From assembly GCF_031348265.1 (NCBI RefSeq), contig NZ_CP133771.1:4402001-4466000 (forward strand): a stretch of 64,000 nt of DNA, in the 5' to 3' direction. The notes under the pieces were generated by a model that worked only from the letters and a program-made list of their open reading frames with translations, ran no database searches and had not been told where the DNA came from. A program made the position numbers and the translations under genes. Source of the stretch: Streptomyces collinus. GTDB taxonomy: Bacteria; Actinomycetota; Actinomycetes; Streptomycetales; Streptomycetaceae. Shown piece after piece: positions 1 to 64,000 of this stretch. Positions within the stretch are counted from its first letter, which is position 1, and the number at the start of each line of letters is the position of its first letter.

Positions 1-1429
1 TGATCGTCGCCGTCGGGCCGTTACGGTGCTTTCCCACGATGATGTCCGCCTCGCCCGCGCGCGGCGACTCCTTCTCGTACGCGTCCTCGCGGTGCAGAAG
101 GATCACCATGTCGGCGTCCTGCTCGATGGAACCCGACTCACGCAGGTCGGACACCATCGGCTTCTTGTCCGTACGCTGCTCGGGACCACGGTTCAGCTGG
201 GAGAGCGCGATCACCGGAACCTCCAGCTCCTTCGCCAGGAGCTTGAGGTTCCGGGACATGTCCGAGACTTCCTGCTGCCGGCTCTCGGAGCGCTTGGAAC
301 CACCGGCCTGCATCAGCTGCAGATAGTCGATGATCACGAGCTTGATGTCGTTGCGCTGCTTCAGCCGACGGCACTTCGCACGAATCTCCATCATCGACAG
401 GTTCGGGGAGTCGTCGATGTAGAGCGGTGCGGACGAGACCTCGGGCATCCGGCGCGCCAGGCGCGTCCAGTCGTCGTCCGTCATGGTGCCGGACCGCATG
501 TGGTGCAGGGCGACGCGGGCCTCTGCGGACAGCAGACGCATCGCGATCTCGTTGCGCCCCATCTCCAGGGAGAAGATGACGCTCGGCAGGTTGTGCTTGA
601 TCGACGCGGCCCGGGCGAAGTCCAGAGCGAGCGTCGACTTACCCATCGCGGGACGGGCCGCGATGACGATCATCTGCCCCGGGTGCAGACCGTTGGTCAG
701 GGAGTCGAGGTCGGTGAATCCCGTGGGGACGCCCGTCATCTCGCCGCTGCGTGAGCCGATCGCCTCGATCTCGTCGAGCGCGCCCTCCATGATGTCGCCG
801 AGCGGCAGGTAGTCCTCGCTGGTGCGCTGCTCGGTGACCGCGTAGACCTCCGCCTGGGCGCGGTTGACGATCTCGTCGACGTCGTCGTCGGCCGCGTATC
901 CCATCTGTGTGATGCGGGTACCCGCCTCGACCAGTCGGCGCAGGACGGCCCGCTCGTGGACGATCTCCGCGTAGTACGCCGCGTTGGCCGCCGTGGGGAC
1001 CGTCTGGACGAGGGTGTGCAGATACGAGGCCCCGCCGACCTTGTTGATCTCGCCGCGTTTGGTGAGCTCGGCCGCGATCGTGATGGGGTCCGCCGGCTCG
1101 CCCTTGGCATAGACGTCGAGGACAGCCTGGTAGATCGTCTCGTGGGCCGGCTTGTAGAAGTCGTGGCCCTTGAGGATCTCGACGACGTCGGCGATGGCGT
1201 CCTTGGACAGGAGCATGCCGCCGAGGACGGACTGCTCGGCGTCGATGTCCTGCGGCGGTACCCGCTCGAACGACGGGGCCGATCCGCCGTCCCACCCACC
1301 GTTGTCCCTGCCGCGCTCGTGCTGTTCGTCGCGGCCGCGGGCTCCGTCACCACGTCGGCGGGAGGCGGGCAGACGATCACTGGGACCGCTGTCGGCCCAC
1401 GGATCGTCCAAGGGCTCGGAAATGCTCAC
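1..1429 (-). CDS. dnaB: Replicative DNA helicase DnaB (3' end outside window)
   Basis: Hexameric helicase that unwinds DNA at the replication fork and is loaded at oriC. The GTG start at 1429 follows GGAGGAGG and opens VSISEPLDDPWADSG. After a charged linker comes the N-terminal domain (from about residue 60, DIDAEQSVLGGMLL), then the RecA-type core with Walker A AARPAMGKST near residue 260, Walker B VIIDYLQLM near 365, and SQLNRGPEQR further on. 476 codons are present and the reading stops at GPTATI, so by family length only about 15 C-terminal residues should be missing. No intein is visible in the Walker A region. The upstream intergenic region carries a DnaA-box cluster, which could tie expression to DnaA (inference). 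Identification is secure. Confidence 0.97.
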   Translation of the reverse strand, partial: MSISEPLDDPWADSGPSDRLPASRRRGDGARGRDEQHERGRDNGGWDGGSAPSFERVPPQDIDAEQSVLGGMLLSKDAIADVVEILKGHDFYKPAHETIYQAVLDVYAKGEPADPITIAAELTKRGEINKVGGASYLHTLVQTVPTAANAAYYAEIVHERAVLRRLVEAGTRITQMGYAADDDVDEIVNRAQAEVYAVTEQRTSEDYLPLGDIMEGALDEIEAIGSRSGEMTGVPTGFTDLDSLTNGLHPGQMIVIAARPAMGKSTLALDFARAASIKHNLPSVIFSLEMGRNEIAMRLLSAEARVALHHMRSGTMTDDDWTRLARRMPEVSSAPLYIDDSPNLSMMEIRAKCRRLKQRNDIKLVIIDYLQLMQAGGSKRSESRQQEVSDMSRNLKLLAKELEVPVIALSQLNRGPEQRTDKKPMVSDLRESGSIEQDADMVILLHREDAYEKESPRAGEADIIVGKHRNGPTATI

Positions 1430-1612
1430 CGAGCCACCTCCTCCCGTCCGCCGAAGCAGACCTAGCCGTGCCCCTCTGTTCTACGGCACGGCACTGACAA
1501 ATAAGAGGCCCAACTCCGGTTGGCACGCGCCGGTTTTGTGGCGTTTTGAAAACCGGCGGACGGAGCGGGCGCCGGACCACCGTAGGCCTGTCGGCACCGT
1601 CAGCCAATCTGG

Positions 1613-1875
1613 TTATCCACAGGCCATGTGGACGACGGCCCAGATGCTGTGGAGAACTCCGCGAAACCTGTGCACGACCCGGTGGACAGGCCTGTGAACA
1701 AGCAGCGACCCTCACGAGGTGAACCACCCTGACCTGCACCTTTGTCGTCCACCGGCTGTGCAGAAGAAAAACTTTCGCAACAGGCCCAAGATCGCCTCGA
1801 ACAGTGCACAGCCGTGCGCACCCCAGGACAGAAAGTAAGGGTCGCAAAAGCTTTGCATCTCTTACCTGTGGACGA
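1613..1875. promoter_or_regulatory. DnaA-box cluster between dnaB and the MATE gene
   Basis: Seven 9-mers resemble the Streptomyces DnaA box (YYRTCCACA): TTATCCACA at 1613-1621, then on the minus strand TCGTCCACA 1627-1635, TTCTCCACA 1648-1656, TCGTGCACA 1669-1677 and CTGTCCACC 1681-1689, TCGTCCACC at 1745-1753 on plus, and TCGTCCACA 1867-1875 on minus. They fill most of the 460-base gap between the divergent dnaB and MATE genes. No reading frame in the gap looks real. The cluster could bind DnaA as a regulator of dnaB or as a titration site (inference). Confidence 0.65.
1835..1865. promoter_or_regulatory. Inverted repeat upstream of the MATE gene
   Basis: A symmetric dyad centred on 1850: GTAAG (1835-1839) pairs with CTTAC (1861-1865), and GCAAA (1844-1848) with TTTGC (1852-1856), with matching 4-base gaps. 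It covers the proposed -35 element of the next gene, so it looks like an operator. The regulator is unknown. Confidence 0.4.
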
Positions 1876-1882
1876 TTAGATT
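1853..1882 (+). promoter_or_regulatory. Candidate promoter of the MATE gene, likely leaderless
   Basis: TTGCAT (1853-1858), an 18-base spacer, then TAGATT (1877-1882). The predicted start of transcription, 7-8 bases on, falls on the A of the ATG at 1890. No ribosome binding site precedes the gene. A DnaA box (1867-1875) lies in the spacer. Confidence 0.45.
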
Positions 1883-1889
1883 GATGCAC

Positions 1890-3227
1890 ATGACACAGGC
1901 CCCCGCGCGCCGTCGAACCGGCCGGAGACAGCACGACCGAGAGATCGTCGCGCTGGCCGTGCCCGCCTTCGGCGCCCTCGTCGCCGAGCCCCTCTTCCTC
2001 ATCGCCGACACCGCCATCGTGGGCCACCTGGGCACCGCCCAACTCGCCGGTCTCGGCGTCGCCTCGGCTCTGCTGATGACTGCCGTGAGCGTCTTCGTCT
2101 TCCTCGCCTACGCCACGACGGCCGCGGTTGCCCGTCGCGTCGGAGCGGGAGACCTCCAGGCCGCCATCCGCCAAGGCATGGACGGTATCTGGCTGGCACT
2201 GCTCCTCGGCGCTGCCGTCGTCGCCGTCGCTCTGCCGACAGCACCCCATCTCGTGGACCTCTTCGGTGCCTCGGACGCGGCAGCCCCCTACGCGATCACC
2301 TATCTGCGCATCTCCGTGCTCGGCATACCGGCCATGCTCGTGGTCCTCGCCGCGACGGGTGTCCTGCGCGGTCTGCAGGACACCAGGACTCCGCTCTACG
2401 TCGCCATCGCCGGCTTCGTCGCCAACGCCGCCCTCAACGCCGGGCTCGTCTACGGCGCCGATCTGGGGATAGCCGGTTCCGCGTGGGGCACCGTCATCGC
2501 CCAGTGCGGCATGGCTGCGGTCTATCTCGTGGTGGTTCTGCGAGGAGCACGCAAGCATGGCGCTTCGCTACGCCCGGATGCCGCCGGGATCAGGGCCTCC
2601 GCCCAAGCCGGTGTGCCCCTGCTGGTGCGCACCCTCTCCCTGCGGGCGATCCTGCTGATCGCCACGGCGGTCGCCGCCCGTCTAGGTGATGCCGACATCG
2701 CCGCCCACCAGATCATCCTCTCCCTGTGGAGCCTGCTGGCCTTCGCCCTCGACGCCATCGCCATCGCGGGGCAGGCCATCATCGGTCGCTACCTCGGAGC
2801 CGGTGACGCCCAAGGCGCCCGGGACGCCTGCCGCCGCATGGTCGAGTGGGGTATCGCCGTCGGGGTCGTTCTCGGCATTCTGGTGGTCATCACCCGACCG
2901 GCGTTCTTGCCCCTGTTCACCAGCGACCCGGCAGTCCAGGATGTGGCGCTGCCCGCCCTGATCATCGTCGCTCTCTCCCAGCCCATCTCCGGCATCGTCT
3001 TCGTCCTGGACGGGGTCCTGATGGGTGCCGGAGACGGCCCTTACCTGGCCTGGGCGATGCTGATCACTCTGGCGGTCTTCACGCCGGTCGCTCTGCTGGT
3101 ACCGGTACTGGGCGGCGGTCTCACCGCTCTCTGGGCCACGATGACGCTGATGATGACTGTGCGAATGCTGACCCTGTGGCTTCGCACTCGCTCGGGCCGC
3201 TGGATCGTGACGGGCGCGACCCGCTGA
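1890..3227 (+). CDS. MATE family multidrug/metabolite efflux transporter
   Basis: A 445-residue integral membrane protein with about 12 hydrophobic segments in two related halves, the length and layout of MATE (DinF-branch) exporters, which export drugs or metabolites by H+ or Na+ antiport. The start of the first half reads IVALAVPAFGALVAEPLF and the conserved GVLRGLQDTRTPL lies around residue 160. ATG 1890 is preferred because a good -10 lies directly upstream and there is no Shine-Dalgarno. ATG 1884 and TTG 1881 are in-frame alternatives. It stands alone, ends in a strong terminator before rplI, and is followed by three parS-like sites. Substrate cannot be told from sequence. Confidence 0.9.
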   Translation: MTQAPARRRTGRRQHDREIVALAVPAFGALVAEPLFLIADTAIVGHLGTAQLAGLGVASALLMTAVSVFVFLAYATTAAVARRVGAGDLQAAIRQGMDGIWLALLLGAAVVAVALPTAPHLVDLFGASDAAAPYAITYLRISVLGIPAMLVVLAATGVLRGLQDTRTPLYVAIAGFVANAALNAGLVYGADLGIAGSAWGTVIAQCGMAAVYLVVVLRGARKHGASLRPDAAGIRASAQAGVPLLVRTLSLRAILLIATAVAARLGDADIAAHQIILSLWSLLAFALDAIAIAGQAIIGRYLGAGDAQGARDACRRMVEWGIAVGVVLGILVVITRPAFLPLFTSDPAVQDVALPALIIVALSQPISGIVFVLDGVLMGAGDGPYLAWAMLITLAVFTPVALLVPVLGGGLTALWATMTLMMTVRMLTLWLRTRSGRWIVTGATR

Positions 3228-3229
3228 CC

Positions 3230-3243
3230 GTTTCACGTGAAAC
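3230..3243. other. parS: parS site (perfect)
   Basis: GTTTCACGTGAAAC, the exact Streptomyces ParB-binding palindrome, 3 bases after the MATE stop codon. Confidence 0.93.
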
Positions 3244-3250
3244 GCTGCCT

Positions 3251-3264
3251 GTTTCACGTGAACA
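3251..3264. other. parS: Degenerate parS half-matched site
   Basis: GTTTCACGTGAACA: 12 of 14 bases match, the last two differ. It lies between two perfect sites, so it may be a decayed copy that still helps ParB spread. Confidence 0.55.
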
Positions 3265-3287
3265 CGGTGTGCTCCACAGAACGCGGT

Positions 3288-3301
3288 GTTTCACGTGAAA
3301 C
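3288..3301. other. parS: parS site (perfect)
   Basis: Exact 14-bp palindrome in the MATE-rplI intergenic region, third of the local trio. Confidence 0.93.
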
Positions 3302-3364
3302 AGGCGGACGCCGGGGCGGAAGGCACCTGCCCAAGAAGCGGGAGGCACCTGCCCAACAAAACGA

Positions 3365-3396
3365 ATGGGGCCACACCCCGTAGGGTGCGGCCCCAT
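3365..3396. terminator. Bidirectional terminator between MATE gene and rplI
   Basis: ATGGGGCC, one mismatch, CACCC, loop CGTA, GGGTG, mismatch, GGCCCCAT. It lies between two convergent genes. Confidence 0.75.
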
Positions 3397-3423
3397 CGCT
3401 TACTGCTTCAGCACGCGCGGCAC

Positions 3424-3870
3424 TCAGGCCGCGACGACCTCGATGTTCACCTTCGCGGCGACCTCGGGGTGCAGACGCACGGACGTCTCGTGAGCGCCCA
3501 GCGTCTTGATCGGCGAGCCGAGCTCGATGCGGCGCTTGTCGACCTCGGGGCCACCGGAAGCCTTGATCGCGGAAGCGATGTCGGCCGGGGTGACGGAACC
3601 GAAGAGACGACCGGCGTCGCCGGAGCGAACGGCCAGACGGACCTTGACGCCCTCGAGCTGGGCCTTCACAGCGTTGGCCTGCTCGATGGTCTGGATCTCG
3701 TGGATCTTGCGAGCACGACGGATCTGCTCGACGTCCTTCTCGCCACCCTTGGTCCAGCGGATAGCGAACTTCCGCGGGATCAGGTAGTTGCGAGCGTAAC
3801 CGTCCTTGACGTCGACGACGTCGCCCGCGGCACCGAGGCCGGAGACCTCGTGGGTGAGGATGATCTTCAT
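3424..3870 (-). CDS. rplI: 50S ribosomal protein L9
   Basis: 148 residues, the normal length. The N-terminus [20 protein letters not shown] is the conserved rRNA-binding domain, followed by a long helix and the C-terminal domain ending VNIEVVAA. L9 binds 23S rRNA near the L1 stalk. It is the last gene of rpsF-ssb-rpsR-rplI, 18 bases after rpsR, a common bacterial order. The ATG follows a clear ribosome binding site (AAGGGAAGGG on the coding strand). Confidence 0.97.
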
Positions 3871-3888
3871 GAGTCGGTCACCCTTCCC

Positions 3889-4125
3889 TTATCGCGCGGT
3901 GGAGGTGTAGGGCAGCAGCGCCATCTCACGGCTGTTCTTCACGGCCGTGGCGACGTCACGCTGGTGCTGCGTGCAGTTGCCGGTCACGCGGCGGGCACGG
4001 ATCTTGCCGCGGTCGGAAATGAACTTCCGCAGCATGTTCGTGTCCTTGTAGTCCACGTACGTGACCTTGTCCTTGCAGAATGCGCAGACCTTCTTCTTCG
4101 GCTTGCGCACAGGCGGCTTAGCCAT
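3889..4125 (-). CDS. rpsR: 30S ribosomal protein S18, cysteine-containing form
   Basis: 78 residues with the S18 core ([20 protein letters not shown]). It keeps cysteines in VCAFCKDK and GNCTQHQ, so it is the zinc-binding (C+) form. Actinobacteria often carry a second, cysteine-free S18 used under zinc limitation (family knowledge), and that copy is not in this window. S18 sits on the 30S platform beside S6, which is encoded by the first gene of this operon. Confidence 0.97.
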
Positions 4126-4170
4126 GGTGTTTCTCCTGTGTGATCAAGAAGTGTGAGTGCGAGCCCGCCC

Positions 4171-4767
4171 CTAGAAGGGGGGCTCGTCCGAGTAGCCGCC
4201 GCCACCGCCGCCGCCGGAGTTTCCACCCCAGCCGCCGCCACCGCCCTGGTTGCCACCGGCGGGAGCGCCGGTCGCCCACGGGTCGTCAGCGGGAGCGCCG
4301 CCGCCCTGCTGGCCACCGCCGGGGCCGCCGCCCCAGCCGCCGCCGCCCTGGGCGCCACCGCTACCGCCGCCGTAACCCCCCTGGCCGCCCTGGCCACCGC
4401 GGCCGGTGGTCTTGGTGACCTTGGCCGTGGCGTTGCGCAGGCTGGCGCCGACTTCCTCGACGTCCAGCTCGTAGACCGTGCGCTTGACACCCTCACGGTC
4501 CTCGTAGGACCGCTGCTTCAGCCGGCCCTGCACGATGACGCGCATGCCTCGCTGGAGCGACTCAGCGACGTTCTCCGCCGCCTGACGCCAGACCGAGCAG
4601 GTCAGGAACAGGCTCTCGCCGTCCTTCCACTCGTTCGTCTGACGGTCGAAGGTGCGGGGGGTGGACGCGACACGGAACTTCGCGACCGCCGCACCGGAGG
4701 GGGTGAAGCGCAGCTCGGGGTCATCGACAAGATTGCCGACGACCGTGATGACGGTCTCGCCTGCCAT
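4171..4767 (-). CDS. ssb: Single-stranded DNA-binding protein
   Basis: 198 residues. The OB fold fills about residues 1-110 ([20 protein letters not shown], then [13 protein letters not shown]). A long glycine-rich linker follows and the protein ends in the acidic tip SDEPPF, which recruits partner proteins. Ssb coats single strands at forks and in repair. Its position between rpsF and rpsR is the usual one. S. coelicolor has a second ssb elsewhere (memory), but the ribosomal context marks this as the main copy. Confidence 0.97.
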
Positions 4768-4838
4768 GGGGGAACCTCTCGGCGGGTTTGCTCTGGCTGC
4801 TTGCTACTCGAATCCCGGGATCAGCTGAGCCGGGTGGC

Positions 4839-5129
4839 TCAGTGGGTCTCGGGGCGGAGGACCTTGGTCCGGAGGACCGACTCGTTCAGGTTCATCTGGC
4901 GGTCGAGCTCCTTGACGACCGCAGGCTCGGCCTGCAGGTCGATGACCGAGTAGATGCCCTCGGGCTTCTTCTTGATCTCGTACGCGAGACGACGACGGCC
5001 CCAGGTGTCGACCTTCTCGACCTTTCCGCCGCCGTCACGGACGACAGAGAGGAAGTTCTCGATCAACGGAGAGACAGCGCGCTCCTCGACCTCGGGGTCG
5101 AGGATGACCATCACCTCGTAGTGACGCAT
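4839..5129 (-). CDS. rpsF: 30S ribosomal protein S6
   Basis: 96 residues, normal for S6, opening [19 protein letters not shown] and carrying [16 protein letters not shown]. The start at 5129 is fixed by the strong AAAGGAGGTGGG just upstream. A longer frame to 5216 lacks family support. S6 pairs with S18 on the small subunit. First gene of the operon, so its promoter must lie in 5130-5393, a region shared with the divergent gene at 5394. Confidence 0.96.
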
Positions 5130-5393
5130 GTGGAACCCACCTCCTTTGGACTCAGCGGCCACGGTCGTTCCGTGGCAGGAGGGTTGTGATGCGTAGGCAA
5201 CGGTATCGGCCACCACTGACAGTCAGGGGTTCTGGCGAGAAGCCCCTGCCGTGACATGGGCAGACACCGGTGCGGACGGTACAGAGTACCCGCACAGCGG
5301 CTTGCGGTTGAAATCCGGCCGCCGGGGCAGCCAATCTGTACACATCGGGTGTGTATGGCGCTACGATGCGCCGCCTTTCGCAGGAGGTGCCCT

Positions 5394-5699
5394 ATGGCAC
5401 AGGCATTGCGACCCAACACCGCCGGCGGTCTCTTCGCCACGGACGGCAAACCCCATCCCCTCCAGGACACCCTGCTCGCGGTGACCCTGGTCCTGGGCCT
5501 CTTGTCGTTCCTCACGGCGATCATCGACGAAGACCTGCATGTGCTCAGCTCCTGGGCCGGCCTGGTGGGCATCCTCACGGGTGCGTACGGCCAGTGGATC
5601 TCGGAGACGACCCGGGAACGCTTCGGCCTGATCCTGGGCCTGGGCGCATCGGGGGTCGGGTTCTTCCTGGGCATGGCGCACGGCGGCCTCATCGGCTGA
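5394..5699 (+). CDS. Small conserved membrane protein, function unknown
   Basis: 101 residues with two or three hydrophobic segments (LLAVTLVLGLLSFLTAI about 28-44, then LVGILTGAYGQW, and LILGLGASGVGFFLGM near the end). ATG 5394 follows CAGGAGGTGCCCT, so it is a confident start, and the longer upstream frame is rejected. It is transcribed away from rpsF and ends at a strong hairpin before femX. I know it only as a conserved Streptomyces protein at this place and can assign no role. Confidence 0.8.
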   Translation: MAQALRPNTAGGLFATDGKPHPLQDTLLAVTLVLGLLSFLTAIIDEDLHVLSSWAGLVGILTGAYGQWISETTRERFGLILGLGASGVGFFLGMAHGGLIG

Positions 5700-5733
5700 C
5701 GCCAGGACACCCCCTCATCTGAACACCGGATCA

Positions 5734-5759
5734 CGCCCCGGCCGGCCTCGGCCGGGGCG
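5734..5759 (+). terminator. Terminator after the small membrane protein gene
   Basis: Perfect 11-bp stem CGCCCCGGCCG / CGGCCGGGGCG with a 4-base loop. Confidence 0.75.
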
Positions 5760-5866
5760 AAGGTCCCGTACGCCCAACCGGCGCGCTTCCAAGGCGCAGT
5801 AGGCTTCGCGCGAGAGCCGGAGCCCCTGTACCCATGGGGACACACCAGCCCGAGGAGCGCCCCGAA

Positions 5867-6988
5867 ATGAGCCTGACCCTGAGGACCATCAGTCGCGAGC
5901 AGCATCTGGCCTACATCCAGAGCCTGCCGTCGGCGAGCCACATGCAGGTCCCGGCCTGGGCTGACGTCAAGGCGGAGTGGCGCTCCGAGAACCTCGGCTG
6001 GTTCGACGACCGCACCGGCGAGATGGTCGGTGCCGGCCTGGTCCTCTACCGGCAGCTTCCCAAGATCAAGCGCTACCTCGCCTACCTGCCCGAGGGCCCG
6101 GTCATCAACTGGTTCGCGCCGAATCTGCAGGAATGGCTCGAACCGATGCTGGCGCATCTGAAGCAGCAGGGCGCCTTCTCCGTGAAGATGGGCCCGCCGG
6201 TGATCATCCGGCGCTGGGAAGCCCCCTCCATCAAGCAGGGCATCCAGAACCCGGACGTCAAGCGCCTGCGTGACATCGAGGCCGACCACATCGAGCCGCG
6301 CGCCTTCGAGGTGGCCGACAAGCTGCGCCGCATGGGCTGGCAGCAGGGCGAGGACGGCGGCGCCGGCTTCGGGGACGTCCAGCCCCGCTACGTGTACCAG
6401 GTGCCGCTGGCGAACCGCTCTCTGGAAGAGGTCCACAAGAACTTCAACCAGCTGTGGCGCCGCAACATCAAGAAGGCCGAGAAGGCCGGCGTCGAGGTCG
6501 TCCAGGGCGGCTACCAGGACCTTGAGGAATGGCAGCGGCTGTACGAGATCACGGCCATCCGCGACCACTTCCGGCCGCGCCCGCTGTCGTACTTCCAGCG
6601 CATGTGGACGGCCCTCAACACCGAGGACCCCAACCGCATGCGGCTGTACTTCGCCCGGCACAACGGCGTGAACCTGTCGGCCGCGACGATGCTGATCGTC
6701 GGCGGGCACGTCTGGTACTCCTACGGCGCCTCCGACAACATCGGCCGAGAGGTCCGGCCCTCGAACGCGATGCAGTGGCGGATGCTGCGCGACGCCTACG
6801 CGCTCGGCGCCACCGTCTACGACCTGCGCGGCATCTCCGACTCGCTGGACGAGACCGACCACCTCTTCGGCCTGATCCAGTTCAAGGTGGGTACCGGCGG
6901 CCAGGCGGCCGAATACCTCGGCGAGTGGGACTTCCCCCTGAACAAGCTGCTGCACAAGGCGCTCGACATCTACATGTCGCGCCGCTGA
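5867..6988 (+). CDS. femX: FemX-type peptidoglycan aminoacyltransferase
   Basis: 373 residues of the FemABX family, which use aminoacyl-tRNA to add amino acids to the peptide of lipid II in the cytoplasm. In Streptomyces the cross-bridge is a single glycine on LL-diaminopimelate and the SCO3904 orthologue is reported to add it (memory). Family features: SLPSASHMQVPAWADVKAEW near the start, EVHKNFNQLWRRNIKKAEKAG around residues 188-208, and a second acyltransferase-like half ending DFPLNKLLHKALDIYMSRR. ATG 5867 follows CGAGGAGCGC. ATG 5834 is possible but lacks a site. The next gene lies 81 bases on in the same direction. Confidence 0.9.
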   Translation: MSLTLRTISREQHLAYIQSLPSASHMQVPAWADVKAEWRSENLGWFDDRTGEMVGAGLVLYRQLPKIKRYLAYLPEGPVINWFAPNLQEWLEPMLAHLKQQGAFSVKMGPPVIIRRWEAPSIKQGIQNPDVKRLRDIEADHIEPRAFEVADKLRRMGWQQGEDGGAGFGDVQPRYVYQVPLANRSLEEVHKNFNQLWRRNIKKAEKAGVEVVQGGYQDLEEWQRLYEITAIRDHFRPRPLSYFQRMWTALNTEDPNRMRLYFARHNGVNLSAATMLIVGGHVWYSYGASDNIGREVRPSNAMQWRMLRDAYALGATVYDLRGISDSLDETDHLFGLIQFKVGTGGQAAEYLGEWDFPLNKLLHKALDIYMSRR

Positions 6989-7069
6989 TGTCCCGTTCAG
7001 TGCTTCTATACCCCTGATACACGGCAACCGCCGATACACGGCACCGCGAGAAAGGTTCCAGGTCCGGCC

Positions 7070-8101
7070 ATGGCGCTCACGCTCTACGTCGACACCGCGC
7101 GCTGGCGTGCGCACCACAAGCACGTGCAGGAGCAGTTCCCGGGCCTCGTGCCGGTCTGCAAGGGCAACGGCTACGGCTTCGGGCACGAGCGGCTGGCGGA
7201 GGAGGCCACACGGCTGGGCTCGGACGTCCTCGCCGTCGGCACGACGTACGAGGCCGCCCGGATCAAGGACTGGTTCGGCGGCGACCTGCTGGTGCTGACG
7301 CCGTACCGGCGGGGCGAGGAGCCGGTGCCGCTGCCGGACCGGGTCATCCGCTCCGTGTCGTCGATAGACGGCGTGTACGGCCTGGTCGGCGCCCGTGTGG
7401 TGATCGAGGTGATGTCCTCGATGAAGCGGCACGGCATCAGCGAGCAGGACCTGGCCCAGCTGCACGCCGCCATCGAGAACGTCCGCCTGGAGGGCTTCGC
7501 CATCCACCTGCCGCTGGACCGCACCGACGGCTCGGACGCCGTCGAGGAGGTCATCGGCTGGATGGACCGGCTGCGTGCCGCCCGGCTGCCCCTGCACACC
7601 ATGTTCGTCAGCCACCTCAAGGCCGAGGAACTCGCCCGGCTTCAGCAGCAGTTCCCGCAGACCCGCTTCCGGGCACGCATCGGCACGCGGCTCTGGCTGG
7701 GGGACCACGACGCCACGGAGTACCGCGGAGCGGTCCTGGACGTCACGCGCGTCGCCAAGGGCGACCGTTTCGGCTACCGGCAGCAGAAGGCTGCCTCCGA
7801 CGGCTTCCTGGTGGTCGTGGCGGGCGGTACGTCGCACGGAGTGGGTCTGGAGGCCCCCAAGGCTCTGCACGGCGTCATGCCGCGCGCCAAGGGCGTCGCA
7901 CGCGCCGGCCTCGCGACGGTCAACCGGAACCTTTCTCCGTTCGTCTGGGGCGGCAAGCAGCGCTGGTTCGCGGAGCCGCCGCACATGCAGGTGTCGATCC
8001 TGTTCGTGCCGGCGGACGCGCCCGAGCCGAAGGTCGGTGACGAGCTGGTGGCCCATCTGCGGCACACCACCACCCAGTTCGACCGCCTCATGGACCGCTG
8101 A
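7070..8101 (+). CDS. Alanine-racemase-like PLP protein
   Basis: 343 residues related to the fold-type III PLP barrel of alanine racemases. The PLP lysine is apparent as K31 in VCKGNGYGFGH. Later parts include GTRLWLGDHDA and VAKGDRFGYRQQKA, which resemble the C-terminal domain but differ from biosynthetic Alr. Streptomyces has a canonical alr elsewhere (family knowledge), so this is a paralogue. Sitting behind femX it may act on a cell-wall amino acid, but substrate and even racemase activity are unproven. It faces the glycosyltransferase gene across a strong hairpin. Confidence 0.75.
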   Translation: MALTLYVDTARWRAHHKHVQEQFPGLVPVCKGNGYGFGHERLAEEATRLGSDVLAVGTTYEAARIKDWFGGDLLVLTPYRRGEEPVPLPDRVIRSVSSIDGVYGLVGARVVIEVMSSMKRHGISEQDLAQLHAAIENVRLEGFAIHLPLDRTDGSDAVEEVIGWMDRLRAARLPLHTMFVSHLKAEELARLQQQFPQTRFRARIGTRLWLGDHDATEYRGAVLDVTRVAKGDRFGYRQQKAASDGFLVVVAGGTSHGVGLEAPKALHGVMPRAKGVARAGLATVNRNLSPFVWGGKQRWFAEPPHMQVSILFVPADAPEPKVGDELVAHLRHTTTQFDRLMDR

Positions 8102-8134
8102 ACCGGCTCGGCACCGACCGGCGCAACGCAACAA

Positions 8135-8165
8135 GAAGGCCGTACACGGTTCGTGTACGGCCTTC
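8135..8165. terminator. Bidirectional terminator
   Basis: Perfect 14-bp stem (GAAGGCCGTACACG and its complement) with a 3-base loop, between the convergent racemase-like and glycosyltransferase genes. Confidence 0.8.
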
Positions 8166-8200
8166 GATGTGTCCCGGCTACGGCATCCGGCGCCGTTCGC

Positions 8201-9703
8201 TCAGAGCGAACCACCCGTGGCGCCCGGCTTTCCCCACTCGACCGGTGGCCCGTCGAACTGGGCGGTCACCTGCCGTCGGGGGCGAGCGGCTGGGCCGAGA
8301 ACGAAGACGTCCTCGGCGCCGTCGAGCACCCCGCCGGAAGGATCGTCGTCACCGGCCCGGCGCACCGGATCCCGGTCCGGCAGGAAGATGTCACGCACGA
8401 CCATCACGCACAGATACAGCGTCCCCAGCAGATGCAGGGCGATGGCCCAGTGGTACCCGTCGGTGGGCAGCCCCTTGTGAGCGTCTCCGCTGGTCGTGTA
8501 GGCGAGGTACAGCCAGATCCCCAGGAAGTACGCCACCTCGCAGGTCTGCCAGATCAGGTAGTCCCGCCACTTCGGCCGGGCGAGGGCGGCCAGCGGCACC
8601 AGCCACAGGACGTACTGCGGCGAGTAGACCTTGTTGGTGAGGATGAACGCCGCGACGATCAGGAACGCGAGCTGGGCGAACCGCGGGCGGCGCGGGGCGG
8701 TCAGTGCGAGCGCCGCGACAGCCGCGCAGGACGCCAGCATCAGCAGCGTGGCCAGAGTGTTGACCGTGTCGGTGCTGAGCGGGTCGTCCGAGTTCTGGGC
8801 CATGATCAGCCAGAAGGAGCCGAAGTCGACGCCCCGTTCCTGGCTGAAGGTGTAGAACTTCGACCAGCCCTCGAACGCGAAGAGCATCACCGGCCCGTTC
8901 ACGACGACCCAGGCAGCAGCCGCGCCGCCCAGAGCCGTCCCGAACGCACGCCACCTTCCCGCACGCCAGCACAGCACCATCAGTGGCCCGAGGAGCAGGA
9001 ACGGGTAGAGCTTGGCGGCCGTGGCGAGCCCCAGCAGCACGCCGAAGGCGAGAGAGCGGCCACGTGACCACATGAGCATCGCCGCGGCCGTCAGAGCGAC
9101 CGCGAGCAGGTCCCAGTTGATGGTCGCCGTCAGCGCGGCAGCGGGCGCCAGGGCGACCAGCAGACCGTCCCAGGGCCGCCGGGCGTGGGTACGCGTCACG
9201 CAGACGGCGATGACCGCCGCACACACCATGAGCATTCCGGCGTTGACCATCCAGTACCACTGCTCCTGGTACTGGATGGTGCCGCTGCCGGGCGTGAGCC
9301 AGGAGGCGACCTCCATGAAGACACCGGTGAGCACCGGGTACTCCAGGTACTGCATGTCGCCGGGGAGCCTGTCGAAGTACGGCACGAGCCCGTCGGCGAA
9401 GCCGCGTCCCTGGTAGAGGTGCGGGATGTCCGAGTAGCACGCATGCGTGTACTGGGAGCTGGCGCCGAAGAACCAGGCGCCGTTGTAGCAGGGTGCCTTC
9501 TGGACCAGTCCGAGGGCGAACATGCCGATCGCCACCAACGCGATCACCCGGACGGGAGTCCACCAGGACGCACCGAGCAGGGCTCGCCGCCCAAGCGGGC
9601 CGCCGATCAGCTCACTGCCGGCCGCGGCGACCTCGTCCTCCTTGGTCGGCCGCACCGGGTCCGGCTCATGGACGCTCGCTTGCGTCGATTCTGCACTGGG
9701 CAT
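8201..9703 (-). CDS. GT87/DUF2029-type polyprenol-dependent membrane glycosyltransferase
   Basis: About 500 residues with some ten or more membrane helices, typical of actinobacterial alpha-mannosyltransferases that use polyprenyl-phosphate-mannose outside the membrane. The first extracellular loop has YPVLTGVFMEVASWL and the middle has ATINWDLLAVAL and GLATAAKLYPFLLLGPLM, matching that family as I know it. A frame open to 9790 would begin inside a parS palindrome (MFHVKQ) and is rejected. ATG 9703 follows GCAGGA, and ATG 9712 is an alternative. Likely works on cell-envelope glycans or glycoproteins. The acceptor is unknown. Confidence 0.8.
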   Translation of the reverse strand: MPSAESTQASVHEPDPVRPTKEDEVAAAGSELIGGPLGRRALLGASWWTPVRVIALVAIGMFALGLVQKAPCYNGAWFFGASSQYTHACYSDIPHLYQGRGFADGLVPYFDRLPGDMQYLEYPVLTGVFMEVASWLTPGSGTIQYQEQWYWMVNAGMLMVCAAVIAVCVTRTHARRPWDGLLVALAPAAALTATINWDLLAVALTAAAMLMWSRGRSLAFGVLLGLATAAKLYPFLLLGPLMVLCWRAGRWRAFGTALGGAAAAWVVVNGPVMLFAFEGWSKFYTFSQERGVDFGSFWLIMAQNSDDPLSTDTVNTLATLLMLASCAAVAALALTAPRRPRFAQLAFLIVAAFILTNKVYSPQYVLWLVPLAALARPKWRDYLIWQTCEVAYFLGIWLYLAYTTSGDAHKGLPTDGYHWAIALHLLGTLYLCVMVVRDIFLPDRDPVRRAGDDDPSGGVLDGAEDVFVLGPAARPRRQVTAQFDGPPVEWGKPGATGGSL

Positions 9704-9740
9704 GCCGCACATCCTGCCGTACGTGCCTGGGAAAACGCCG

Positions 9741-9773
9741 AGGGCCGCCGTACCCGAGTGGGACGGCGGCCCT
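9741..9773 (-). terminator. Terminator after the PBP gene
   Basis: AGGGCCGCCGT pairs with ACGGCGGCCCT around an 11-base loop, downstream of the PBP gene on the minus strand. Confidence 0.7.
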
Positions 9774-9774
9774 T

Positions 9775-9788
9775 GTTTCACGTGAAAC
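9775..9788. other. parS: parS site (perfect)
   Basis: Exact palindrome, 22 bp from the next one (start to start), between the PBP gene and the glycosyltransferase gene. Confidence 0.93.
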
Positions 9789-9796
9789 ACCCTCGC

Positions 9797-9810
9797 GTTT
9801 CACGTGAAAC
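9797..9810. other. parS: parS site (perfect)
   Basis: Exact palindrome, second of the close pair downstream of the PBP gene. Confidence 0.93.
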
Positions 9811-9839
9811 ACCCAAGCCGGGCGATCTGTCGACGGCGA

Positions 9840-12494
9840 CTATCCCTCGGGGCCTCCGAAGATGCCTCCGTTGCCGTTGCCTCTGGTGTTGCCGCCATCC
9901 AGGTTCGTATCGGTTGGCGTGGGCTCGGGGGAAGTCCCTCCGTCCGTGCCTCCGTTGCCTGTGCCGCCGTTCTGCGCGCCACCGTCGTCCTCACAACCGA
10001 AGAACCCGCAGGTGTCACTCGGCGACGGCGACGGGGTCGTGCTCTCCGTGGGCGTGGGGCTCGGCGACTCGGTCACGGTCTCGCTGGGCTCCGCGCTGGG
10101 CGTCGGAGTCGGTGACGGGGCACCCACCTCGTTCTGGATCTCGCCGATCTTTTCGGGTTCCGGGAATCCGAGGTCCGGCTTGCCCTTCAGCGCGGCCTTC
10201 ATGTACTCGGTCCACACCAGCGTGGGGACGTCACCACCGTGGATGGACTTCTCACCGGCCGTGCCGTTCATGGAGAGCAGCTTGGCGCTCTTGGGGTCCT
10301 CGCGGAACATCGCGACCGAGGTCGACAGCTGCTGGGTGTAGCCGACGAACCAAGCCGACTTGTTCTCGTCGGTGGTACCGGTCTTGCCGGCCGCCGTACG
10401 GCCCAGGGGGAGCGCCTTTGTGCCCGTACCGTTCTGGATGACGTTTTCCAGAGTGTTCGTGACATTGTTGGCCACGTTCTCGGGCATCGCCCGCGTGACC
10501 CTCGGCTTCTTGAAGCCTTCGATTTCCTCACCGTTGAACTTGACGCTGGTCACCGAGTACGGGGCGGCCTGCTTGCCCGCTGCGGCGAACGTCGCGTAAG
10601 CGTCTGCCATACGGATCGCACTGGGAGTCGACGTACCGAGCGCGAACGACGCGTTGAGCTCGGCGAAGCTGGCGTCCAGGATGCCGGCCTTCTCGGCCAC
10701 GTCGGCCACGTTCTTCATCCCCACGTCCATGCCGAGCTGCACGAACGGCGTGTTCACGGACTGCTCCATCGCCTTGCGCAAGGAGATGTAGCCCCAGGGG
10801 TAGTCACTCTCGTTCTCCTGGAAGAACGGCGTGTTGTCCTTCTTCAGGACGTAGGTTCCGTCGTTCTTCCTGACCTTGAGATGGTCGTTGCCGTTGTACT
10901 TGCTCAGCGGCGAGACCCCGACTCCGTCGCTCTTGTACGTGCCGTGCTCCATAGCCGCCGCGAGCACGAACGGCTTCCACGTCGAACCGACGGGGACACC
11001 CGACGTGTCCGCGTTGTTGTTGAAGTGGCCGTTCTCGTACCCGGCGCCGCCGTAGAGCGCGACGATCGCGCCGTCGTTGGGCTTCACCGACGCCGCACCG
11101 AACTGGACGTGCTTGTCCAGCTCGCGGTTCTCCGGGTCGAGCTTCTCCTTCTCGACCTTCTTGACGGCCTTCGCCAGCGCCTCGACGTTGGCCTTCTTGA
11201 AGGTCGTCTTGATTTGGTAGCCGCCCTGGTCGAACTGCTTCTCGGAGATGTTGGAGTGGCTCAGGACATACTTCTTGGCCGTGTCCGCGAGGTACCCGAT
11301 CTGGCCGGTCATGCCCTTGGACGCCTTGCGGCCCTGGAGCTTGGGGAAGTTCTTGATCGCGTCCTGATACTGCTGGTCCGTGATCCTCTTGTCGTTGTGC
11401 ATCTGCTCGAGGATCCAGCTCCAACGGGCCTTGGCACGCTTGGTGTTGGCCTGCCTGGTCGCCGAGGTGTCGATGCCTTCGTTGCCCGCCGGGTCGTAGT
11501 AGGTCGGGCCCTTGAGCAGAGCGGCGAGGAAGGCACACTCGTTCGGCTTGAGGTCCTTCGCTTCCTTGCCGAAGTAGGTCTGCGCGGCGGCCTGGATGCC
11601 GTAGGCGCCGCGGCCGTAGTACGAGGTGTTGAGGTAGCCCTGGAGGATCTCGCCCTTGGAGAGCTTGGTGCCCACCTTGATCGAGATGAACATCTCCTTG
11701 AACTTACGGGAGATCGACTGTTCCTGGCTCAGGTAGGTGTTCTTGACGAACTGCTGGGTGATCGTCGAACCACCCTGCGTGTCACCGCCCCGCGCCATGT
11801 TCGCCACGGCCCGGGCGATACCCATGGGGTCGACGCCCCTGTCCTGGTAGAAGGTCTTGTTCTCGGCCGAGATCACCGCCCACTGCATGGCCTTGGGGAT
11901 CCGGTCGATCGTGACGTTCTGCCGGTTCTGACCGCTGCCCGCCGCGACCATCTGGCTGCCGTCGGCCCAGTAGTAGACGTTGTTCTGCGACAGTGCCGCC
12001 GCGTTCTCCTCGTTGGGGACGCCCACCATGGCGTAGCCGATGCCCGCCACGGCCACCAGGCTGCCGAAGAAGCCGATACACAGACCGGAGACGAGCTTCC
12101 AGGACGGCATCCAGCGCTGCCAGCCGTACTTGCCGGCGCGCGGATAGTCGATCATCCGCTTCTTGTCGGGAACGGCGGCGACGCGTCCTCTGCCTCGGCC
12201 GGGCCCGTCCGGGCCGCCAGGACCGGCACGCCGGCCACCTCGGGTCGGTTCGGCCGCTCTCCGGCGGCCGCCACCCGTACTTCTCTGCGCCGCACGCCGG
12301 GCCTCGGCACGGCCGCCGTACTGACGCTCCTCACCCCCCGAGTCGTAGGAGTCCGACCCATAGGAGTCGGACGGAGACCCGGTGGCGCCTCGCGGTGCCG
12401 CACGGCGGCCGGAGGCCGAGCCGGACTGGCCGCGTCGGGCCGCGGCACGTCCGCCTCCCTGCGGCTGCGGCGGTTTGCGACGGTGCTCGCTCAT
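9840..12494 (-). CDS. Class A penicillin-binding protein (transglycosylase/transpeptidase)
   Basis: 884 residues. A charged, disordered cytoplasmic head (about 1-125) precedes one membrane anchor (LVSGLCIGFFGSLVAVAGIGYAMVG). The GT51 domain polymerises lipid II: SAENKTFYQDRGVDP with its catalytic Glu near 210, GGSTITQQFVKN, and KGEILQGYLNTSYYGRGAYG. The transpeptidase has VGSTWKPF (SxxK, about 503), EQSVNTPF (SxN) and AGKTGTTDEN (KTG, about 702). All catalytic motifs are intact. A Thr/Pro/Ser linker and a Gly/Asn tail ending GNGNGGIFGGPEG follow. Start at ATG 12494 after GAGGAG. The tail closely resembles that of PknB at 63 kb. Confidence 0.95.
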   Translation of the reverse strand: MSEHRRKPPQPQGGGRAAARRGQSGSASGRRAAPRGATGSPSDSYGSDSYDSGGEERQYGGRAEARRAAQRSTGGGRRRAAEPTRGGRRAGPGGPDGPGRGRGRVAAVPDKKRMIDYPRAGKYGWQRWMPSWKLVSGLCIGFFGSLVAVAGIGYAMVGVPNEENAAALSQNNVYYWADGSQMVAAGSGQNRQNVTIDRIPKAMQWAVISAENKTFYQDRGVDPMGIARAVANMARGGDTQGGSTITQQFVKNTYLSQEQSISRKFKEMFISIKVGTKLSKGEILQGYLNTSYYGRGAYGIQAAAQTYFGKEAKDLKPNECAFLAALLKGPTYYDPAGNEGIDTSATRQANTKRAKARWSWILEQMHNDKRITDQQYQDAIKNFPKLQGRKASKGMTGQIGYLADTAKKYVLSHSNISEKQFDQGGYQIKTTFKKANVEALAKAVKKVEKEKLDPENRELDKHVQFGAASVKPNDGAIVALYGGAGYENGHFNNNADTSGVPVGSTWKPFVLAAAMEHGTYKSDGVGVSPLSKYNGNDHLKVRKNDGTYVLKKDNTPFFQENESDYPWGYISLRKAMEQSVNTPFVQLGMDVGMKNVADVAEKAGILDASFAELNASFALGTSTPSAIRMADAYATFAAAGKQAAPYSVTSVKFNGEEIEGFKKPRVTRAMPENVANNVTNTLENVIQNGTGTKALPLGRTAAGKTGTTDENKSAWFVGYTQQLSTSVAMFREDPKSAKLLSMNGTAGEKSIHGGDVPTLVWTEYMKAALKGKPDLGFPEPEKIGEIQNEVGAPSPTPTPSAEPSETVTESPSPTPTESTTPSPSPSDTCGFFGCEDDGGAQNGGTGNGGTDGGTSPEPTPTDTNLDGGNTRGNGNGGIFGGPEG

Positions 12495-12779
12495 CGAACG
12501 ACTACTCCTCGGGCAGGCGCACCCTTGCGCGCCTGGAAACGGCGGCTGGTTTCCGGTCCCCCCGAAGTACGGATGCGGTCGGCTCCGCATTCATCGGTCC
12601 CGCATGCACCCGTACTACACCGCAGACGACGACGCTCTCAGGCGTCACTCGGTTCCCGGTGATGTGCATGGCGCACAGACTACGCACCGCCAAAACCTGC
12701 CGAGCCCCGAAGTTCACCTCAAATCGGGCAACTCGTATCCGATGAATCGGTGATGTGACCCCGTTCACCCGACCCCCTC
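12495..12779. other. Intergenic region between PBP and PadR genes
   Basis: About 400 bases separate these divergent genes in total. Up to 12779 I see only the PBP ribosome binding site and no convincing small gene or repeat. The promoter and repeats next to the PadR gene are listed separately. Confidence 0.5.
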
Positions 12780-12808
12780 TTGTCGCATCCGGAAGGCCGT
12801 TCTATCGT
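12780..12808 (+). promoter_or_regulatory. Candidate promoter of the PadR-family gene
   Basis: TTGTCG (12780-12785), 17-base spacer, TATCGT (12803-12808). Transcription should start within the inverted repeat just downstream, so a bound repressor would block it. Confidence 0.5.
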
Positions 12809-12810
12809 CG

Positions 12811-12875
12811 TGATGTATCGAGCCGATACATCAGCGCGACACATCGGCCCGACACATCGGACTGATACATGCGTG
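12811..12875. promoter_or_regulatory. PadR operator: perfect dyad plus four 13-bp tandem repeats
   Basis: TGATGTATCG (12811-12820) and CGATACATCA (12824-12833) form a perfect inverted repeat with a 3-base spacer. The right arm is also unit one of four consecutive 13-bp units starting at 12824, 12837, 12850 and 12863, each with the core YGAYACAT. PadR proteins are known to bind ATGT/ACAT dyads, and the array ends just before the ribosome binding site, so self-repression is likely (inference). Confidence 0.7.
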
Positions 12876-12896
12876 CCGCGGCGAGAGGAGGCGACG

Positions 12897-13580
12897 ATGA
12901 GCCGGCGTTCCGGGATCCTCGAGTTCGCCGTACTCGGCCTGCTCCGCGAATCTCCGATGCACGGCTATGAGCTGCGTAAACGGCTCAACACATCGCTGGG
13001 CGTGTTCCGTGCGTTCAGCTACGGGACGCTCTACCCCTGCCTCAAGACGCTGGTCGCCAACGGCTGGTTGATCGAGGAAACGGGGAACACCACCGAGGAC
13101 GCCCTCGCCGCCCCCCTCACCGGCCGCCGCGCCAAGATCGTCTACCGATTGACGGCGGAGGGTAAGGAGCACTTCGAGCAGCTGCTGTCGCAGACCGGGC
13201 CCGACGCGTACGAGGACGAAACCTTCGCAGCCCGTTTCGCCTTCTTCGGGCAAACCTCACGCGATGTCCGCATGCGCGTACTGGAGGGCCGCCGCAGCCG
13301 GCTGGAGGAACGCCTCGAGAAGATGAGCGCTTCCCTGGCCCGCACCCGGGAGCGCCTCGACGACTACACGCTCGAGCTCCAGCGCCACGGGATGGAGTCC
13401 GTGGAGCGCGAGGTGCGCTGGCTGAACGAGCTCATCGAGAGCGAGCGGGCGGGGCGGGACCTCAAGGGTCCGGCCACCGGGGAGCCCGCTTCGCGTGACA
13501 CCACATCTGGAGCGTCGGGCGACCTGCCCCGGCCGGGGGGCGACCCCAGGCCGGATTCGCCCGACGACACCGCCACGTGA
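12897..13580 (+). CDS. PadR-family transcriptional regulator
   Basis: 227 residues. The N-terminal winged helix is clear: [20 protein letters not shown], then [18 protein letters not shown] and [14 protein letters not shown] coiled dimerisation region (residues 115-185, [20 protein letters not shown]) is followed by a disordered Pro/Asp tail. ATG 12897 follows GAGAGGAGG. An in-frame extension to 12780 would read through the operator and is rejected. Its stop overlaps a GTG just before the inositol-phosphate synthase gene, so the two may be co-transcribed. Targets beyond itself are unknown. Confidence 0.88.
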
Positions 13581-13624
13581 GAGCCCACTCAGGGCCTCAC
13601 TCGTACACACAGGGAGCAACCGGA

Positions 13625-14707
13625 ATGGGTTCGGTTCGCGTAGCCATCGTCGGTGTGGGCAACTGCGCCGCATCGCTGGTACAGGGAGTCGAGTACTACA
13701 AGGACGCCGACCCGGCGTCCAAGGTGCCGGGCCTGATGCACGTCCAGTTCGGCGACTACCACGTCAGCGACGTCGAGTTCGTCGCCGCCTTCGACGTGGA
13801 CGCCAAGAAGGTCGGCCTCGACCTGGCGGACGCCATCGGCGCCTCCGAGAACAACACCATCAAGATCTGCGACGTGCCCAGCACCGGTGTGACGGTCCAG
13901 CGCGGCCACACCCTCGACGGCCTCGGCAAGTACTACCGCGAGACCATCGAGGAGGCCGCCGAGGAGCCGGTCGACGTCGTCCAGGTCCTCAAGGACCAGC
14001 AGGTCGACGTCCTCGTCTGCTACCTGCCCGTCGGCTCCGAGGACGCGGCGAAGTTCTACGCCCAGTGCGCCATCGACGCCAAGGTCGCCTTCGTCAACGC
14101 CCTTCCGGTCTTCATCGCCGGCACCAAGGAGTGGGCGGACAAGTTCACCGAGGCGGGCGTCCCGATCGTCGGTGACGACATCAAGTCCCAGGTGGGCGCC
14201 ACCATCACGCACCGCGTGATGGCGAAGCTGTTCGAGGACCGGGGCGTCGTCCTGGACCGCACGATGCAGCTGAACGTCGGCGGCAACATGGACTTCAAGA
14301 ACATGCTCGAGCGCGACCGCCTCGAGTCGAAGAAGATCTCCAAGACGCAGGCCGTCACCTCCCAGATCCGCGACCGCGAGCTGGGCGAGGGCAACGTCCA
14401 CATCGGCCCGTCCGACTACGTCGCCTGGCTGGACGACCGCAAGTGGGCCTACGTCCGCCTCGAGGGCCGCGCGTTCGGTGACGTCCCGCTGAACCTGGAG
14501 TACAAGCTCGAGGTCTGGGACTCCCCGAACTCCGCCGGCGTCATCATCGACGCCCTGCGCGCCGCGAAGATCGCCAAGGACCGCGGCATCGGCGGCCCGA
14601 TCCTGTCGGCGTCGAGCTACTTCATGAAGTCCCCGCCCGTGCAGTACTTCGACGACGAGGCCCGCGAGAACGTCGAGAAGTTCATCAAGGGTGAGGTCGA
14701 GCGCTGA
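13625..14707 (+). CDS. Inositol-3-phosphate synthase (actinobacterial type)
   Basis: 360 residues. Converts glucose 6-phosphate to myo-inositol 3-phosphate with NAD, feeding phosphatidylinositol and mycothiol synthesis. The NAD site is [16 protein letters not shown] at residues 5-20. [12 protein letters not shown] and [12 protein letters not shown] are conserved family blocks, and the protein ends [14 protein letters not shown] 13625 follows AGGGAGCAACCGG. Mycothiol buffers redox state alongside the thioredoxin genes at 27 kb, though no link is shown here. A very strong hairpin follows. Confidence 0.95.
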
Positions 14708-14740
14708 CGCGCCGCAACCAGTCGCTCCTGCCAGGGCTGT

Positions 14741-14774
14741 GAGGGTCCCCGGGTCGTACGACCCGGGGACCCTC
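14741..14774 (+). terminator. Strong terminator after inositol-phosphate synthase
   Basis: A 34-bp uninterrupted palindrome (GAGGGTCCCCGGGTCGT and its complement). Confidence 0.8.
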
Positions 14775-14796
14775 CCCGTATGTGAGGCTGTGCCGC

Positions 14797-16059
14797 ATGG
14801 CCGTCGTCCGTGACCTGCGCGTCCTTCTGCGCTTCCAGGGCTTCCGGCGCCTGCTCGCCGTACGCCTGCTCTCCCAGGGTGCCGACGGTGTCTACCAGGT
14901 CGCGCTCGCCGCGTACGTGGTCTTCTCGCCGGAGAAGCAGACCTCGGCGGCCGCGGTCGCCTCCGCGATGGCGGTGCTCCTGCTCCCGTACTCCCTCGTC
15001 GGCCCCTTCGCCGGTGTCCTGCTGGACCGTTGGCGGCGCCGCCAGGTCCTGCTCTTCGGCAGCCTGTTGCGCGCCCTCCTGGCCTCCGCGACCGCCCTGC
15101 TGATCCTCAGCCCGGCTCCGGACTGGCTCTTCTACGTCTCGGCTCTGTGCGTCACCGCGGTCAACCGCTTCGTCCTGTCGGGCCTGTCCGCCGCCCTGCC
15201 GCGCGTGGTCGACGCCGACCGCCTGGTCATCGCCAACTCCCTCTCCCCGACGGCCGGAACACTGGCGGCGACCGCGGGCGGCGGCCTTGCCTTCGTCGTG
15301 CGCCTGGTGGTGGCGGACTCGGACGCCGCTGTCGTGCTCGTGGGAGCGGGGCTGTATCTGTGTGCCGCCCTGGCGTCGCTGGGCATGGCGCGGGAACTCC
15401 TCGGCCCCGACCGGCCGCTGGCGCGCGAGCGGATCGGAACGGCTCTCACGGACACCGCCCGCGACCTGGCGGCGGGCGTACGCCATCTGGCCGCTCCGCA
15501 GCGCCGGGAGGCTGCCTGGGCGCTCGTGGCGATGTCGCTGATGCGGTTCTGCTACGGCGCCCTGCTGGTCATGGTGCTGATGTTGTGCCGGTACGCCCTC
15601 ACCTCGAGCACGGACGACGGACTCGCCCTGCTCGGGCTGGCGTTGGGCGTCTCCGGCGCCGGCTTCTTCGCGGCGGCCGTGGTGACGCCCTGGGCCGCGG
15701 GGCGGCTGGGGCCCGGCCGCTGGATCATCGTGTGCGCCGGGGCCGCGGCGCTGCTGGAGCCCGTTCTCGGGCTGCCCTTCGCCACAGCCCCGCTGCTGGC
15801 CGCGGCCTTCGTCCTGGGGCTGACCACTCAGGGCGCGAAGATCGCCACGGACACCATCGTCCAGTCCTCCGTCGAGGACGGCTTCCGTGGCCGGATCTTC
15901 TCGGTCTACGACGTCCTCTTCAACGTTTCCTTCGTCGGCGCGGCCGCCGTGGCCGCCCTGATGCTGCCACCGGACGGCCGATCCGTGCCCCTCGTGATCA
16001 CGATCGCCGTTACCTACGCGGCAGTAGCTGTGACTATGGCCCGGTTTGGCCGCCAGTAA
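14797..16059 (+). CDS. Major facilitator superfamily transporter
   Basis: 420 residues with about 12 hydrophobic helices. Recognisable MFS pieces are FRRLLAVRLLSQGADGVYQV at the start, the loop GVLLDRWRRRQVL after helix 2 (about residue 75), and DTIVQSSVEDGFRGRIFSVY (about 350), typical of the MFS_3-like exporter group. ATG 14797 is used. Upstream GTG and ATG codons add only a few residues. No neighbour reveals the substrate. The gene stands between a terminator and a promoter-bearing gap. Confidence 0.85.
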   Translation: MAVVRDLRVLLRFQGFRRLLAVRLLSQGADGVYQVALAAYVVFSPEKQTSAAAVASAMAVLLLPYSLVGPFAGVLLDRWRRRQVLLFGSLLRALLASATALLILSPAPDWLFYVSALCVTAVNRFVLSGLSAALPRVVDADRLVIANSLSPTAGTLAATAGGGLAFVVRLVVADSDAAVVLVGAGLYLCAALASLGMARELLGPDRPLARERIGTALTDTARDLAAGVRHLAAPQRREAAWALVAMSLMRFCYGALLVMVLMLCRYALTSSTDDGLALLGLALGVSGAGFFAAAVVTPWAAGRLGPGRWIIVCAGAAALLEPVLGLPFATAPLLAAAFVLGLTTQGAKIATDTIVQSSVEDGFRGRIFSVYDVLFNVSFVGAAAVAALMLPPDGRSVPLVITIAVTYAAVAVTMARFGRQ

Positions 16060-16182
16060 GTGTCACATCAATGACACAGAGCCATTTTCGGCTACTGCGT
16101 TGTCAGTTGGGACCGCTACCTTACGTGGGTCTTATCTCGCGACATGTTCGCGTCACACACCATGTTCTAGGGGGACCACCAA

Positions 16183-16695
16183 GTGACTACTCCGCCGCCC
16201 CAGGGCAATCCATTCGCGCAGGGCCAGCCCGCGGCTGCACCCCAGGCTCCGTTCCCGCCCCAGGGCGGTTACCCCCAGCAGCCCGGGCAGCCCGGCTTCC
16301 CGCCCCAGGGCGCCGGTCCGTACGCTCCGGTTCCCCCGCAGCCGTCCGGCCGCAAGGTCAGCTTCAAGACGATCAAGAACATCGTCATCGTCATCGCCGT
16401 GGCGGGCGTGGCCATCGGCGGCTACATAGCCAGCCGGGACGACGCCAACACGGCCGCTGTCGGCGACTGCATGCACCGCGGCAGCACCAGCGACAACAAC
16501 CCGGACCTCGAAGTCGTCGCGTGCGACAACGCCAAGGCCCAGTTCAAGGTGCTGGCCAAGATCGAGGGCTCGTACCTCACGCAGACGCTGGCCTCCAGCA
16601 AGTGCGAAGCCGAGGCCAAGGACTTCCAGTACACGTACACCGAGAGCGGTGACGGCAAGGACTTCCTGCTCTGCCTGAAGGACTACAAGAAGTAG
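16183..16695 (+). CDS. LppU/SCO3897-like membrane-anchored protein
   Basis: 170 residues. A Pro/Gln/Gly-rich cytoplasmic segment (1-55) precedes one membrane helix (NIVIVIAVAGVAIGGYIA, about 64-81). The outer domain has cysteines in GDCMHRG, VACDN, SKCEAEA and LLCLKDYKK, likely two disulphides. This matches the family named LppU/SCO3897, whose role is unknown to me. Starts at GTG 16183 after TAGGGGGACC. The gene ends in a 52-bp palindrome that contains a parS site. Confidence 0.8.
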   Translation: MTTPPPQGNPFAQGQPAAAPQAPFPPQGGYPQQPGQPGFPPQGAGPYAPVPPQPSGRKVSFKTIKNIVIVIAVAGVAIGGYIASRDDANTAAVGDCMHRGSTSDNNPDLEVVACDNAKAQFKVLAKIEGSYLTQTLASSKCEAEAKDFQYTYTESGDGKDFLLCLKDYKK

Positions 16696-16697
16696 GC

Positions 16698-16749
16698 AGA
16701 CAGACCGAGGGGCGGTGTTTCACGTGAAACACCGCCCCTCGGTCTGTCT
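16698..16749. terminator. 52-bp palindrome: terminator with parS at its centre
   Basis: A perfect palindrome centred between 16723 and 16724. Its stem starts right after the stop codon at 16695 and should terminate transcription. The central 14 bp are a parS site. Confidence 0.75.
16717..16730. other. parS: parS site (perfect, within terminator)
   Basis: Exact ParB palindrome at the apex of the 52-bp palindrome. Confidence 0.93.
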
Positions 16750-16771
16750 CCAGCTGGCCGTCTGTTTCCAG

Positions 16772-16803
16772 CGGGGTCATGTTTCACGTGAAACATGACC
16801 CCG
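16772..16803. terminator. 32-bp palindrome: terminator of cca with parS at its centre
   Basis: A perfect palindrome centred on the parS at 16781-16794, ten bases past the cca stop on the minus strand. Confidence 0.65.
16781..16794. other. parS: parS site (perfect, within terminator)
   Basis: Exact ParB palindrome, 64 bp from its neighbour at 16717. Confidence 0.93.
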
Positions 16804-16813
16804 TTTCACGGCC

Positions 16814-18259
16814 TCAGCTCTCCTGCCCGGCCCACCACTCCTTGAGTGCGGCCACCGCAGCGTCCTGCTCCATCGGCCCGTTCTCCAGGCGCAGCTCCAG
16901 CATGTGCTGGTAGGCGCGGCCGATGACCGGGCCGGGTCCGACACCGAGGATCTCCATGATCTGGTTGCCGTCGAGGTCCGGGCGGATCGAGTCCAGCTCC
17001 TCCTGCTCCTCCAGCTTGGCGATCCGCTCCTCCAGCCCGTCGTACGCACGCGACAGGGCCGCCGCCTTGCGCTTGTTGCGGGTGGTGCAGTCCGAGCGGG
17101 TCAGCTTGTGGAGGCGGTCGAGGAGCGGGCCGGCGTCACGGACGTAACGACGAACCGCCGAGTCCGTCCACTCGCCCGTGCCATAACCATGGAAGCGCAG
17201 GTGGAGTTCGACCAGACGCGAGACGTCCTTCACCAGCTCGTTGGAGTACTTCAGAGCCGTCATGCGCTTCTTGGTCATCTTCGCCCCGACCACCTCGTGG
17301 TGGTGGAACGAGACCCGGCCGTCCGTCTCGAAGCGACGCGTGCGCGGCTTGCCGATGTCGTGCAGGAGAGCGGCCAGGCGGAGAGTGAGGTCGGGGCCGT
17401 CCTCCTCCAGCGCCATCGCCTGCTCCAGGACGATCAGCGAGTGGTCGTAGACGTCCTTGTGACGGTGGTGCTCGTCACGCTCCAGGCGCAGGGCCGGCAG
17501 CTCGGGCACAACGCGTTCGGCGAGGCCCGTCTCGACGAGCAGCGTCAGGCCCTTGCGCGGCCGCTGGGAGAGGATCAGCTTGTTCAGCTCGTCCCGAACC
17601 CGCTCGGCCGAGACGATCTCGATGCGCTCGGCCATCTCCGTCATCGCCGTGACGACTTCGGGGGCGACCTCGAAGTCGAGCTGAGCCGCGAACCGCGCGG
17701 CCCTCATCATCCGCAGCGGGTCGTCGGAGAACGACTCCTCCGGGGTGCCGGGCGTGCGCAGCACACGGGCCGCGAGATCCTCGAGCCCACCGTGCGGGTC
17801 GACGAACTCCTTCTCCGGCAGCGCCACCGCCATGGCGTTCACCGTGAAGTCACGGCGGACGAGGTCCTGCTCGATGGAGTCGCCGTACGACACCTCAGGC
17901 TTGCGCGAAGTGCGGTCGTAGGCCTCCGAGCGGTAGGTGGTCACCTCGATCTGGTAGCCGCCCTTGTGGGCACCCACCGTGCCGAACGCGATCCCGACCT
18001 CCCAGACGGAGTCCGCCCACGGACGCACGATCTTGAGGACGTCCTCGGGACGGGCATCCGTCGTGAAGTCGAGATCATTGCCGAGCCGGCCCAGCAGCGC
18101 GTCCCGTACCGAGCCGCCGACGAGGGCAAGTGAGAACCCGGCCTCCTGAAAGCGGCGGGCGAGGTCATCGGCGACAGGAGCGACCCGCAGCAGTTCACTC
18201 ACGGCACGGTGCTGCACCTGGCTCAGGGCACTGGACGTTTCTTCGTTGGCGTTCGGCAC
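16814..18259 (-). CDS. cca: CCA tRNA nucleotidyltransferase (poly(A) polymerase family, with HD domain)
   Basis: 481 residues. Class II nucleotidyltransferase that adds or repairs the 3' CCA of tRNAs. Head domain: LALVGGSVRDALLGRLGNDLDFTTD (about 43-67, here quoted as the GGSVRDALLG and LDFTTD motifs), then RRDFTVNAMAV and DPLRMMRAARFAAQL. A C-terminal HD domain has LLHDIGKPRTR near residue 300 and VGAKMTKKRM. The tRNA-Ala gene in this window lacks an encoded CCA, so this activity is needed. The family also contains poly(A) polymerases, but the neighbourhood matches SCO3896, described as CCA-adding (memory). ATG 18259 is used. Confidence 0.9.
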   Translation of the reverse strand: MPNANEETSSALSQVQHRAVSELLRVAPVADDLARRFQEAGFSLALVGGSVRDALLGRLGNDLDFTTDARPEDVLKIVRPWADSVWEVGIAFGTVGAHKGGYQIEVTTYRSEAYDRTSRKPEVSYGDSIEQDLVRRDFTVNAMAVALPEKEFVDPHGGLEDLAARVLRTPGTPEESFSDDPLRMMRAARFAAQLDFEVAPEVVTAMTEMAERIEIVSAERVRDELNKLILSQRPRKGLTLLVETGLAERVVPELPALRLERDEHHRHKDVYDHSLIVLEQAMALEEDGPDLTLRLAALLHDIGKPRTRRFETDGRVSFHHHEVVGAKMTKKRMTALKYSNELVKDVSRLVELHLRFHGYGTGEWTDSAVRRYVRDAGPLLDRLHKLTRSDCTTRNKRKAAALSRAYDGLEERIAKLEEQEELDSIRPDLDGNQIMEILGVGPGPVIGRAYQHMLELRLENGPMEQDAAVAALKEWWAGQES

Positions 18260-18526
18260 AACAGAAGAGGGTACGTGGCCCGGGCCAACGAGGGCTCCTC
18301 CTATTCCGCATGCACAAGCATGGGGACACGTCCGTTATAGGCTCACAAGCCGAGCTCCAGGGCCGTAACGAACCTCTCCTCTCCATACCGCCGCATACCG
18401 GACAGCACGGGTGGCGGCCCGCGATCTTGTGGAGCGGACCGCGGCACTTCCCCTCAGCGCGCATCGTTACCATGCGTGGACGCACATTCCGACGACCACT
18501 GACGACGACGAGGGACGGACGAGCGC

Positions 18527-20932
18527 GTGGCCGAGGCGGCAGACTTCCAGGGGACCAGTGCCTCACCTGCCCGCCGCTGGCTGCGGCGCACCGGGGCTCT
18601 GCTCGCCGGTGCGCCTCTGCTGGCCGGACTCCTCCAGTTGCCCGCCGCGACGCCGGCGGACGCGGCAGGGCAGGAGTCCCCGCAGGCTGCCTCCAGCGCG
18701 GGCTCGGTATCGGTCGCGGTCGACTCACTCAGCCCCAGCGCCCCCTCCGAGGGGGACACCATCACCGTGTCGGGCACGGTGACCAACAACGGCAAGCAGA
18801 CGGTCACCGGCGCCCACGTCGACCTGCAGGTGGGGCCCCCTCTCGAAACCCGCTCGGCGATCGACACCCTCGCCAAGAAGAGCGATGACATCCAGGGGCC
18901 CTCCGGCGAGAAGGTGGGCGGCAAGTACACCGAGAAGTTCTCCGCGCTCACCCCCGGCGTCGCGGAGCCCTTCAGCATCTCCGTGCCGGCCGACAAGCTG
19001 GAGCTCGGGGGCGACGGTGTCTACCAGCTGGCCGTCGCGCTCTCCGGGGAGACCAAGGCTCAGCCCTGGGACCAGGTACTCGGCATCCAGCGCACCTTCC
19101 TGCCGTGGCAGCCGGAGGATCCGGGCACGAAGACGAAGACCACCATCCTGTGGCCGCTGATCTCCAGCGCCCACATGGCGGCCGAGACGGGGTCGAACGA
19201 GCAGCAGACGCCGGTCTTCCGTGATGACGAGCTCGCCGAGGAGATCGCCCCGGGCGGCCGTCTCGACCAGATGGTGTCGCTGGGCAAGGGCCTCGACGTC
19301 ACATGGGTGGTCGACCCGGACCTGCTGGCGTCTGTCGACGCGATGACGGGGAGCTACCAGGTCCGCAGCGCGGACGGCAGCACCACCCCCGGCAAGAACC
19401 AGGAGGTCGCCAAGCACTGGCTGGCCGAGCTTCAGCAGGCGGTCACGGGCGAAGAGGTGGCCGCCCTGCCCTTCGGCGACCCCGACCTGGCATCTCTCGC
19501 CCATAACGGCACGAGCGTCACCGGCTCGCTGAACCACCTCAAGGAAGCCACCGACGCCGCCGACGAGACGGTGGACACGATCCTCCACGGGAAGCCGTCC
19601 ACGGACTTCGTCTGGCCGGTGGACGGCGCCGTCGACCCCTCGATCGTGAAGGTCGCCACATCCGCGGGCGCCGACAAGGTCATCACCCGCAGCGACAGCC
19701 TCCAGGACAACCTGTCGTACACGCCCTCCGCGGCCCGGCCCATCGGCGGCGGCACCACGGCGGTCGTCGCGGACTCCCGGATGTCCACGGCGTTCCAGGG
19801 CGACCTCACGAAGGCCTCCGCCTCCACACTCGCCGTGCAGCGCTTCCTGGCCCAGAGCCTCACGCTCGGCCTCCAGACCGGCAAGCAGCGCAGCGTCGTC
19901 GTGGCCCCGCAGCGCATGCCGTCCGTGAGCCAGGCGCAGGCCATGGCGGAGGCACTGGCGGCCCTCCAGGGCGGGAACTGGTCCGAGTCGCAGGACCTCA
20001 CGGCCGCCGCCAAGGCCAAGCCGGACCCTGCTGCCAACACGAAGGTGCCGCCGGCCTCCGCGTACCCCTCCTCGCTGCGCAAGCAGGAGCTGCCCCGGGC
20101 GGCCTTCGAGCAGATCGCCAGGACACAGAGCAAGCTCGACAAGTTCAAGGTCATCCTCACCCGCCAGTCCCGAGTGGTGACCCCCTTCGGGCGGGCCATG
20201 AACCGCGAGATGTCCACGTCGTGGCGCGGCCGGGGCGTCGCGGCGGTCGGATACCGCGATGGCATCGAGTCCTACCTCAACGGGCTCATCGACGGCGTCA
20301 AGCTGATCCAGAAGTCCGAGACCAAGCTCTCCGGCCGCAGTGCCATGATCCCCGTGACCGTCCAGAACAACCTCGTCCAAGGCGTCGAGCACCTGAAGCT
20401 GCGGCTCACGTCGAAGAACCCCACGCGACTCAAGATCGGCGGAGACGCCTACGAGGAGCAGCCCGTCACCGTCAACGGCGGCCACGCCCAGTCGGTGAAG
20501 TTCACCACGTCGGCCAACGCCAACGGCCAGGCGGAGGTCGTCGCCCAGCTGTACACGGAGGACGGCCAGAGGTACGGAGCCCCGGTCACCTTCGACGTGA
20601 GGGTCACCGAGGTCACACCCACGGTGATGCTGGTCATCGGCGGTGGCGTCCTGCTCTTGGTCCTCGCGGGCTTCCGGATGTACACGCAGCGCAAGCGCGC
20701 CGCCGCCCGTGAGGCCGCGGAGGACGACACGGCCGAGGCGGACGCCGAGACCGACGGCCCGCAGAGCCAGGCCGACGCCCAGCAGAACCCGGAGACCTCC
20801 GGCGCACGTCTTGAGCAGGAGACCGAGGCCGGCTCCCGGGCGGACGGCCCGGAGCAGCCGAGTGACCCGGCCCCGGACACCGCAGCGGAAAGCGCCGACC
20901 CGTCCGGCACGGGTGAGAGAGTGGACCGTTGA
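18527..20932 (+). CDS. DUF6049-type secreted, membrane-anchored protein
   Basis: 801 residues. A GTG at 18527 gives MAEAADFQ, then RRWLRRTGALLAGAPLLAGL as a signal segment. The bulk is extracytoplasmic, rich in beta-type repeats near the start (SPSAPSEGDTITVSGTV). One membrane helix near the end (PTVMLVIGGGVLLLVLAGF, about 700-718) precedes an acidic cytoplasmic tail. It is a very common neighbour of murJ in actinobacteria, lying 43 bases ahead of it here. The role is unknown, but the place suggests a link to lipid II export or wall assembly. Confidence 0.8.
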   Translation: MAEAADFQGTSASPARRWLRRTGALLAGAPLLAGLLQLPAATPADAAGQESPQAASSAGSVSVAVDSLSPSAPSEGDTITVSGTVTNNGKQTVTGAHVDLQVGPPLETRSAIDTLAKKSDDIQGPSGEKVGGKYTEKFSALTPGVAEPFSISVPADKLELGGDGVYQLAVALSGETKAQPWDQVLGIQRTFLPWQPEDPGTKTKTTILWPLISSAHMAAETGSNEQQTPVFRDDELAEEIAPGGRLDQMVSLGKGLDVTWVVDPDLLASVDAMTGSYQVRSADGSTTPGKNQEVAKHWLAELQQAVTGEEVAALPFGDPDLASLAHNGTSVTGSLNHLKEATDAADETVDTILHGKPSTDFVWPVDGAVDPSIVKVATSAGADKVITRSDSLQDNLSYTPSAARPIGGGTTAVVADSRMSTAFQGDLTKASASTLAVQRFLAQSLTLGLQTGKQRSVVVAPQRMPSVSQAQAMAEALAALQGGNWSESQDLTAAAKAKPDPAANTKVPPASAYPSSLRKQELPRAAFEQIARTQSKLDKFKVILTRQSRVVTPFGRAMNREMSTSWRGRGVAAVGYRDGIESYLNGLIDGVKLIQKSETKLSGRSAMIPVTVQNNLVQGVEHLKLRLTSKNPTRLKIGGDAYEEQPVTVNGGHAQSVKFTTSANANGQAEVVAQLYTEDGQRYGAPVTFDVRVTEVTPTVMLVIGGGVLLLVLAGFRMYTQRKRAAAREAAEDDTAEADAETDGPQSQADAQQNPETSGARLEQETEAGSRADGPEQPSDPAPDTAAESADPSGTGERVDR

Positions 20933-20975
20933 GAAGTCGTGGCCGGTGGGCCCGGGACGATGAGGTGGGGTAACC

Positions 20976-23288
20976 ATGAACGCGCCGTACGACGGTGACC
21001 GCGGCCGTGCCGCGGGCAGCCCGGGTCACCCCGATGCGGGCGGGCCCGAGGGTTCACCGCCCGAGCACGGCCAGGTGCCGCCGCAGCCACCCGCGGACAT
21101 GTACCTCCAGGACGCCTACGGCCAGGACCCGTACCGGGCCCAGGACCTCTCCGCCCAGGACCCCGTCGGCGAGGCACTGTACGACCGGGCCGCGCAGCCG
21201 CCGCCCGCTCACGGCACGTACCAGCCGCAGCAGCAGCTGTACGGCCAGCCGCCGCAGTCGCCGTACGCGCCCGACCCGCAGGTGTGGGCGCAGACGCCCG
21301 CGCCGGAGCCGGAGGGCCCGACGCGGCATCTCCCGTACGGCGACGATCCCCGCACCACCCAGTTCGTGGGAGTGGACGACCTCGTCTCCCAGGCGGGTGA
21401 GCCTCGCCAGGAGCCGGACGCGTTCGCGCATCTCTTCCGGGATCAGCAGCAGAGCATCGGCCACCCGTCGTACGAGACGCCGTCGGTGCCCGGCCCGTCC
21501 CCGGCGCCGGGGCAGACGGCACAGAGCCCGTACGCGGCGCAGGACCAGTACGTGGCGCAGGACCAGTACGCGGCGCCCGGCCGGGCCGCGGCGACACAGC
21601 CCCTCGTGGACGAGACGCCGGCCCCCGAGCCCGCCGCCTCGTCCGCCCCGAAGAAGGGCGGCCGCGCCGCGGGCCTGATGAAGTCCAGCGCCGTGATGGC
21701 GGCGGGCACGATGGTCTCCCGCCTCACCGGCTTCATCCGCTCGGCACTGATCGTGTCCGCTCTCGGCGTGGGTCTCCTCGGCGACACCTTCCAGGTCGCC
21801 TACCAGCTGCCGACGATGATCTACATCCTCACCGTCGGCGGCGGTCTCAATTCCGTCTTCGTGCCGCAGCTCGTGCGCGCCATGAAGGAGGACGACGACG
21901 GTGGCGAGGCCTACGCCAACCGCCTGCTCACGCTGGTCATCGTGGCGCTCGGCGCACTCACCGCTCTCTCGGTCCTCGGCGCTCCGCTCCTGATCCGCGT
22001 GCTGTCCGACCCGGTGGCCAGCGACCCGGCCGCGAACCAGGTCGCCGTCACCTTCGCCCAGTACTTCCTGCCCACGATCTTCTTCATGGGCATCCATGTG
22101 GTGATGGGCCAGATCCTCAACGCCCGCGGCAAGTTCGGCGCGATGATGTGGACCCCGGTCCTGAACAACATCGTCATCATCGTGACGCTGGGCATGTTCA
22201 TCTACGTCTACGGCACCGCGGCCGACTCCGGGATGAAGGCCACGACCATCCCACCGGAGGGCCAGCGCCTGCTGGGCATCGGCGTCCTGCTCGGCCTCGT
22301 GGTCCAGGCGCTGGCGATGATCCCCTACCTGCGCGAGACCGGTTTCCGACTGCGGCTGCGCTTCGACTGGAAGGGCCAGGGCCTCGGCAAGGCCATCACG
22401 CTGGCCAAGTGGACGGTCCTGTTCGTCCTCGCCAACCAGGCGGGCGCCATGATCGTCATCCAGCTGTCCACCGCCGCGGGCAAGGCCTCGCCGGTCGACG
22501 GCACCGGTTTCGCCGCCTACGCCAACGCACAGCTGATCTGGGGCCTGCCACAGGCCATCATCACGGTCTCCCTCATGGCCGCCCTGCTGCCGCGCCTGTC
22601 ACGCTCGGCGGTCGAGGGCGACGGGGGCGCCGTCCGCGACGACATCTCCCAGGGCTTGCGCACCACGGCGGTCGCGATCGTGCCGATCGCGTTCGGGTTC
22701 CTCTCCCTCGGCATCCCGATGTGCACGCTGATGTTCGGCTCGTCCGGCACCAGCGAGGCCACCAACATGGGCTTCATGCTGATGGCGTTCGGGCTCGGCC
22801 TGATCCCGTACTCGGTGCAGTACGTGGTCCTGCGTGCCTTCTACGCCTATGAGGACACCCGAACTCCCTTCTACAACACGGTCATCGTGGCCGCGGTCAA
22901 CGCGGGCGCCTCGGCGATCTGCTACTTCGTCATCCCGTCCCGCTGGGCCGTGGTCGGCATGGCCGCCTCGTACGGCCTGGCCTACGCGATCGGCGTCGGC
23001 GTCGCCTGGCGCCGACTGCGCAAGCGCCTCGGCGGGGACCTCGACGGCGCCCGCGTCCTGCGGACTTACGCCCGGCTGTGCATCGCGTCGGTCCCGGCCG
23101 CCCTGCTCAGCGGCGCGGCCTGCTACGGCATCGGCCATTCGCTCGGCCAAGGCCCGGCAGGCTCGCTCGCCGCGGTCCTCGCAGGCGGCGCCGTGCTGCT
23201 CGGGATCTTCTTCGTCGCCGCCCGCCGCATGCGCATCGAGGAACTCAACTCGCTGGTCGGCATGGTCCGCGGACGCCTGGGACGCTGA
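20976..23288 (+). CDS. murJ: Lipid II flippase MurJ (MviN), with long cytoplasmic head
   Basis: 770 residues. The first 230 or so are low-complexity and rich in Tyr, Gln, Pro and Asp. The MurJ core then starts at AVMAAGTMVSRLTGFIRSAL and has about 14 helices, with QVAYQLPTMIYILTVGGGLN and VPQLVRAMK as typical early features. MurJ moves lipid II across the membrane for wall synthesis. In mycobacteria a pseudokinase is fused to the C-terminus (family knowledge). Here the pseudokinase is the next gene. ATG 20976 follows GAGGTGGGG. Confidence 0.93.
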   Translation: MNAPYDGDRGRAAGSPGHPDAGGPEGSPPEHGQVPPQPPADMYLQDAYGQDPYRAQDLSAQDPVGEALYDRAAQPPPAHGTYQPQQQLYGQPPQSPYAPDPQVWAQTPAPEPEGPTRHLPYGDDPRTTQFVGVDDLVSQAGEPRQEPDAFAHLFRDQQQSIGHPSYETPSVPGPSPAPGQTAQSPYAAQDQYVAQDQYAAPGRAAATQPLVDETPAPEPAASSAPKKGGRAAGLMKSSAVMAAGTMVSRLTGFIRSALIVSALGVGLLGDTFQVAYQLPTMIYILTVGGGLNSVFVPQLVRAMKEDDDGGEAYANRLLTLVIVALGALTALSVLGAPLLIRVLSDPVASDPAANQVAVTFAQYFLPTIFFMGIHVVMGQILNARGKFGAMMWTPVLNNIVIIVTLGMFIYVYGTAADSGMKATTIPPEGQRLLGIGVLLGLVVQALAMIPYLRETGFRLRLRFDWKGQGLGKAITLAKWTVLFVLANQAGAMIVIQLSTAAGKASPVDGTGFAAYANAQLIWGLPQAIITVSLMAALLPRLSRSAVEGDGGAVRDDISQGLRTTAVAIVPIAFGFLSLGIPMCTLMFGSSGTSEATNMGFMLMAFGLGLIPYSVQYVVLRAFYAYEDTRTPFYNTVIVAAVNAGASAICYFVIPSRWAVVGMAASYGLAYAIGVGVAWRRLRKRLGGDLDGARVLRTYARLCIASVPAALLSGAACYGIGHSLGQGPAGSLAAVLAGGAVLLGIFFVAARRMRIEELNSLVGMVRGRLGR

Positions 23289-23428
23289 GTCGGGGGGTAG
23301 GCGCACAACCATCGTCAGCCACCGTGTGTCGTGCATAGCGGCGGACTGTGGGCACAATTGGTTTCGGCTTCGGACGGCGCGCATTGGATGCCGGCCGGCG
23401 CGCAATGGATGGGGAGGCAGGAACGACG

Positions 23429-25120
23429 GTGGCGGAACGGAGTACGGCTGCCGTCGACGTGGCAGACAACAGCGACGACACGTCGCTGACCGCGCAGGCG
23501 GACCAGTCCACGGCCGACGGGGTGGCCAAGAACCGGGAGCGGGACACGGACAGCGACGAGGTACAGGAGAGCACCCGGACCGACGGTGCCGGATCGACCT
23601 CGCCGCCAGAACTGCACAGTGGTCACAAACTGGCCAGACGCTACCGCCTCGAGGAGTGCGTCACCCGTCTGGACGGTTTCAGCAGTTGGCGTGCCGTGGA
23701 CGAGAAGCTCCGCCGTGCTGTCGGCGTGCACATCCTGCCCGCCGACCACTCGCGAGCCCGCTCCGTCCTGGCGGCCGCCCGCTCCTCCGCCCTGCTGGGT
23801 GACCCTCGCTTCGTCCAGGTGCTGGACGCGGTGGAGGAGAACGACGTCGTCTACGTCGTCCACGAGTGGCTCCCCGACGCCACGGAACTGACCACGCTCC
23901 TCGCCTCCGGGCCCCTGGAGCCCTATGACGCCTACCAGATGGTCAGTCAGGTCTCCTCCGCCATGGCCGCGGCCCACCGTGAGGGCCTGGCCCATCTGCG
24001 GCTGAACCCCAACGCCGTACTGCGCGCCTCGACCGGCCAGTGGCGCATCCGCGGCCTCGCCGTCAACGCCGCCCTGCGCGGCGTCGCGTCCGACACCCCG
24101 CAGCGCACCGACACCGAGGCCATCGGCGCGCTGCTGTACGCGGCGCTCACGCAGCGCTGGCCGTACGAGAGCGACGCCTACGGTCTGTCGGGCCTGCCGA
24201 AGGACATCGGCCTGATCGCGCCCGACCAGGTGCGGGCCGGTGTGCACCGCGGTCTGTCCGAGCTCTCGATGCGCGCCCTCGCCAACGACGGTGCCACCGC
24301 CTCGCGCCACGAGTCGCCGTGCACCACGCCTGAGGAGTTGGTGAAGGCGATCGGCGAGATGCCCCGCATCCGCCCGCCGGAGCCGGCGTTCACCGCCCCG
24401 CCCGAGTACCAGCGCACGACGTACCAGCAGGGCACCTACGGCCGTCAGGGCCCGCACCCCGGCGTCACCCAGCCGATCACGTCTCCGCCGCCCCCGCTCC
24501 AGAGCCGCACGGGCAAGGCCCTGAAGTGGGCCGTCTCGGCACTCCTGATCGCCGCTCTGGGTCTTGGCAGCTGGCAGCTCGCGGACGCCCTGATGGACCA
24601 GGGCGGCAAGACCGAGGACCCCGGCCAGACGCAGACGAACGACGGGAACGACAAGAGCCCGAAGAAGCCGATCAGCAAGCCGATCGCCATCAAGGGCGCC
24701 CAGGATTTCGACCCGCTGGGCAATGACGGCTCCGAGAATCCGGATGAAATAGACCGCCTCTACGACAACGTCCCAGGCACCTACTGGGAGACCAGCTTCT
24801 ATAGGAGCGCCGACTTCGGCCGGCTGAAGTCCGGTGTTGGCGTCATTCTCGACCTGGGCAAGGTTCAGGATGTCGGGAAAGTGACGGTCTCCTTCAAGGG
24901 GGACACCTCCGTGGAGCTGCGGGCCGCCAGTGGCGCCGCGACGCAGCCCCAGTCGCTCGACGGCTACACCAAGGTCGCCCAGGGCTCGGGTACTACCGTG
25001 GCCCTCAAGCCCAGCGAGTCCCTCAAGAGCCGGTACCTCCTGGTGTGGCTGACCAAGCTGCCGCTGACGGCGGAAGGCAACTACCGGGGGCGGGTCGTGG
25101 ACATCAAGGTGACCAGCTGA
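23429..25120 (+). CDS. Membrane-anchored pseudokinase partner of MurJ
   Basis: 563 residues. Residues about 68-310 form a Ser/Thr-kinase-like domain, but the catalytic residues are absent: where HRD is expected it reads AHLRLNPNAVL, and no DFG is visible. A Pro-rich stretch, one membrane helix (KWAVSALLIAALGLGSWQL, about 370-388) and an outer domain resembling a discoidin/F5-8C fold follow. In mycobacteria the matching part of MviN is phosphorylated by PknB and recruits an FHA protein (literature memory). pknB lies in this window. GTG 23429 after GGGGAGGCAGGA is preferred over GTG 23348. Confidence 0.82.
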   Translation: MAERSTAAVDVADNSDDTSLTAQADQSTADGVAKNRERDTDSDEVQESTRTDGAGSTSPPELHSGHKLARRYRLEECVTRLDGFSSWRAVDEKLRRAVGVHILPADHSRARSVLAAARSSALLGDPRFVQVLDAVEENDVVYVVHEWLPDATELTTLLASGPLEPYDAYQMVSQVSSAMAAAHREGLAHLRLNPNAVLRASTGQWRIRGLAVNAALRGVASDTPQRTDTEAIGALLYAALTQRWPYESDAYGLSGLPKDIGLIAPDQVRAGVHRGLSELSMRALANDGATASRHESPCTTPEELVKAIGEMPRIRPPEPAFTAPPEYQRTTYQQGTYGRQGPHPGVTQPITSPPPPLQSRTGKALKWAVSALLIAALGLGSWQLADALMDQGGKTEDPGQTQTNDGNDKSPKKPISKPIAIKGAQDFDPLGNDGSENPDEIDRLYDNVPGTYWETSFYRSADFGRLKSGVGVILDLGKVQDVGKVTVSFKGDTSVELRAASGAATQPQSLDGYTKVAQGSGTTVALKPSESLKSRYLLVWLTKLPLTAEGNYRGRVVDIKVTS

Positions 25121-25147
25121 CGGCATCTGCCTCGAGGAAGGAGGCCG

Positions 25148-25873
25148 ATGGCAGACGGCACCGGATATGACGGAGTGAGCGATCAGGATCTGCTCGCCCG
25201 GCATGTCGAAGGCGACCCCGACACCTTCGCCGAGATCGTGCGACGACATCGTGACCGGCTCTGGGCCGTCGCCCTGCGGACGCTGGGCGACCGCGAGGAG
25301 GCCGCTGATGCCGTACAGGACGCCCTCGTGTCCGCCTACCGGGCCGCCCATACCTTCCGGGGCCAGTCGGCCGTCACAACGTGGCTGCACAGGATCACGG
25401 TGAACGCCTGCCTGGACCGCGCCCGCAAGGCGGCCTCGCGGAAGACCTCCCCCGTCGACGACACCGAGCGCCTGGAGCAGCTGCTGGAGCCGCACGAGTC
25501 GGCCTCGGCACCTGCCGAGCGCAACGATCTCCACCGGCAGCTCATCGAAGCCCTGGGGACCCTGCCGGCCGACCAGCGTGCCGCGCTCGTCCTGGTGGAC
25601 ATGCAGGGCTACCCGGTCGCGGAGGCGGCCCGCATCCTCGACGTGCCCACCGGCACAGTGAAGAGCAGATGCGCGCGCGGAAGAGCCAGGCTCCTGCCGC
25701 TGCTCACCCATCTACGGCAGGACGACAGCGGTGAGGGCAAGAACCCGGGCGGAGAACGGAACCGGACGCAGGGACCGACCGTCCCACCCGCAGCGGGACC
25801 GCGCCGAGCGGAACCCCCGGACACAGGACCGAGCGACTCAGCTGCAGTGAAGGGCGGAGGTGGACGAGCGTGA
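25148..25873 (+). CDS. sigM: RNA polymerase ECF sigma factor SigM
   Basis: 241 residues. Region 2 is clear (DPDTFAEIVRRHRDRLWAVA, then EEAADAVQDALVSAYRAAHTF), as is region 4 (LPADQRAALVLVDMQGYPVA, VPTGTVKSRCARGRARL). The last 60 residues are a disordered Pro/Gly tail longer than usual. ATG 25148 follows GGAAGGAGG. It overlaps the anti-sigma gene by GTGA, a sign of translational coupling. The same pair (SCO3892/SCO3891) is known in S. coelicolor as sigM-rsmA. Confidence 0.93.
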   Translation: MADGTGYDGVSDQDLLARHVEGDPDTFAEIVRRHRDRLWAVALRTLGDREEAADAVQDALVSAYRAAHTFRGQSAVTTWLHRITVNACLDRARKAASRKTSPVDDTERLEQLLEPHESASAPAERNDLHRQLIEALGTLPADQRAALVLVDMQGYPVAEAARILDVPTGTVKSRCARGRARLLPLLTHLRQDDSGEGKNPGGERNRTQGPTVPPAAGPRRAEPPDTGPSDSAAVKGGGGRA

Positions 25874-26793
25874 CGTCGACGACAGACATGGCCGGGCACC
25901 CGGACGTCGCGGAGATCTCCGACCTCGCCGAGGGTCTCCTCCCACCGGCCCGGACCACCGACCTGCGCCGGCACCTGGACGACTGCGAGCTCTGTGCGGA
26001 CGTCTACAGCTCCCTGGAGGAGATCCGCGGGTTGCTCGGCACACTGCCAGGCGCGCCTCACATGCCCGCCGATGTCGCGGGCCGCATCGACGCCGCTCTC
26101 GCCGCCGAGGCCCTGCTGAACGCCGCGGAACCGGAGGCCACAGAGAGCCCGGAGCCGGTGAGCGCTCCCGGTTCCACCTCCGAGGACGACAGCGATGCGC
26201 ATGTTTCACGTGAAACATCGACGGCCCCCGACCGGCCTGTCGGCCGTCCCCGTTCCTCCACCACCGGTCCGGGCCGTAAGAGCCGCCCGCGCAACGGCCG
26301 CCGAAGGATCGCCGTCCTGGGGACCGTCTTCACCGTGGCCGCCTTGGGTCTGGGATCCGTCCTGCTGACGTCGCTCGGCGACAACAAGCCTCCCACCGGA
26401 ACGGCAGGCGAACGGCAGACCACGGCGGCGGACACCTTCTCCGAAGGGAAGCTGCCGGAACAGGTCACCGGTCTCCTGGCCGAGAACAAGACCAAGGGCG
26501 GCGGCTCCCGCACTCCCTTCGGCGCGGCAACGGCTCCCGGCACCAACCAGCCGAAGGTCCTCAAGGAGGTCGTGGTGCCCGGCTGCGTCCGCGACGGCAT
26601 CGGACGCGACGAGGCGGCCCTGGCCACCGAGGACGGCACCTATCAAGGGAAGAAGGCCATGCTCGTGCTGCTTCCCGACGCAGCCGACGCCACTCGGGTC
26701 ACCGCCTACATCGTTGACGCGACCTGTGTGGATCACGAGGCGCCCACCGCCGCCGGCAAGGTGCTCCTGAAGCGCACCTACCCGGCTGCCTGA
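25870..26793 (+). CDS. rsmA: Anti-sigma factor RsmA (SigM regulator)
   Basis: 307 residues. The cytoplasmic head has the anti-sigma signature RRHLDDCELCADVYSSL (H-x3-C-x2-C, about residues 34-50). The S. coelicolor protein reportedly binds a [2Fe-2S] cluster rather than zinc (memory). A linker, one membrane helix (IAVLGTVFTVAALGLGSVLL, about 148-167) and an outer domain with two cysteines follow. The GTG start overlaps the sigM stop. The linker carries a complete parS palindrome in the coding sequence, read as HVSRET. Confidence 0.92.
   Translation: MTSTTDMAGHPDVAEISDLAEGLLPPARTTDLRRHLDDCELCADVYSSLEEIRGLLGTLPGAPHMPADVAGRIDAALAAEALLNAAEPEATESPEPVSAPGSTSEDDSDAHVSRETSTAPDRPVGRPRSSTTGPGRKSRPRNGRRRIAVLGTVFTVAALGLGSVLLTSLGDNKPPTGTAGERQTTAADTFSEGKLPEQVTGLLAENKTKGGGSRTPFGAATAPGTNQPKVLKEVVVPGCVRDGIGRDEAALATEDGTYQGKKAMLVLLPDAADATRVTAYIVDATCVDHEAPTAAGKVLLKRTYPAA
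26203..26216. other. parS: parS site (perfect, inside rsmA)
   Basis: Exact palindrome within codons for the linker of the anti-sigma factor. Frame reads V-S-R-E-T. Confidence 0.93.
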
Positions 26794-26862
26794 GCCAACG
26801 CTTCGTCCTCGCCCTGCGCGCTCACCGCAGGGCGACGCATCTCCGTGTGCCCGGACACAGCG

Positions 26863-26888
26863 GGAATGCGCGCCCCTTAGGATCCGTT
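26863..26888 (+). promoter_or_regulatory. SigR-type promoter of trxB
   Basis: GGAAT (26863-26867), an 18-base spacer and GTT (26886-26888) match the SigR (thiol-stress) consensus exactly. SigR control of trxBA is established in S. coelicolor. The GTG start lies about 70 bases downstream. Confidence 0.8.
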
Positions 26889-26958
26889 GGGTGGGGTGAG
26901 AGGTCATAGAGAACTCGCACCGCTCGACCGACGCAGTCCAGAGACGAGGAAACAAGCC

Positions 26959-27927
26959 GTGAGCGACGTCCGTAACGTGATCATCATCGGCTCCGGGCCC
27001 GCCGGCTACACGGCGGCGCTCTACACCGCGCGCGCGTCGCTGAAGCCGCTGGTGTTCGAGGGTGCCGTCACCGCTGGTGGCGCGCTCATGAACACCACGG
27101 ACGTCGAGAACTTCCCGGGCTTCCGGGACGGCATCATGGGCCCTGATCTCATGGACAACATGCGCGCCCAGGCGGAGCGCTTCGGAGCCGAGCTCGTCCC
27201 GGACGACATCGTGGCCGTCGATCTGAGCGGTGAGATCAAGACCGTCACGGACACGGCCGGCACCGTCCACCAGGCCAAGGCCGTCATCGTCACCACCGGC
27301 TCGCAGCACCGCAAGCTGGGTCTGCCGAACGAGGACGCGCTCTCCGGCCGTGGCGTGTCGTGGTGCGCCACCTGTGACGGGTTCTTCTTCAAGGACCAGG
27401 ACATCGCCGTGATCGGTGGTGGCGACACCGCGATGGAGGAGGCCACCTTCCTCTCGCGGTTCGCCAAGTCCGTGACCGTCGTCCACCGCCGCGACACCCT
27501 GCGCGCCTCCAAGGCCATGCAGGAGCGCGCCTTCGCCGACCCGAAGATCAACTTCGTGTGGGACAGCGAGGTCGCCGAGATCCAGGGCGACCCGAAGCTC
27601 TCGGGTCTGAAGCTGCGCAACCTCAAGACCGGTGAGATCTCGGACCTGCCGGTGACCGGGCTGTTCATCGCCATCGGCCACGACCCGCGCACCGAGCTCT
27701 TCAAGGGTCAGCTCGAGCTGGACGAAGAGGGCTACCTGAAGGTGGAAGCGCCGTCGACGCGCACGAACCTGACCGGCGTCTTCGGTGCCGGCGACGTGGT
27801 CGACCACACCTACCGTCAGGCGATCACCGCGGCCGGGACCGGCTGCTCCGCAGCTCTCGACGCCGAGCGCTACCTCGCCGCCCTGGCGGACGAGGAGCAG
27901 CCCGAGCCCGAGAAGACCTCTGTCTGA
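26959..27927 (+). CDS. trxB: Thioredoxin-disulfide reductase
   Basis: 322 residues. Transfers electrons from NADPH through FAD to thioredoxin. FAD-binding [20 protein letters not shown] at the start, the redox pair in [11 protein letters not shown] (about 135-145), the NADPH fold [16 protein letters not shown], and the second FAD site [16 protein letters not shown] are all present. GTG 26959 is chosen because it gives the usual N-terminus. The frame open to 26887 would start within the promoter. Followed after 45 bases by trxA, and both should share the SigR promoter. Confidence 0.96.
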
Positions 27928-27972
27928 CCTCTCTCTACCCGCCCCACGCACCAACCAGTTAAGGAGCCCTCC

Positions 27973-28305
27973 GTGGCCGGCACCCTGAAGAACGTGACCG
28001 ACGACTCCTTCGAGCAGGACGTCCTGAAGAGCGACAAGCCTGTTCTGGTGGACTTCTGGGCCGCCTGGTGCGGTCCTTGCCGCCAGATCGCGCCGTCCCT
28101 CGAGGCCATCGCCTCCGAGTACGGCGACAAGATCGAGATCGTCAAGCTGAACATCGACGAGAACCCGGGTACGGCCGCCAAGTACGGCGTCATGTCCATC
28201 CCGACTCTGAACGTCTACCAGGGTGGCGAGGTCGCCAAGACCATCGTGGGCGCGAAGCCGAAGGCCGCGATCGTTCGCGACCTCGAGGAGTTCATCGCCG
28301 AGTGA
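27973..28305 (+). CDS. trxA: Thioredoxin
   Basis: 110 residues, normal length. Active site FWAAWCGPCRQIAPSL at about 28-43. Conserved cis-proline in SIPTLNVYQGGE. The cytoplasmic disulphide reductant used by ribonucleotide reductase and others, reduced by the upstream trxB product. GTG 27973 follows TTAAGGAGCCCTCC. Confidence 0.97.
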   Translation: MAGTLKNVTDDSFEQDVLKSDKPVLVDFWAAWCGPCRQIAPSLEAIASEYGDKIEIVKLNIDENPGTAAKYGVMSIPTLNVYQGGEVAKTIVGAKPKAAIVRDLEEFIAE

Positions 28306-28335
28306 ATCGGCTGAACCGTCGCACGGGCGATGCAT

Positions 28336-28349
28336 GTTTCACGTGAAAC
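28336..28349. other. parS: parS site (perfect)
   Basis: Exact palindrome just after trxA and one base before its terminator hairpin. Confidence 0.93.
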
Positions 28350-28350
28350 A

Positions 28351-28384
28351 CGAATGGGCCAACCCGGCAGGGTTGGCCCATTCG
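28351..28384. terminator. Bidirectional terminator between trxA and GNAT gene
   Basis: Perfect 15-bp stem (CGAATGGGCCAACCC and its complement) with a 4-base loop, between convergent genes. Confidence 0.8.
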
Positions 28385-28394
28385 TTTGGTTGCT

Positions 28395-29012
28395 CTACAG
28401 CGGCCGCAGGGCCGGCTCCTTCTGCACGGCACCCAGGAGCCGGTCCAGCGCCATCTCGACGTCTTCCTTCCAGGAGAGCGTCGACCTCAGTTCCAGCCTC
28501 AGCCGGGGATGGGCGGGGTGCTGGCGGACCGTCTTGAAGCCGACCGCCAGCAGATGATCGGCGGGCAGCACGCAGGCGGGTTCCTTCCAGCGCGCATCTC
28601 CGAAGGCCTCGATCGCCTTGAACCCGCGTCTTAGCAGATCCTTGGCGACCGTCTGCACCATCACCCGGCCCAGCCCCTGCCCTTGGTAGCCCGGCACGAT
28701 GAACGCGGTGATCAGCTGTACCGCATCAGGGGAGACGGGACTCGTGGGAAACGCCGTGGAGCGAGGGACATAGGCAGGCGGGGCGTAGAGCACGAAGCCC
28801 ACCGGCACGTCGTCGACATACACGACCCGTCCGCAGGATCCCCAGTCCAACAAAACCGCCGAGATCCAGGCTTCCTTCTCCGAAGCCGCTGTGCCCGCCT
28901 TTACCGCGGCCTCACCGCTGACTGGGTCGAGTTCCCAGAAGACACACGAGCGGCAACGCTTGGGCAGGTCCTGGAGGTTGTCCAGCGTGAGCGGTACGAG
29001 CCGGCGGCCCAT
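28395..29012 (-). CDS. GNAT-family N-acetyltransferase
   Basis: 205 residues. The acetyl-CoA site is visible as AFIVPGYQGQGLGRVMVQTV (about 108-127), following a strand pair (VVYVDDVPVGFVLYAPP). Before it is an unusual CRSCVFWELDP segment with two cysteines near residue 20. The orthologue is SCO3888, next to parB in all Streptomyces I recall. The acceptor substrate is unknown. A possible small frame overlaps its 5' end. Confidence 0.85.
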   Translation of the reverse strand: MGRRLVPLTLDNLQDLPKRCRSCVFWELDPVSGEAAVKAGTAASEKEAWISAVLLDWGSCGRVVYVDDVPVGFVLYAPPAYVPRSTAFPTSPVSPDAVQLITAFIVPGYQGQGLGRVMVQTVAKDLLRRGFKAIEAFGDARWKEPACVLPADHLLAVGFKTVRQHPAHPRLRLELRSTLSWKEDVEMALDRLLGAVQKEPALRPL

Positions 29013-29161
29013 GAAGGCTGATCCTCGCTTCCTTCGCCAGCCGCCGCATCGCGGGCGGCTGTCAGAGCGCTCCGTTCCCTGAGGAGACTGCCGATGAACC
29101 CACCGACCGCTCCCAGCCCCAAACCGGTGCTCACCAGTCCGGTGCGGCTCATGGTTCGCAT
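28901..29161 (-). CDS. Possible small membrane protein overlapping the GNAT gene start
   Basis: An 86-codon frame beginning MRTMSRTGLVSTGLGLGAVG, with a hydrophobic stretch to about residue 26 followed by LLRERSALTAARDA. The ATG at 29161 has GGGAGGCAGGGGCC before it. It runs 112 bases into the GNAT gene in another frame, and that second half reads like out-of-frame noise. It may be a true short gene or a chance frame. The first half is the only part with any support. Confidence 0.3.
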   Translation of the reverse strand: MRTMSRTGLVSTGLGLGAVGGFIGSLLRERSALTAARDAAAGEGSEDQPSWAAGSYRSRWTTSRTCPSVAARVSSGNSTQSAVRPR

Positions 29162-29336
29162 GGCCCCTGCCTCCCTCTCAGAGGTGCTGCCAAGTGGCTG
29201 CGCCGTACCCCAACGCATCGTATCGACGATGCGATTCCATCGATACCGCCAGAAAGGAAAGAACGAGCCACGTTCCGGCACACACCGGACACGGCCCGCT
29301 CTGTCTCCTGCACAGCAGATGCTCCTTGCCGGAGGC
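29162..29336. other. Intergenic stretch between GNAT and parB genes
   Basis: The gap between annotated genes is 29013-29336. Apart from the weak small frame above, I see a run of lower-GC sequence around 29215-29260 that may hold the GNAT promoter, and no repeat or RNA gene. Confidence 0.4.
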
Positions 29337-30437
29337 TCAGGACTCGCTCTCCTCGGGGTCGCCCTCCAGGAGACCCTTCTGGAGGACCGGCCCTTCGCCA
29401 GGGGCGAGTGAGCCGAGGATCCGCTCAAGATCCTCCATCGAAGCGAACTCGACGGTGATCTTGCCCTTCTTCTGCCCCAGGTCGACCTTCACGCGTGTCT
29501 CGAAGCGGTCGGACAGCCGCGTGGCGAGGTCGGACAGGGCGGGAGAGACCCGGGCACCGGCACGCGGGCCCTTGGACTTCTGAGCCTTCTGGGGCCGCGA
29601 CCCCATCAGGGTCACGATCTCCTCGACGGCCCGCACCGAGAGGCCTTCGGCCACGATGCGGTGGGCCAGCCGGTCCTGCTCCTCCGAGTCCTCGACGGAG
29701 ATCAGTGCCCGGGCGTGGCCCGCGGAGAGCACCCCGGCGGCGACCCGGCGCTGCACGGCCGGCGAGAGCTTCAGCAGACGCAGGGTGTTGGAGACCTGCG
29801 GCCGGGACCGGCCGATGCGGTCGGCCAGCTGGTCGTGGGTGCAGCTGAAGTCCCTCAGCAGCTGGTCATAGGCTGCTGCCTCTTCCAGGGGGTTCAGCTG
29901 GGCGCGGTGCAGGTTCTCCAGGAGAGCGTCCAGAAGGAGCTTCTCGTCCTCCGTTGCCCGTACGATCGCCGGGATCGCCTCCAGACCCGCCTCACGGCAG
30001 GCGCGCCACCGACGCTCACCCATGATGAGCTCGTAGCGGGCGGGACCCACCTGCCGTACGACGACCGGCTGGAGGAGCCCCACTTCCTTGATGGAGGTGA
30101 TGAGCTCGTGCAGCGCGTCCTCGTCGAATACCTCACGCGGCTGGCGCGGGTTCGGCGTGATGGAGTCGAGCGGGATCTCGGCAAAGTGCGCGCCGATGGG
30201 CGCCGCAGGCGCGGCGGGAGCAGTCGGCTGCACCGACTCCTCTGTTTCACGTGAAACAGTCGGCAGCGTCGCTACCTTCGCCGCGGCCACCCCACGATCG
30301 TTCGGCAGGACAGGAACTGCCGCAGGGGATGAGGAAGCAGCGTTCCCCGCCGCAGCCTGAGCCACCGACTTCTCCGTCGGCGCAGCAGGGATCAGTGCGC
30401 CGAGACCACGGCCCAGCCCCCTTCGTCGCTCGCTCAC
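29337..30437 (-). CDS. parB: Chromosome partitioning protein ParB
   Basis: 366 residues. Binds parS and, using CTP, loads and spreads as a clamp around the origin. An N-terminal ParA-contact peptide ([14 protein letters not shown]), a disordered linker, the CTP-binding domain with [20 protein letters not shown] and [31 protein letters not shown], a helix-turn-helix ([20 protein letters not shown]) and a C-terminal dimer domain are all visible. Starts at GTG 30437, overlapping the parA stop by GTGA. Its own linker encodes a parS site. Confidence 0.97.
30244..30257. other. parS: parS site (perfect, inside parB)
   Basis: Exact palindrome within parB. Codons read V-S-R-E-T in the linker. Confidence 0.93.
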
Positions 30438-31510
30438 TGAATGCCCTCCACCATGCTCGGGTCGTTCTGCTGTACGCCGATATGGGCGTGCGTCGCGTCA
30501 TAGCTGATGCCGACGCCCTTCAGCGCGATCTCTCGTGCCGCCTCAAGGTAGGAGAGGGCACCACTCGATCCAGGATCGTAAGTCAGTACCGTCTGCCCAT
30601 AACTCGGCGCCTCCGAGATGCGGACGGAGCGGGGAATGCTCGTCCGCAGCACCTCGTCACCGAAGTGGGTGCGCACCTCTTCCGCGACCTGGGACGCGAG
30701 CCGCGTCCGGCCGTCGTACATGGTGAGCAGGATGGTCGACACATGAAGGGCGGGGTTGAGGTGCCCCCGCACCAGGTCGACGTTGCGTAGCAGCTGCCCG
30801 AGGCCTTCCAGCGCGTAGTACTCGCACTGGATGGGGATCAGAACTTCCTGGCCCGCCACCAGCGCATTGACCGTCAGGAGACCGAGGGAGGGCGGGCAGT
30901 CGATGAGGATGTAGTCCAACGGCTGCTCGTATGCCTGGATCGCACGCTGAAGCCTGCTCTCCCGTGCCACCAGGGACACCAGCTCGATCTCCGCACCGGC
31001 GAGATCGATCGTGGCAGGAGCGCAGAAGAGGCCCTCGACGTCAGGAACCGGCTGGACCACCTCGGAGAGCGGCCTGCTGTCGACCAACACGTCGTAGATG
31101 GAAGGGACTTCGGCGTGGTGGTCGATCCCCAGCGCCGTGGACGCATTGCCCTGTGGGTCGAGGTCGACCACCAGGACCCGGCCACCGTGCAGCGCCAGGG
31201 AAGCGGCAAGGTTGACGGTCGTCGTTGTCTTGCCCACACCACCCTTCTGGTTGGCGACCACGATGATTCGGGTCTGCTCGGGCCGTGGCAGGCCCTCGCC
31301 GGCACGACCCAGAGCCTCCACCGCCAGTTGGGCGGCACGACCGATGGGAGTGTCGTCCATCGGAGGCGGTGTTTCACGTGAAACATCCGCCCCCATCGAC
31401 TCGGTACGGGGACCGGGGACCGGATCGGTCATCGGTCCCGCGATGTTGGCGTCGGACCGCAAGGATTCACTCTCCTCGACTTCAGGCTCGCAATGAACAG
31501 AGCCTCCCAT
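30434..31510 (-). CDS. parA: Chromosome partitioning ATPase ParA
   Basis: About 358 residues. The deviant Walker A motif [20 protein letters not shown] is near residue 85, with [17 protein letters not shown] and [18 protein letters not shown] after it. ParA dimers on the nucleoid or hyphal tip position ParB-parS complexes in segregation. The start is uncertain: the frame is open to 31684, but that start lies in a parS palindrome. ATG 31510 is preferred, and ATG 31432 would also keep the ATPase whole. A second parS lies in the N-terminal codons. It overlaps parB. Confidence 0.93.
31371..31384. other. parS: parS site (perfect, inside parA)
   Basis: Exact palindrome in the N-terminal codons of parA, again read V-S-R-E-T. 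Confidence 0.93.
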
Positions 31511-31668
31511 GTCTTCGGGGTCGTGAACCAGTGAGGCCTGTCGTTCTGTGGAGAAATCCACCTCTGTGGATACCTCAGGTCCCTCATCGAGTGAACCAAG
31601 AGGCTTGCGGTCGCGGGGTTCGGCCGCGGCGCGGCCACGACTGATGATGCCGTGCAGCAGGGAGCGAC

Positions 31669-31682
31669 GTTTCACGTGAAAC
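31669..31682. other. parS: parS site (perfect, upstream of parA)
   Basis: Exact palindrome between rsmG and parA, so ParB bound here could affect the parAB promoter (inference). Confidence 0.93.
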
Positions 31683-31894
31683 ACGATGCACAGCTGCCGA
31701 GGCCGGACTGTCGCGACACTCCGGCTTGCATCGGTTTGGCAGCTTGTGTGGAGTACATCTCGCCGTCAGGACGGATCAGCGTCGCCAGAACGGATCAGCG
31801 CCCTCACGTCGGACCAGTACCGGAAAGCCGGCTCGCTGAGGAAGACCCGATCAGTTCAGGAAGACCGAAGAGGCGCCAGCGAATCCGGACCGAC

Positions 31895-32611
31895 TCAACG
31901 CCGTCGGCGCGTCCGCCCCGTGCGAGCCGCCTTGGCGCGCTTCGCGGCGAAGCGCACACCGCCGGGGCTCTCCCCGACCTCGACCCGCACGACGGTGGAC
32001 ATCGGATCCACCACGCCCTCACCCACATGCAGGATGGAGGTCTCCACCGCGCCCAGCTTGCTGAGCGCCGTCGACGCGCTCTTCAGCTCCTCTTCGGCAG
32101 TGTCACCCTTGAGCGCGAGCATCTCCCCGTACGGCCTCAGCAGCGGGATACCCCAGGTGGCGAGCCGGTCGAGCGGTGCGACAGCCCGGGCCGTCACCAC
32201 GTGGACCGGTTGGATCTTCCCCATGACCTCTTCGGCCCGGCCCCGCATGACGGTCACATGATCGAGACCGAGCAGCTCCACGACCTCGGTGAGGAAGTTG
32301 GTGCGCCGCAGCAGCGGCTCCAGGAGCGTGATCTTGAGGTCGGTGCGGACCAGCGCCAGCGGGATGCCGGGAAGACCGGCCCCGGAACCGACATCGCACA
32401 CCGTCACGCCGTCGGGCACGACCTCCGAGAGCACCGCGCAGTTCAGCAGGTGCCGCTCCCATAGGCGGGGCACCTCCCGCGGGCCGATGAGACCGCGCTT
32501 CACGCCCGCCTCGGCGAGCAGCTCGGCGTACCGCACCGCATCCGCGAAGCGATCACCGAATACCTCACGCGCCTGCTCGGGCGCGGGGGGAAGCTCCGCT
32601 GCCTCCGTCAC
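31895..32611 (-). CDS. rsmG: 16S rRNA (guanine-N7) methyltransferase RsmG (GidB)
   Basis: 238 residues. SAM-binding motif VTVCDVGSGAGLPGIPLALV (about 69-88), preceded by GPREVPRLWERHLLNCAVLS and followed by ITLLEPLLRRTNFLTEVVE. Methylates G527 of 16S rRNA. Loss of the enzyme gives low-level streptomycin resistance in many bacteria. The last 25 residues are rich in Arg and Lys. It lies between the jag gene and parA, as usual for origin regions. ATG 32611 is used. Confidence 0.96.
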   Translation of the reverse strand: MTEAAELPPAPEQAREVFGDRFADAVRYAELLAEAGVKRGLIGPREVPRLWERHLLNCAVLSEVVPDGVTVCDVGSGAGLPGIPLALVRTDLKITLLEPLLRRTNFLTEVVELLGLDHVTVMRGRAEEVMGKIQPVHVVTARAVAPLDRLATWGIPLLRPYGEMLALKGDTAEEELKSASTALSKLGAVETSILHVGEGVVDPMSTVVRVEVGESPGGVRFAAKRAKAARTGRTRRRR

Positions 32612-32690
32612 GGGGGACCGTCCTTCCGTACCGCGTCAGCGCACCCGGCGCCGACATCAGAACCACCAGAACTATCAGGCTGACAAAGTT

Positions 32691-32719
32691 CGGCCCCGCC
32701 TGCGCAACAGACGGGGCCG
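32691..32719 (-). terminator. Hairpin between khpB/jag and rsmG
   Basis: CGGCCCCG and CGGGGCCG with a 13-base loop. It may be a partial terminator or processing site in the run of genes. Confidence 0.45.
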
Positions 32720-32736
32720 GAGAACGTAGAGGCCGG

Positions 32737-33249
32737 TCAGGCGGGCAGCACGACGACGAAGCGCTGCGGCTCCTCGCCCTCGGACTCGCTGCGCAGACCC
32801 GCGGCCTTGACCGCGTCGTGCACGACCTTGCGCTCGAAGGGCGTCATCGGCTGCAGCTTGACGGCCTCACCGCTGCTCTTGGCCTCCGCGGCGGCCTTGG
32901 CGCCCAGCTCGGAGAGCTCCGAGCGCTTCTGCGCCCGGTAGCCGGCGATGTCCAGCATCAGGCGGCTGCGGTCACCGGTCTCCCGGTGCACGGCCAGACG
33001 AGTGAGCTCCTGGAGCGCCTCCAGCACCTCGCCGTCACGGCCGACCAGCTTCTGCAGATCACGGCCGCCCGCGTCGCTGATGATCGAGACGGAGGCGCGG
33101 TCGGCCTCGACGTCCATGTCGATGTCGCCGTCGAGGTCGGCGATGTCGAGCAGACCCTCCAGGTAGTCCGCAGCGATCTCGCCTTCCTGCTCCAGGCGAG
33201 TCAGGGTGTCTGCACCCTCGGCAGCGGCGGAGGTGGTGCCTTCCGTCAC
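32737..33249 (-). CDS. khpB: KhpB/Jag RNA-binding protein (KH and R3H domains)
   Basis: 170 residues. KH-type domain (residues about 60-95, GGRDLQKLVGRDGEVLEALQ) and R3H domain (MLDIAGYRAQKRSELSEL, then MTPFERKVVHDAVKAAGL). The N-terminal Jag domain found in Firmicutes is replaced by a short acidic stretch. Always next to yidC, the protein binds RNA and is linked to cell-wall growth in other bacteria. Begins 15 bases after yidC. Confidence 0.93.
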   Translation of the reverse strand: MTEGTTSAAAEGADTLTRLEQEGEIAADYLEGLLDIADLDGDIDMDVEADRASVSIISDAGGRDLQKLVGRDGEVLEALQELTRLAVHRETGDRSRLMLDIAGYRAQKRSELSELGAKAAAEAKSSGEAVKLQPMTPFERKVVHDAVKAAGLRSESEGEEPQRFVVVLPA

Positions 33250-33264
33250 GGGATGGACTCCTTC

Positions 33265-34554
33265 TTACTTCTTGGACGGGGACTTGGGCCGCTGCGGACC
33301 CTTGCGCTGTCCGGACTGGGCCTTGCTGCGGGTACCGCCGGTGGGCTTCGCGCCGCCCTTCTTGGCAGCGGCGGCGGGCTTGGCGTCCTCGGGCTCGTCG
33401 GACTTCGTGAGCGACGTCTTCGGCTCGTTCTCACCCGCTGCCTTGGCGCCGGCGGCTCCGCCGTGCTGACGCTGCGACTTGCTCTGCCGCTTCGGCTGCT
33501 GGCGCTTCGGAGCACCGGTGGCGGTGGTCGGCGTACCGTCCTCGGCCTCGGCCACTGCCACGGCGTCGCTCTTGATCACGGTGCCGTCGGCCTGGGCGGC
33601 GAGGTTGGCCTTGCTCAGACCATTGATGAACTTCCGCTCGAACTCGTTGCGGTCGCGGCCCTTGGCGACGATGGCCTTGACGATGGCCCGGTCGCGACGC
33701 TTGCCGACCTTGTCGTGCTGCGTGACGTGCTTGGTCAGGCGCTCCAGGTACTCGGCCTGGGCCTTGGAACCCGGGGTCGGGTTGTTGCGGATGACGTACA
33801 TCTGCTGCCCCATGGTCCACACGTTGGTGGTCAGCCAGTAGACGAGGACACCGACGGGGAAGTTGATGCCGAAGACGGCGAACATGACGGGGAAGACGTA
33901 CATCAGCATCTTCTGCTGCTGCATGAACGGCGTCTTCACCGTGGTGTCGACGTTCTTCGTCATCAGCTGGCGCTGGGTGAAGAACTGCGACGCCGACATC
34001 AGGACGATCATGATGGCAGTCACGACGCGGACGTCGGTGAGGGAGGACCCGAGGGCCTCGACCTTCTCGGCGCTGTCGGTGAACTTCGCCGCGAGTGGAG
34101 CACCGAAGATGTGGGCCTTCTGGGCGCTCTCCAGCAGACGCTCGTTGATCACACCGATGGTGTCGTTCGAGGCGATGCTGTTGAGCACGTGGTACAGGGC
34201 GAAGAAGAACGGGGACTGCGCCAGGATGGGAAGGCACGAGGAGAGCGGGTTGGTGCCCGTCTCCTTGTACAGCTTCATCATCTCTTCGGACTGACGCTGC
34301 TTGTCGTTCTTGTAGCGCTCCTGGATCTTCTTCATCTCGGGCTGGAGCGTCTGCATCGCCCGGGTCGCCTTGATCTGCTTCACGAAGAGCGGGATCAGGC
34401 AGATACGGATCAGGATCACCAGGGACACGATCGACAGGCCCCAGGCCCACCCGGTGTCAGGGCCGAAGAGGGCGCCGTACACCGAGTGGAACTGGACGAT
34501 GACCCAGGAGACGGGTGTGGTGATGAAGCTGAAGAGGCTGGCAATCGTGTCCAC
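33265..34554 (-). CDS. yidC: Membrane protein insertase YidC
   Basis: 429 residues with five hydrophobic segments and the Gram-positive-type start ([17 protein letters not shown]). Core parts are [20 protein letters not shown] (with the conserved Arg in the membrane groove), [20 protein letters not shown] and [20 protein letters not shown]. It inserts proteins into the membrane alone or with Sec. The last 130 residues are a Lys/Arg/Ala-rich tail, which may touch ribosomes. GTG 34554 starts three bases after the yidD stop. Confidence 0.95.
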
Positions 34555-34557
34555 TAA

Positions 34558-34932
34558 TCATGCTCCTTGGGCATGGGACGGTGTCTCTGCGGCCGGGCTC
34601 GAAGGACTCGACGGACTTGTGGGAGAAGTCTGTCCCTCGGTGGCCGGTCCAGCGGCGGCGGGCCCGCCCTTGCGTGCACGCCACGCGTTACGCAGCATTT
34701 CGTGCCACCGCGGACGCTTGCGCGGCGGGACATGGTCCACACCGCCCAGCGACCACGGATTGCACCGCAGGATGCGCCATGCCGTGAGTGCCGTTCCCTT
34801 GATGGCACCATGCCGGTCGATGGCCGTGTAGCCGTAGTGGGAGCACGACGGGTAGTACTTGCAGACCGGCCCGAGCAGCGGACTGATCGTCCACTGGTAG
34901 AGCTTGATCAGAGCCAGCAGCGGGTACTTCAT
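34558..34932 (-). CDS. yidD: Membrane protein insertion efficiency factor YidD
   Basis: 124 residues. The conserved 75-residue core is whole: [40 protein letters not shown] and [16 protein letters not shown]. Helps YidC in membrane insertion. The last 45 residues are a Pro/Ser/Ala tail outside the usual family length. The ATG overlaps the rnpA stop by ATGA. Confidence 0.94.
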
Positions 34933-35300
34933 CGCGCGCCCCCTCCCAGCAACCGCTGGAGAGCGGCATCCAGGTCTCGGGCCAGCTGTGCATGGTCGGC
35001 GTCGCCCGATCCGGGCAGCGCTCGTACGACTACCAGGCTACCGGGGGGCAGCTGGGCGACTCGCTCACGCATCAGATGGCGAAGCCTGCGCTTCACTTTG
35101 TTCCGCACGACCGCACCACCCACTGCCTTGCTCACGACGAAACCCGCACGCGTCGGGGGAGCGCTCTCCCCAGGCGCGTGCGGGTCCGTGGAACCGCTAC
35201 GTAGGTGGACGACGAGGAGCGGGCGTCCGGCCCGGCGTCCTCGGCGTACCGCGGTCGCGAAGTCCTCGCGCCGCCTCAGCCGATGCTCGGTAGGCAGCAC
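34929..35300 (-). CDS. rnpA: Ribonuclease P protein component
   Basis: 123 residues. Contains [20 protein letters not shown] with the RNR-type helix [11 protein letters not shown], and an N-terminal [18 protein letters not shown]. It assists the RNA subunit in cutting tRNA leaders. GTG 35300 begins the protein, 21 bases after rpmH. The RNA subunit gene is not in the window. Confidence 0.95.
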
Positions 35301-35321
35301 GACGTCATGACCTGATCGAGA

Positions 35322-35459
35322 TCAGGCGGACAGGCTGGCGCGACCCTTGCTGCGGCGGTTCGCGAGAATCGCGCGACCGGCACGGGTACGCATCCGCAGG
35401 CGGAAGCCGTGGGTCTTCGCGCGACGACGGTTGTTCGGCTGGAAGGTGCGCTTGCTCAC
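35322..35459 (-). CDS. rpmH: 50S ribosomal protein L34
   Basis: 45 residues: [20 protein letters not shown] at the start and KGRASLSA at the end, the whole of L34. GTG 35459 has GGAG ten bases before it. First gene of the leftward rpmH-rnpA-yidD-yidC-jag operon, divergent from dnaA, a layout almost universal near bacterial origins. Confidence 0.96.
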
Positions 35460-35833
35460 TCGGGGGCTCCAGAAGAAATCGGTAGTTGCGGGGTGCCGTC
35501 CTGGCTGTCACCGTGCGCCCACGAGTAGCTCGCAGTTACGCCCGAGTGCACCGCTGACCGATCACCCAAATGATCTGTGCCCATCGGAGGCAGGCGGCAG
35601 CAGCCATCGACAACTCGACCTGGTTACGGTACGCGCGGCTACGCCATCCGGTCAAACCAGGAGCCGTCGGGAGACACTTGTCCACAGGCTGGGGACAACA
35701 ACTTGAACCCTACCGGCCGCCCTGACTACCGTGACGGAACTCCGATTCGTTCCCTTATCCCTGCCCCACCCGATTTACATCCCGAGCCGTCCCAGAACCA
35801 CACGTTCGTGGGACCTGTGAGAGAGCGTGCCCT
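35460..35833. promoter_or_regulatory. Divergent rpmH/dnaA control region
   Basis: 374 bases without a gene. Holds a pair of facing DnaA boxes, TTGTCCACA at 35678-35686 and TTGTCCCCA (minus strand) at 35690-35698, and a candidate dnaA promoter (TTGAAC 35703-35708, 18-base spacer, TACCGT 35727-35732). DnaA binding here would repress its own gene, as reported for Streptomyces. Confidence 0.65.
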
Positions 35834-37891
35834 GTGGCTGACGTACCTGCCGATCTTGCCGCAGTGTGGCCACGCGTATTGGAGCAGCTCCTCGGGGAGG
35901 GCCGCGGCCAGGGAGTCGAAGGGAAGGACGAGCACTGGATCCGGCGCTGTCAGCCGCTCGCGCTGGTCGCGGACACCGCCCTGCTCGCCGTACCGAACGA
36001 ATTCGCCAAGGGCGTACTGGAGGGCCGGCTGGCGCCGATCGTCAGCGAGACACTGAGCCGCGAATGCGGCCGCCCGATCCGCATCGCGATCACCGTCGAC
36101 GACTCCGCGGGCGAGCCCCCCTCCACGCCCGCACCCCCGCCCCGCCCCCAGCCGCGCTACGAGGAGCCCGAACTCCCGGCCGCACGCCAGGACCGCGACG
36201 GATACGACCGCCCCGAGCGTGACGCCTATGACCGCCACGCCGGCCAGGACCGCGACGGGTACGACCGGCCGGAACGCGACGGATACGACCGCCCCGACCG
36301 TGACGCCTATGACCGCCAGGACCGCCAGGACCGCGACGGGTACGAGGGGTACGGCCGCCACCGCGCCGACCAGCTGCCCGGACCGGCCGGCGACCAGCTT
36401 CCGCCTACGCGCGCAGATCAACTCCCCACGGCCCGTCCCGCGTACCCCTCCGAGTACCAGCGCCCCGAGCCGGGCGCCTGGCCCCGGCCGCCGCAGCAGG
36501 ACGAGTACGGCTGGCAGCAGCAACGCCTCGGCTTCCCCGAACGTGACCCGTACGCGTCACCCGGACAGGACGCGTACGGCTCCCAGGACTCCTACGGCTC
36601 CCCGGACTCGTACACCCCGCAGGACACCTACGGCTCCTCCCCGCAGGACTACCGCCCGCAGCCCATGGAGCGCCCCTCCTACGAGCAGCCCCGCCCCGAC
36701 TACGACCAGCGCGACCCGGTGCGCCGGGAACTGCCCGAGCCGCCCGCCGGCTCCGGGCACGTGCACCGGGGCGGCCCGGTCGGCCCGAACCTGCCGACGA
36801 CGGGCGCGCCCGGCCCGCTGGCCGCGCAGCCCGCGCCGGCGACCGGCCCCGGTGAGCCCACCGCGCGTCTGAACCCGAAGTACCTCTTCGACACGTTCGT
36901 GATCGGCGCCTCCAACCGCTTCGCCCACGCGGCCGCGGTCGCTGTGGCCGAGGCACCGGCGAAGGCGTACAACCCCTTGTTCATCTACGGGGAGTCCGGG
37001 CTCGGCAAGACGCACCTGCTGCACGCGATCGGGCACTACGCGCGCAGCCTCTATCCGGGCACGCGGGTGCGGTACGTGAGCTCGGAGGAGTTCACCAACG
37101 AGTTCATCAACTCCATCCGCGACGGCAAGGGCGACAGCTTCCGCAAGCGGTACCGCGAGATGGACATCCTGCTCGTCGACGACATCCAGTTCCTGGCGGA
37201 CAAGGAGTCGACGCAGGAGGAGTTCTTCCACACCTTCAACACGCTCCACAACGCCAACAAGCAGATCGTGCTGTCCTCCGACCGGCCGCCGAAGCAGCTG
37301 GTGACGCTGGAGGACCGGCTGCGGAACCGTTTCGAGTGGGGCCTGATCACGGACGTCCAGCCGCCCGAGCTGGAGACCCGGATCGCGATCCTCCGCAAGA
37401 AGGCGGTGCAGGAGCAGCTGAACGCGCCGCCGGAGGTGCTGGAGTTCATCGCGTCCCGGATCTCGCGCAACATCCGCGAGCTGGAAGGCGCCCTGATCCG
37501 GGTCACGGCGTTCGCGTCGCTCAACCGGCAGCCGGTGGACCTGGGCCTGACGGAGATCGTCCTCAAGGACCTCATTCCCGGCGGCGACGACTCCGCGCCC
37601 GAGATCACCTCGACGGCCATCATGGGCGCGACGGCGGACTACTTCGGGCTGACCGTCGAGGACCTGTGCGGCACCTCGCGCGGCCGGGCCCTCGTCACCG
37701 CCCGGCAGATCGCCATGTACCTGTGCCGTGAGCTGACGGACCTGTCGCTGCCGAAGATCGGCGCGCTGTTCGGCGGCCGCGACCACACCACGGTGATGCA
37801 CGCGGACCGCAAGATCCGCAATCTGATGGCCGAGCGCCGCTCCATCTACAACCAGGTCACCGAGCTGACCAACCGCATCAAGAACGGCTGA
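35834..37891 (+). CDS. dnaA: Chromosomal replication initiator DnaA, with long domain II
   Basis: 685 residues. Domain I (1-95) starts [20 protein letters not shown]. Domain II (about 95-350) is very long and disordered, with repeated [11 protein letters not shown]-type units at 121-176 and many Tyr/Gln/Pro afterwards. The AAA+ domain has [15 protein letters not shown] (about 385-399) and [16 protein letters not shown]. Domain IV has the DnaA-box signature [13 protein letters not shown] (about 648). Streptomyces DnaAs are long, and this one appears longer than the roughly 650 I recall for S. coelicolor. GTG 35834 is used. Binds the boxes of the next gap. Confidence 0.97.
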
Positions 37892-37913
37892 CGGCGACGG
37901 CGGTACACCGCTG

Positions 37914-37945
37914 AGGGCGCCCCCTGATGCTTCAGGGGGCGCCCT
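37914..37945 (+). terminator. dnaA terminator
   Basis: Perfect 14-bp stem (AGGGCGCCCCCTGA and its complement), 4-base loop, followed by TTCTC. Confidence 0.85.
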
Positions 37946-37958
37946 TTCTCATGCACAC

Positions 37959-37972
37959 GTGCACGCGTGCAC
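37959..37972. repeat. 14-bp palindrome upstream of oriC
   Basis: GTGCACGCGTGCAC, directly after the dnaA terminator and overlapping a second copy of the CACGTGCAC type. Not a DnaA box. Function unknown. Confidence 0.5.
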
Positions 37973-38032
37973 ACGGGCCCCGGGGACGACACGACGACAC
38001 GGGCGGGCGCCGCGACGCCCCTCCCCGATGGC

Positions 38033-38126
38033 TCCCGAGCCCGCCCCCCCCCCCACCAAGCCCTTCCGAGCCCCTACTGACCCTTTTCCGAGCCCTCACC
38101 GAGGCCTTCCGAGTCCCTCCGAGCCC
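38033..38126. repeat. Five iteron-like TYCCGAGCCC repeats at left edge of oriC
   Basis: Copies start at 38033, 38064, 38086, 38107 and 38117 (the last two with one change each), spaced 31, 22, 21 and 10 bases, near whole helical turns. An 11-base run of C lies between the first two (38044-38054). They are not DnaA boxes. Confidence 0.5.
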
Positions 38127-38204
38127 GCTGCTGCGCATCCCCGGTCCTCGCCCCCGGGCACCTGATCGCAACCCACTGTTCGAATAGCCGCCGGGTTACG
38201 GCCT

Positions 38205-38777
38205 CCCTCCACAGATTCGTGCACTTTCTGCCGTCCACATCCTGGGGACCGGGAAGTTGTCCAGATCGTGTCCACAGCAGCCACTGTTGAAAGACCATCA
38301 GACCAGCTCAGGTGCTTGTGGATTCGTGGACGAAGGATCTCCACAGACTGTGGACGACGAGATGATCCACAGGCTGTGCACCGAGTTGTCCACCGGCCAC
38401 CCACAGGCTGGGTGGAGTTGTCCCCAGCAAACAGTCGCTTCTCCACATGCCTGTCCACTGTTCGGCAACACGACGCGCCTCCTCACCGGGTCGAGTGAAA
38501 GGCGTCACACAAAGGTGCCGGGTTGGGCTGTGGGAAAGGTGGGTAAAGCTGGGGACGGCGCTGGGGAGAACTCGCCTCCCCCTGTGCACGGCGTGTGCAG
38601 AACTTTCTGTTCTCCACAGATGCGCCCGGTTGTCCACCGCCTCCACCCACAGGGCCCGTGGACAAAATTCCTGCCCTGAGCTGGGCAAACGAGGTTATCC
38701 ACGGTATCCACAGCCCCTACTACTACTCCCGACTAGAGAGAGCTGGGAATCCGTTTCGAAGGGGGCCCTGTGCACAA
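38205..38777. other. oriC: Origin of replication oriC
   Basis: About 19 DnaA-box-like 9-mers fall in two groups between dnaA and dnaN. Group one (38205-38459) includes CCGTCCACA 38231, TTGTCCAGA 38257, GTGTCCACA 38268, GAATCCACA (minus) 38317, TCGTCCACA (minus) 38349, TGATCCACA 38363, TTGTCCACC 38386, TTGTCCCCA 38418, TTCTCCACA 38439 and CTGTCCACT 38451. Group two (38610-38777) includes TTCTCCACA 38610, TTGTCCACC 38630, TTGTCCACG (minus) 38657, TTATCCACG 38695, GTATCCACA 38704 and TTGTGCACA (minus) 38769. The number and two-part layout match the Streptomyces origin as published. No parS is inside. Confidence 0.93.
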
Positions 38778-38957
38778 CTCGCTCTTCGGTGCCCGGCTGC
38801 CCCTCGTCACGACTTGACCCCGAGAGGCACCTACTGTCAGTGCGGTGCGTCAGACTGGTCCCCGGTGTCCTCCCCCTCACAGGGACCGTCGACACCGAGA
38901 CAGACGACGAGGGCCAGGCAGAGCGAGAAGCGCCGGCAACAGCAGGAGGCGGCAACA

Positions 38958-40088
38958 GTGAAGATCCGGGTGGAACGCGACGTACTCGCGGAGGCAGTGG
39001 CCTGGGCGGCACGCAGCCTCCCGGCCCGTCCGCCGGCGCCTGTCCTCGCCGGCCTGCTGCTGAAGGCCGAGGAAGGCCAGCTGAGCCTGTCCAGCTTCGA
39101 CTACGAGGTCTCGGCGCGGGTGTCGGTGGACGCCGAGGTCGACGAGGAGGGCACGGTCCTGGTCTCGGGCCGCCTGCTCGCGGACATCTGCCGTGCGCTC
39201 CCCAACCGGCCGGTGGAGATTTCCACAGACGGTGTACGGGCGACGGTGGTCTGCGGCTCGTCCCGGTTCACACTCCACACCCTGCCTGTGGAGGAGTACC
39301 CGGCCCTGCCGCAGATGCCGAACGCGACGGGCACGGTCCCCGGCGAGGTCTTCGCCTCCGCCGCCTCCCAGGTCGCCATCGCGGCCGGCCGTGACGACAC
39401 GCTGCCGGTCCTCACGGGTGTCCGCATCGAGATCGAGGGCGACACCGTCACGCTGGCGTCCACCGACCGCTACCGCTTCGCGGTCCGCGAGTTCCTGTGG
39501 AAGCCGGAGAACCCGGAGGCCTCCGCGGTCGCCCTGGTGCCCGCCAAGACGCTCCTGGACACCGCCAAGGCCCTGACCAGCGGCGACCAGGTGATCCTGG
39601 CGCTGTCCGGCTCGGGCTCCGGCGAGGGTCTGATCGGTTTCGAGGGCGCCGGCCGCCGTACGACGACCCGCCTGCTGGAGGGCGACCTCCCGAAGTACCG
39701 CACGCTGTTCCCGACGGAGTTCAACAGCGTCGCCGTCATCGAGACCGCCCCCTTCGTCGAGGCCGTCAAGCGTGTGGCCCTGGTCGCCGAGCGCAACACC
39801 CCGGTGCGGCTGAGCTTCGAGCAGGGCGTGCTCATCCTGGAGGCGGGCTCCAGCGACGACGCACAGGCTGTGGAGAGGGTGGACGCGCAGCTGGAGGGTG
39901 ACGACATCTCGATCGCCTTCAACCCCACGTTCCTGCTGGACGGCCTGAGCGCGATCGACTCCCCGGTGGCCCAGCTGTCGTTCACGACGTCCACCAAGCC
40001 CGCTCTGCTCAGTGGCAAGCCCGCGCTGGACGCCGAGGCGGACGACGCCTACAAGTACCTGATCATGCCGGTGCGCCTCAGCGGCTGA
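38958..40088 (+). CDS. dnaN: DNA polymerase III sliding clamp (beta subunit)
   Basis: 376 residues, normal length. Opens MKIRVERDVLAEAVAWAARS and closes YKYLIMPVRLSG, with three clamp-like repeats between. Holds the polymerase on DNA. GTG 38958 follows AGGAGGCGGCAAC. The upstream frame running into oriC is rejected. Standard place after oriC, followed by gnd with one extra DnaA box (TTGTCCACA, 40122-40130) in the gap. Confidence 0.97.
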   Translation: MKIRVERDVLAEAVAWAARSLPARPPAPVLAGLLLKAEEGQLSLSSFDYEVSARVSVDAEVDEEGTVLVSGRLLADICRALPNRPVEISTDGVRATVVCGSSRFTLHTLPVEEYPALPQMPNATGTVPGEVFASAASQVAIAAGRDDTLPVLTGVRIEIEGDTVTLASTDRYRFAVREFLWKPENPEASAVALVPAKTLLDTAKALTSGDQVILALSGSGSGEGLIGFEGAGRRTTTRLLEGDLPKYRTLFPTEFNSVAVIETAPFVEAVKRVALVAERNTPVRLSFEQGVLILEAGSSDDAQAVERVDAQLEGDDISIAFNPTFLLDGLSAIDSPVAQLSFTTSTKPALLSGKPALDAEADDAYKYLIMPVRLSG

Positions 40089-40287
40089 GCCCGTCCGAGG
40101 CGCCGGGGACCGTCGGCGGCTTTGTCCACAGGCTGAGGGCAAAGCCGCAGGTGAGGGCGTACGACTGAGCGCGTATGCCCACAGATGTGCGCGAGCGTCC
40201 GGGTTTAGGCTCGGACGCGGGTACGAAAGTGCCGCGCGGTACGCACGTGCCGCCATGCCACGTCGCAGAACCTAAGGAAAACAACTG

Positions 40288-41163
40288 ATGGAGCTCGGTC
40301 TCGTCGGCCTCGGCAAGATGGGCGGCAACATGCGCGAGCGGATCCGCCGCGCAGGTCACACCGTCCTCGGATACGACCGCAACCCGGACCTCGCCGATGT
40401 CCACAGCCTGGAAGAGCTTGTGGGCAAGCTCAGCGGGCCTCGCGTGATCTGGGTGATGGTCCCGGCCGGTGAGGCCACGCAGACCACGATCGATCAGCTC
40501 GCTGAACTCCTGGAGCCCGGTGACGTCGTCGTGGACGGCGGCAACTCCCGCTGGACCGACGACGTGAAGCACGCCGAGGAGCTGGCGGCCAAGGGCATCG
40601 GCTTCGTCGACTGCGGTGTCTCCGGCGGTGTCTGGGGCCTGGAGAACGGCTACGCGCTGATGTACGGCGGCGACAAGGAGCAGGTCGCCAAGGTGCAGCC
40701 GGTCTTCGACGCCCTCAAGCCGGAGGGCGACTCGGGTTCCGTGCACGCCGGCAAGGTGGGTGCGGGCCACTTCGCGAAGATGGTCCACAACGGCATCGAG
40801 TACGCGATGATGCAGGCCTACGCCGAGGGCTGGGAGCTCTTGGAGAAGGTCGACTCCGTGACCGATGTCCGGGAGGTGTTCCGCTCCTGGCAGGAGGGCA
40901 CGGTCATCCGTTCCTGGCTGCTCGACCTCGCGGTCAACGCGCTCGACGAGGACGAGCACCTGGACGAGCTCCGGGGTTATGCACAGGACTCCGGCGAGGG
41001 ACGCTGGACTGTGGAGGCGGCGATCGACAACGCGGTGCCGCTGCCGGCGATCACCGCGTCGCTGTTCGCGCGGTTCGCCTCCCGCCAGGAGGACTCGCCC
41101 CAGATGAAGATGATCGCGGCGCTGCGGAACCAGTTCGGCGGCCACGCGGTCGAGAAGAAGTAG
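40288..41163 (+). CDS. gnd: 6-phosphogluconate dehydrogenase, short (GndA/YqeC-like) form
   Basis: 291 residues, the short decarboxylating type. NAD(P) site MELGLVGLGKMGGNMRERIR at the start, VVDGGNSRWTDD (about 90), FVDCGVSGGVWGLENGYALM with substrate residues, and FAKMVHNGIEYAMMQAYAEG carrying the catalytic Lys and Asn. Turns 6-phosphogluconate to ribulose 5-phosphate in the pentose phosphate path. Its location between dnaN and recF is characteristic of Streptomyces. Confidence 0.93.
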   Translation: MELGLVGLGKMGGNMRERIRRAGHTVLGYDRNPDLADVHSLEELVGKLSGPRVIWVMVPAGEATQTTIDQLAELLEPGDVVVDGGNSRWTDDVKHAEELAAKGIGFVDCGVSGGVWGLENGYALMYGGDKEQVAKVQPVFDALKPEGDSGSVHAGKVGAGHFAKMVHNGIEYAMMQAYAEGWELLEKVDSVTDVREVFRSWQEGTVIRSWLLDLAVNALDEDEHLDELRGYAQDSGEGRWTVEAAIDNAVPLPAITASLFARFASRQEDSPQMKMIAALRNQFGGHAVEKK

Positions 41164-41217
41164 TCCACAGGGCTGTACGGCAGTCCACAACCGTCCGGGG
41201 AGGTCGGCGAAACGACC

Positions 41218-42339
41218 ATGCACGTCACGCATCTGTCGCTGGCCGACTTCCGCTCGTACCCCCGGGTCGAGGTCCCGCTCGATCCCGGGGTGACGGCCTT
41301 CGTCGGGCCGAACGGGCAGGGCAAGACCAATCTCGTCGAGGCCGTCGGCTATCTCGCCACCCTCGGCAGTCACCGGGTCTCCTCCGACGCCCCCCTGGTC
41401 CGCATGGGGGCCGAGCGCGCGATCATCCGGGCGCAGGTCCGGCAGGGCGAGCGGCAGCAGCTGGTCGAGCTGGAGCTGAACCCGGGGCGTGCCAACCGGG
41501 CCAGGATCAACAGGTCCTCGCAGGTCAGGCCGCGTGACGTGCTGGGGATCGTGCGGACCGTGCTGTTCGCGCCCGAGGATCTCGCGTTGATCAAGGGCGA
41601 CCCCGGTGAGCGGCGCCGCTTCCTCGACGAGCTGATCACCGCGCGTTCCCCGCGTATGGCCGGGGTCCGCTCCGACTACGACCGGGTCCTCAAGCAGCGC
41701 AACACCCTGCTGAAGTCGGCCGCGCTCGCCCGTCGGCACGGTGGTCGCACGATGGACATGTCCACCCTCGACGTGTGGGACCAGCATCTCGCGCGCGCGG
41801 GCGCGGAGTTGCTGGCCCAGCGTCTGGACCTGATCGCCACGATCCAGCCGCTGGCCGACAAGGCGTACGAGCAACTGGCGCCCGGCGGTGGCCCGATCGC
41901 GCTGGAGTACAAGCCGTCCGCGCCGGGCGAGGCGCACACCCGCGAGGACCTCTACGAGCAGCTGATGGCCGCGCTCGCGGAGGCCCGCAAACAGGAGATC
42001 GAGCGCGGTGTCACCCTGATCGGCCCGCACCGGGACGACCTGGTGCTCAAGCTCGGCCAGCTCCCCGCCAAGGGCTACGCCTCCCACGGCGAGTCCTGGT
42101 CCTACGCGCTGGCGTTGCGCCTGGCGTCGTACGACCTGCTCCGGGCGGAGGGCAACGAGCCGGTGCTGGTGCTCGACGACGTGTTCGCGGAGCTGGACAC
42201 CCGCCGCCGTGAGCGCCTCGCCGAGCTGGTGGCGCCGGGCGAGCAGGTCCTGGTGACGGCGGCGGTCGACGACGACGTACCGCATGTGCTGTCCGGGACG
42301 CGGTTCGCGGTGTCCGAGGGGGCGGTGGAGCGCGTATGA
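41218..42339 (+). CDS. recF: DNA replication and repair protein RecF
   Basis: 373 residues. Walker [21 protein letters not shown] (about 27-46), signature region [14 protein letters not shown], and Walker [21 protein letters not shown] near 320. RecF loads RecA at gaps with RecO and RecR. ATG 41218 follows GGGGAGGTCGG. Ends in an ATGA overlap with the DciA-like gene. Confidence 0.95.
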
Positions 42340-42881
42340 CTGAGAACACATCCGGCGACGCCCCCGAGCCCTCCAAGAGCCCCGAGCCCTCCGGCGTCGA
42401 CCTCGCGCGTGTGGCGTTGCGCGCCGCGAAGGACGCCGCACGCGCGCGTGGGGACGCGGCGCAGCAGAAGAAGCAGGCGCGCCGCGGGGGTCTGCGCTCC
42501 GGCGCCCGCGCCGACGGGCGCGATCCGATGGCGCTGGGTTCCGCGATCAACCGGCTGATCACCGAACGGGGCTGGGAGGCGCCGGCCGCGGTGGGCGGTG
42601 TGATGGGCCGCTGGCCGCAGATCGTCGGTGAGGACGTGGCCAAGCACTGTGTGCCGGAGAGGTACGACGAGGACGAGCGGGTCCTGACCGTGCGCTGTGA
42701 CTCGACGGCCTGGGCGACGAACCTCCGGCTGCTCGCACCCACGCTGGTCGCGCGCCTCAACGAGGACCTGGGCCACGGCACGGTGCAGTTGATCAAGGTG
42801 CAGGGCCCCGGTGGCCCCGCGCGCCGCTACGGGCCGCTGCGCGCCCCCGGCAGCACCGGTCCGGGCGATACCTACGGCTGA
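42336..42881 (+). CDS. DciA-like (DUF721) protein, probable helicase loader or helper
   Basis: 181 residues. The DUF721 domain spans about 70-155 ([20 protein letters not shown], then [19 protein letters not shown]). The head is basic and Ala-rich. In bacteria without DnaC or DnaI the DciA family works with DnaB at initiation (literature memory). Its overlap with recF and place beside the origin genes support that. Direct proof of loader function in Streptomyces is not something I can claim from sequence. Confidence 0.83.
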
Positions 42882-45374
<2,493 letters not shown>

Positions 45375-45416
45375 GTCGGTCTCAGCTGACCGCATCAGGA
45401 AGGATCTTCACCAGCA

Positions 45417-48008
<2,592 letters not shown>

Positions 48009-48027
48009 GCACGAGGAGTGAGTCAGC

Positions 48028-48828
48028 GTGAGCGGAGCCACGGGCGCCGGACCGGCCGGAACCCCGAGGGGTACGGAAGCGGACGACGGCGGCCGTGGCT
48101 CCGCCGCGCGTGCGGCGGACCCGCACACGACCAACCTGAAGGCGATCAAGTCCTCGACCAAGGACACGCCCTCGCCTGACTCGCATGAATCACAGGGGGG
48201 AACTGTGACGGACACCCGAGGTCCGAAAACGAAGCAGCCCAAGGCCGGCACGGGCCCGTCCGCTTCCGGCGCGCAGCCGCAGCCGGCCGCACAGGAGCCG
48301 GGCGCGGCCTCGCCCCTGCCCGGTGAACGGCAGGCGCAGCAGCAGGCCGGTCCGTACCACCCGCCGCAGGCCTACCCGGCGCAGCAGGCGTCGGCAGGAG
48401 CGGGTGCCGCTGCGGGTGCCGTGCGGCGTCCCCGCACGGGGGCGAGCACCACGCCGCGGGTACGCAAGGCGCGGCTGCGGGTGGCGAAGGCCGACCCGTG
48501 GTCGGTGATGAAGGTCAGCTTCCTGCTCTCCATCGCCCTGGGCATCTGCACGATCGTCGCGTCCGCCGTGTTGTGGATGGTCATGGACGCGATGGGTGTC
48601 TTCTCGACGGTCGGCGGCACGATCTCCGAGGCCACGGGCTCCAACGAGTCCAACGGCTTCGACCTGCAGGCCTTCCTGTCGCTGCCCAACGTCCTGATGT
48701 TCACGTCGGTCATCGCGGTCATCGACGTCGTCCTGGCCACGGCCCTCGCGACCCTCGGGGCGTTCATCTACAACCTGTCCGCGGGCTTCGTGGGCGGTGT
48801 CGAACTGACCCTCGCCGAGGACGAGTGA
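48028..48828 (+). CDS. DUF3566 transmembrane protein downstream of gyrA
   Basis: 266 residues. The first 150 are a disordered Pro/Gln/Ala stretch. Two membrane helices follow (VSFLLSIALGICTIVASAVL, then MFTSVIAVIDVVLATALATL) with an outer loop between. The DUF3566 family always sits next to gyrA in actinobacteria (Rv0007 in M. tuberculosis, from memory). Function unknown. GTG 48028 is used. A second GTG at 48205, after a run of G, could also start translation and would remove about 60 disordered residues. Confidence 0.82.
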   Translation: MSGATGAGPAGTPRGTEADDGGRGSAARAADPHTTNLKAIKSSTKDTPSPDSHESQGGTVTDTRGPKTKQPKAGTGPSASGAQPQPAAQEPGAASPLPGERQAQQQAGPYHPPQAYPAQQASAGAGAAAGAVRRPRTGASTTPRVRKARLRVAKADPWSVMKVSFLLSIALGICTIVASAVLWMVMDAMGVFSTVGGTISEATGSNESNGFDLQAFLSLPNVLMFTSVIAVIDVVLATALATLGAFIYNLSAGFVGGVELTLAEDE

Positions 48829-48871
48829 CGTCACCCTCGCCGCTGTCCTGACGAGGCCCCGACAACCGATT

Positions 48872-48900
48872 TTGGGACTGCCCATGTCGTGCGCTAATCT
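48872..48900 (+). promoter_or_regulatory. Candidate promoter of tRNA-Ile
   Basis: TTGGGA (48872-48877), 17-base spacer, TAATCT (48895-48900), about 38 bases before the tRNA. Confidence 0.45.
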
Positions 48901-48938
48901 TCAGGAGTCAGCGCGCGGGACACACCGCAGAGCGCGGC

Positions 48939-49015
48939 GGGGCTATAGCTCAGTTGGTTAGAGCGCATCCCTGATAAGGATGAGGCCACAGGTTCAAATC
49001 CTGTTAGCCCCACCA
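48939..49015 (+). tRNA. tRNA-Ile (GAU)
   Basis: 77 bases. Acceptor GGGGCTA pairs with TAGCCCC. The D-loop has AGCTCAGTTGGTTAGAGC, anticodon GAT lies at 48973-48975, and the T-arm is GGTTCAAATCC. A 3' CCA is encoded. Confidence 0.97.
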
Positions 49016-49020
49016 GCATG

Positions 49021-49050
49021 AAACCCCCAGCCATTCATGGTTGGGGGTTT
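49021..49050 (+). terminator. tRNA-Ile terminator
   Basis: AAACCCCCAGCCAT pairs with ATGGTTGGGGGTTT (one G-T) around a 2-base centre, then TTCGG. Confidence 0.75.
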
Positions 49051-49071
49051 TCGGCATTCAGGAGGCGCCGC

Positions 49072-49350
49072 GTGGCCGTGAGCGCAGTCGCCCGAGCGGC
49101 CGGCGGAATGCTGCGGCGGTGGCTGGGCCGGGGCAGGTGGGGATGGCTGCTGTTCTTCGCCGGTCAGGCCTGCTTGGGGCGGGACGCCTGGGCCAAGGTC
49201 CTGGACGGGGACCCGGGCATGCTGGGTGCCCTGGCCTTCTCGGCCCTCCTGGTGGGCTGTGCCGTCTGGTACAGGGTCCGCTGGGCCCGGCGTGCACGTC
49301 AGGCCGGGTCTGCCGGTGAGGAGGCCGCGGACGGGCCGGGACATGCGTAA
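49072..49350 (+). CDS. Small membrane protein, unknown function
   Basis: 92 residues from GTG 49072, which follows CAGGAGGCGCCGC. Two hydrophobic stretches (WGWLLFFAGQACLG about 24-37, MLGALAFSALLVGCAVWY about 52-69) suggest two helices, with basic residues flanking them. A longer frame from 49018 would translate the tRNA terminator stem and is rejected. It is convergent with the next gene. I do not recognise the family. Confidence 0.65.
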   Translation: MAVSAVARAAGGMLRRWLGRGRWGWLLFFAGQACLGRDAWAKVLDGDPGMLGALAFSALLVGCAVWYRVRWARRARQAGSAGEEAADGPGHA

Positions 49351-49380
49351 GCCCGGCGGCTCTGCCGAGCTGCCGGGCTT
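49349..49380. terminator. Bidirectional terminator
   Basis: AAGCCCGGCGGCT / AGCTGCCGGGCTT stem with one mismatch, loop CTGCCG, between two convergent genes. Confidence 0.7.
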
Positions 49381-49415
49381 TGTACGCAGGATCGCCGGGG
49401 TGTTGTTCCGGGGGT

Positions 49416-49784
49416 TCAGCGCTGGAGGGGCGTGAGATGGTCTGCTTCCGCGTCGGGGTCCTCGTCGGTGCAGTCGGTGGCGGGGGAGACCGTCGTGTCC
49501 GCGGGCGAGCGGTGCCGGCAGCGGGGGGTCTTGCCGTGCGCCTCGGCGCGGATGCGCTGCTTCATCGTGGGGGGCAGGGCCCTGGGTGAGGACCAGGGGA
49601 ACGTCGCCGGTGCCGCCGTCCGCTGCCGCGGGATGCTCGCGCCGTTGCTGTTGCTGTTGCTCTTCTGCTCGGTCTGCGGTACGGCCGCGGCGGCGGTCGT
49701 GGTGACGAGTCCGAGCGCCGTGCACAGCGCGATGAAGGCGGTGACGAAGGCGGTCCACAGCTTCATGACCTTGTTCCGGGCCAT
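49416..49784 (-). CDS. DUF6344-like small secreted protein
   Basis: 122 residues. N-terminal signal: MARNKVMKLWTAFVTAFIAL, then CTALGLVTTTAAAA. The rest is polar, with PRALPPTMKQRIRAEAHGKT and a Cys-poor acidic tail. It resembles the Streptomyces family I know as DUF6344. The ATG at 49784 has GTGAGGGGCC before it. Function unknown. Confidence 0.7.
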   Translation of the reverse strand: MARNKVMKLWTAFVTAFIALCTALGLVTTTAAAAVPQTEQKSNSNSNGASIPRQRTAAPATFPWSSPRALPPTMKQRIRAEAHGKTPRCRHRSPADTTVSPATDCTDEDPDAEADHLTPLQR

Positions 49785-50121
49785 GGCCCCTCACTTTCGG
49801 GTCGGGCGATTTGCGTACTTTCCTCATGATGTGTATGGGGGTCGAGAAGTGGTGGATCTCCGCCCGTGGCGCGTCGATGTTCCGATGAACACCACCCGGA
49901 TGGGTGCAAAGGCGTAGAAAAGGTGATGAGAGGGGCGAAGGGAGGTCAAAGTAACCGTCCGTCGAGGTGTGATCACCCTCCGATCGGAGCGGTGTACTCC
50001 GCTTCTATCCCTGTTCCCGGGACGGGAGTTGAGGGCCGACTCAGGTCACCGATCGGTATCGGTCGGTGTGTATAGTCGGGCGCCAGAGGTCCCCTACGTC
50101 AACGAAAGACGAGGTCGCGCG
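49785..50121. promoter_or_regulatory. Divergent control region before DLW-39 gene, with dyad
   Basis: 337 bases without a gene. CACCGA (50047-50052) and TCGGTG (50063-50068) form a dyad just ahead of TATAGT (50071-50076), a likely -10. The dyad covers where a -35 should be, so it is a possible repressor site (TetR-like in look). Nothing else was recognised. Confidence 0.4.
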
Positions 50122-50250
50122 GTGAAGAAGCTTCTCCTGGTCGCACTGGCCGCCATCGGCGGGCTCCTCGTGTACCGCCAGATCCAGGCGGATCGCGCCG
50201 AGCAGGATCTGTGGACGGAGGCGACTGACTCCGTGCCTACGGGTTCGTGA
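50122..50250 (+). CDS. DLW-39 family small protein
   Basis: 42 residues: one membrane helix at the N-terminus (KKLLLVALAAIGGLLVYRQI), then the defining DLW in EQDLWTEATDSVP. GTG 50122 follows a GAGG. This very small family is widespread in actinobacteria near gyrA and tRNA-Ile. Its function is not known. Confidence 0.8.
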   Translation: MKKLLLVALAAIGGLLVYRQIQADRAEQDLWTEATDSVPTGS

Positions 50251-50275
50251 GTCACGACAAACCCATACCGAGCAC

Positions 50276-50304
50276 ACCCCGGCCGCTTCGCGGTCGGGGT
50301 TTTG
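50276..50304 (+). terminator. Terminator after DLW-39 gene
   Basis: ACCCCGGCCGC / GCGGTCGGGGT stem, loop TTC, then TTTT. Confidence 0.8.
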
Positions 50305-50395
50305 TGTGCCGAGAGCCGGTCGTGAACCCGGCCGGCGCGGCAGGATGGGCCACGGCTTCACGGCTCTGGGGTCCGGCGACGGTGAGGGGTGGCGC

Positions 50396-51760
50396 GTGAG
50401 AGGACGGTGCCGTAGGGCGGGGGGACGGCGCGCGGGGGCGTGGCGCCACCGTCCGGCGGTGGCCGTGCGCCTGGGGGCCCTGGCCATGATCCTGGGGGCG
50501 ACAGCGACAGCGGCCGCCACAGCCGCCGCGGCGCCGGTAGCGGCCGCTGCTGCCGGACCGGCCTCCGCAACGCCGAGCCCGTACGCCTTCTCCGACGGCG
50601 CACAGAGCGTCGAGGGAGCGAGGAGCACAGGCAACGCCCCCCTCCTGAAGCCCGGCGGGACCTACAAGAGCTCCCTGCCGAGCAGCGGCAAGGTCAGCTA
50701 CCGCCTCGACCTCGACGCCGTGTCGAACGCCTACGTCTCCGTCACCGCCGTCCCCTCCCCCGACAGCACCGTCTCCGTCATCGACGGAGTCAAAGTGACC
50801 GTCCAGGACGCCGAGGGCAACACCTGCTCCGTCGACAACACGAGCTTCGGAACCGCCCGCAGCCCCCATCCCATCGCGGCGTGGGGCATGCGCCAGATCT
50901 CGCCCGGCAAAGCGCTGTGCCAGAAGGCCGGCGCCCACTACGTGACCGTCGAGCGTATCGACCCCGACGGCGAAGGCTCCTCACCGGACGCCTGGGATCT
51001 GGAACTCGTCGCCACGACGGAACCGCGGACGGCGAAGACCGGGCAGACCAGCGCGCCCGAGGTATGGAACTCCGCCACCCCCCAGCCGCTCCAGGGAGAA
51101 ACCGAGCGCCGCAAGGGCGGCGCGGGATTCACCGGTGCCACACCCATCGACCAGGGCGTCTGGCAGGACGACATCCGCCCCGGACAGACACTCTTCTACG
51201 CGGTGCCGGTCGACTGGGGGCAGCAGATCTCCGTCACCGCAGAACTCGGCAGCACCGACTCCGGCAGTACCGGCTACACCCCGGACGCCCTGGACCTGAC
51301 CCTCTACAACCCCGCGCGCGGAGACGTCGCCGACGTCGGCGTGGGCTACGACGGCGACCAGAAGGCCGGAAGCCTGCCGCCCCTGCCACCGGTCGACCAC
51401 GCCAACCGCTACGCCGCCACCGCACAGGTGAGCGCGCTGCGCTTCGCCGGGTCCTACTACCTCGTCGCTCACCTCTCGAAGGGCGTCGCCGCCCCCTACG
51501 GGGACGGGCCGTTCCCGATGACGCTGCGCGTCCGGGTGAGCGGGCAGCCGCAGACTGGTCCCGAGTACGCGGGGGAGTCCGAGCCGAAGGGCGTCTTCGA
51601 GGTCTCGGACCAGGACCGGGAGGCAGCCGCGGAGGGGGTCGCCGCGGGCGATGACACCGCCATGAGGGCGCTCGCCGTGGGCGGCATCGGCACCGGGAGC
51701 GCTCTGCTGGTGGGACTCGGCGTGTGGACCGTGCTGGCCCGGCGCGGAACTGCCGCGTAA
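50396..51760 (+). CDS. Secreted protein with C-terminal membrane anchor, unknown
   Basis: 454 residues from GTG 50396. An Arg-rich start and [17 protein letters not shown] form a signal peptide. The body is beta-rich and outside the cell, with two cysteine-bearing segments (GNTCSVDNTS, KALCQKAG). A C-terminal helix (ALAVGGIGTGSALLVGLGVW) precedes only a few residues. An earlier ATG at 50345 adds 17 residues and is possible. The convergent neighbour is a Ser/Thr kinase, but no direct link is shown. I do not recognise the family. Confidence 0.7.
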   Translation: MRGRCRRAGGRRAGAWRHRPAVAVRLGALAMILGATATAAATAAAAPVAAAAAGPASATPSPYAFSDGAQSVEGARSTGNAPLLKPGGTYKSSLPSSGKVSYRLDLDAVSNAYVSVTAVPSPDSTVSVIDGVKVTVQDAEGNTCSVDNTSFGTARSPHPIAAWGMRQISPGKALCQKAGAHYVTVERIDPDGEGSSPDAWDLELVATTEPRTAKTGQTSAPEVWNSATPQPLQGETERRKGGAGFTGATPIDQGVWQDDIRPGQTLFYAVPVDWGQQISVTAELGSTDSGSTGYTPDALDLTLYNPARGDVADVGVGYDGDQKAGSLPPLPPVDHANRYAATAQVSALRFAGSYYLVAHLSKGVAAPYGDGPFPMTLRVRVSGQPQTGPEYAGESEPKGVFEVSDQDREAAAEGVAAGDDTAMRALAVGGIGTGSALLVGLGVWTVLARRGTAA

Positions 51761-51784
51761 GGCGGGCGCGGGGCCGCAACGTCC

Positions 51785-53254
51785 TCAGATCTGGGTCAGT
51801 GCCCAGAAGCCCACGGCGTAACAGGCCAGGGCGAGGAGCAGCACCGGGATGGCCACCCTGGCCGGCGGGCCGGGGCGGGAAGGCCGTCGGGCCCGGTGCC
51901 GTGACGGCGTCTGGCCACTCGGCGGGGACTGCGGGGACCGGGCGGTGTACGAGGCTGTCGAGGCTTCCGTGCCGTAGTGCTCCGCGGGAGGCAGGGGTGG
52001 CCCGGAGTACACCGGTGGCAGCGGCTGTGCGGGCGACAGCCGGTGCGTGCGGTCGTAGGGGGAGACGGGCGGCTGCTGGTGCGGTGCCGCCGCCTGCTGC
52101 CCGAGGGCGGGGGAGGAGGTCACGGTGGCCTGCGGAGGCGGCAGATGGAAGCTGCCGGTGTCCGACATGGAAGGCGTCTGGGCGGAGCCGCCTGACGGAT
52201 CGGCGGCACGGCGCGGGTCGCTGGGTGTCTCCCGTGCGGGGCGCCGGTAGGCCTCGGCTGACTGCCCGCCGGACACCGACAGCGCGCCCTCGCCCTCCCC
52301 CTGCCCCGACCGCTCCGCTCCCCTCCCGGCGGAGTCGGACCGCTCCTCTCCCGGGCCCAGCCCCTTTGCCCGCTCCAGCGGCCCTTCGGCGGCGAACCCC
52401 CTTGGCAGCGGGCCGAGTTGGTCGAAAATCTCGATCAGTTCGTCGTCCGGACCCGGCTCCGGCAGGAGCTCCGCGGCGGCCGCCAGCGCCTTGCGTGCCC
52501 CCGTCGCCGTACGGAACCGCGCCTCCGGATCCGGCTGCAGCAGCGTGGCCACCACCTGCCACAGCGGCGCCGGAATGCCCTGGGGCGCACCGGGCGTCCC
52601 GTGCTCGGCGAAATACTGGATGAGCGCCTTGCTGTCCGGCTTGGCGCCCTCCAGCAAGTACAGCGCGACCAGCCCCACGGCGAACAGGTCGGCGGTGAAG
52701 TCCGGTTCGGCGCCCATCATCTGCTCGGGCGCGAGATAGCCCGGCGTCCCCACCACGAGGTTGGTCTCCGTCAGGCGAGGCTCACCCAGCCGCATCGCGA
52801 TGCCGAAGTCGGACAGCCGCAGCCGAGGCCGGCCCGTGCCGGTCGCCTCCAGCAGCACATTGGCCGGTTTCACATCACGGTGCACCACATCCTCCGCGTG
52901 CACCGCGGCCAGACCCGCCAGCAGCTGGTCGAGCAGAGTACACACGAAGGCCGGCGGCAGGGGACCGTAATCCCCGACGAGATGGACCAGGGATCCGCCC
53001 GCGACCAGGTCCATGGTGAACAGGACCTTGTCGTCGTCGGCGGCCCAGCTGGTGGGGGCGAGCACATGAGGATGGTCGATCCGCAGCGCCTGCTCCCTCA
53101 CGAAGCGCAGCAGCGAGTGCGCGTCGCTCTGGAGCAGAACCTTCGCGGCCACGTAGCGACGCCGGCGATGGTCCCAGGCGCGCCACACGGCACCGACCCC
53201 TCCGCGCCCGATCGGATCGACCAGTTCGTACCGGCCGGCGAAGACCTCACCCAT
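51785..53254 (-). CDS. Serine/threonine protein kinase, Hanks type
   Basis: 489 residues. The kinase domain (about 8-265) is intact: GRGGVGAVWRAW loop, VAAKVLL Lys, HRDVKPANVL, and LSDFGIAMRL with GTPGYLAPEQ. A long Pro/Ser/Gln linker follows and one membrane helix ends the protein (ARVAIPVLLLALACYAVGFW), leaving almost nothing outside. So it is not a PASTA receptor. ATG 53254 is preferred, with GGAGGAG rather far upstream. It lies beside an XRE-type regulator, and I infer, weakly, a signalling pair. Confidence 0.88.
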   Translation of the reverse strand: MGEVFAGRYELVDPIGRGGVGAVWRAWDHRRRRYVAAKVLLQSDAHSLLRFVREQALRIDHPHVLAPTSWAADDDKVLFTMDLVAGGSLVHLVGDYGPLPPAFVCTLLDQLLAGLAAVHAEDVVHRDVKPANVLLEATGTGRPRLRLSDFGIAMRLGEPRLTETNLVVGTPGYLAPEQMMGAEPDFTADLFAVGLVALYLLEGAKPDSKALIQYFAEHGTPGAPQGIPAPLWQVVATLLQPDPEARFRTATGARKALAAAAELLPEPGPDDELIEIFDQLGPLPRGFAAEGPLERAKGLGPGEERSDSAGRGAERSGQGEGEGALSVSGGQSAEAYRRPARETPSDPRRAADPSGGSAQTPSMSDTGSFHLPPPQATVTSSPALGQQAAAPHQQPPVSPYDRTHRLSPAQPLPPVYSGPPLPPAEHYGTEASTASYTARSPQSPPSGQTPSRHRARRPSRPGPPARVAIPVLLLALACYAVGFWALTQI

Positions 53255-53512
53255 GGCTGTACGTCGCTCCTCCCCCTGCGGCTTCCCCCCTTGCTTCCCC
53301 CCGGCGAGCACTACGACTCCCCTACGGACGAAACAGCTCCCCCGAGCCCCCCGACGCCCCCCGCACTCCCCCGATGAGCGATACATCCCCCTCGCGTCGA
53401 ACGGTCCCCCGTACGGAACACGCCCCCTCGTGCCCGTCCGTACCGTGACGCATCCCCCGTCACCTCACCTGCCGCCCGCTGCCGAACCCCCTTCGGCGAC
53501 CGGGCGGCCGGA

Positions 53513-54061
53513 TCAGTTCTGGTGGGACTGGTAGTGCGAGACCGCGTCCGAGGTGCGGCCGGCGCCGTAGACCCGGAGGAACTCTGCCAGCTCCGGATGG
53601 GTCGGGGCGAGAGTGTCGGCGGCATCGATGATGTCGCCCGCCGCCGCCACCGACCGCAGCAGCGACTGAATCTCACGCACCACGCGCTTGACCGTGGGCG
53701 CCCCCGAACTGCTCGTCGTCTGTGTGGTGTTGCTGAGCACCGACCCCCCTTGTGATTTCTTGATCTCCTCCATGCGCTCGGTGGCCTCGGCCGCGCTCAC
53801 ACTGCCGTCCGCGACCTGCCCCGCCAGGTCCTGCAGCAGCTGCACCCGCTGCACCACGGCCGGGTTGCCGATCTTCGCCCGCTGACCACTCATCAGCTGC
53901 GACAGCATCGGCGCGGACAGTCCCAGAACCCCCGCGAGACGAGCCTGGTTGAGACCAAGATCGTCGATAAGCTTACGGAAGAGCGCCCCCAGCGGCTCCC
54001 CGTACCAGTTCCGCTGCAGTTCCCGCGCTCTTGCGGTCGCTTCCTGCTGTGCGGCGTCCAT
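53513..54061 (-). CDS. XRE-like helix-turn-helix DNA-binding protein
   Basis: 182 residues. The helix-turn-helix lies at about 24-62 (KLIDDLGLNQARLAGVLGLS, then APMLSQLMSGQRAKIGNP). The C-terminal part is a leucine-rich helix (VVREIQSLLRSVAAAGDIID) probably used for pairing or sensing. ATG 54061 has GGGGAG nine bases ahead. It follows the kinase gene start with a 258-base gap on the same strand. The target is unknown. Confidence 0.82.
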   Translation of the reverse strand: MDAAQQEATARARELQRNWYGEPLGALFRKLIDDLGLNQARLAGVLGLSAPMLSQLMSGQRAKIGNPAVVQRVQLLQDLAGQVADGSVSAAEATERMEEIKKSQGGSVLSNTTQTTSSSGAPTVKRVVREIQSLLRSVAAAGDIIDAADTLAPTHPELAEFLRVYGAGRTSDAVSHYQSHQN

Positions 54062-54242
54062 TGCGTCTCCCCATCGCTTCCCCATGTACGGCGGTTCGCG
54101 GTAGCGAACCACGCCGAGCATCTTACGGAGAGTGGTTGTCGACGGGGACCCCCAATCTTTTTGCGGAACCACGGGGGTGACCCGGTACTCTGGTCTCCGA
54201 CGCCCGCCGGGACGCGGTTTCTCCGGCCGGACGTCCCCTCAC

Positions 54243-54315
54243 GGGGCCTTAGCTCAGTTGGTAGAGCGCTGTCTTTGCATGGCAGATGTCAGGGGTTCGA
54301 CTCCCCTAGGCTCCA
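54243..54315 (+). tRNA. tRNA-Ala (UGC)
   Basis: 73 bases. Acceptor GGGGCCT pairs with AGGCTCC (one G-T). The anticodon loop TTTGCAT carries TGC and the T-arm is GGGTTCGACTCCC. No CCA is encoded after the discriminator A, so it needs the cca product. Confidence 0.96.
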
Positions 54316-54325
54316 CACCGAAAAC

Positions 54326-54360
54326 GCCCTCCGAACTGCGAAAACGCAGTCTCGGAGGGC
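54326..54360 (+). terminator. tRNA-Ala terminator
   Basis: Two stacked stems (GCCCTCCGA / TCGGAGGGC, and CTGCG / CGCAG inside) and then ATTTTT. Confidence 0.85.
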
Positions 54361-54395
54361 ATTTTTGCGCAGCCGGGCGCCTGTCGGCGGCGAGT

Positions 54396-54409
54396 GTTTC
54401 ACGTGAAAC
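54396..54409. other. parS: parS site (perfect)
   Basis: Exact palindrome between tRNA-Ala and the DUF5324 gene. The only perfect site right of oriC in this window. Confidence 0.93.
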
Positions 54410-54411
54410 AA

Positions 54412-54453
54412 CACGGCGGGGCGGGAGACCCACAAGTCTCCCGCCCCGCCGTG
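54412..54453 (-). terminator. Terminator of the DUF5324 gene
   Basis: Perfect 18-bp stem beginning CACGGCGGGGC with a 6-base loop, on the 3' side of that minus-strand gene. Confidence 0.8.
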
Positions 54454-54473
54454 CTGTTGAATCCGGTGCGCCC

Positions 54474-55175
54474 TCAGGAACGATCGTCGCGCTCAGCGGC
54501 CTCGTCCTCAGCCTGCTTCGCCTCGACCTCCGGGTCCAGGACCGACGGACCCGTGCCGTCCACGGACGACAGGCGCCCCGACTCGGGAACCTCCGTCGCG
54601 GCCGGCGGCTCCACGAGCCAGTCCGGATTGGCCTGCTTGTCCCACCACTTCCACGCGGCGAAAGCCCCACCCGCAAGAGCGCCCAGAAGCAGCAGCGACT
54701 TCACGGCCTTACCGGCCTTGGCCCGCCGCTCATGCTTGCGGACCAGCTTCTGGATCTCCTTGGACGAGACCTGACCGCGCAGCGCGGCCATGGCGGCCAC
54801 ACTCCGGGCCGCAGCCTCGGTCGTGACAGGCACGGCCGCAGCCACCGCCTGCTCGATCCTCGGCCTGGAGTACTCCGCCGCCTGACGGGCAGCCTTACGC
54901 GTGCGCTCGGCGGCTTCCTGGGCGGCCTGGTCGACCTTCGGCGGCACATGCGTGCGGGCCTGCTCCAGATACGGCTGCACATGGGCGCCGTACTGGACAC
55001 GCGCCTGCCCTGCGGCCTGCGTCACCTTGGGCGCTAGCCGTACGCGTGCCTCGTGTGCGTAGTGCGCGGCCCTGTCCTTGGCCGTGTCGGCGTAGGGCGC
55101 CACCACTTCCGCGGCGTGCAGCACGCTGTCCTTCGCCGAACCAGTCGCGGCGCGCACGCTGTCGATGCGGGTCAC
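54474..55175 (-). CDS. DUF5324 helical membrane-associated protein
   Basis: 233 residues. A long helical, Ala-rich stretch (about 1-140, RAAHYAHEARVRLAPKVTQA and others) resembles apolipoprotein-type amphipathic repeats. One membrane helix (SLLLLGALAGGAFAAWKWW, about 160-178) precedes an acidic tail. It matches the Streptomyces family named DUF5324. ATG 55175 follows GGAGGAGG. Function unknown, though it lies near crgA and other division genes. Confidence 0.8.
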   Translation of the reverse strand: MTRIDSVRAATGSAKDSVLHAAEVVAPYADTAKDRAAHYAHEARVRLAPKVTQAAGQARVQYGAHVQPYLEQARTHVPPKVDQAAQEAAERTRKAARQAAEYSRPRIEQAVAAAVPVTTEAAARSVAAMAALRGQVSSKEIQKLVRKHERRAKAGKAVKSLLLLGALAGGAFAAWKWWDKQANPDWLVEPPAATEVPESGRLSSVDGTGPSVLDPEVEAKQAEDEAAERDDRS

Positions 55176-55512
55176 GGGTTCCTCCTCCTCGGTGGCGTAC
55201 GGTATTTCGACTTTCCACCCTTTTACGGATCATGCCTCCCGGCACACGACCAGGCATGCGCGGAAGGGCATCCGGGTCACGAGAGTCGGCATTCAACGCC
55301 GATCACGTGCGATAGCGGACGAATAAGGGGCAACAGGAGCTTGTCGTCGACAATGCCACGGATCGCCGCCCAGCGCCCCCGCCCCGGGCCTACTCGACTG
55401 GATTTTCGCGACACCCGCCGAGGGTTTCCCCCAGCCGCACCGAGCACGGACGACGCGAAGGCCCGACCGTGCGAGGATCAGGGAGTCACAGAAAGACAAC
55501 GGAAGGCAGATC
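55176..55512. other. Gap between DUF5324 and cyclophilin genes
   Basis: 337 bases with two divergent promoters expected. I see no repeat, DnaA box, parS or small gene with a good start. Confidence 0.4.
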
Positions 55513-56040
55513 GTGGCTGAGCAGCTCTACGCCACCCTGAAGACCAATCACGGCGACATCGAAGTCCGGCTCCTGCCGAACCACGCGCCCAAGACGGTCA
55601 AGAACTTCGTCGAGCTCGCCCAGGGCGAGCGGGAGTGGACCCACCCCGAGACGGGCCAGAAGTCCACGGACAAGCTCTACGACGGCACGGTCTTCCACCG
55701 GGTGATCAGTGGCTTCATGATCCAGGGCGGTGACCCGCTGGGCAACGGCACCGGCGGTCCCGGCTACCAGTTCGAGGACGAGTTCCACCCGGACCTGCGC
55801 TTCGACAAGCCCTACCTGCTGGCCATGGCCAACGCCGGCCCGGGCACCAACGGCTCCCAGTTCTTCATCACCGTCTCCCCGACGGCGTGGCTGAACCGCA
55901 AGCACACCATCTTCGGCGAGGTCACCGACGCCGCCAGCCAGAAAATCGTGGACACCATCGCCACGACCCAGACGAACCCGCGCACCGACCGCCCGCTGAA
56001 CGACGTGGTCATCGAGTCGGTCGTCATCGAGACCCGCTGA
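55513..56040 (+). CDS. Peptidyl-prolyl cis-trans isomerase, cyclophilin type
   Basis: 175 residues, the cytoplasmic single-domain size. Active-site parts are YDGTVFHRVISGFMIQGGDP and AMANAGPGTNGSQFFITVSP, with WLNRKHTIFGEV near the end. Speeds folding at prolines. No signal peptide. GTG 55513 follows GGAAGGCAGATC. The gene after it is rhomboid, the same order as S. coelicolor SCO3856-SCO3855. Confidence 0.94.
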   Translation: MAEQLYATLKTNHGDIEVRLLPNHAPKTVKNFVELAQGEREWTHPETGQKSTDKLYDGTVFHRVISGFMIQGGDPLGNGTGGPGYQFEDEFHPDLRFDKPYLLAMANAGPGTNGSQFFITVSPTAWLNRKHTIFGEVTDAASQKIVDTIATTQTNPRTDRPLNDVVIESVVIETR

Positions 56041-56067
56041 GCGCGAAGGCTCCCGCAGGGAACCAAT

Positions 56068-56099
56068 CGCCCCGCCCATCCGTAAGGATGAGCGGGGCG
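56068..56099 (+). terminator. Terminator after cyclophilin gene
   Basis: CGCCCCGC-CATCC stem with GGATG-GCGGGGCG, loop GTAA, then GCTTTT. Confidence 0.8.
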
Positions 56100-56128
56100 G
56101 GCTTTTCTCACACAACCTAGGGGAGACC

Positions 56129-57019
56129 ATGGACGACCAGGCTGCGGGCAGCCCGCAGGACGCCCACAGCGTCCCCATGTGCTACCGCCACCCGGACCGC
56201 GAGACAGGCATCCGCTGCACACGCTGCGAGCGCCCCATCTGCCCCGAATGCATGGTCAACGCCTCCGTCGGCTTCCACTGCCCCGAGTGCGTCCGAACCG
56301 GCTCCGGCACAGGCCACAAGCCCACGGCCGCCATGCCCCGGACGATCGCCGGCGGCTCCATCGCCGCCGACCCCCGGCTGCTGACCAAGATCCTCATCGG
56401 AATCAACCTGGCCGTCTTCATCGCCGTCCAGGTCCACGAGTCGCTCCTCAACGACATCGTCCTCCTCGGCTCCTGGCCGCCCGCACCCTTCACGCCCACA
56501 CAAGGCGTGGCGGGAGGCGAGTGGTACCGCATGGTGACCTCGATGTTCACCCACCAGGAGATCTGGCACATCGCGTTCAACATGCTCAGCCTCTGGTGGC
56601 TCGGAGGCCCGCTCGAAGCGGCACTGGGCCGCGCCCGCTACCTCGCGCTCTACTTCATCTCCGGACTCGCGGGCAGCGCACTGGCCTACCTGCTGGCGTC
56701 CCCCAACACGGCGACCCTCGGCGCCTCCGGCGCGATCTTCGGCCTCTTCGGTGCGACGGCCGTCCTGATGCGCCGGCTCAACTACGACATGCGGCCGATC
56801 ATCGCGCTGCTGGCGATCAACCTGATCTTCACCTTCAGCCCGGGGTTCAACATCTCCTGGCAGGCCCACATCGGCGGCCTGGTCGCCGGAGTCGTCGTCG
56901 GATACGCCATGGTCCACGCCCCGCGCGAACGCCGGGCACTGGTCCAGTACGGCACCTGCGCCCTGGTCCTGGGAGTGGTCGTGCTCATGACCGTACTAAG
57001 GACGGCGCAGCTCACCTGA
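56129..57019 (+). CDS. Rhomboid family intramembrane serine protease
   Basis: 296 residues. A zinc-ribbon-like head (MCYRHPDRETGIRCTRCERP and CPECVRTG, about 15-63) precedes six helices. Catalytic parts: HIAFNMLSLWWLGGPLEAAL (with the conserved Asn), LGASGAIFGLFGATAVL (nucleophile Ser), and ISWQAHIGGLVAGVVVGYAM (His). It cleaves membrane segments of other proteins. The substrate is unknown. ATG 56129 follows AGGGGAGACC. Confidence 0.93.
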   Translation: MDDQAAGSPQDAHSVPMCYRHPDRETGIRCTRCERPICPECMVNASVGFHCPECVRTGSGTGHKPTAAMPRTIAGGSIAADPRLLTKILIGINLAVFIAVQVHESLLNDIVLLGSWPPAPFTPTQGVAGGEWYRMVTSMFTHQEIWHIAFNMLSLWWLGGPLEAALGRARYLALYFISGLAGSALAYLLASPNTATLGASGAIFGLFGATAVLMRRLNYDMRPIIALLAINLIFTFSPGFNISWQAHIGGLVAGVVVGYAMVHAPRERRALVQYGTCALVLGVVVLMTVLRTAQLT

Positions 57020-57026
57020 GCAGGCG

Positions 57027-57226
57027 TTGTCCACAGCGGGTGTCGGATCTTGTGCACACGGTGCGGGAACACATGTGCCCCCTGTCACCGACCTGCATCT
57101 CCGCAGGTCAGGCAGGGGGCGAACAAGTTTTCGAGTACCGGTACTTCCGTCATACCGGCGTCAACACCCAGCGGGTTATCCACAGATCGTCTTCATTATC
57201 CCCATGTGGAAAACTGCTGTGGATAA
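57027..57226. promoter_or_regulatory. DnaA-box cluster between rhomboid gene and crgA
   Basis: Six 9-mers: TTGTCCACA 57027, TTGTGCACA 57050, TTATCCACA 57176, TTATCCCCA 57196, TTTTCCACA (minus) 57205 and TTATCCACA (minus) 57218. Three are perfect boxes of the strongest kind. It lies past both convergent genes, about 18 kb right of oriC. A DnaA-box cluster near crgA is, from memory, reported in S. coelicolor as limiting initiation. Confidence 0.75.
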
Positions 57227-57273
57227 CTCAGCGAACACCCCTGGGCAGAGCTGCGTTCACCGTGCGGTGACCG

Positions 57274-57528
57274 CTACTTCCATTGGGTCGAGACACCGAA
57301 TCCGGCTGCGATGAAGCCGAAGCCCACCACGATGTTCCAGTTGCCCAGCGAGTCGATGGGCAGCGAGCCGTCGGTGACGTAGAAGACGACGATCCAGGCC
57401 AGGCCGATGAGGAACATGGCCAGCATGACCGGCGCGACCCAGGCACGGTTGCTCAGCTTGATGGCGGTCGTCTGCTTGGCAGGCGGCGGCGTGTAGTCGG
57501 CCTTCTTGCGGATACGTGACTTCGGCAC
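57274..57528 (-). CDS. crgA: Cell division protein CrgA
   Basis: 84 residues, the normal length. [20 protein letters not shown] head, two helices ([20 protein letters not shown] and [18 protein letters not shown]) and the end TQWK. CrgA joins divisome proteins and holds back FtsZ rings in growing hyphae. GTG 57528 follows AGGAGAGACCCTC. It is transcribed toward the DnaA-box cluster and rhomboid. Confidence 0.95.
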
Positions 57529-57667
57529 GAGGGTCTCTCCTGTCGATGCGCTGCGTGGCCGCGCAGGTATCTGGGTCGGTCTCGGGGCAGCGTAAGGGGA
57601 CTCCGATTGCTCCCCCGGGCGTCCGTTAGCGTAGTGCTTCCGCCGCGCCGAAGGAGATAAGGGTACG

Positions 57668-58450
57668 TTGAGCAATTCTGCCGACTCCCCCGGGACGGGA
57701 TCCACCCCTGAGCGCACGCGGCGTTTCCGGCCCGTGCGCATCCTCACGGCGGCCGTGTTCGCTCTCGCGGGTCTCATTTTCTTCACCAGCTTCAACACCG
57801 CCAAGGGCACCAACATCCGCACGGACACGTCCTTGCTGAAGCTGTCCGATCTCATCCACGAGCGCAGCCAGGAGAACGGCGAGCTGGATGAGACCAACGG
57901 GGCCCTGCGCAAGGACATTGAGGCCCTCGCCGAGCGGGACGACGGCAGCACCAAGGCGGAGGACGACAAGCTCTCGGCCCTGGAGAAGCGCGCAGGCACG
58001 CAGAAGCTCAAGGGCGACTCGCTGACGGTCACGCTGAATGACGCCCCGCCGGACGCCACGGCCAAGCTGCCCGGGTATCCGGAGCCGCAGCCCGACTACC
58101 TGGTCATCCACCAGCAGGACCTCCAGGCCGTGGTGAACGCGCTGTGGCAGGGCGGGGCCAAGGGCATCAAGGTGATGGACCAGCGGCTGATCTCCACCAG
58201 TGCGGTGCGCTGCGTGGGCAACACCCTGATCCTGCAGGGCCGGGTCTACTCGCCGCCGTACAAGATCACGGCGGTCGGGGACCCGGGCAAGCTGCAGAAG
58301 GCGCTCGCGGCCTCGCCGGCGATCCAGAACTACATGGTCTACGTCAATGTCTACGGGCTCGGATGGAAAGTCGAGGAGAACGGCCCGGTGACTCTGCCCG
58401 GCTACTCGGGCACAGTGGATCTGCATTACGCGAAGCCCGTGGAGCAGTAG
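57668..58450 (+). CDS. DUF881 family membrane protein
   Basis: 260 residues from a TTG at 57668, after GAAGGAGATAAGG. One membrane helix ([20 protein letters not shown], about 25-44), a coiled coil (about 60-110), then the DUF881 domain ([52 protein letters not shown]). The family often lies by crgA and sigma or division genes. Function unknown, probably a divisome or wall scaffold. It is 20 bases ahead of a sortase gene. Confidence 0.85.
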
Positions 58451-58470
58451 CCGGACCGGGGGAGCTGCCG

Positions 58471-59145
58471 GTGCGCGTGATCGTCAGGACCGTCAGCGAA
58501 CTGTGCATCACCGTCGGCAGCCTGATCGTGCTGTTCGTCGTCTACGTGCTCTTCTGGACTGGCGTGAAGGCCGACGGCGTCATGGACGACCAGATCGACC
58601 TGCTCCGGAAGGAGTGGTCGAAGCCCCGTCCGCCGGCCGGTGGCCCCGCGAGTCCTGCGAAGCCCGCGCCCTACGCCGAGGGCAGGCCTTTCGCGATCAT
58701 GTACATCCCGCGGCTTGGTTTCACGTGGAACAAGCCCGTGCTCGAAGGCACCGCCACCGGCACCTTGAAGAAGGGCCTGGGCCACTACGCCGAGACCGCA
58801 CAGCTCGGGCAGAAGGGCAACTTCGCGGTCGCCGGCCACCGCCGTACCTACGGGGACCCGTTCAAGGACTTCCCCCAGCTCAGGCGGGGCGACGCCGTGG
58901 TGCTGACCGACGGCACGACCTGGTTCACGTATCGGATCGACAAAGGCCCGTACAAAACAGTGCCGTCGGACATCGAGGTGATCGACCCTGTCCCACGTAC
59001 ATCCGGGTACACGCGGTCGGGCCGGTATCTGACGCTGACCACGTGCGAACCGGAGTGGGGGCACAGTCACCGGCTGATCGTCTGGGCGCACCTGGACTCC
59101 ACCCAGCCTGTGGAGGCAGGGAAACCAGAGGCGCTGCGCCGTTAG
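58471..59145 (+). CDS. Class E sortase (first of three)
   Basis: 224 residues. One N-terminal helix (LCITVGSLIVLFVVYVLFW) then the sortase barrel. The catalytic His is in VAGHRRTYGDPF, the Cys in YLTLTTCEPEW, and the Arg in HSHRLIVWAH. Sortases join surface proteins to peptidoglycan, and class E enzymes of actinomycetes prefer LAXTG (family knowledge). GTG 58471 follows GGGGGAG. In S. coelicolor I recall only two sortases here, so this one may be extra or just unnamed there. Confidence 0.85.
   Translation: MRVIVRTVSELCITVGSLIVLFVVYVLFWTGVKADGVMDDQIDLLRKEWSKPRPPAGGPASPAKPAPYAEGRPFAIMYIPRLGFTWNKPVLEGTATGTLKKGLGHYAETAQLGQKGNFAVAGHRRTYGDPFKDFPQLRRGDAVVLTDGTTWFTYRIDKGPYKTVPSDIEVIDPVPRTSGYTRSGRYLTLTTCEPEWGHSHRLIVWAHLDSTQPVEAGKPEALRR
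58718..58731. other. parS: Degenerate parS (one mismatch), inside sortase gene
   Basis: GTTTCACGTGGAAC, 13 of 14 bases. In-frame within the sortase codons (read F-T-W-N), so the match may be constrained by protein. Confidence 0.5.
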
Positions 59146-59198
59146 TCTGGTGGCTGTACGGCGTGGGTCTGGTGCCGTGGTACGACGGAAGGGACGGC

Positions 59199-59360
59199 AT
59201 GTACGGCTGGATCTGGCGGCATCTGCCGGGGAACACGTGGGTGAAGGCAGTGATCTCGCTCGTCCTGGTCGTGGCCGTGGTCTACGTCCTCTTCCAGTAC
59301 GTCTTCCCGTGGGCGGAGCCGCTGCTGCCCTTCAACGATGTGACGGTGGACAACCAGTGA
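59199..59360 (+). CDS. Small conserved membrane protein
   Basis: 53 residues: MYGWIWRHLPGNTWVKAVIS, then LVLVVAVVYVLFQYVFPWAE as the helix, and the end FNDVTVDNQ. ATG 59199 has GAAGGG ahead. Its stop overlaps the next GTG by GTGA, so it is coupled to the trpG-like gene. It is typical of Streptomyces here. Function unknown. Confidence 0.8.
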   Translation: MYGWIWRHLPGNTWVKAVISLVLVVAVVYVLFQYVFPWAEPLLPFNDVTVDNQ

Positions 59361-59995
59361 GCGCGCGCATTCTCGTCGTCGACAACTACGACAGCTTTGT
59401 CTTCAACCTGGTCCAGTACCTGTATCAGCTGGGCGCCGAGTGTGAGGTGCTGCGCAACGACGAGGTGTCGACGGCGCGTGCCCAGGACGGTTTCGACGGG
59501 GTTCTGCTCTCCCCGGGGCCCGGCACGCCGGAGCAGGCGGGTGTCTGCGTGGACATGGTCCGGCACTGCGCCGACACGGGTGTTCCGGTTTTCGGTGTCT
59601 GCCTGGGCATGCAGTCGATGCAGGTGGCGTACGGCGGTGTGGTGGACCGTGCGCCGGAGCTGCTGCACGGCAAGACCTCGCTGGTCGAGCATGGCGGCGG
59701 GGGTGTCTTCGCCGGCCTGCCCTCCCCCTTCACGGCGACGCGCTACCACTCGCTGGCCGCCGAGCCGGCCACGGTTCCGGCGGAGCTGGAGGTCACGGCC
59801 CGTACGCACGACGGCATAGTGATGGGCCTGAGGCACCGTGAACTGCCGGTCGAGGGTGTGCAGTTCCACCCCGAGTCGGTGCTGACCGAGCACGGGCACC
59901 GGATGCTGGCCAACTGGCTGGTGGAGTGCGGCGACCAGGGCGCGGTGGAGAGGTCGGCCGGGCTCGCCCCGGTGGTGGGCAGGGCCTCGGCGTGA
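59357..59995 (+). CDS. pabA: Glutamine amidotransferase of anthranilate/aminodeoxychorismate synthase
   Basis: 212 residues of the class I glutamine amidotransferase fold. SARILVVDNYDSFVFNLVQY start, LLSPGPGTPEQAG, nucleophile Cys in VFGVCLGMQSMQVAYGG, and VEGVQFHPESVLTEHG with the His-Glu pair. Gives ammonia for anthranilate or 4-amino-4-deoxychorismate, so it may serve tryptophan or folate. The partner TrpE/PabB is not in this window. It overlaps genes at both ends by GTGA, an odd place among sortases but conserved in Streptomyces. The pabA name is a choice by place. trpG is equally likely. Confidence 0.85.
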   Translation: MSARILVVDNYDSFVFNLVQYLYQLGAECEVLRNDEVSTARAQDGFDGVLLSPGPGTPEQAGVCVDMVRHCADTGVPVFGVCLGMQSMQVAYGGVVDRAPELLHGKTSLVEHGGGGVFAGLPSPFTATRYHSLAAEPATVPAELEVTARTHDGIVMGLRHRELPVEGVQFHPESVLTEHGHRMLANWLVECGDQGAVERSAGLAPVVGRASA

Positions 59996-61176
59996 CCGCG
60001 CTGCGCCCCGAGCGCGAGTCCGACACCTCGTACGGGCAGCAGTCGTACGGGGTGTCGGGCGCGTTCGAGGACTGGTCGGGCGGAGGGGGGTACGGTGCGT
60101 CCCCGCAGGGGGAGCCGTATCCGCCGGGGCCAGGGTCGGGGACGGGACAGGGAGTGCAGCCGCAGTCCGGTCCGCCGCGGCATCCGGGGCAGTACGCGTC
60201 GTACGAGCCCGTCCCGGAGGAGTCGTATCTGCCGCCCGTCGACGAAGAGACGGTGGCGCTGCGGATCCCGGATCCACCGACGGAGCCGGGCGACCCCGTG
60301 GCGGGCTCTGTGGCGTCTTCAGGTGTGCGGCGGGACGGATCCGCCCAGGGTGGCCGTGCGGCCCGCAGGAAGGCCGCCAAACGCCGTCATGGGCGTCATG
60401 GTGGCGCGCCGGCCACCGCTGCGGCTGGCCAGGCCGACGACGGGGGCCGTTCGGGTGCGCCGTTGTCGCGGGTCGAGGCGCGGCGGCAGGCGCGGGCGCG
60501 CAAGCCCGGTCCGGCGGTGGTCGCGAGCCGGGCGATTGGTGAGGTGTTCATCACCACCGGTGTGCTGATGCTGTTGTTCGTCACCTATCAGTTGTGGTGG
60601 ACGAACGTCCGGGCGCATGCCCAGGCCGGCAAGGAGGCCAGCAGCCTGCAGGACGACTGGGCGAGCGGCAAGCGCAACCCGGGGGCGTTCGAGCCGGGGC
60701 AGGGCTTCGCCATCCTGCACATCCCGAAGCTGGACGTGGTGGTTCCGATCGCCGAGGGCACCAACAGCAAGGGTGTGCTCGACCGGGGCATGGTCGGCCA
60801 TTACGCCGAGGGTGCGCTGAAGACGGCGATGCCCGGCGACAAGACGGGGAACTTCGGGCTGGCGGGTCACCGCAACACCCATGGAGAACCGTTCCGGTAC
60901 ATCAACAAGCTCGCTCCGGGCGATCCGATCGTCGTGGAGACGCAGGACGAGTACTTCGTTTACAAGATGGCGTCGATCCTGCCGGTGACGCCGCCGAGCA
61001 ACACGAGCGTCCTGAATCCGGTGCCCACGGGGTCCGGTTTCACCAAGCCCGGCCGCTACATCACGCTGACCACGTGCACGCCGGAGTTCACCAGCAAGTA
61101 CCGGATGATCGTCTGGGGCAAGATGGTCGAGGAACGGCCGCGCAGCAAGGGCAAGCCGGATGCGCTCGTCAGTTAA
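59992..61176 (+). CDS. Class E sortase with long head (SrtE1-like)
   Basis: 394 residues. About 175 residues of disordered, Gly/Pro/Tyr-rich cytoplasmic head precede the helix (IGEVFITTGVLMLLFVTYQL) and the sortase barrel. His in GLAGHRNTHGEPF, Cys in YITLTTCTPEF, Arg in KYRMIVWG. By order it corresponds to SCO3850, called SrtE1, needed with SrtE2 for attaching chaplins and aerial growth (memory). GTG 59992 overlaps the amidotransferase stop. Confidence 0.88.
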   Translation: MTALRPERESDTSYGQQSYGVSGAFEDWSGGGGYGASPQGEPYPPGPGSGTGQGVQPQSGPPRHPGQYASYEPVPEESYLPPVDEETVALRIPDPPTEPGDPVAGSVASSGVRRDGSAQGGRAARRKAAKRRHGRHGGAPATAAAGQADDGGRSGAPLSRVEARRQARARKPGPAVVASRAIGEVFITTGVLMLLFVTYQLWWTNVRAHAQAGKEASSLQDDWASGKRNPGAFEPGQGFAILHIPKLDVVVPIAEGTNSKGVLDRGMVGHYAEGALKTAMPGDKTGNFGLAGHRNTHGEPFRYINKLAPGDPIVVETQDEYFVYKMASILPVTPPSNTSVLNPVPTGSGFTKPGRYITLTTCTPEFTSKYRMIVWGKMVEERPRSKGKPDALVS

Positions 61177-61189
61177 GGGCAGATGACCA

Positions 61190-61939
61190 GTGGCAGCGAC
61201 CACCGACACGGATCACGAGAAGCACACCGGCGCGGCGTCGCGGCCGCCTGCGGCACGTCGCAGGCCCGGCCCGGTCGCCCTGGCGGTCAGTTTCTTCGGG
61301 GAACTCCTCATCACCGCGGGCCTGGTCCTCGGCCTGTTCGTCGTCTACTCGCTGTGGTGGACGAACGTGGTCGCCGACCGTGCGGCGGGCAAGCAGGCGG
61401 ACCAGGTCCGTGATGACTGGGCTGACGGCCGCGGCGGGCCCGGCGCGCTGGACACCAGGAACGGCATCGGCTTCCTGCACGTGCCGGCGATGAGGAACGG
61501 CGAGGTCCTGGTCGAGAAGGGCACGTCGGACAAGATCCTCAACGACGGTGTCGCCGGGTACTACACCGACCCCGTCAAGGCGACCCTGCCGATGTCGGGC
61601 AAGGACGGTAACTTCTCCCTCGCCGCGCACCGGGACGGCCACGGCGCCAAGTTCCACAACATCGACAAGATCCAGAAGGGCGACCCGATCGTCTTCGAGA
61701 CGAAGGACGAGTGGTACGTCTACAAGGTCTACGGCATCCTTCCCGAGACCTCGAAGTACAACGTCAAGGTCCTCTCCCAGGTCCCGAAGGAGTCCGGCAG
61801 GAAGCAGCCGGGCCACTACATCACGCTGACGACCTGCACGCCGGTGTACACGAGCACGTACCGGTACGTGGTGTGGGGTGAGCTGGAGCGGGTGGAGAAG
61901 GTGGACGCGGACCGGACACCGCCGAAGGAACTGGGCTGA
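61190..61939 (+). CDS. Class E sortase (SrtE2-like)
   Basis: 249 residues. Short basic head, one helix (LLITAGLVLGLFVVYSLWW), then the barrel. His in LAAHRDGHGAKF, Cys in YITLTTCTPVY, Arg in TYRYVVWG. Corresponds by order to SCO3849 (SrtE2). GTG 61190 lies 13 bases after the upstream stop, so the run from the small protein to here is probably one operon. Confidence 0.88.
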   Translation: MAATTDTDHEKHTGAASRPPAARRRPGPVALAVSFFGELLITAGLVLGLFVVYSLWWTNVVADRAAGKQADQVRDDWADGRGGPGALDTRNGIGFLHVPAMRNGEVLVEKGTSDKILNDGVAGYYTDPVKATLPMSGKDGNFSLAAHRDGHGAKFHNIDKIQKGDPIVFETKDEWYVYKVYGILPETSKYNVKVLSQVPKESGRKQPGHYITLTTCTPVYTSTYRYVVWGELERVEKVDADRTPPKELG

Positions 61940-61978
61940 CTGCGCTCCTCGTGGGGGGCCGGCCGCTAGCATGACGGA

Positions 61979-62015
61979 GGCCCGAAGCCGCAACTTTCTC
62001 TTGCGGCTTCGGGCC
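61979..62015. terminator. Bidirectional terminator
   Basis: Perfect 15-bp stem (GGCCCGAAGCCGCAA and its complement) with loop CTTTCTC, between convergent genes. Confidence 0.85.
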
Positions 62016-62033
62016 TTTGCCGTGGTCGGGCCG

Positions 62034-63065
62034 TCAGTCCAGGACGGTCAGGGCCGCTCCGGCGCTCCATTGCTCCACCAGCCCGCGATGTACGGCGGTG
62101 ATGCCGCTCTCGGCTGCGATGTTGAGGGCGTCGCGGGTGAAGGGGCAGGTCGCCACGAACAGGGCCACCTCGGAGTCGTGCAGGACCTTGGCCGCTCCGA
62201 GGAATTTCTGGATCTCGGGGCTGGTGATGGAGAGGTGGGGCGCGAACCTCTTGCACTGGACGACGATGCGCCGTCCGTCGGCTGTGAGCGCGGTGATGTC
62301 GATGCCCCGGTCCCTTCCGCCGCCTTGTACGACGACGTCGGTGCAGCCGTCGCGGCGCAGCAGTTCGGCGACGTGTTCTTCGAACTCGCGCCCGTTCATG
62401 GCGTCCATGGCGGCCATGACTCCGGCGAGGGGGCGGCCCTCCCGGGGGGCTTCCAGCCGCTGCAGCCGGGTGTGGTGCTGCTGGAGCCGCTTCTCGATGC
62501 GCTGGACGCCTGTCCGGAGGGCGGTGAGCTCCCGCCGGTGCTCGCCCGAGGTTTCGATCAGGGCGTTGAACAGGGGGACGACGGTCCTGCCCAGGATGTG
62601 GGTGATGCGCTGGTCGATGCGGGCGTCGAGGGAGGCGGTGTCGGCCGGGGCAGGGTTTTCCACAGGCTGTGTGCGCGCCAGGTACTCCATGTCGAGGAGG
62701 TGCACACGCACCTGACGTGCGACGTCGCTGTCCCGGAGCAGCATGGCGATGTTGAGGACGGCGCGTCGGGGGAAGAGCGCGAGGGAGCGGGTGCGGGACT
62801 GGATTCCACTGAGTTGCTTGAAGTCACTCAGTTCCGTCCCGGTCAGAACGCGGTATCCGCTCGCTTCGAGTTCCGCACGGTGGTCGTGCACAAGAGCACG
62901 GATGACTTCCACCGTCACCGAGAAGTAGGACGCCACCATCGCGGTCGTCACATGCATTCCGTCAGGCAGCAGTGACAGTGCCCGGACCCTGTCGAGTACG
63001 TCCGTGCGGTCGAGCACGCTGCCGCGCAGGGTCTGTGATTCCAGCAAGGCCGTTTCGTTGATCAC
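62034..63065 (-). CDS. Mrr-type restriction endonuclease fused to antirepressor-like domain
   Basis: 343 residues. Residues 1-150 resemble phage antirepressor or KilA-type domains (SLLPDGMHVTTAMVASYFSV, GYRVLTGTELSDFKQLSGIQ, NIAMLLRDSDVARQVR). A helical stretch (about 150-235) follows. The C-terminal nuclease is of Mrr type: GREFEEHVAELLRRDG, then RDRGIDITA and IVVQCKRF give the E, D and Q-x-K residues, all intact. No methylase gene is near, so it may cut modified or foreign DNA. GTG 63065 after GAAGGGCAGAAC is preferred. Both sides have terminators, so it stands alone. Confidence 0.78.
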   Translation of the reverse strand: MINETALLESQTLRGSVLDRTDVLDRVRALSLLPDGMHVTTAMVASYFSVTVEVIRALVHDHRAELEASGYRVLTGTELSDFKQLSGIQSRTRSLALFPRRAVLNIAMLLRDSDVARQVRVHLLDMEYLARTQPVENPAPADTASLDARIDQRITHILGRTVVPLFNALIETSGEHRRELTALRTGVQRIEKRLQQHHTRLQRLEAPREGRPLAGVMAAMDAMNGREFEEHVAELLRRDGCTDVVVQGGGRDRGIDITALTADGRRIVVQCKRFAPHLSITSPEIQKFLGAAKVLHDSEVALFVATCPFTRDALNIAAESGITAVHRGLVEQWSAGAALTVLD

Positions 63066-63197
63066 GTTCTGCCCTTCGGCTCGTATGGCCGGCGTGGGAT
63101 TCCGATGCCCCACCCCACCCGGTGAACGAGTCGGGACATATGAAGACACGATCGACGGACACACGCTTTTTCGGGTGGTGTCCTGGACCGTGAAAGG

Positions 63198-63233
63198 CAG
63201 AGCCCCCGGCCTGTGTGGGGGCCGGGGGCTCTG
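63198..63233. terminator. Terminator between nuclease and pknB
   Basis: Perfect 14-bp stem (CAGAGCCCCCGGCC and its complement), 8-base loop, downstream of pknB on the minus strand. Confidence 0.75.
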
Positions 63234-63258
63234 TGGTGTGACGGTGTGCCGGGCGGGG

Positions 63259-64000
63259 TCAGTCGTCCTCGTTGCTGCCGCTGAGGCCGCCGAAGATGCC
63301 GCCGTTGCCGTTGCCGCCGTTGTTTCCGCCTCCGACGCCGACGGTCTGGAGGGTGATCGTCGTGGCCGCCGGGTCGTCGACCTCCTGGTTGGGGCCGGGG
63401 TTCTGGCCGGCGACGAGGGCGTTGTCGCTCTGGTCGCTGCCGCCCGCGAACTGGATGTTGGTGAAGCCGGCCTGCGCGAGGATCTGCTTGGCCTGGCCGA
63501 CCGTCTGGCCGACGACCTGCGGGACCTTGACCTTCTGCTGCTGCTTCTTCTTGCCGATCTGGATGTTGACCGACGAGTTCGGGTCGACCGAGGTGCCGGC
63601 CTGCGGCGTGGTCTGGATGACCTTGCCGACCTGGTTGTCGTCGTCGGTCTCCACCTCGGTGCAGTTGCCGACCAGGTTGCTGGCCTGCATCTGCTGCTTG
63701 GCCGCGTCGCAGGTCTGGCCGAGGACGTCCGGGACGGTGGACTTCTCCGCTTCCTTGGCGACGGTCAGGGTGATCGTGGAGCCCTTCTCCGCCTCTTCAC
63801 CCGTGGTGGGGTTCTGATCCAGGACGGTGCCCGGTTCCTCGGGGGACGTGCGGGTCTTCGTCTCGACCTCGAACTTGTACTTGTCGCTCTCCAGCTTTTC
63901 CTTCGCCTCGTCGAGGGTCAGGCCGGTGACGCTGGGCACCGTCACCTTCGGCGCCCCCGTGGACACCACCAGGGAGATGGTGTCGCCCTTCTTGACCTTC
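63259..64000 (-). CDS. pknB: Ser/Thr kinase PknB, C-terminal PASTA part (start outside window)
   Basis: About 247 codons are present. Three full PASTA domains are seen (VTVPSVTGLTLDEAKEKL; VPDVLGQTCDAAKQQMQ; VKVPQVVGQTVGQAKQILAQ), and the end of a fourth lies at the window edge. PASTA domains bind lipid II or muropeptides outside the cell and switch on the kinase. The second domain has a cysteine pair (QTCDAA and VGNCTEV). The tail GGNGNGGIFGGLSGSNEDD repeats the PBP tail motif. The kinase itself is not shown, so the name rests on domain plus place beside the sortases (SCO3848). Confidence 0.88.
   Translation of the reverse strand, partial: KVKKGDTISLVVSTGAPKVTVPSVTGLTLDEAKEKLESDKYKFEVETKTRTSPEEPGTVLDQNPTTGEEAEKGSTITLTVAKEAEKSTVPDVLGQTCDAAKQQMQASNLVGNCTEVETDDDNQVGKVIQTTPQAGTSVDPNSSVNIQIGKKKQQQKVKVPQVVGQTVGQAKQILAQAGFTNIQFAGGSDQSDNALVAGQNPGPNQEVDDPAATTITLQTVGVGGGNNGGNGNGGIFGGLSGSNEDD

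Follow-up and report, generated by a model that had tools for sequence, protein, structure and literature searches.

We asked what a crowd of DnaA boxes does upstream of the replicative helicase gene dnaB, outside the origin of replication. The original prediction offered two options: DnaA could set dnaB expression there, or the site could hold spare DnaA. The window, that is, the whole stretch of 64,000 nucleotides that was analysed, covers positions 4402001-4466000 of the 8.87 Mb single-contig chromosome of a Streptomyces. At its left end lies dnaB (replicative DNA helicase; 1..1429, minus strand, extending past the window start; TIGR00665, 542.9 bits), for which a GTG start codon at 1429-1427 and a Shine-Dalgarno sequence can be read; the next genes on the minus strand are rplI, rpsR and ssb. 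A MATE-family exporter gene (1890..3227, plus strand; TIGR00797, 363.5 bits) is divergent from dnaB, and the box cluster occupies the intergenic region between both. We place the start of the MATE gene at ATG 1890, which is nearly invariant, and not at the ATG at 1884, whose A only about 20% of relatives share; the gene is probably leaderless. Immediately 3' of it, at 3229-3302 of the window, three parS-like GTTTCACGTGAAAC-type repeats were also observed. For comparison we used oriC (37892..38954), which lies between dnaA and dnaN as identified by TIGR00362 and TIGR00663 matches. Its boxes, at 37949-38777, agree with the predicted distance of about 36 kb between oriC and the dnaB-side cluster.

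The pattern T[TC][GAC]TNCACA has seven matches here, spanning exactly 1613-1875 of the window, and together with the profile matches of the two neighbouring genes this bears out the seven box-like sites predicted between dnaB and the exporter. Starting from the dnaB side, the boxes are TTATCCACA (1613..1621, plus strand), invariant in 80/80 Streptomyces; TCGTCCACA (1627..1635, minus strand), where some box variant is always present (80/80); and TTCTCCACA (1648..1656, minus strand), identical in 77/80 Streptomyces and replaced by TTGTCCACA in 3. They are followed on the minus strand by the box-like sites TCGTGCACA (1669..1677; core retained in 80/80 Streptomyces), TTGTTCACA (1693..1701; identical in 78/80) and TTCTGCACA (1757..1765; identical in 70/80), and finally by a second TCGTCCACA box (1867..1875, minus strand), whose core is retained in all 80 Streptomyces and which lies within the spacer of the likely MATE promoter. 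Weaker box-like sites occur at 1681 (minus strand) and at 1745, 1802 and 1882 (plus strand). The first of them, CTGTCCACC (1681..1689), is identical in 77/80 Streptomyces and degenerate across the wider family, and the second, TCGTCCACC (1745..1753), shows partial conservation of the core pattern. Most of the boxes are oriented in the direction of dnaB transcription.

That the density of the cluster rivals oriC had also been predicted, and our scan agrees. The seven sites make this the top 300-bp stretch in the 800 kb around oriC, where the runner-up has four, and on an ad hoc weighted score the dnaB cluster ranked first with 26.1 against 24.0 for the best oriC window. The clusters at 57.0 kb in the window and at 4359.3 kb in the genome scored 15.4 and 11.6, and the best window in the 400 kb sampled from both arms did not exceed 8.1. 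In the 1.2 Mb of chromosome scanned in total (the 800 kb around oriC plus the 400 kb of the arms), the dnaB-side cluster is therefore the densest, marginally above oriC. Could it be a chance build-up of box-like 9-mers? The pattern is permissive and was picked after the site had been seen, so that shuffle figures alone could flatter the cluster; comparative tests depend less on this post hoc choice. Order-1 shuffles of the same 800-kb DNA gave one or two sites per 300 bp and never more than two, whereas the boxes recur independently throughout the class. Shuffles and comparative data together rule chance out, and we give this explanation practically no credence. As is expected of a DnaA-box cluster, several TTNTNCACA-type 9-mers are packed into a few hundred bases, more than chance would give.

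Selective constraint on the box cores is likewise what one expects of such a cluster. Across 80 Streptomyces species, the position and core of the boxes are kept while the spacers drift: mean information is 1.97 of 2 bits in the core, 1.86 at degenerate box positions and 1.26 in the spacers, and the boxes at 1627, 1648, 1669, 1693 and 1867 change almost solely between box variants. The corresponding values were 1.61, 1.20 and 0.77 in 25 further sequences of the family, most of which come from genomes without the exact two-box pattern; among these 25, site 1693 is the consensus TTGTCCACA in 10 and TTATCCACA in 4. The inner-box spacing is retained in most sequences. A search for the exact two-box pattern matched 236 of 396 genomes and was too strict, as the missed genomes mostly still have clusters; two-box matches with other spacers may sit elsewhere than at dnaB. 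One could imagine that a factor other than DnaA recognises the conserved sequence, whose resemblance to DnaA boxes would then be secondary, since some non-box bases in 1597-1706 are also near-invariant among the 80 closest species. However, the spacers diverge and the cores persist in the wider family, and DnaA binding was measured directly at the mycobacterial counterpart (PMC7738170), which leaves another factor a highly improbable explanation.

The tie to dnaB holds across the Actinomycetes. For 22 genomes from outside the family, box density was 7.7 boxes/kb within 400 bp upstream of dnaB, compared with 0.14/kb over the remainder of the locus; the reversed motif gave 0.57/kb and 0.15/kb in the same two parts. 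A further 18 genomes outside the family showed 6.4 boxes/kb in the 500 bp upstream of dnaB, against 0.22/kb for the reversed motif. At least one box is present in 40/40 testable genomes outside the family, and at least two in 36/40. Clusters precede dnaB in genomes with MATE as the upstream gene, in others with rplI in that place and in a few with neither of them; the boxes are independent of the neighbouring genes, as those of a DnaA-regulated dnaB promoter should be. Loss of the boxes in related species had been named as an observation that would speak against the original prediction; they are kept in Streptomyces, in the family and in the class.

We then considered whether the boxes follow dnaB or the origin. 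In most genomes with dnaB and oriC on one contig, dnaB is near oriC, so that proximity to the origin and proximity to dnaB are separated only by the lineage of two congeners, G397 and G628. In G397, dnaB and dnaA are on different contigs, at least 473 kb and at least 177 kb from the respective contig ends; the two genes are therefore at least 650 kb apart. Seven boxes stand ahead of dnaB in G397, and five in G628. Because the clusters persist at dnaB in these genomes, the boxes appear to follow dnaB rather than the origin, as seen in this one lineage. Among the matches listed, further genomes in which dnaB has moved away from the origin came from the f3 lineage only. We also observed that dnaB of G397 is outside the rplI/MATE neighbourhood and that G628 likewise lacks both upstream genes.

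What lies between the array and dnaB? The likely dnaB promoter, as read from the sequence, is of the RecA-NDp (PafBC) type (TTGTCAGTG at 1500-1492, N8, TAGAAC at 1483-1478, minus strand). The RecA-NDp consensus is tTGTCRGTG-N8-TAnnnT, and the putative dnaB promoter would match it except at the final −10 base, which is C and not T. A RecA-NDp-like pattern is present at dnaB in 79/80 Streptomyces; the stricter pattern is present in only 8/47 wider loci. RecA-NDp-type promoters are bound by PafBC (PMC8223512) and precede the damage genes of Actinomycetales (PMC5087735), and mitomycin induces dnaB of M. tuberculosis, partly via PafBC (PMC8151990). The array does not overlap the likely dnaB promoter but lies farther upstream, at a distance of 112 to about 370 bp. 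Hairpins in the dnaB leader were also considered and rejected, the RNAalifold consensus being weak and covariation little.

On the exporter side, the likely MATE promoter was recognised by consensus match (TTGCAT at 1853-1858, N18, TAGATT at 1877-1882, plus strand), and TTGCAT-N17..19-TAGATT recurs in 60/80 Streptomyces species. Box 1867, with its conserved core, falls between the −35 and −10 sequences of this promoter, and the cluster might accordingly serve to control the exporter, repressing it through that box. However, 170-280 bp separate the strongest boxes from the MATE promoter, and clusters persist where the upstream gene is rplI and not MATE. Because they persist without MATE, control of the exporter is very unlikely to be the main role of the cluster.

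The cluster could also be a reservoir of the datA/D78 type, which would bind surplus DnaA near oriC, be duplicated early in each round and lower free DnaA, any control of dnaB being incidental. A distance of only 36 kb from oriC is consistent with this idea, as is the concentration of E. coli boxes near oriC (PMC12371093). Moreover, two further clusters are found in the same region. The first one (57027..57226) contains at least four strong boxes and lies between two converging genes, crgA and a putative rhomboid-like gene, whose 3' ends face it; no promoter is expected in such a place. Across 30 genomes, box density is 3.6 boxes/kb within 600 bp downstream of crgA against 0.28/kb upstream of it, and 26/30 have at least one box. 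Rv0011c is crgA, and the crgA-downstream cluster therefore corresponds in position to the Rv0010c-Rv0011c site of mycobacteria. The authors who reported that DnaA site saw no obvious correspondence in other species (PMC7738170). The second one, between pheA and serS (genome 4359160-4359472), was present in 5/5 other family genomes tested and is essentially absent from other families; confined to the family, it was rejected as a class-wide site. Three strong boxes in about 55 bp were also seen at genome 4368082-4368136.

We take the pheA-serS cluster to be, probably, the D78 cluster of S. coelicolor. In 2006, Smulczyk-Krawczyszyn et al. reportedly described three clusters close to the origin of that species, H69, H24 and D78; of the three, only D78 was reportedly deleted, and replication frequency rose, which favours a reservoir. 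Outside oriC, three clusters likewise dominate here, and since those at crgA, dnaB and pheA-serS fit H69, H24 and D78, the dnaB site is likely H24. We assume that it is the probable orthologue, as the gene neighbourhoods fit the cosmid names, and offer this as a lead; a literature text search for the S. coelicolor cosmid gene names gave no match. Nevertheless, if the cluster were purely a reservoir, it would have no need to remain upstream of dnaB in dozens of families or to follow dnaB away from the origin as in G397 and G628. We regard the reservoir as a rather unlikely main function, one that nonetheless deserves some weight.

Altogether, we consider it probable that the cluster is a DnaA-binding regulatory element for dnaB, most likely an activating one, with DnaA titration as a secondary effect and repression of the MATE gene as a possible third. 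DnaA would bind the box array upstream of the dnaB promoter, and the bound protein would modulate, most likely activate, dnaB transcription, so that helicase supply would track the level or activity of the initiator. The bound array may also remove some DnaA near the origin, which makes storage of spare DnaA possible as a second effect, and DnaA at the box inside the MATE promoter would probably repress the MATE gene. Between the two options offered at the outset, control of dnaB is better supported than storage because the boxes occur class-wide regardless of the upstream gene, because they accompany a relocated dnaB and because of the mycobacterial data. As the same arrangement is found across Actinomycetes, DnaA probably helps to set the amount of helicase and is probably also held there. 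The distance of at least 112 bp between the array and the likely dnaB promoter is unlike that of classical DnaA-activated promoters and counts against this reading.

If this reading is true, the initiator is tied to helicase supply throughout a bacterial class, and the cluster is a defined element with which titration can be weighed against transcriptional control in Streptomyces, a genus in which the hyphae hold many copies of the chromosome. It further connects the clusters of Streptomyces with the DnaA sites that have been mapped in mycobacteria. Going further, one could imagine a conserved extra-origin DnaA circuit in Actinomycetes, in which the array at dnaB activates, the one downstream of crgA is not part of a promoter, and DnaA and PafBC are combined at the dnaB promoter. 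We propose this circuit tentatively, as a possibility that falls somewhat short of an even chance.

How does the dnaB cluster compare with known systems? Like it, datA of E. coli consists of clustered boxes that could bind DnaA and lies close to oriC without being part of it; datA requires IHF and stimulates DnaA-ATP hydrolysis, and unlike the proposed role of the dnaB cluster, it is not a dnaB promoter element. The present cluster is near oriC, as a datA/D78-type locus would be, yet the boxes follow dnaB in G397 and G628. In Caulobacter crescentus, which belongs to a distant phylum, dnaB has predicted upstream DnaA boxes and DnaA-dependent expression and is listed as a DnaA regulon member (PMC8203912, which relays Hottes et al. 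2005 for this point). The closest case is that of mycobacteria, from which a DnaA site upstream of dnaB is already known. By IDAP-seq in M. tuberculosis and ChIP-seq in M. smegmatis, DnaA binds most strongly at five sites, namely oriC, rpmH-dnaA, the stretch upstream of dnaB, Rv0010c-Rv0011c and Rv3843c-RVnc0040, and the DnaA I282T variant binds more weakly upstream of dnaB and under-expresses dnaB, a link between binding and dnaB level that comes from a single point mutant (PMC7738170). In M. tuberculosis and M. smegmatis (Rv0057 region), DnaA boxes thus stand upstream of dnaB as they do in Streptomyces, at a site that is among the strongest of the genome and where less binding goes with low dnaB expression. 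What sets Streptomyces apart from mycobacteria is a divergent MATE gene that separates rplI from dnaB, and an array whose box density equals or exceeds that of oriC.
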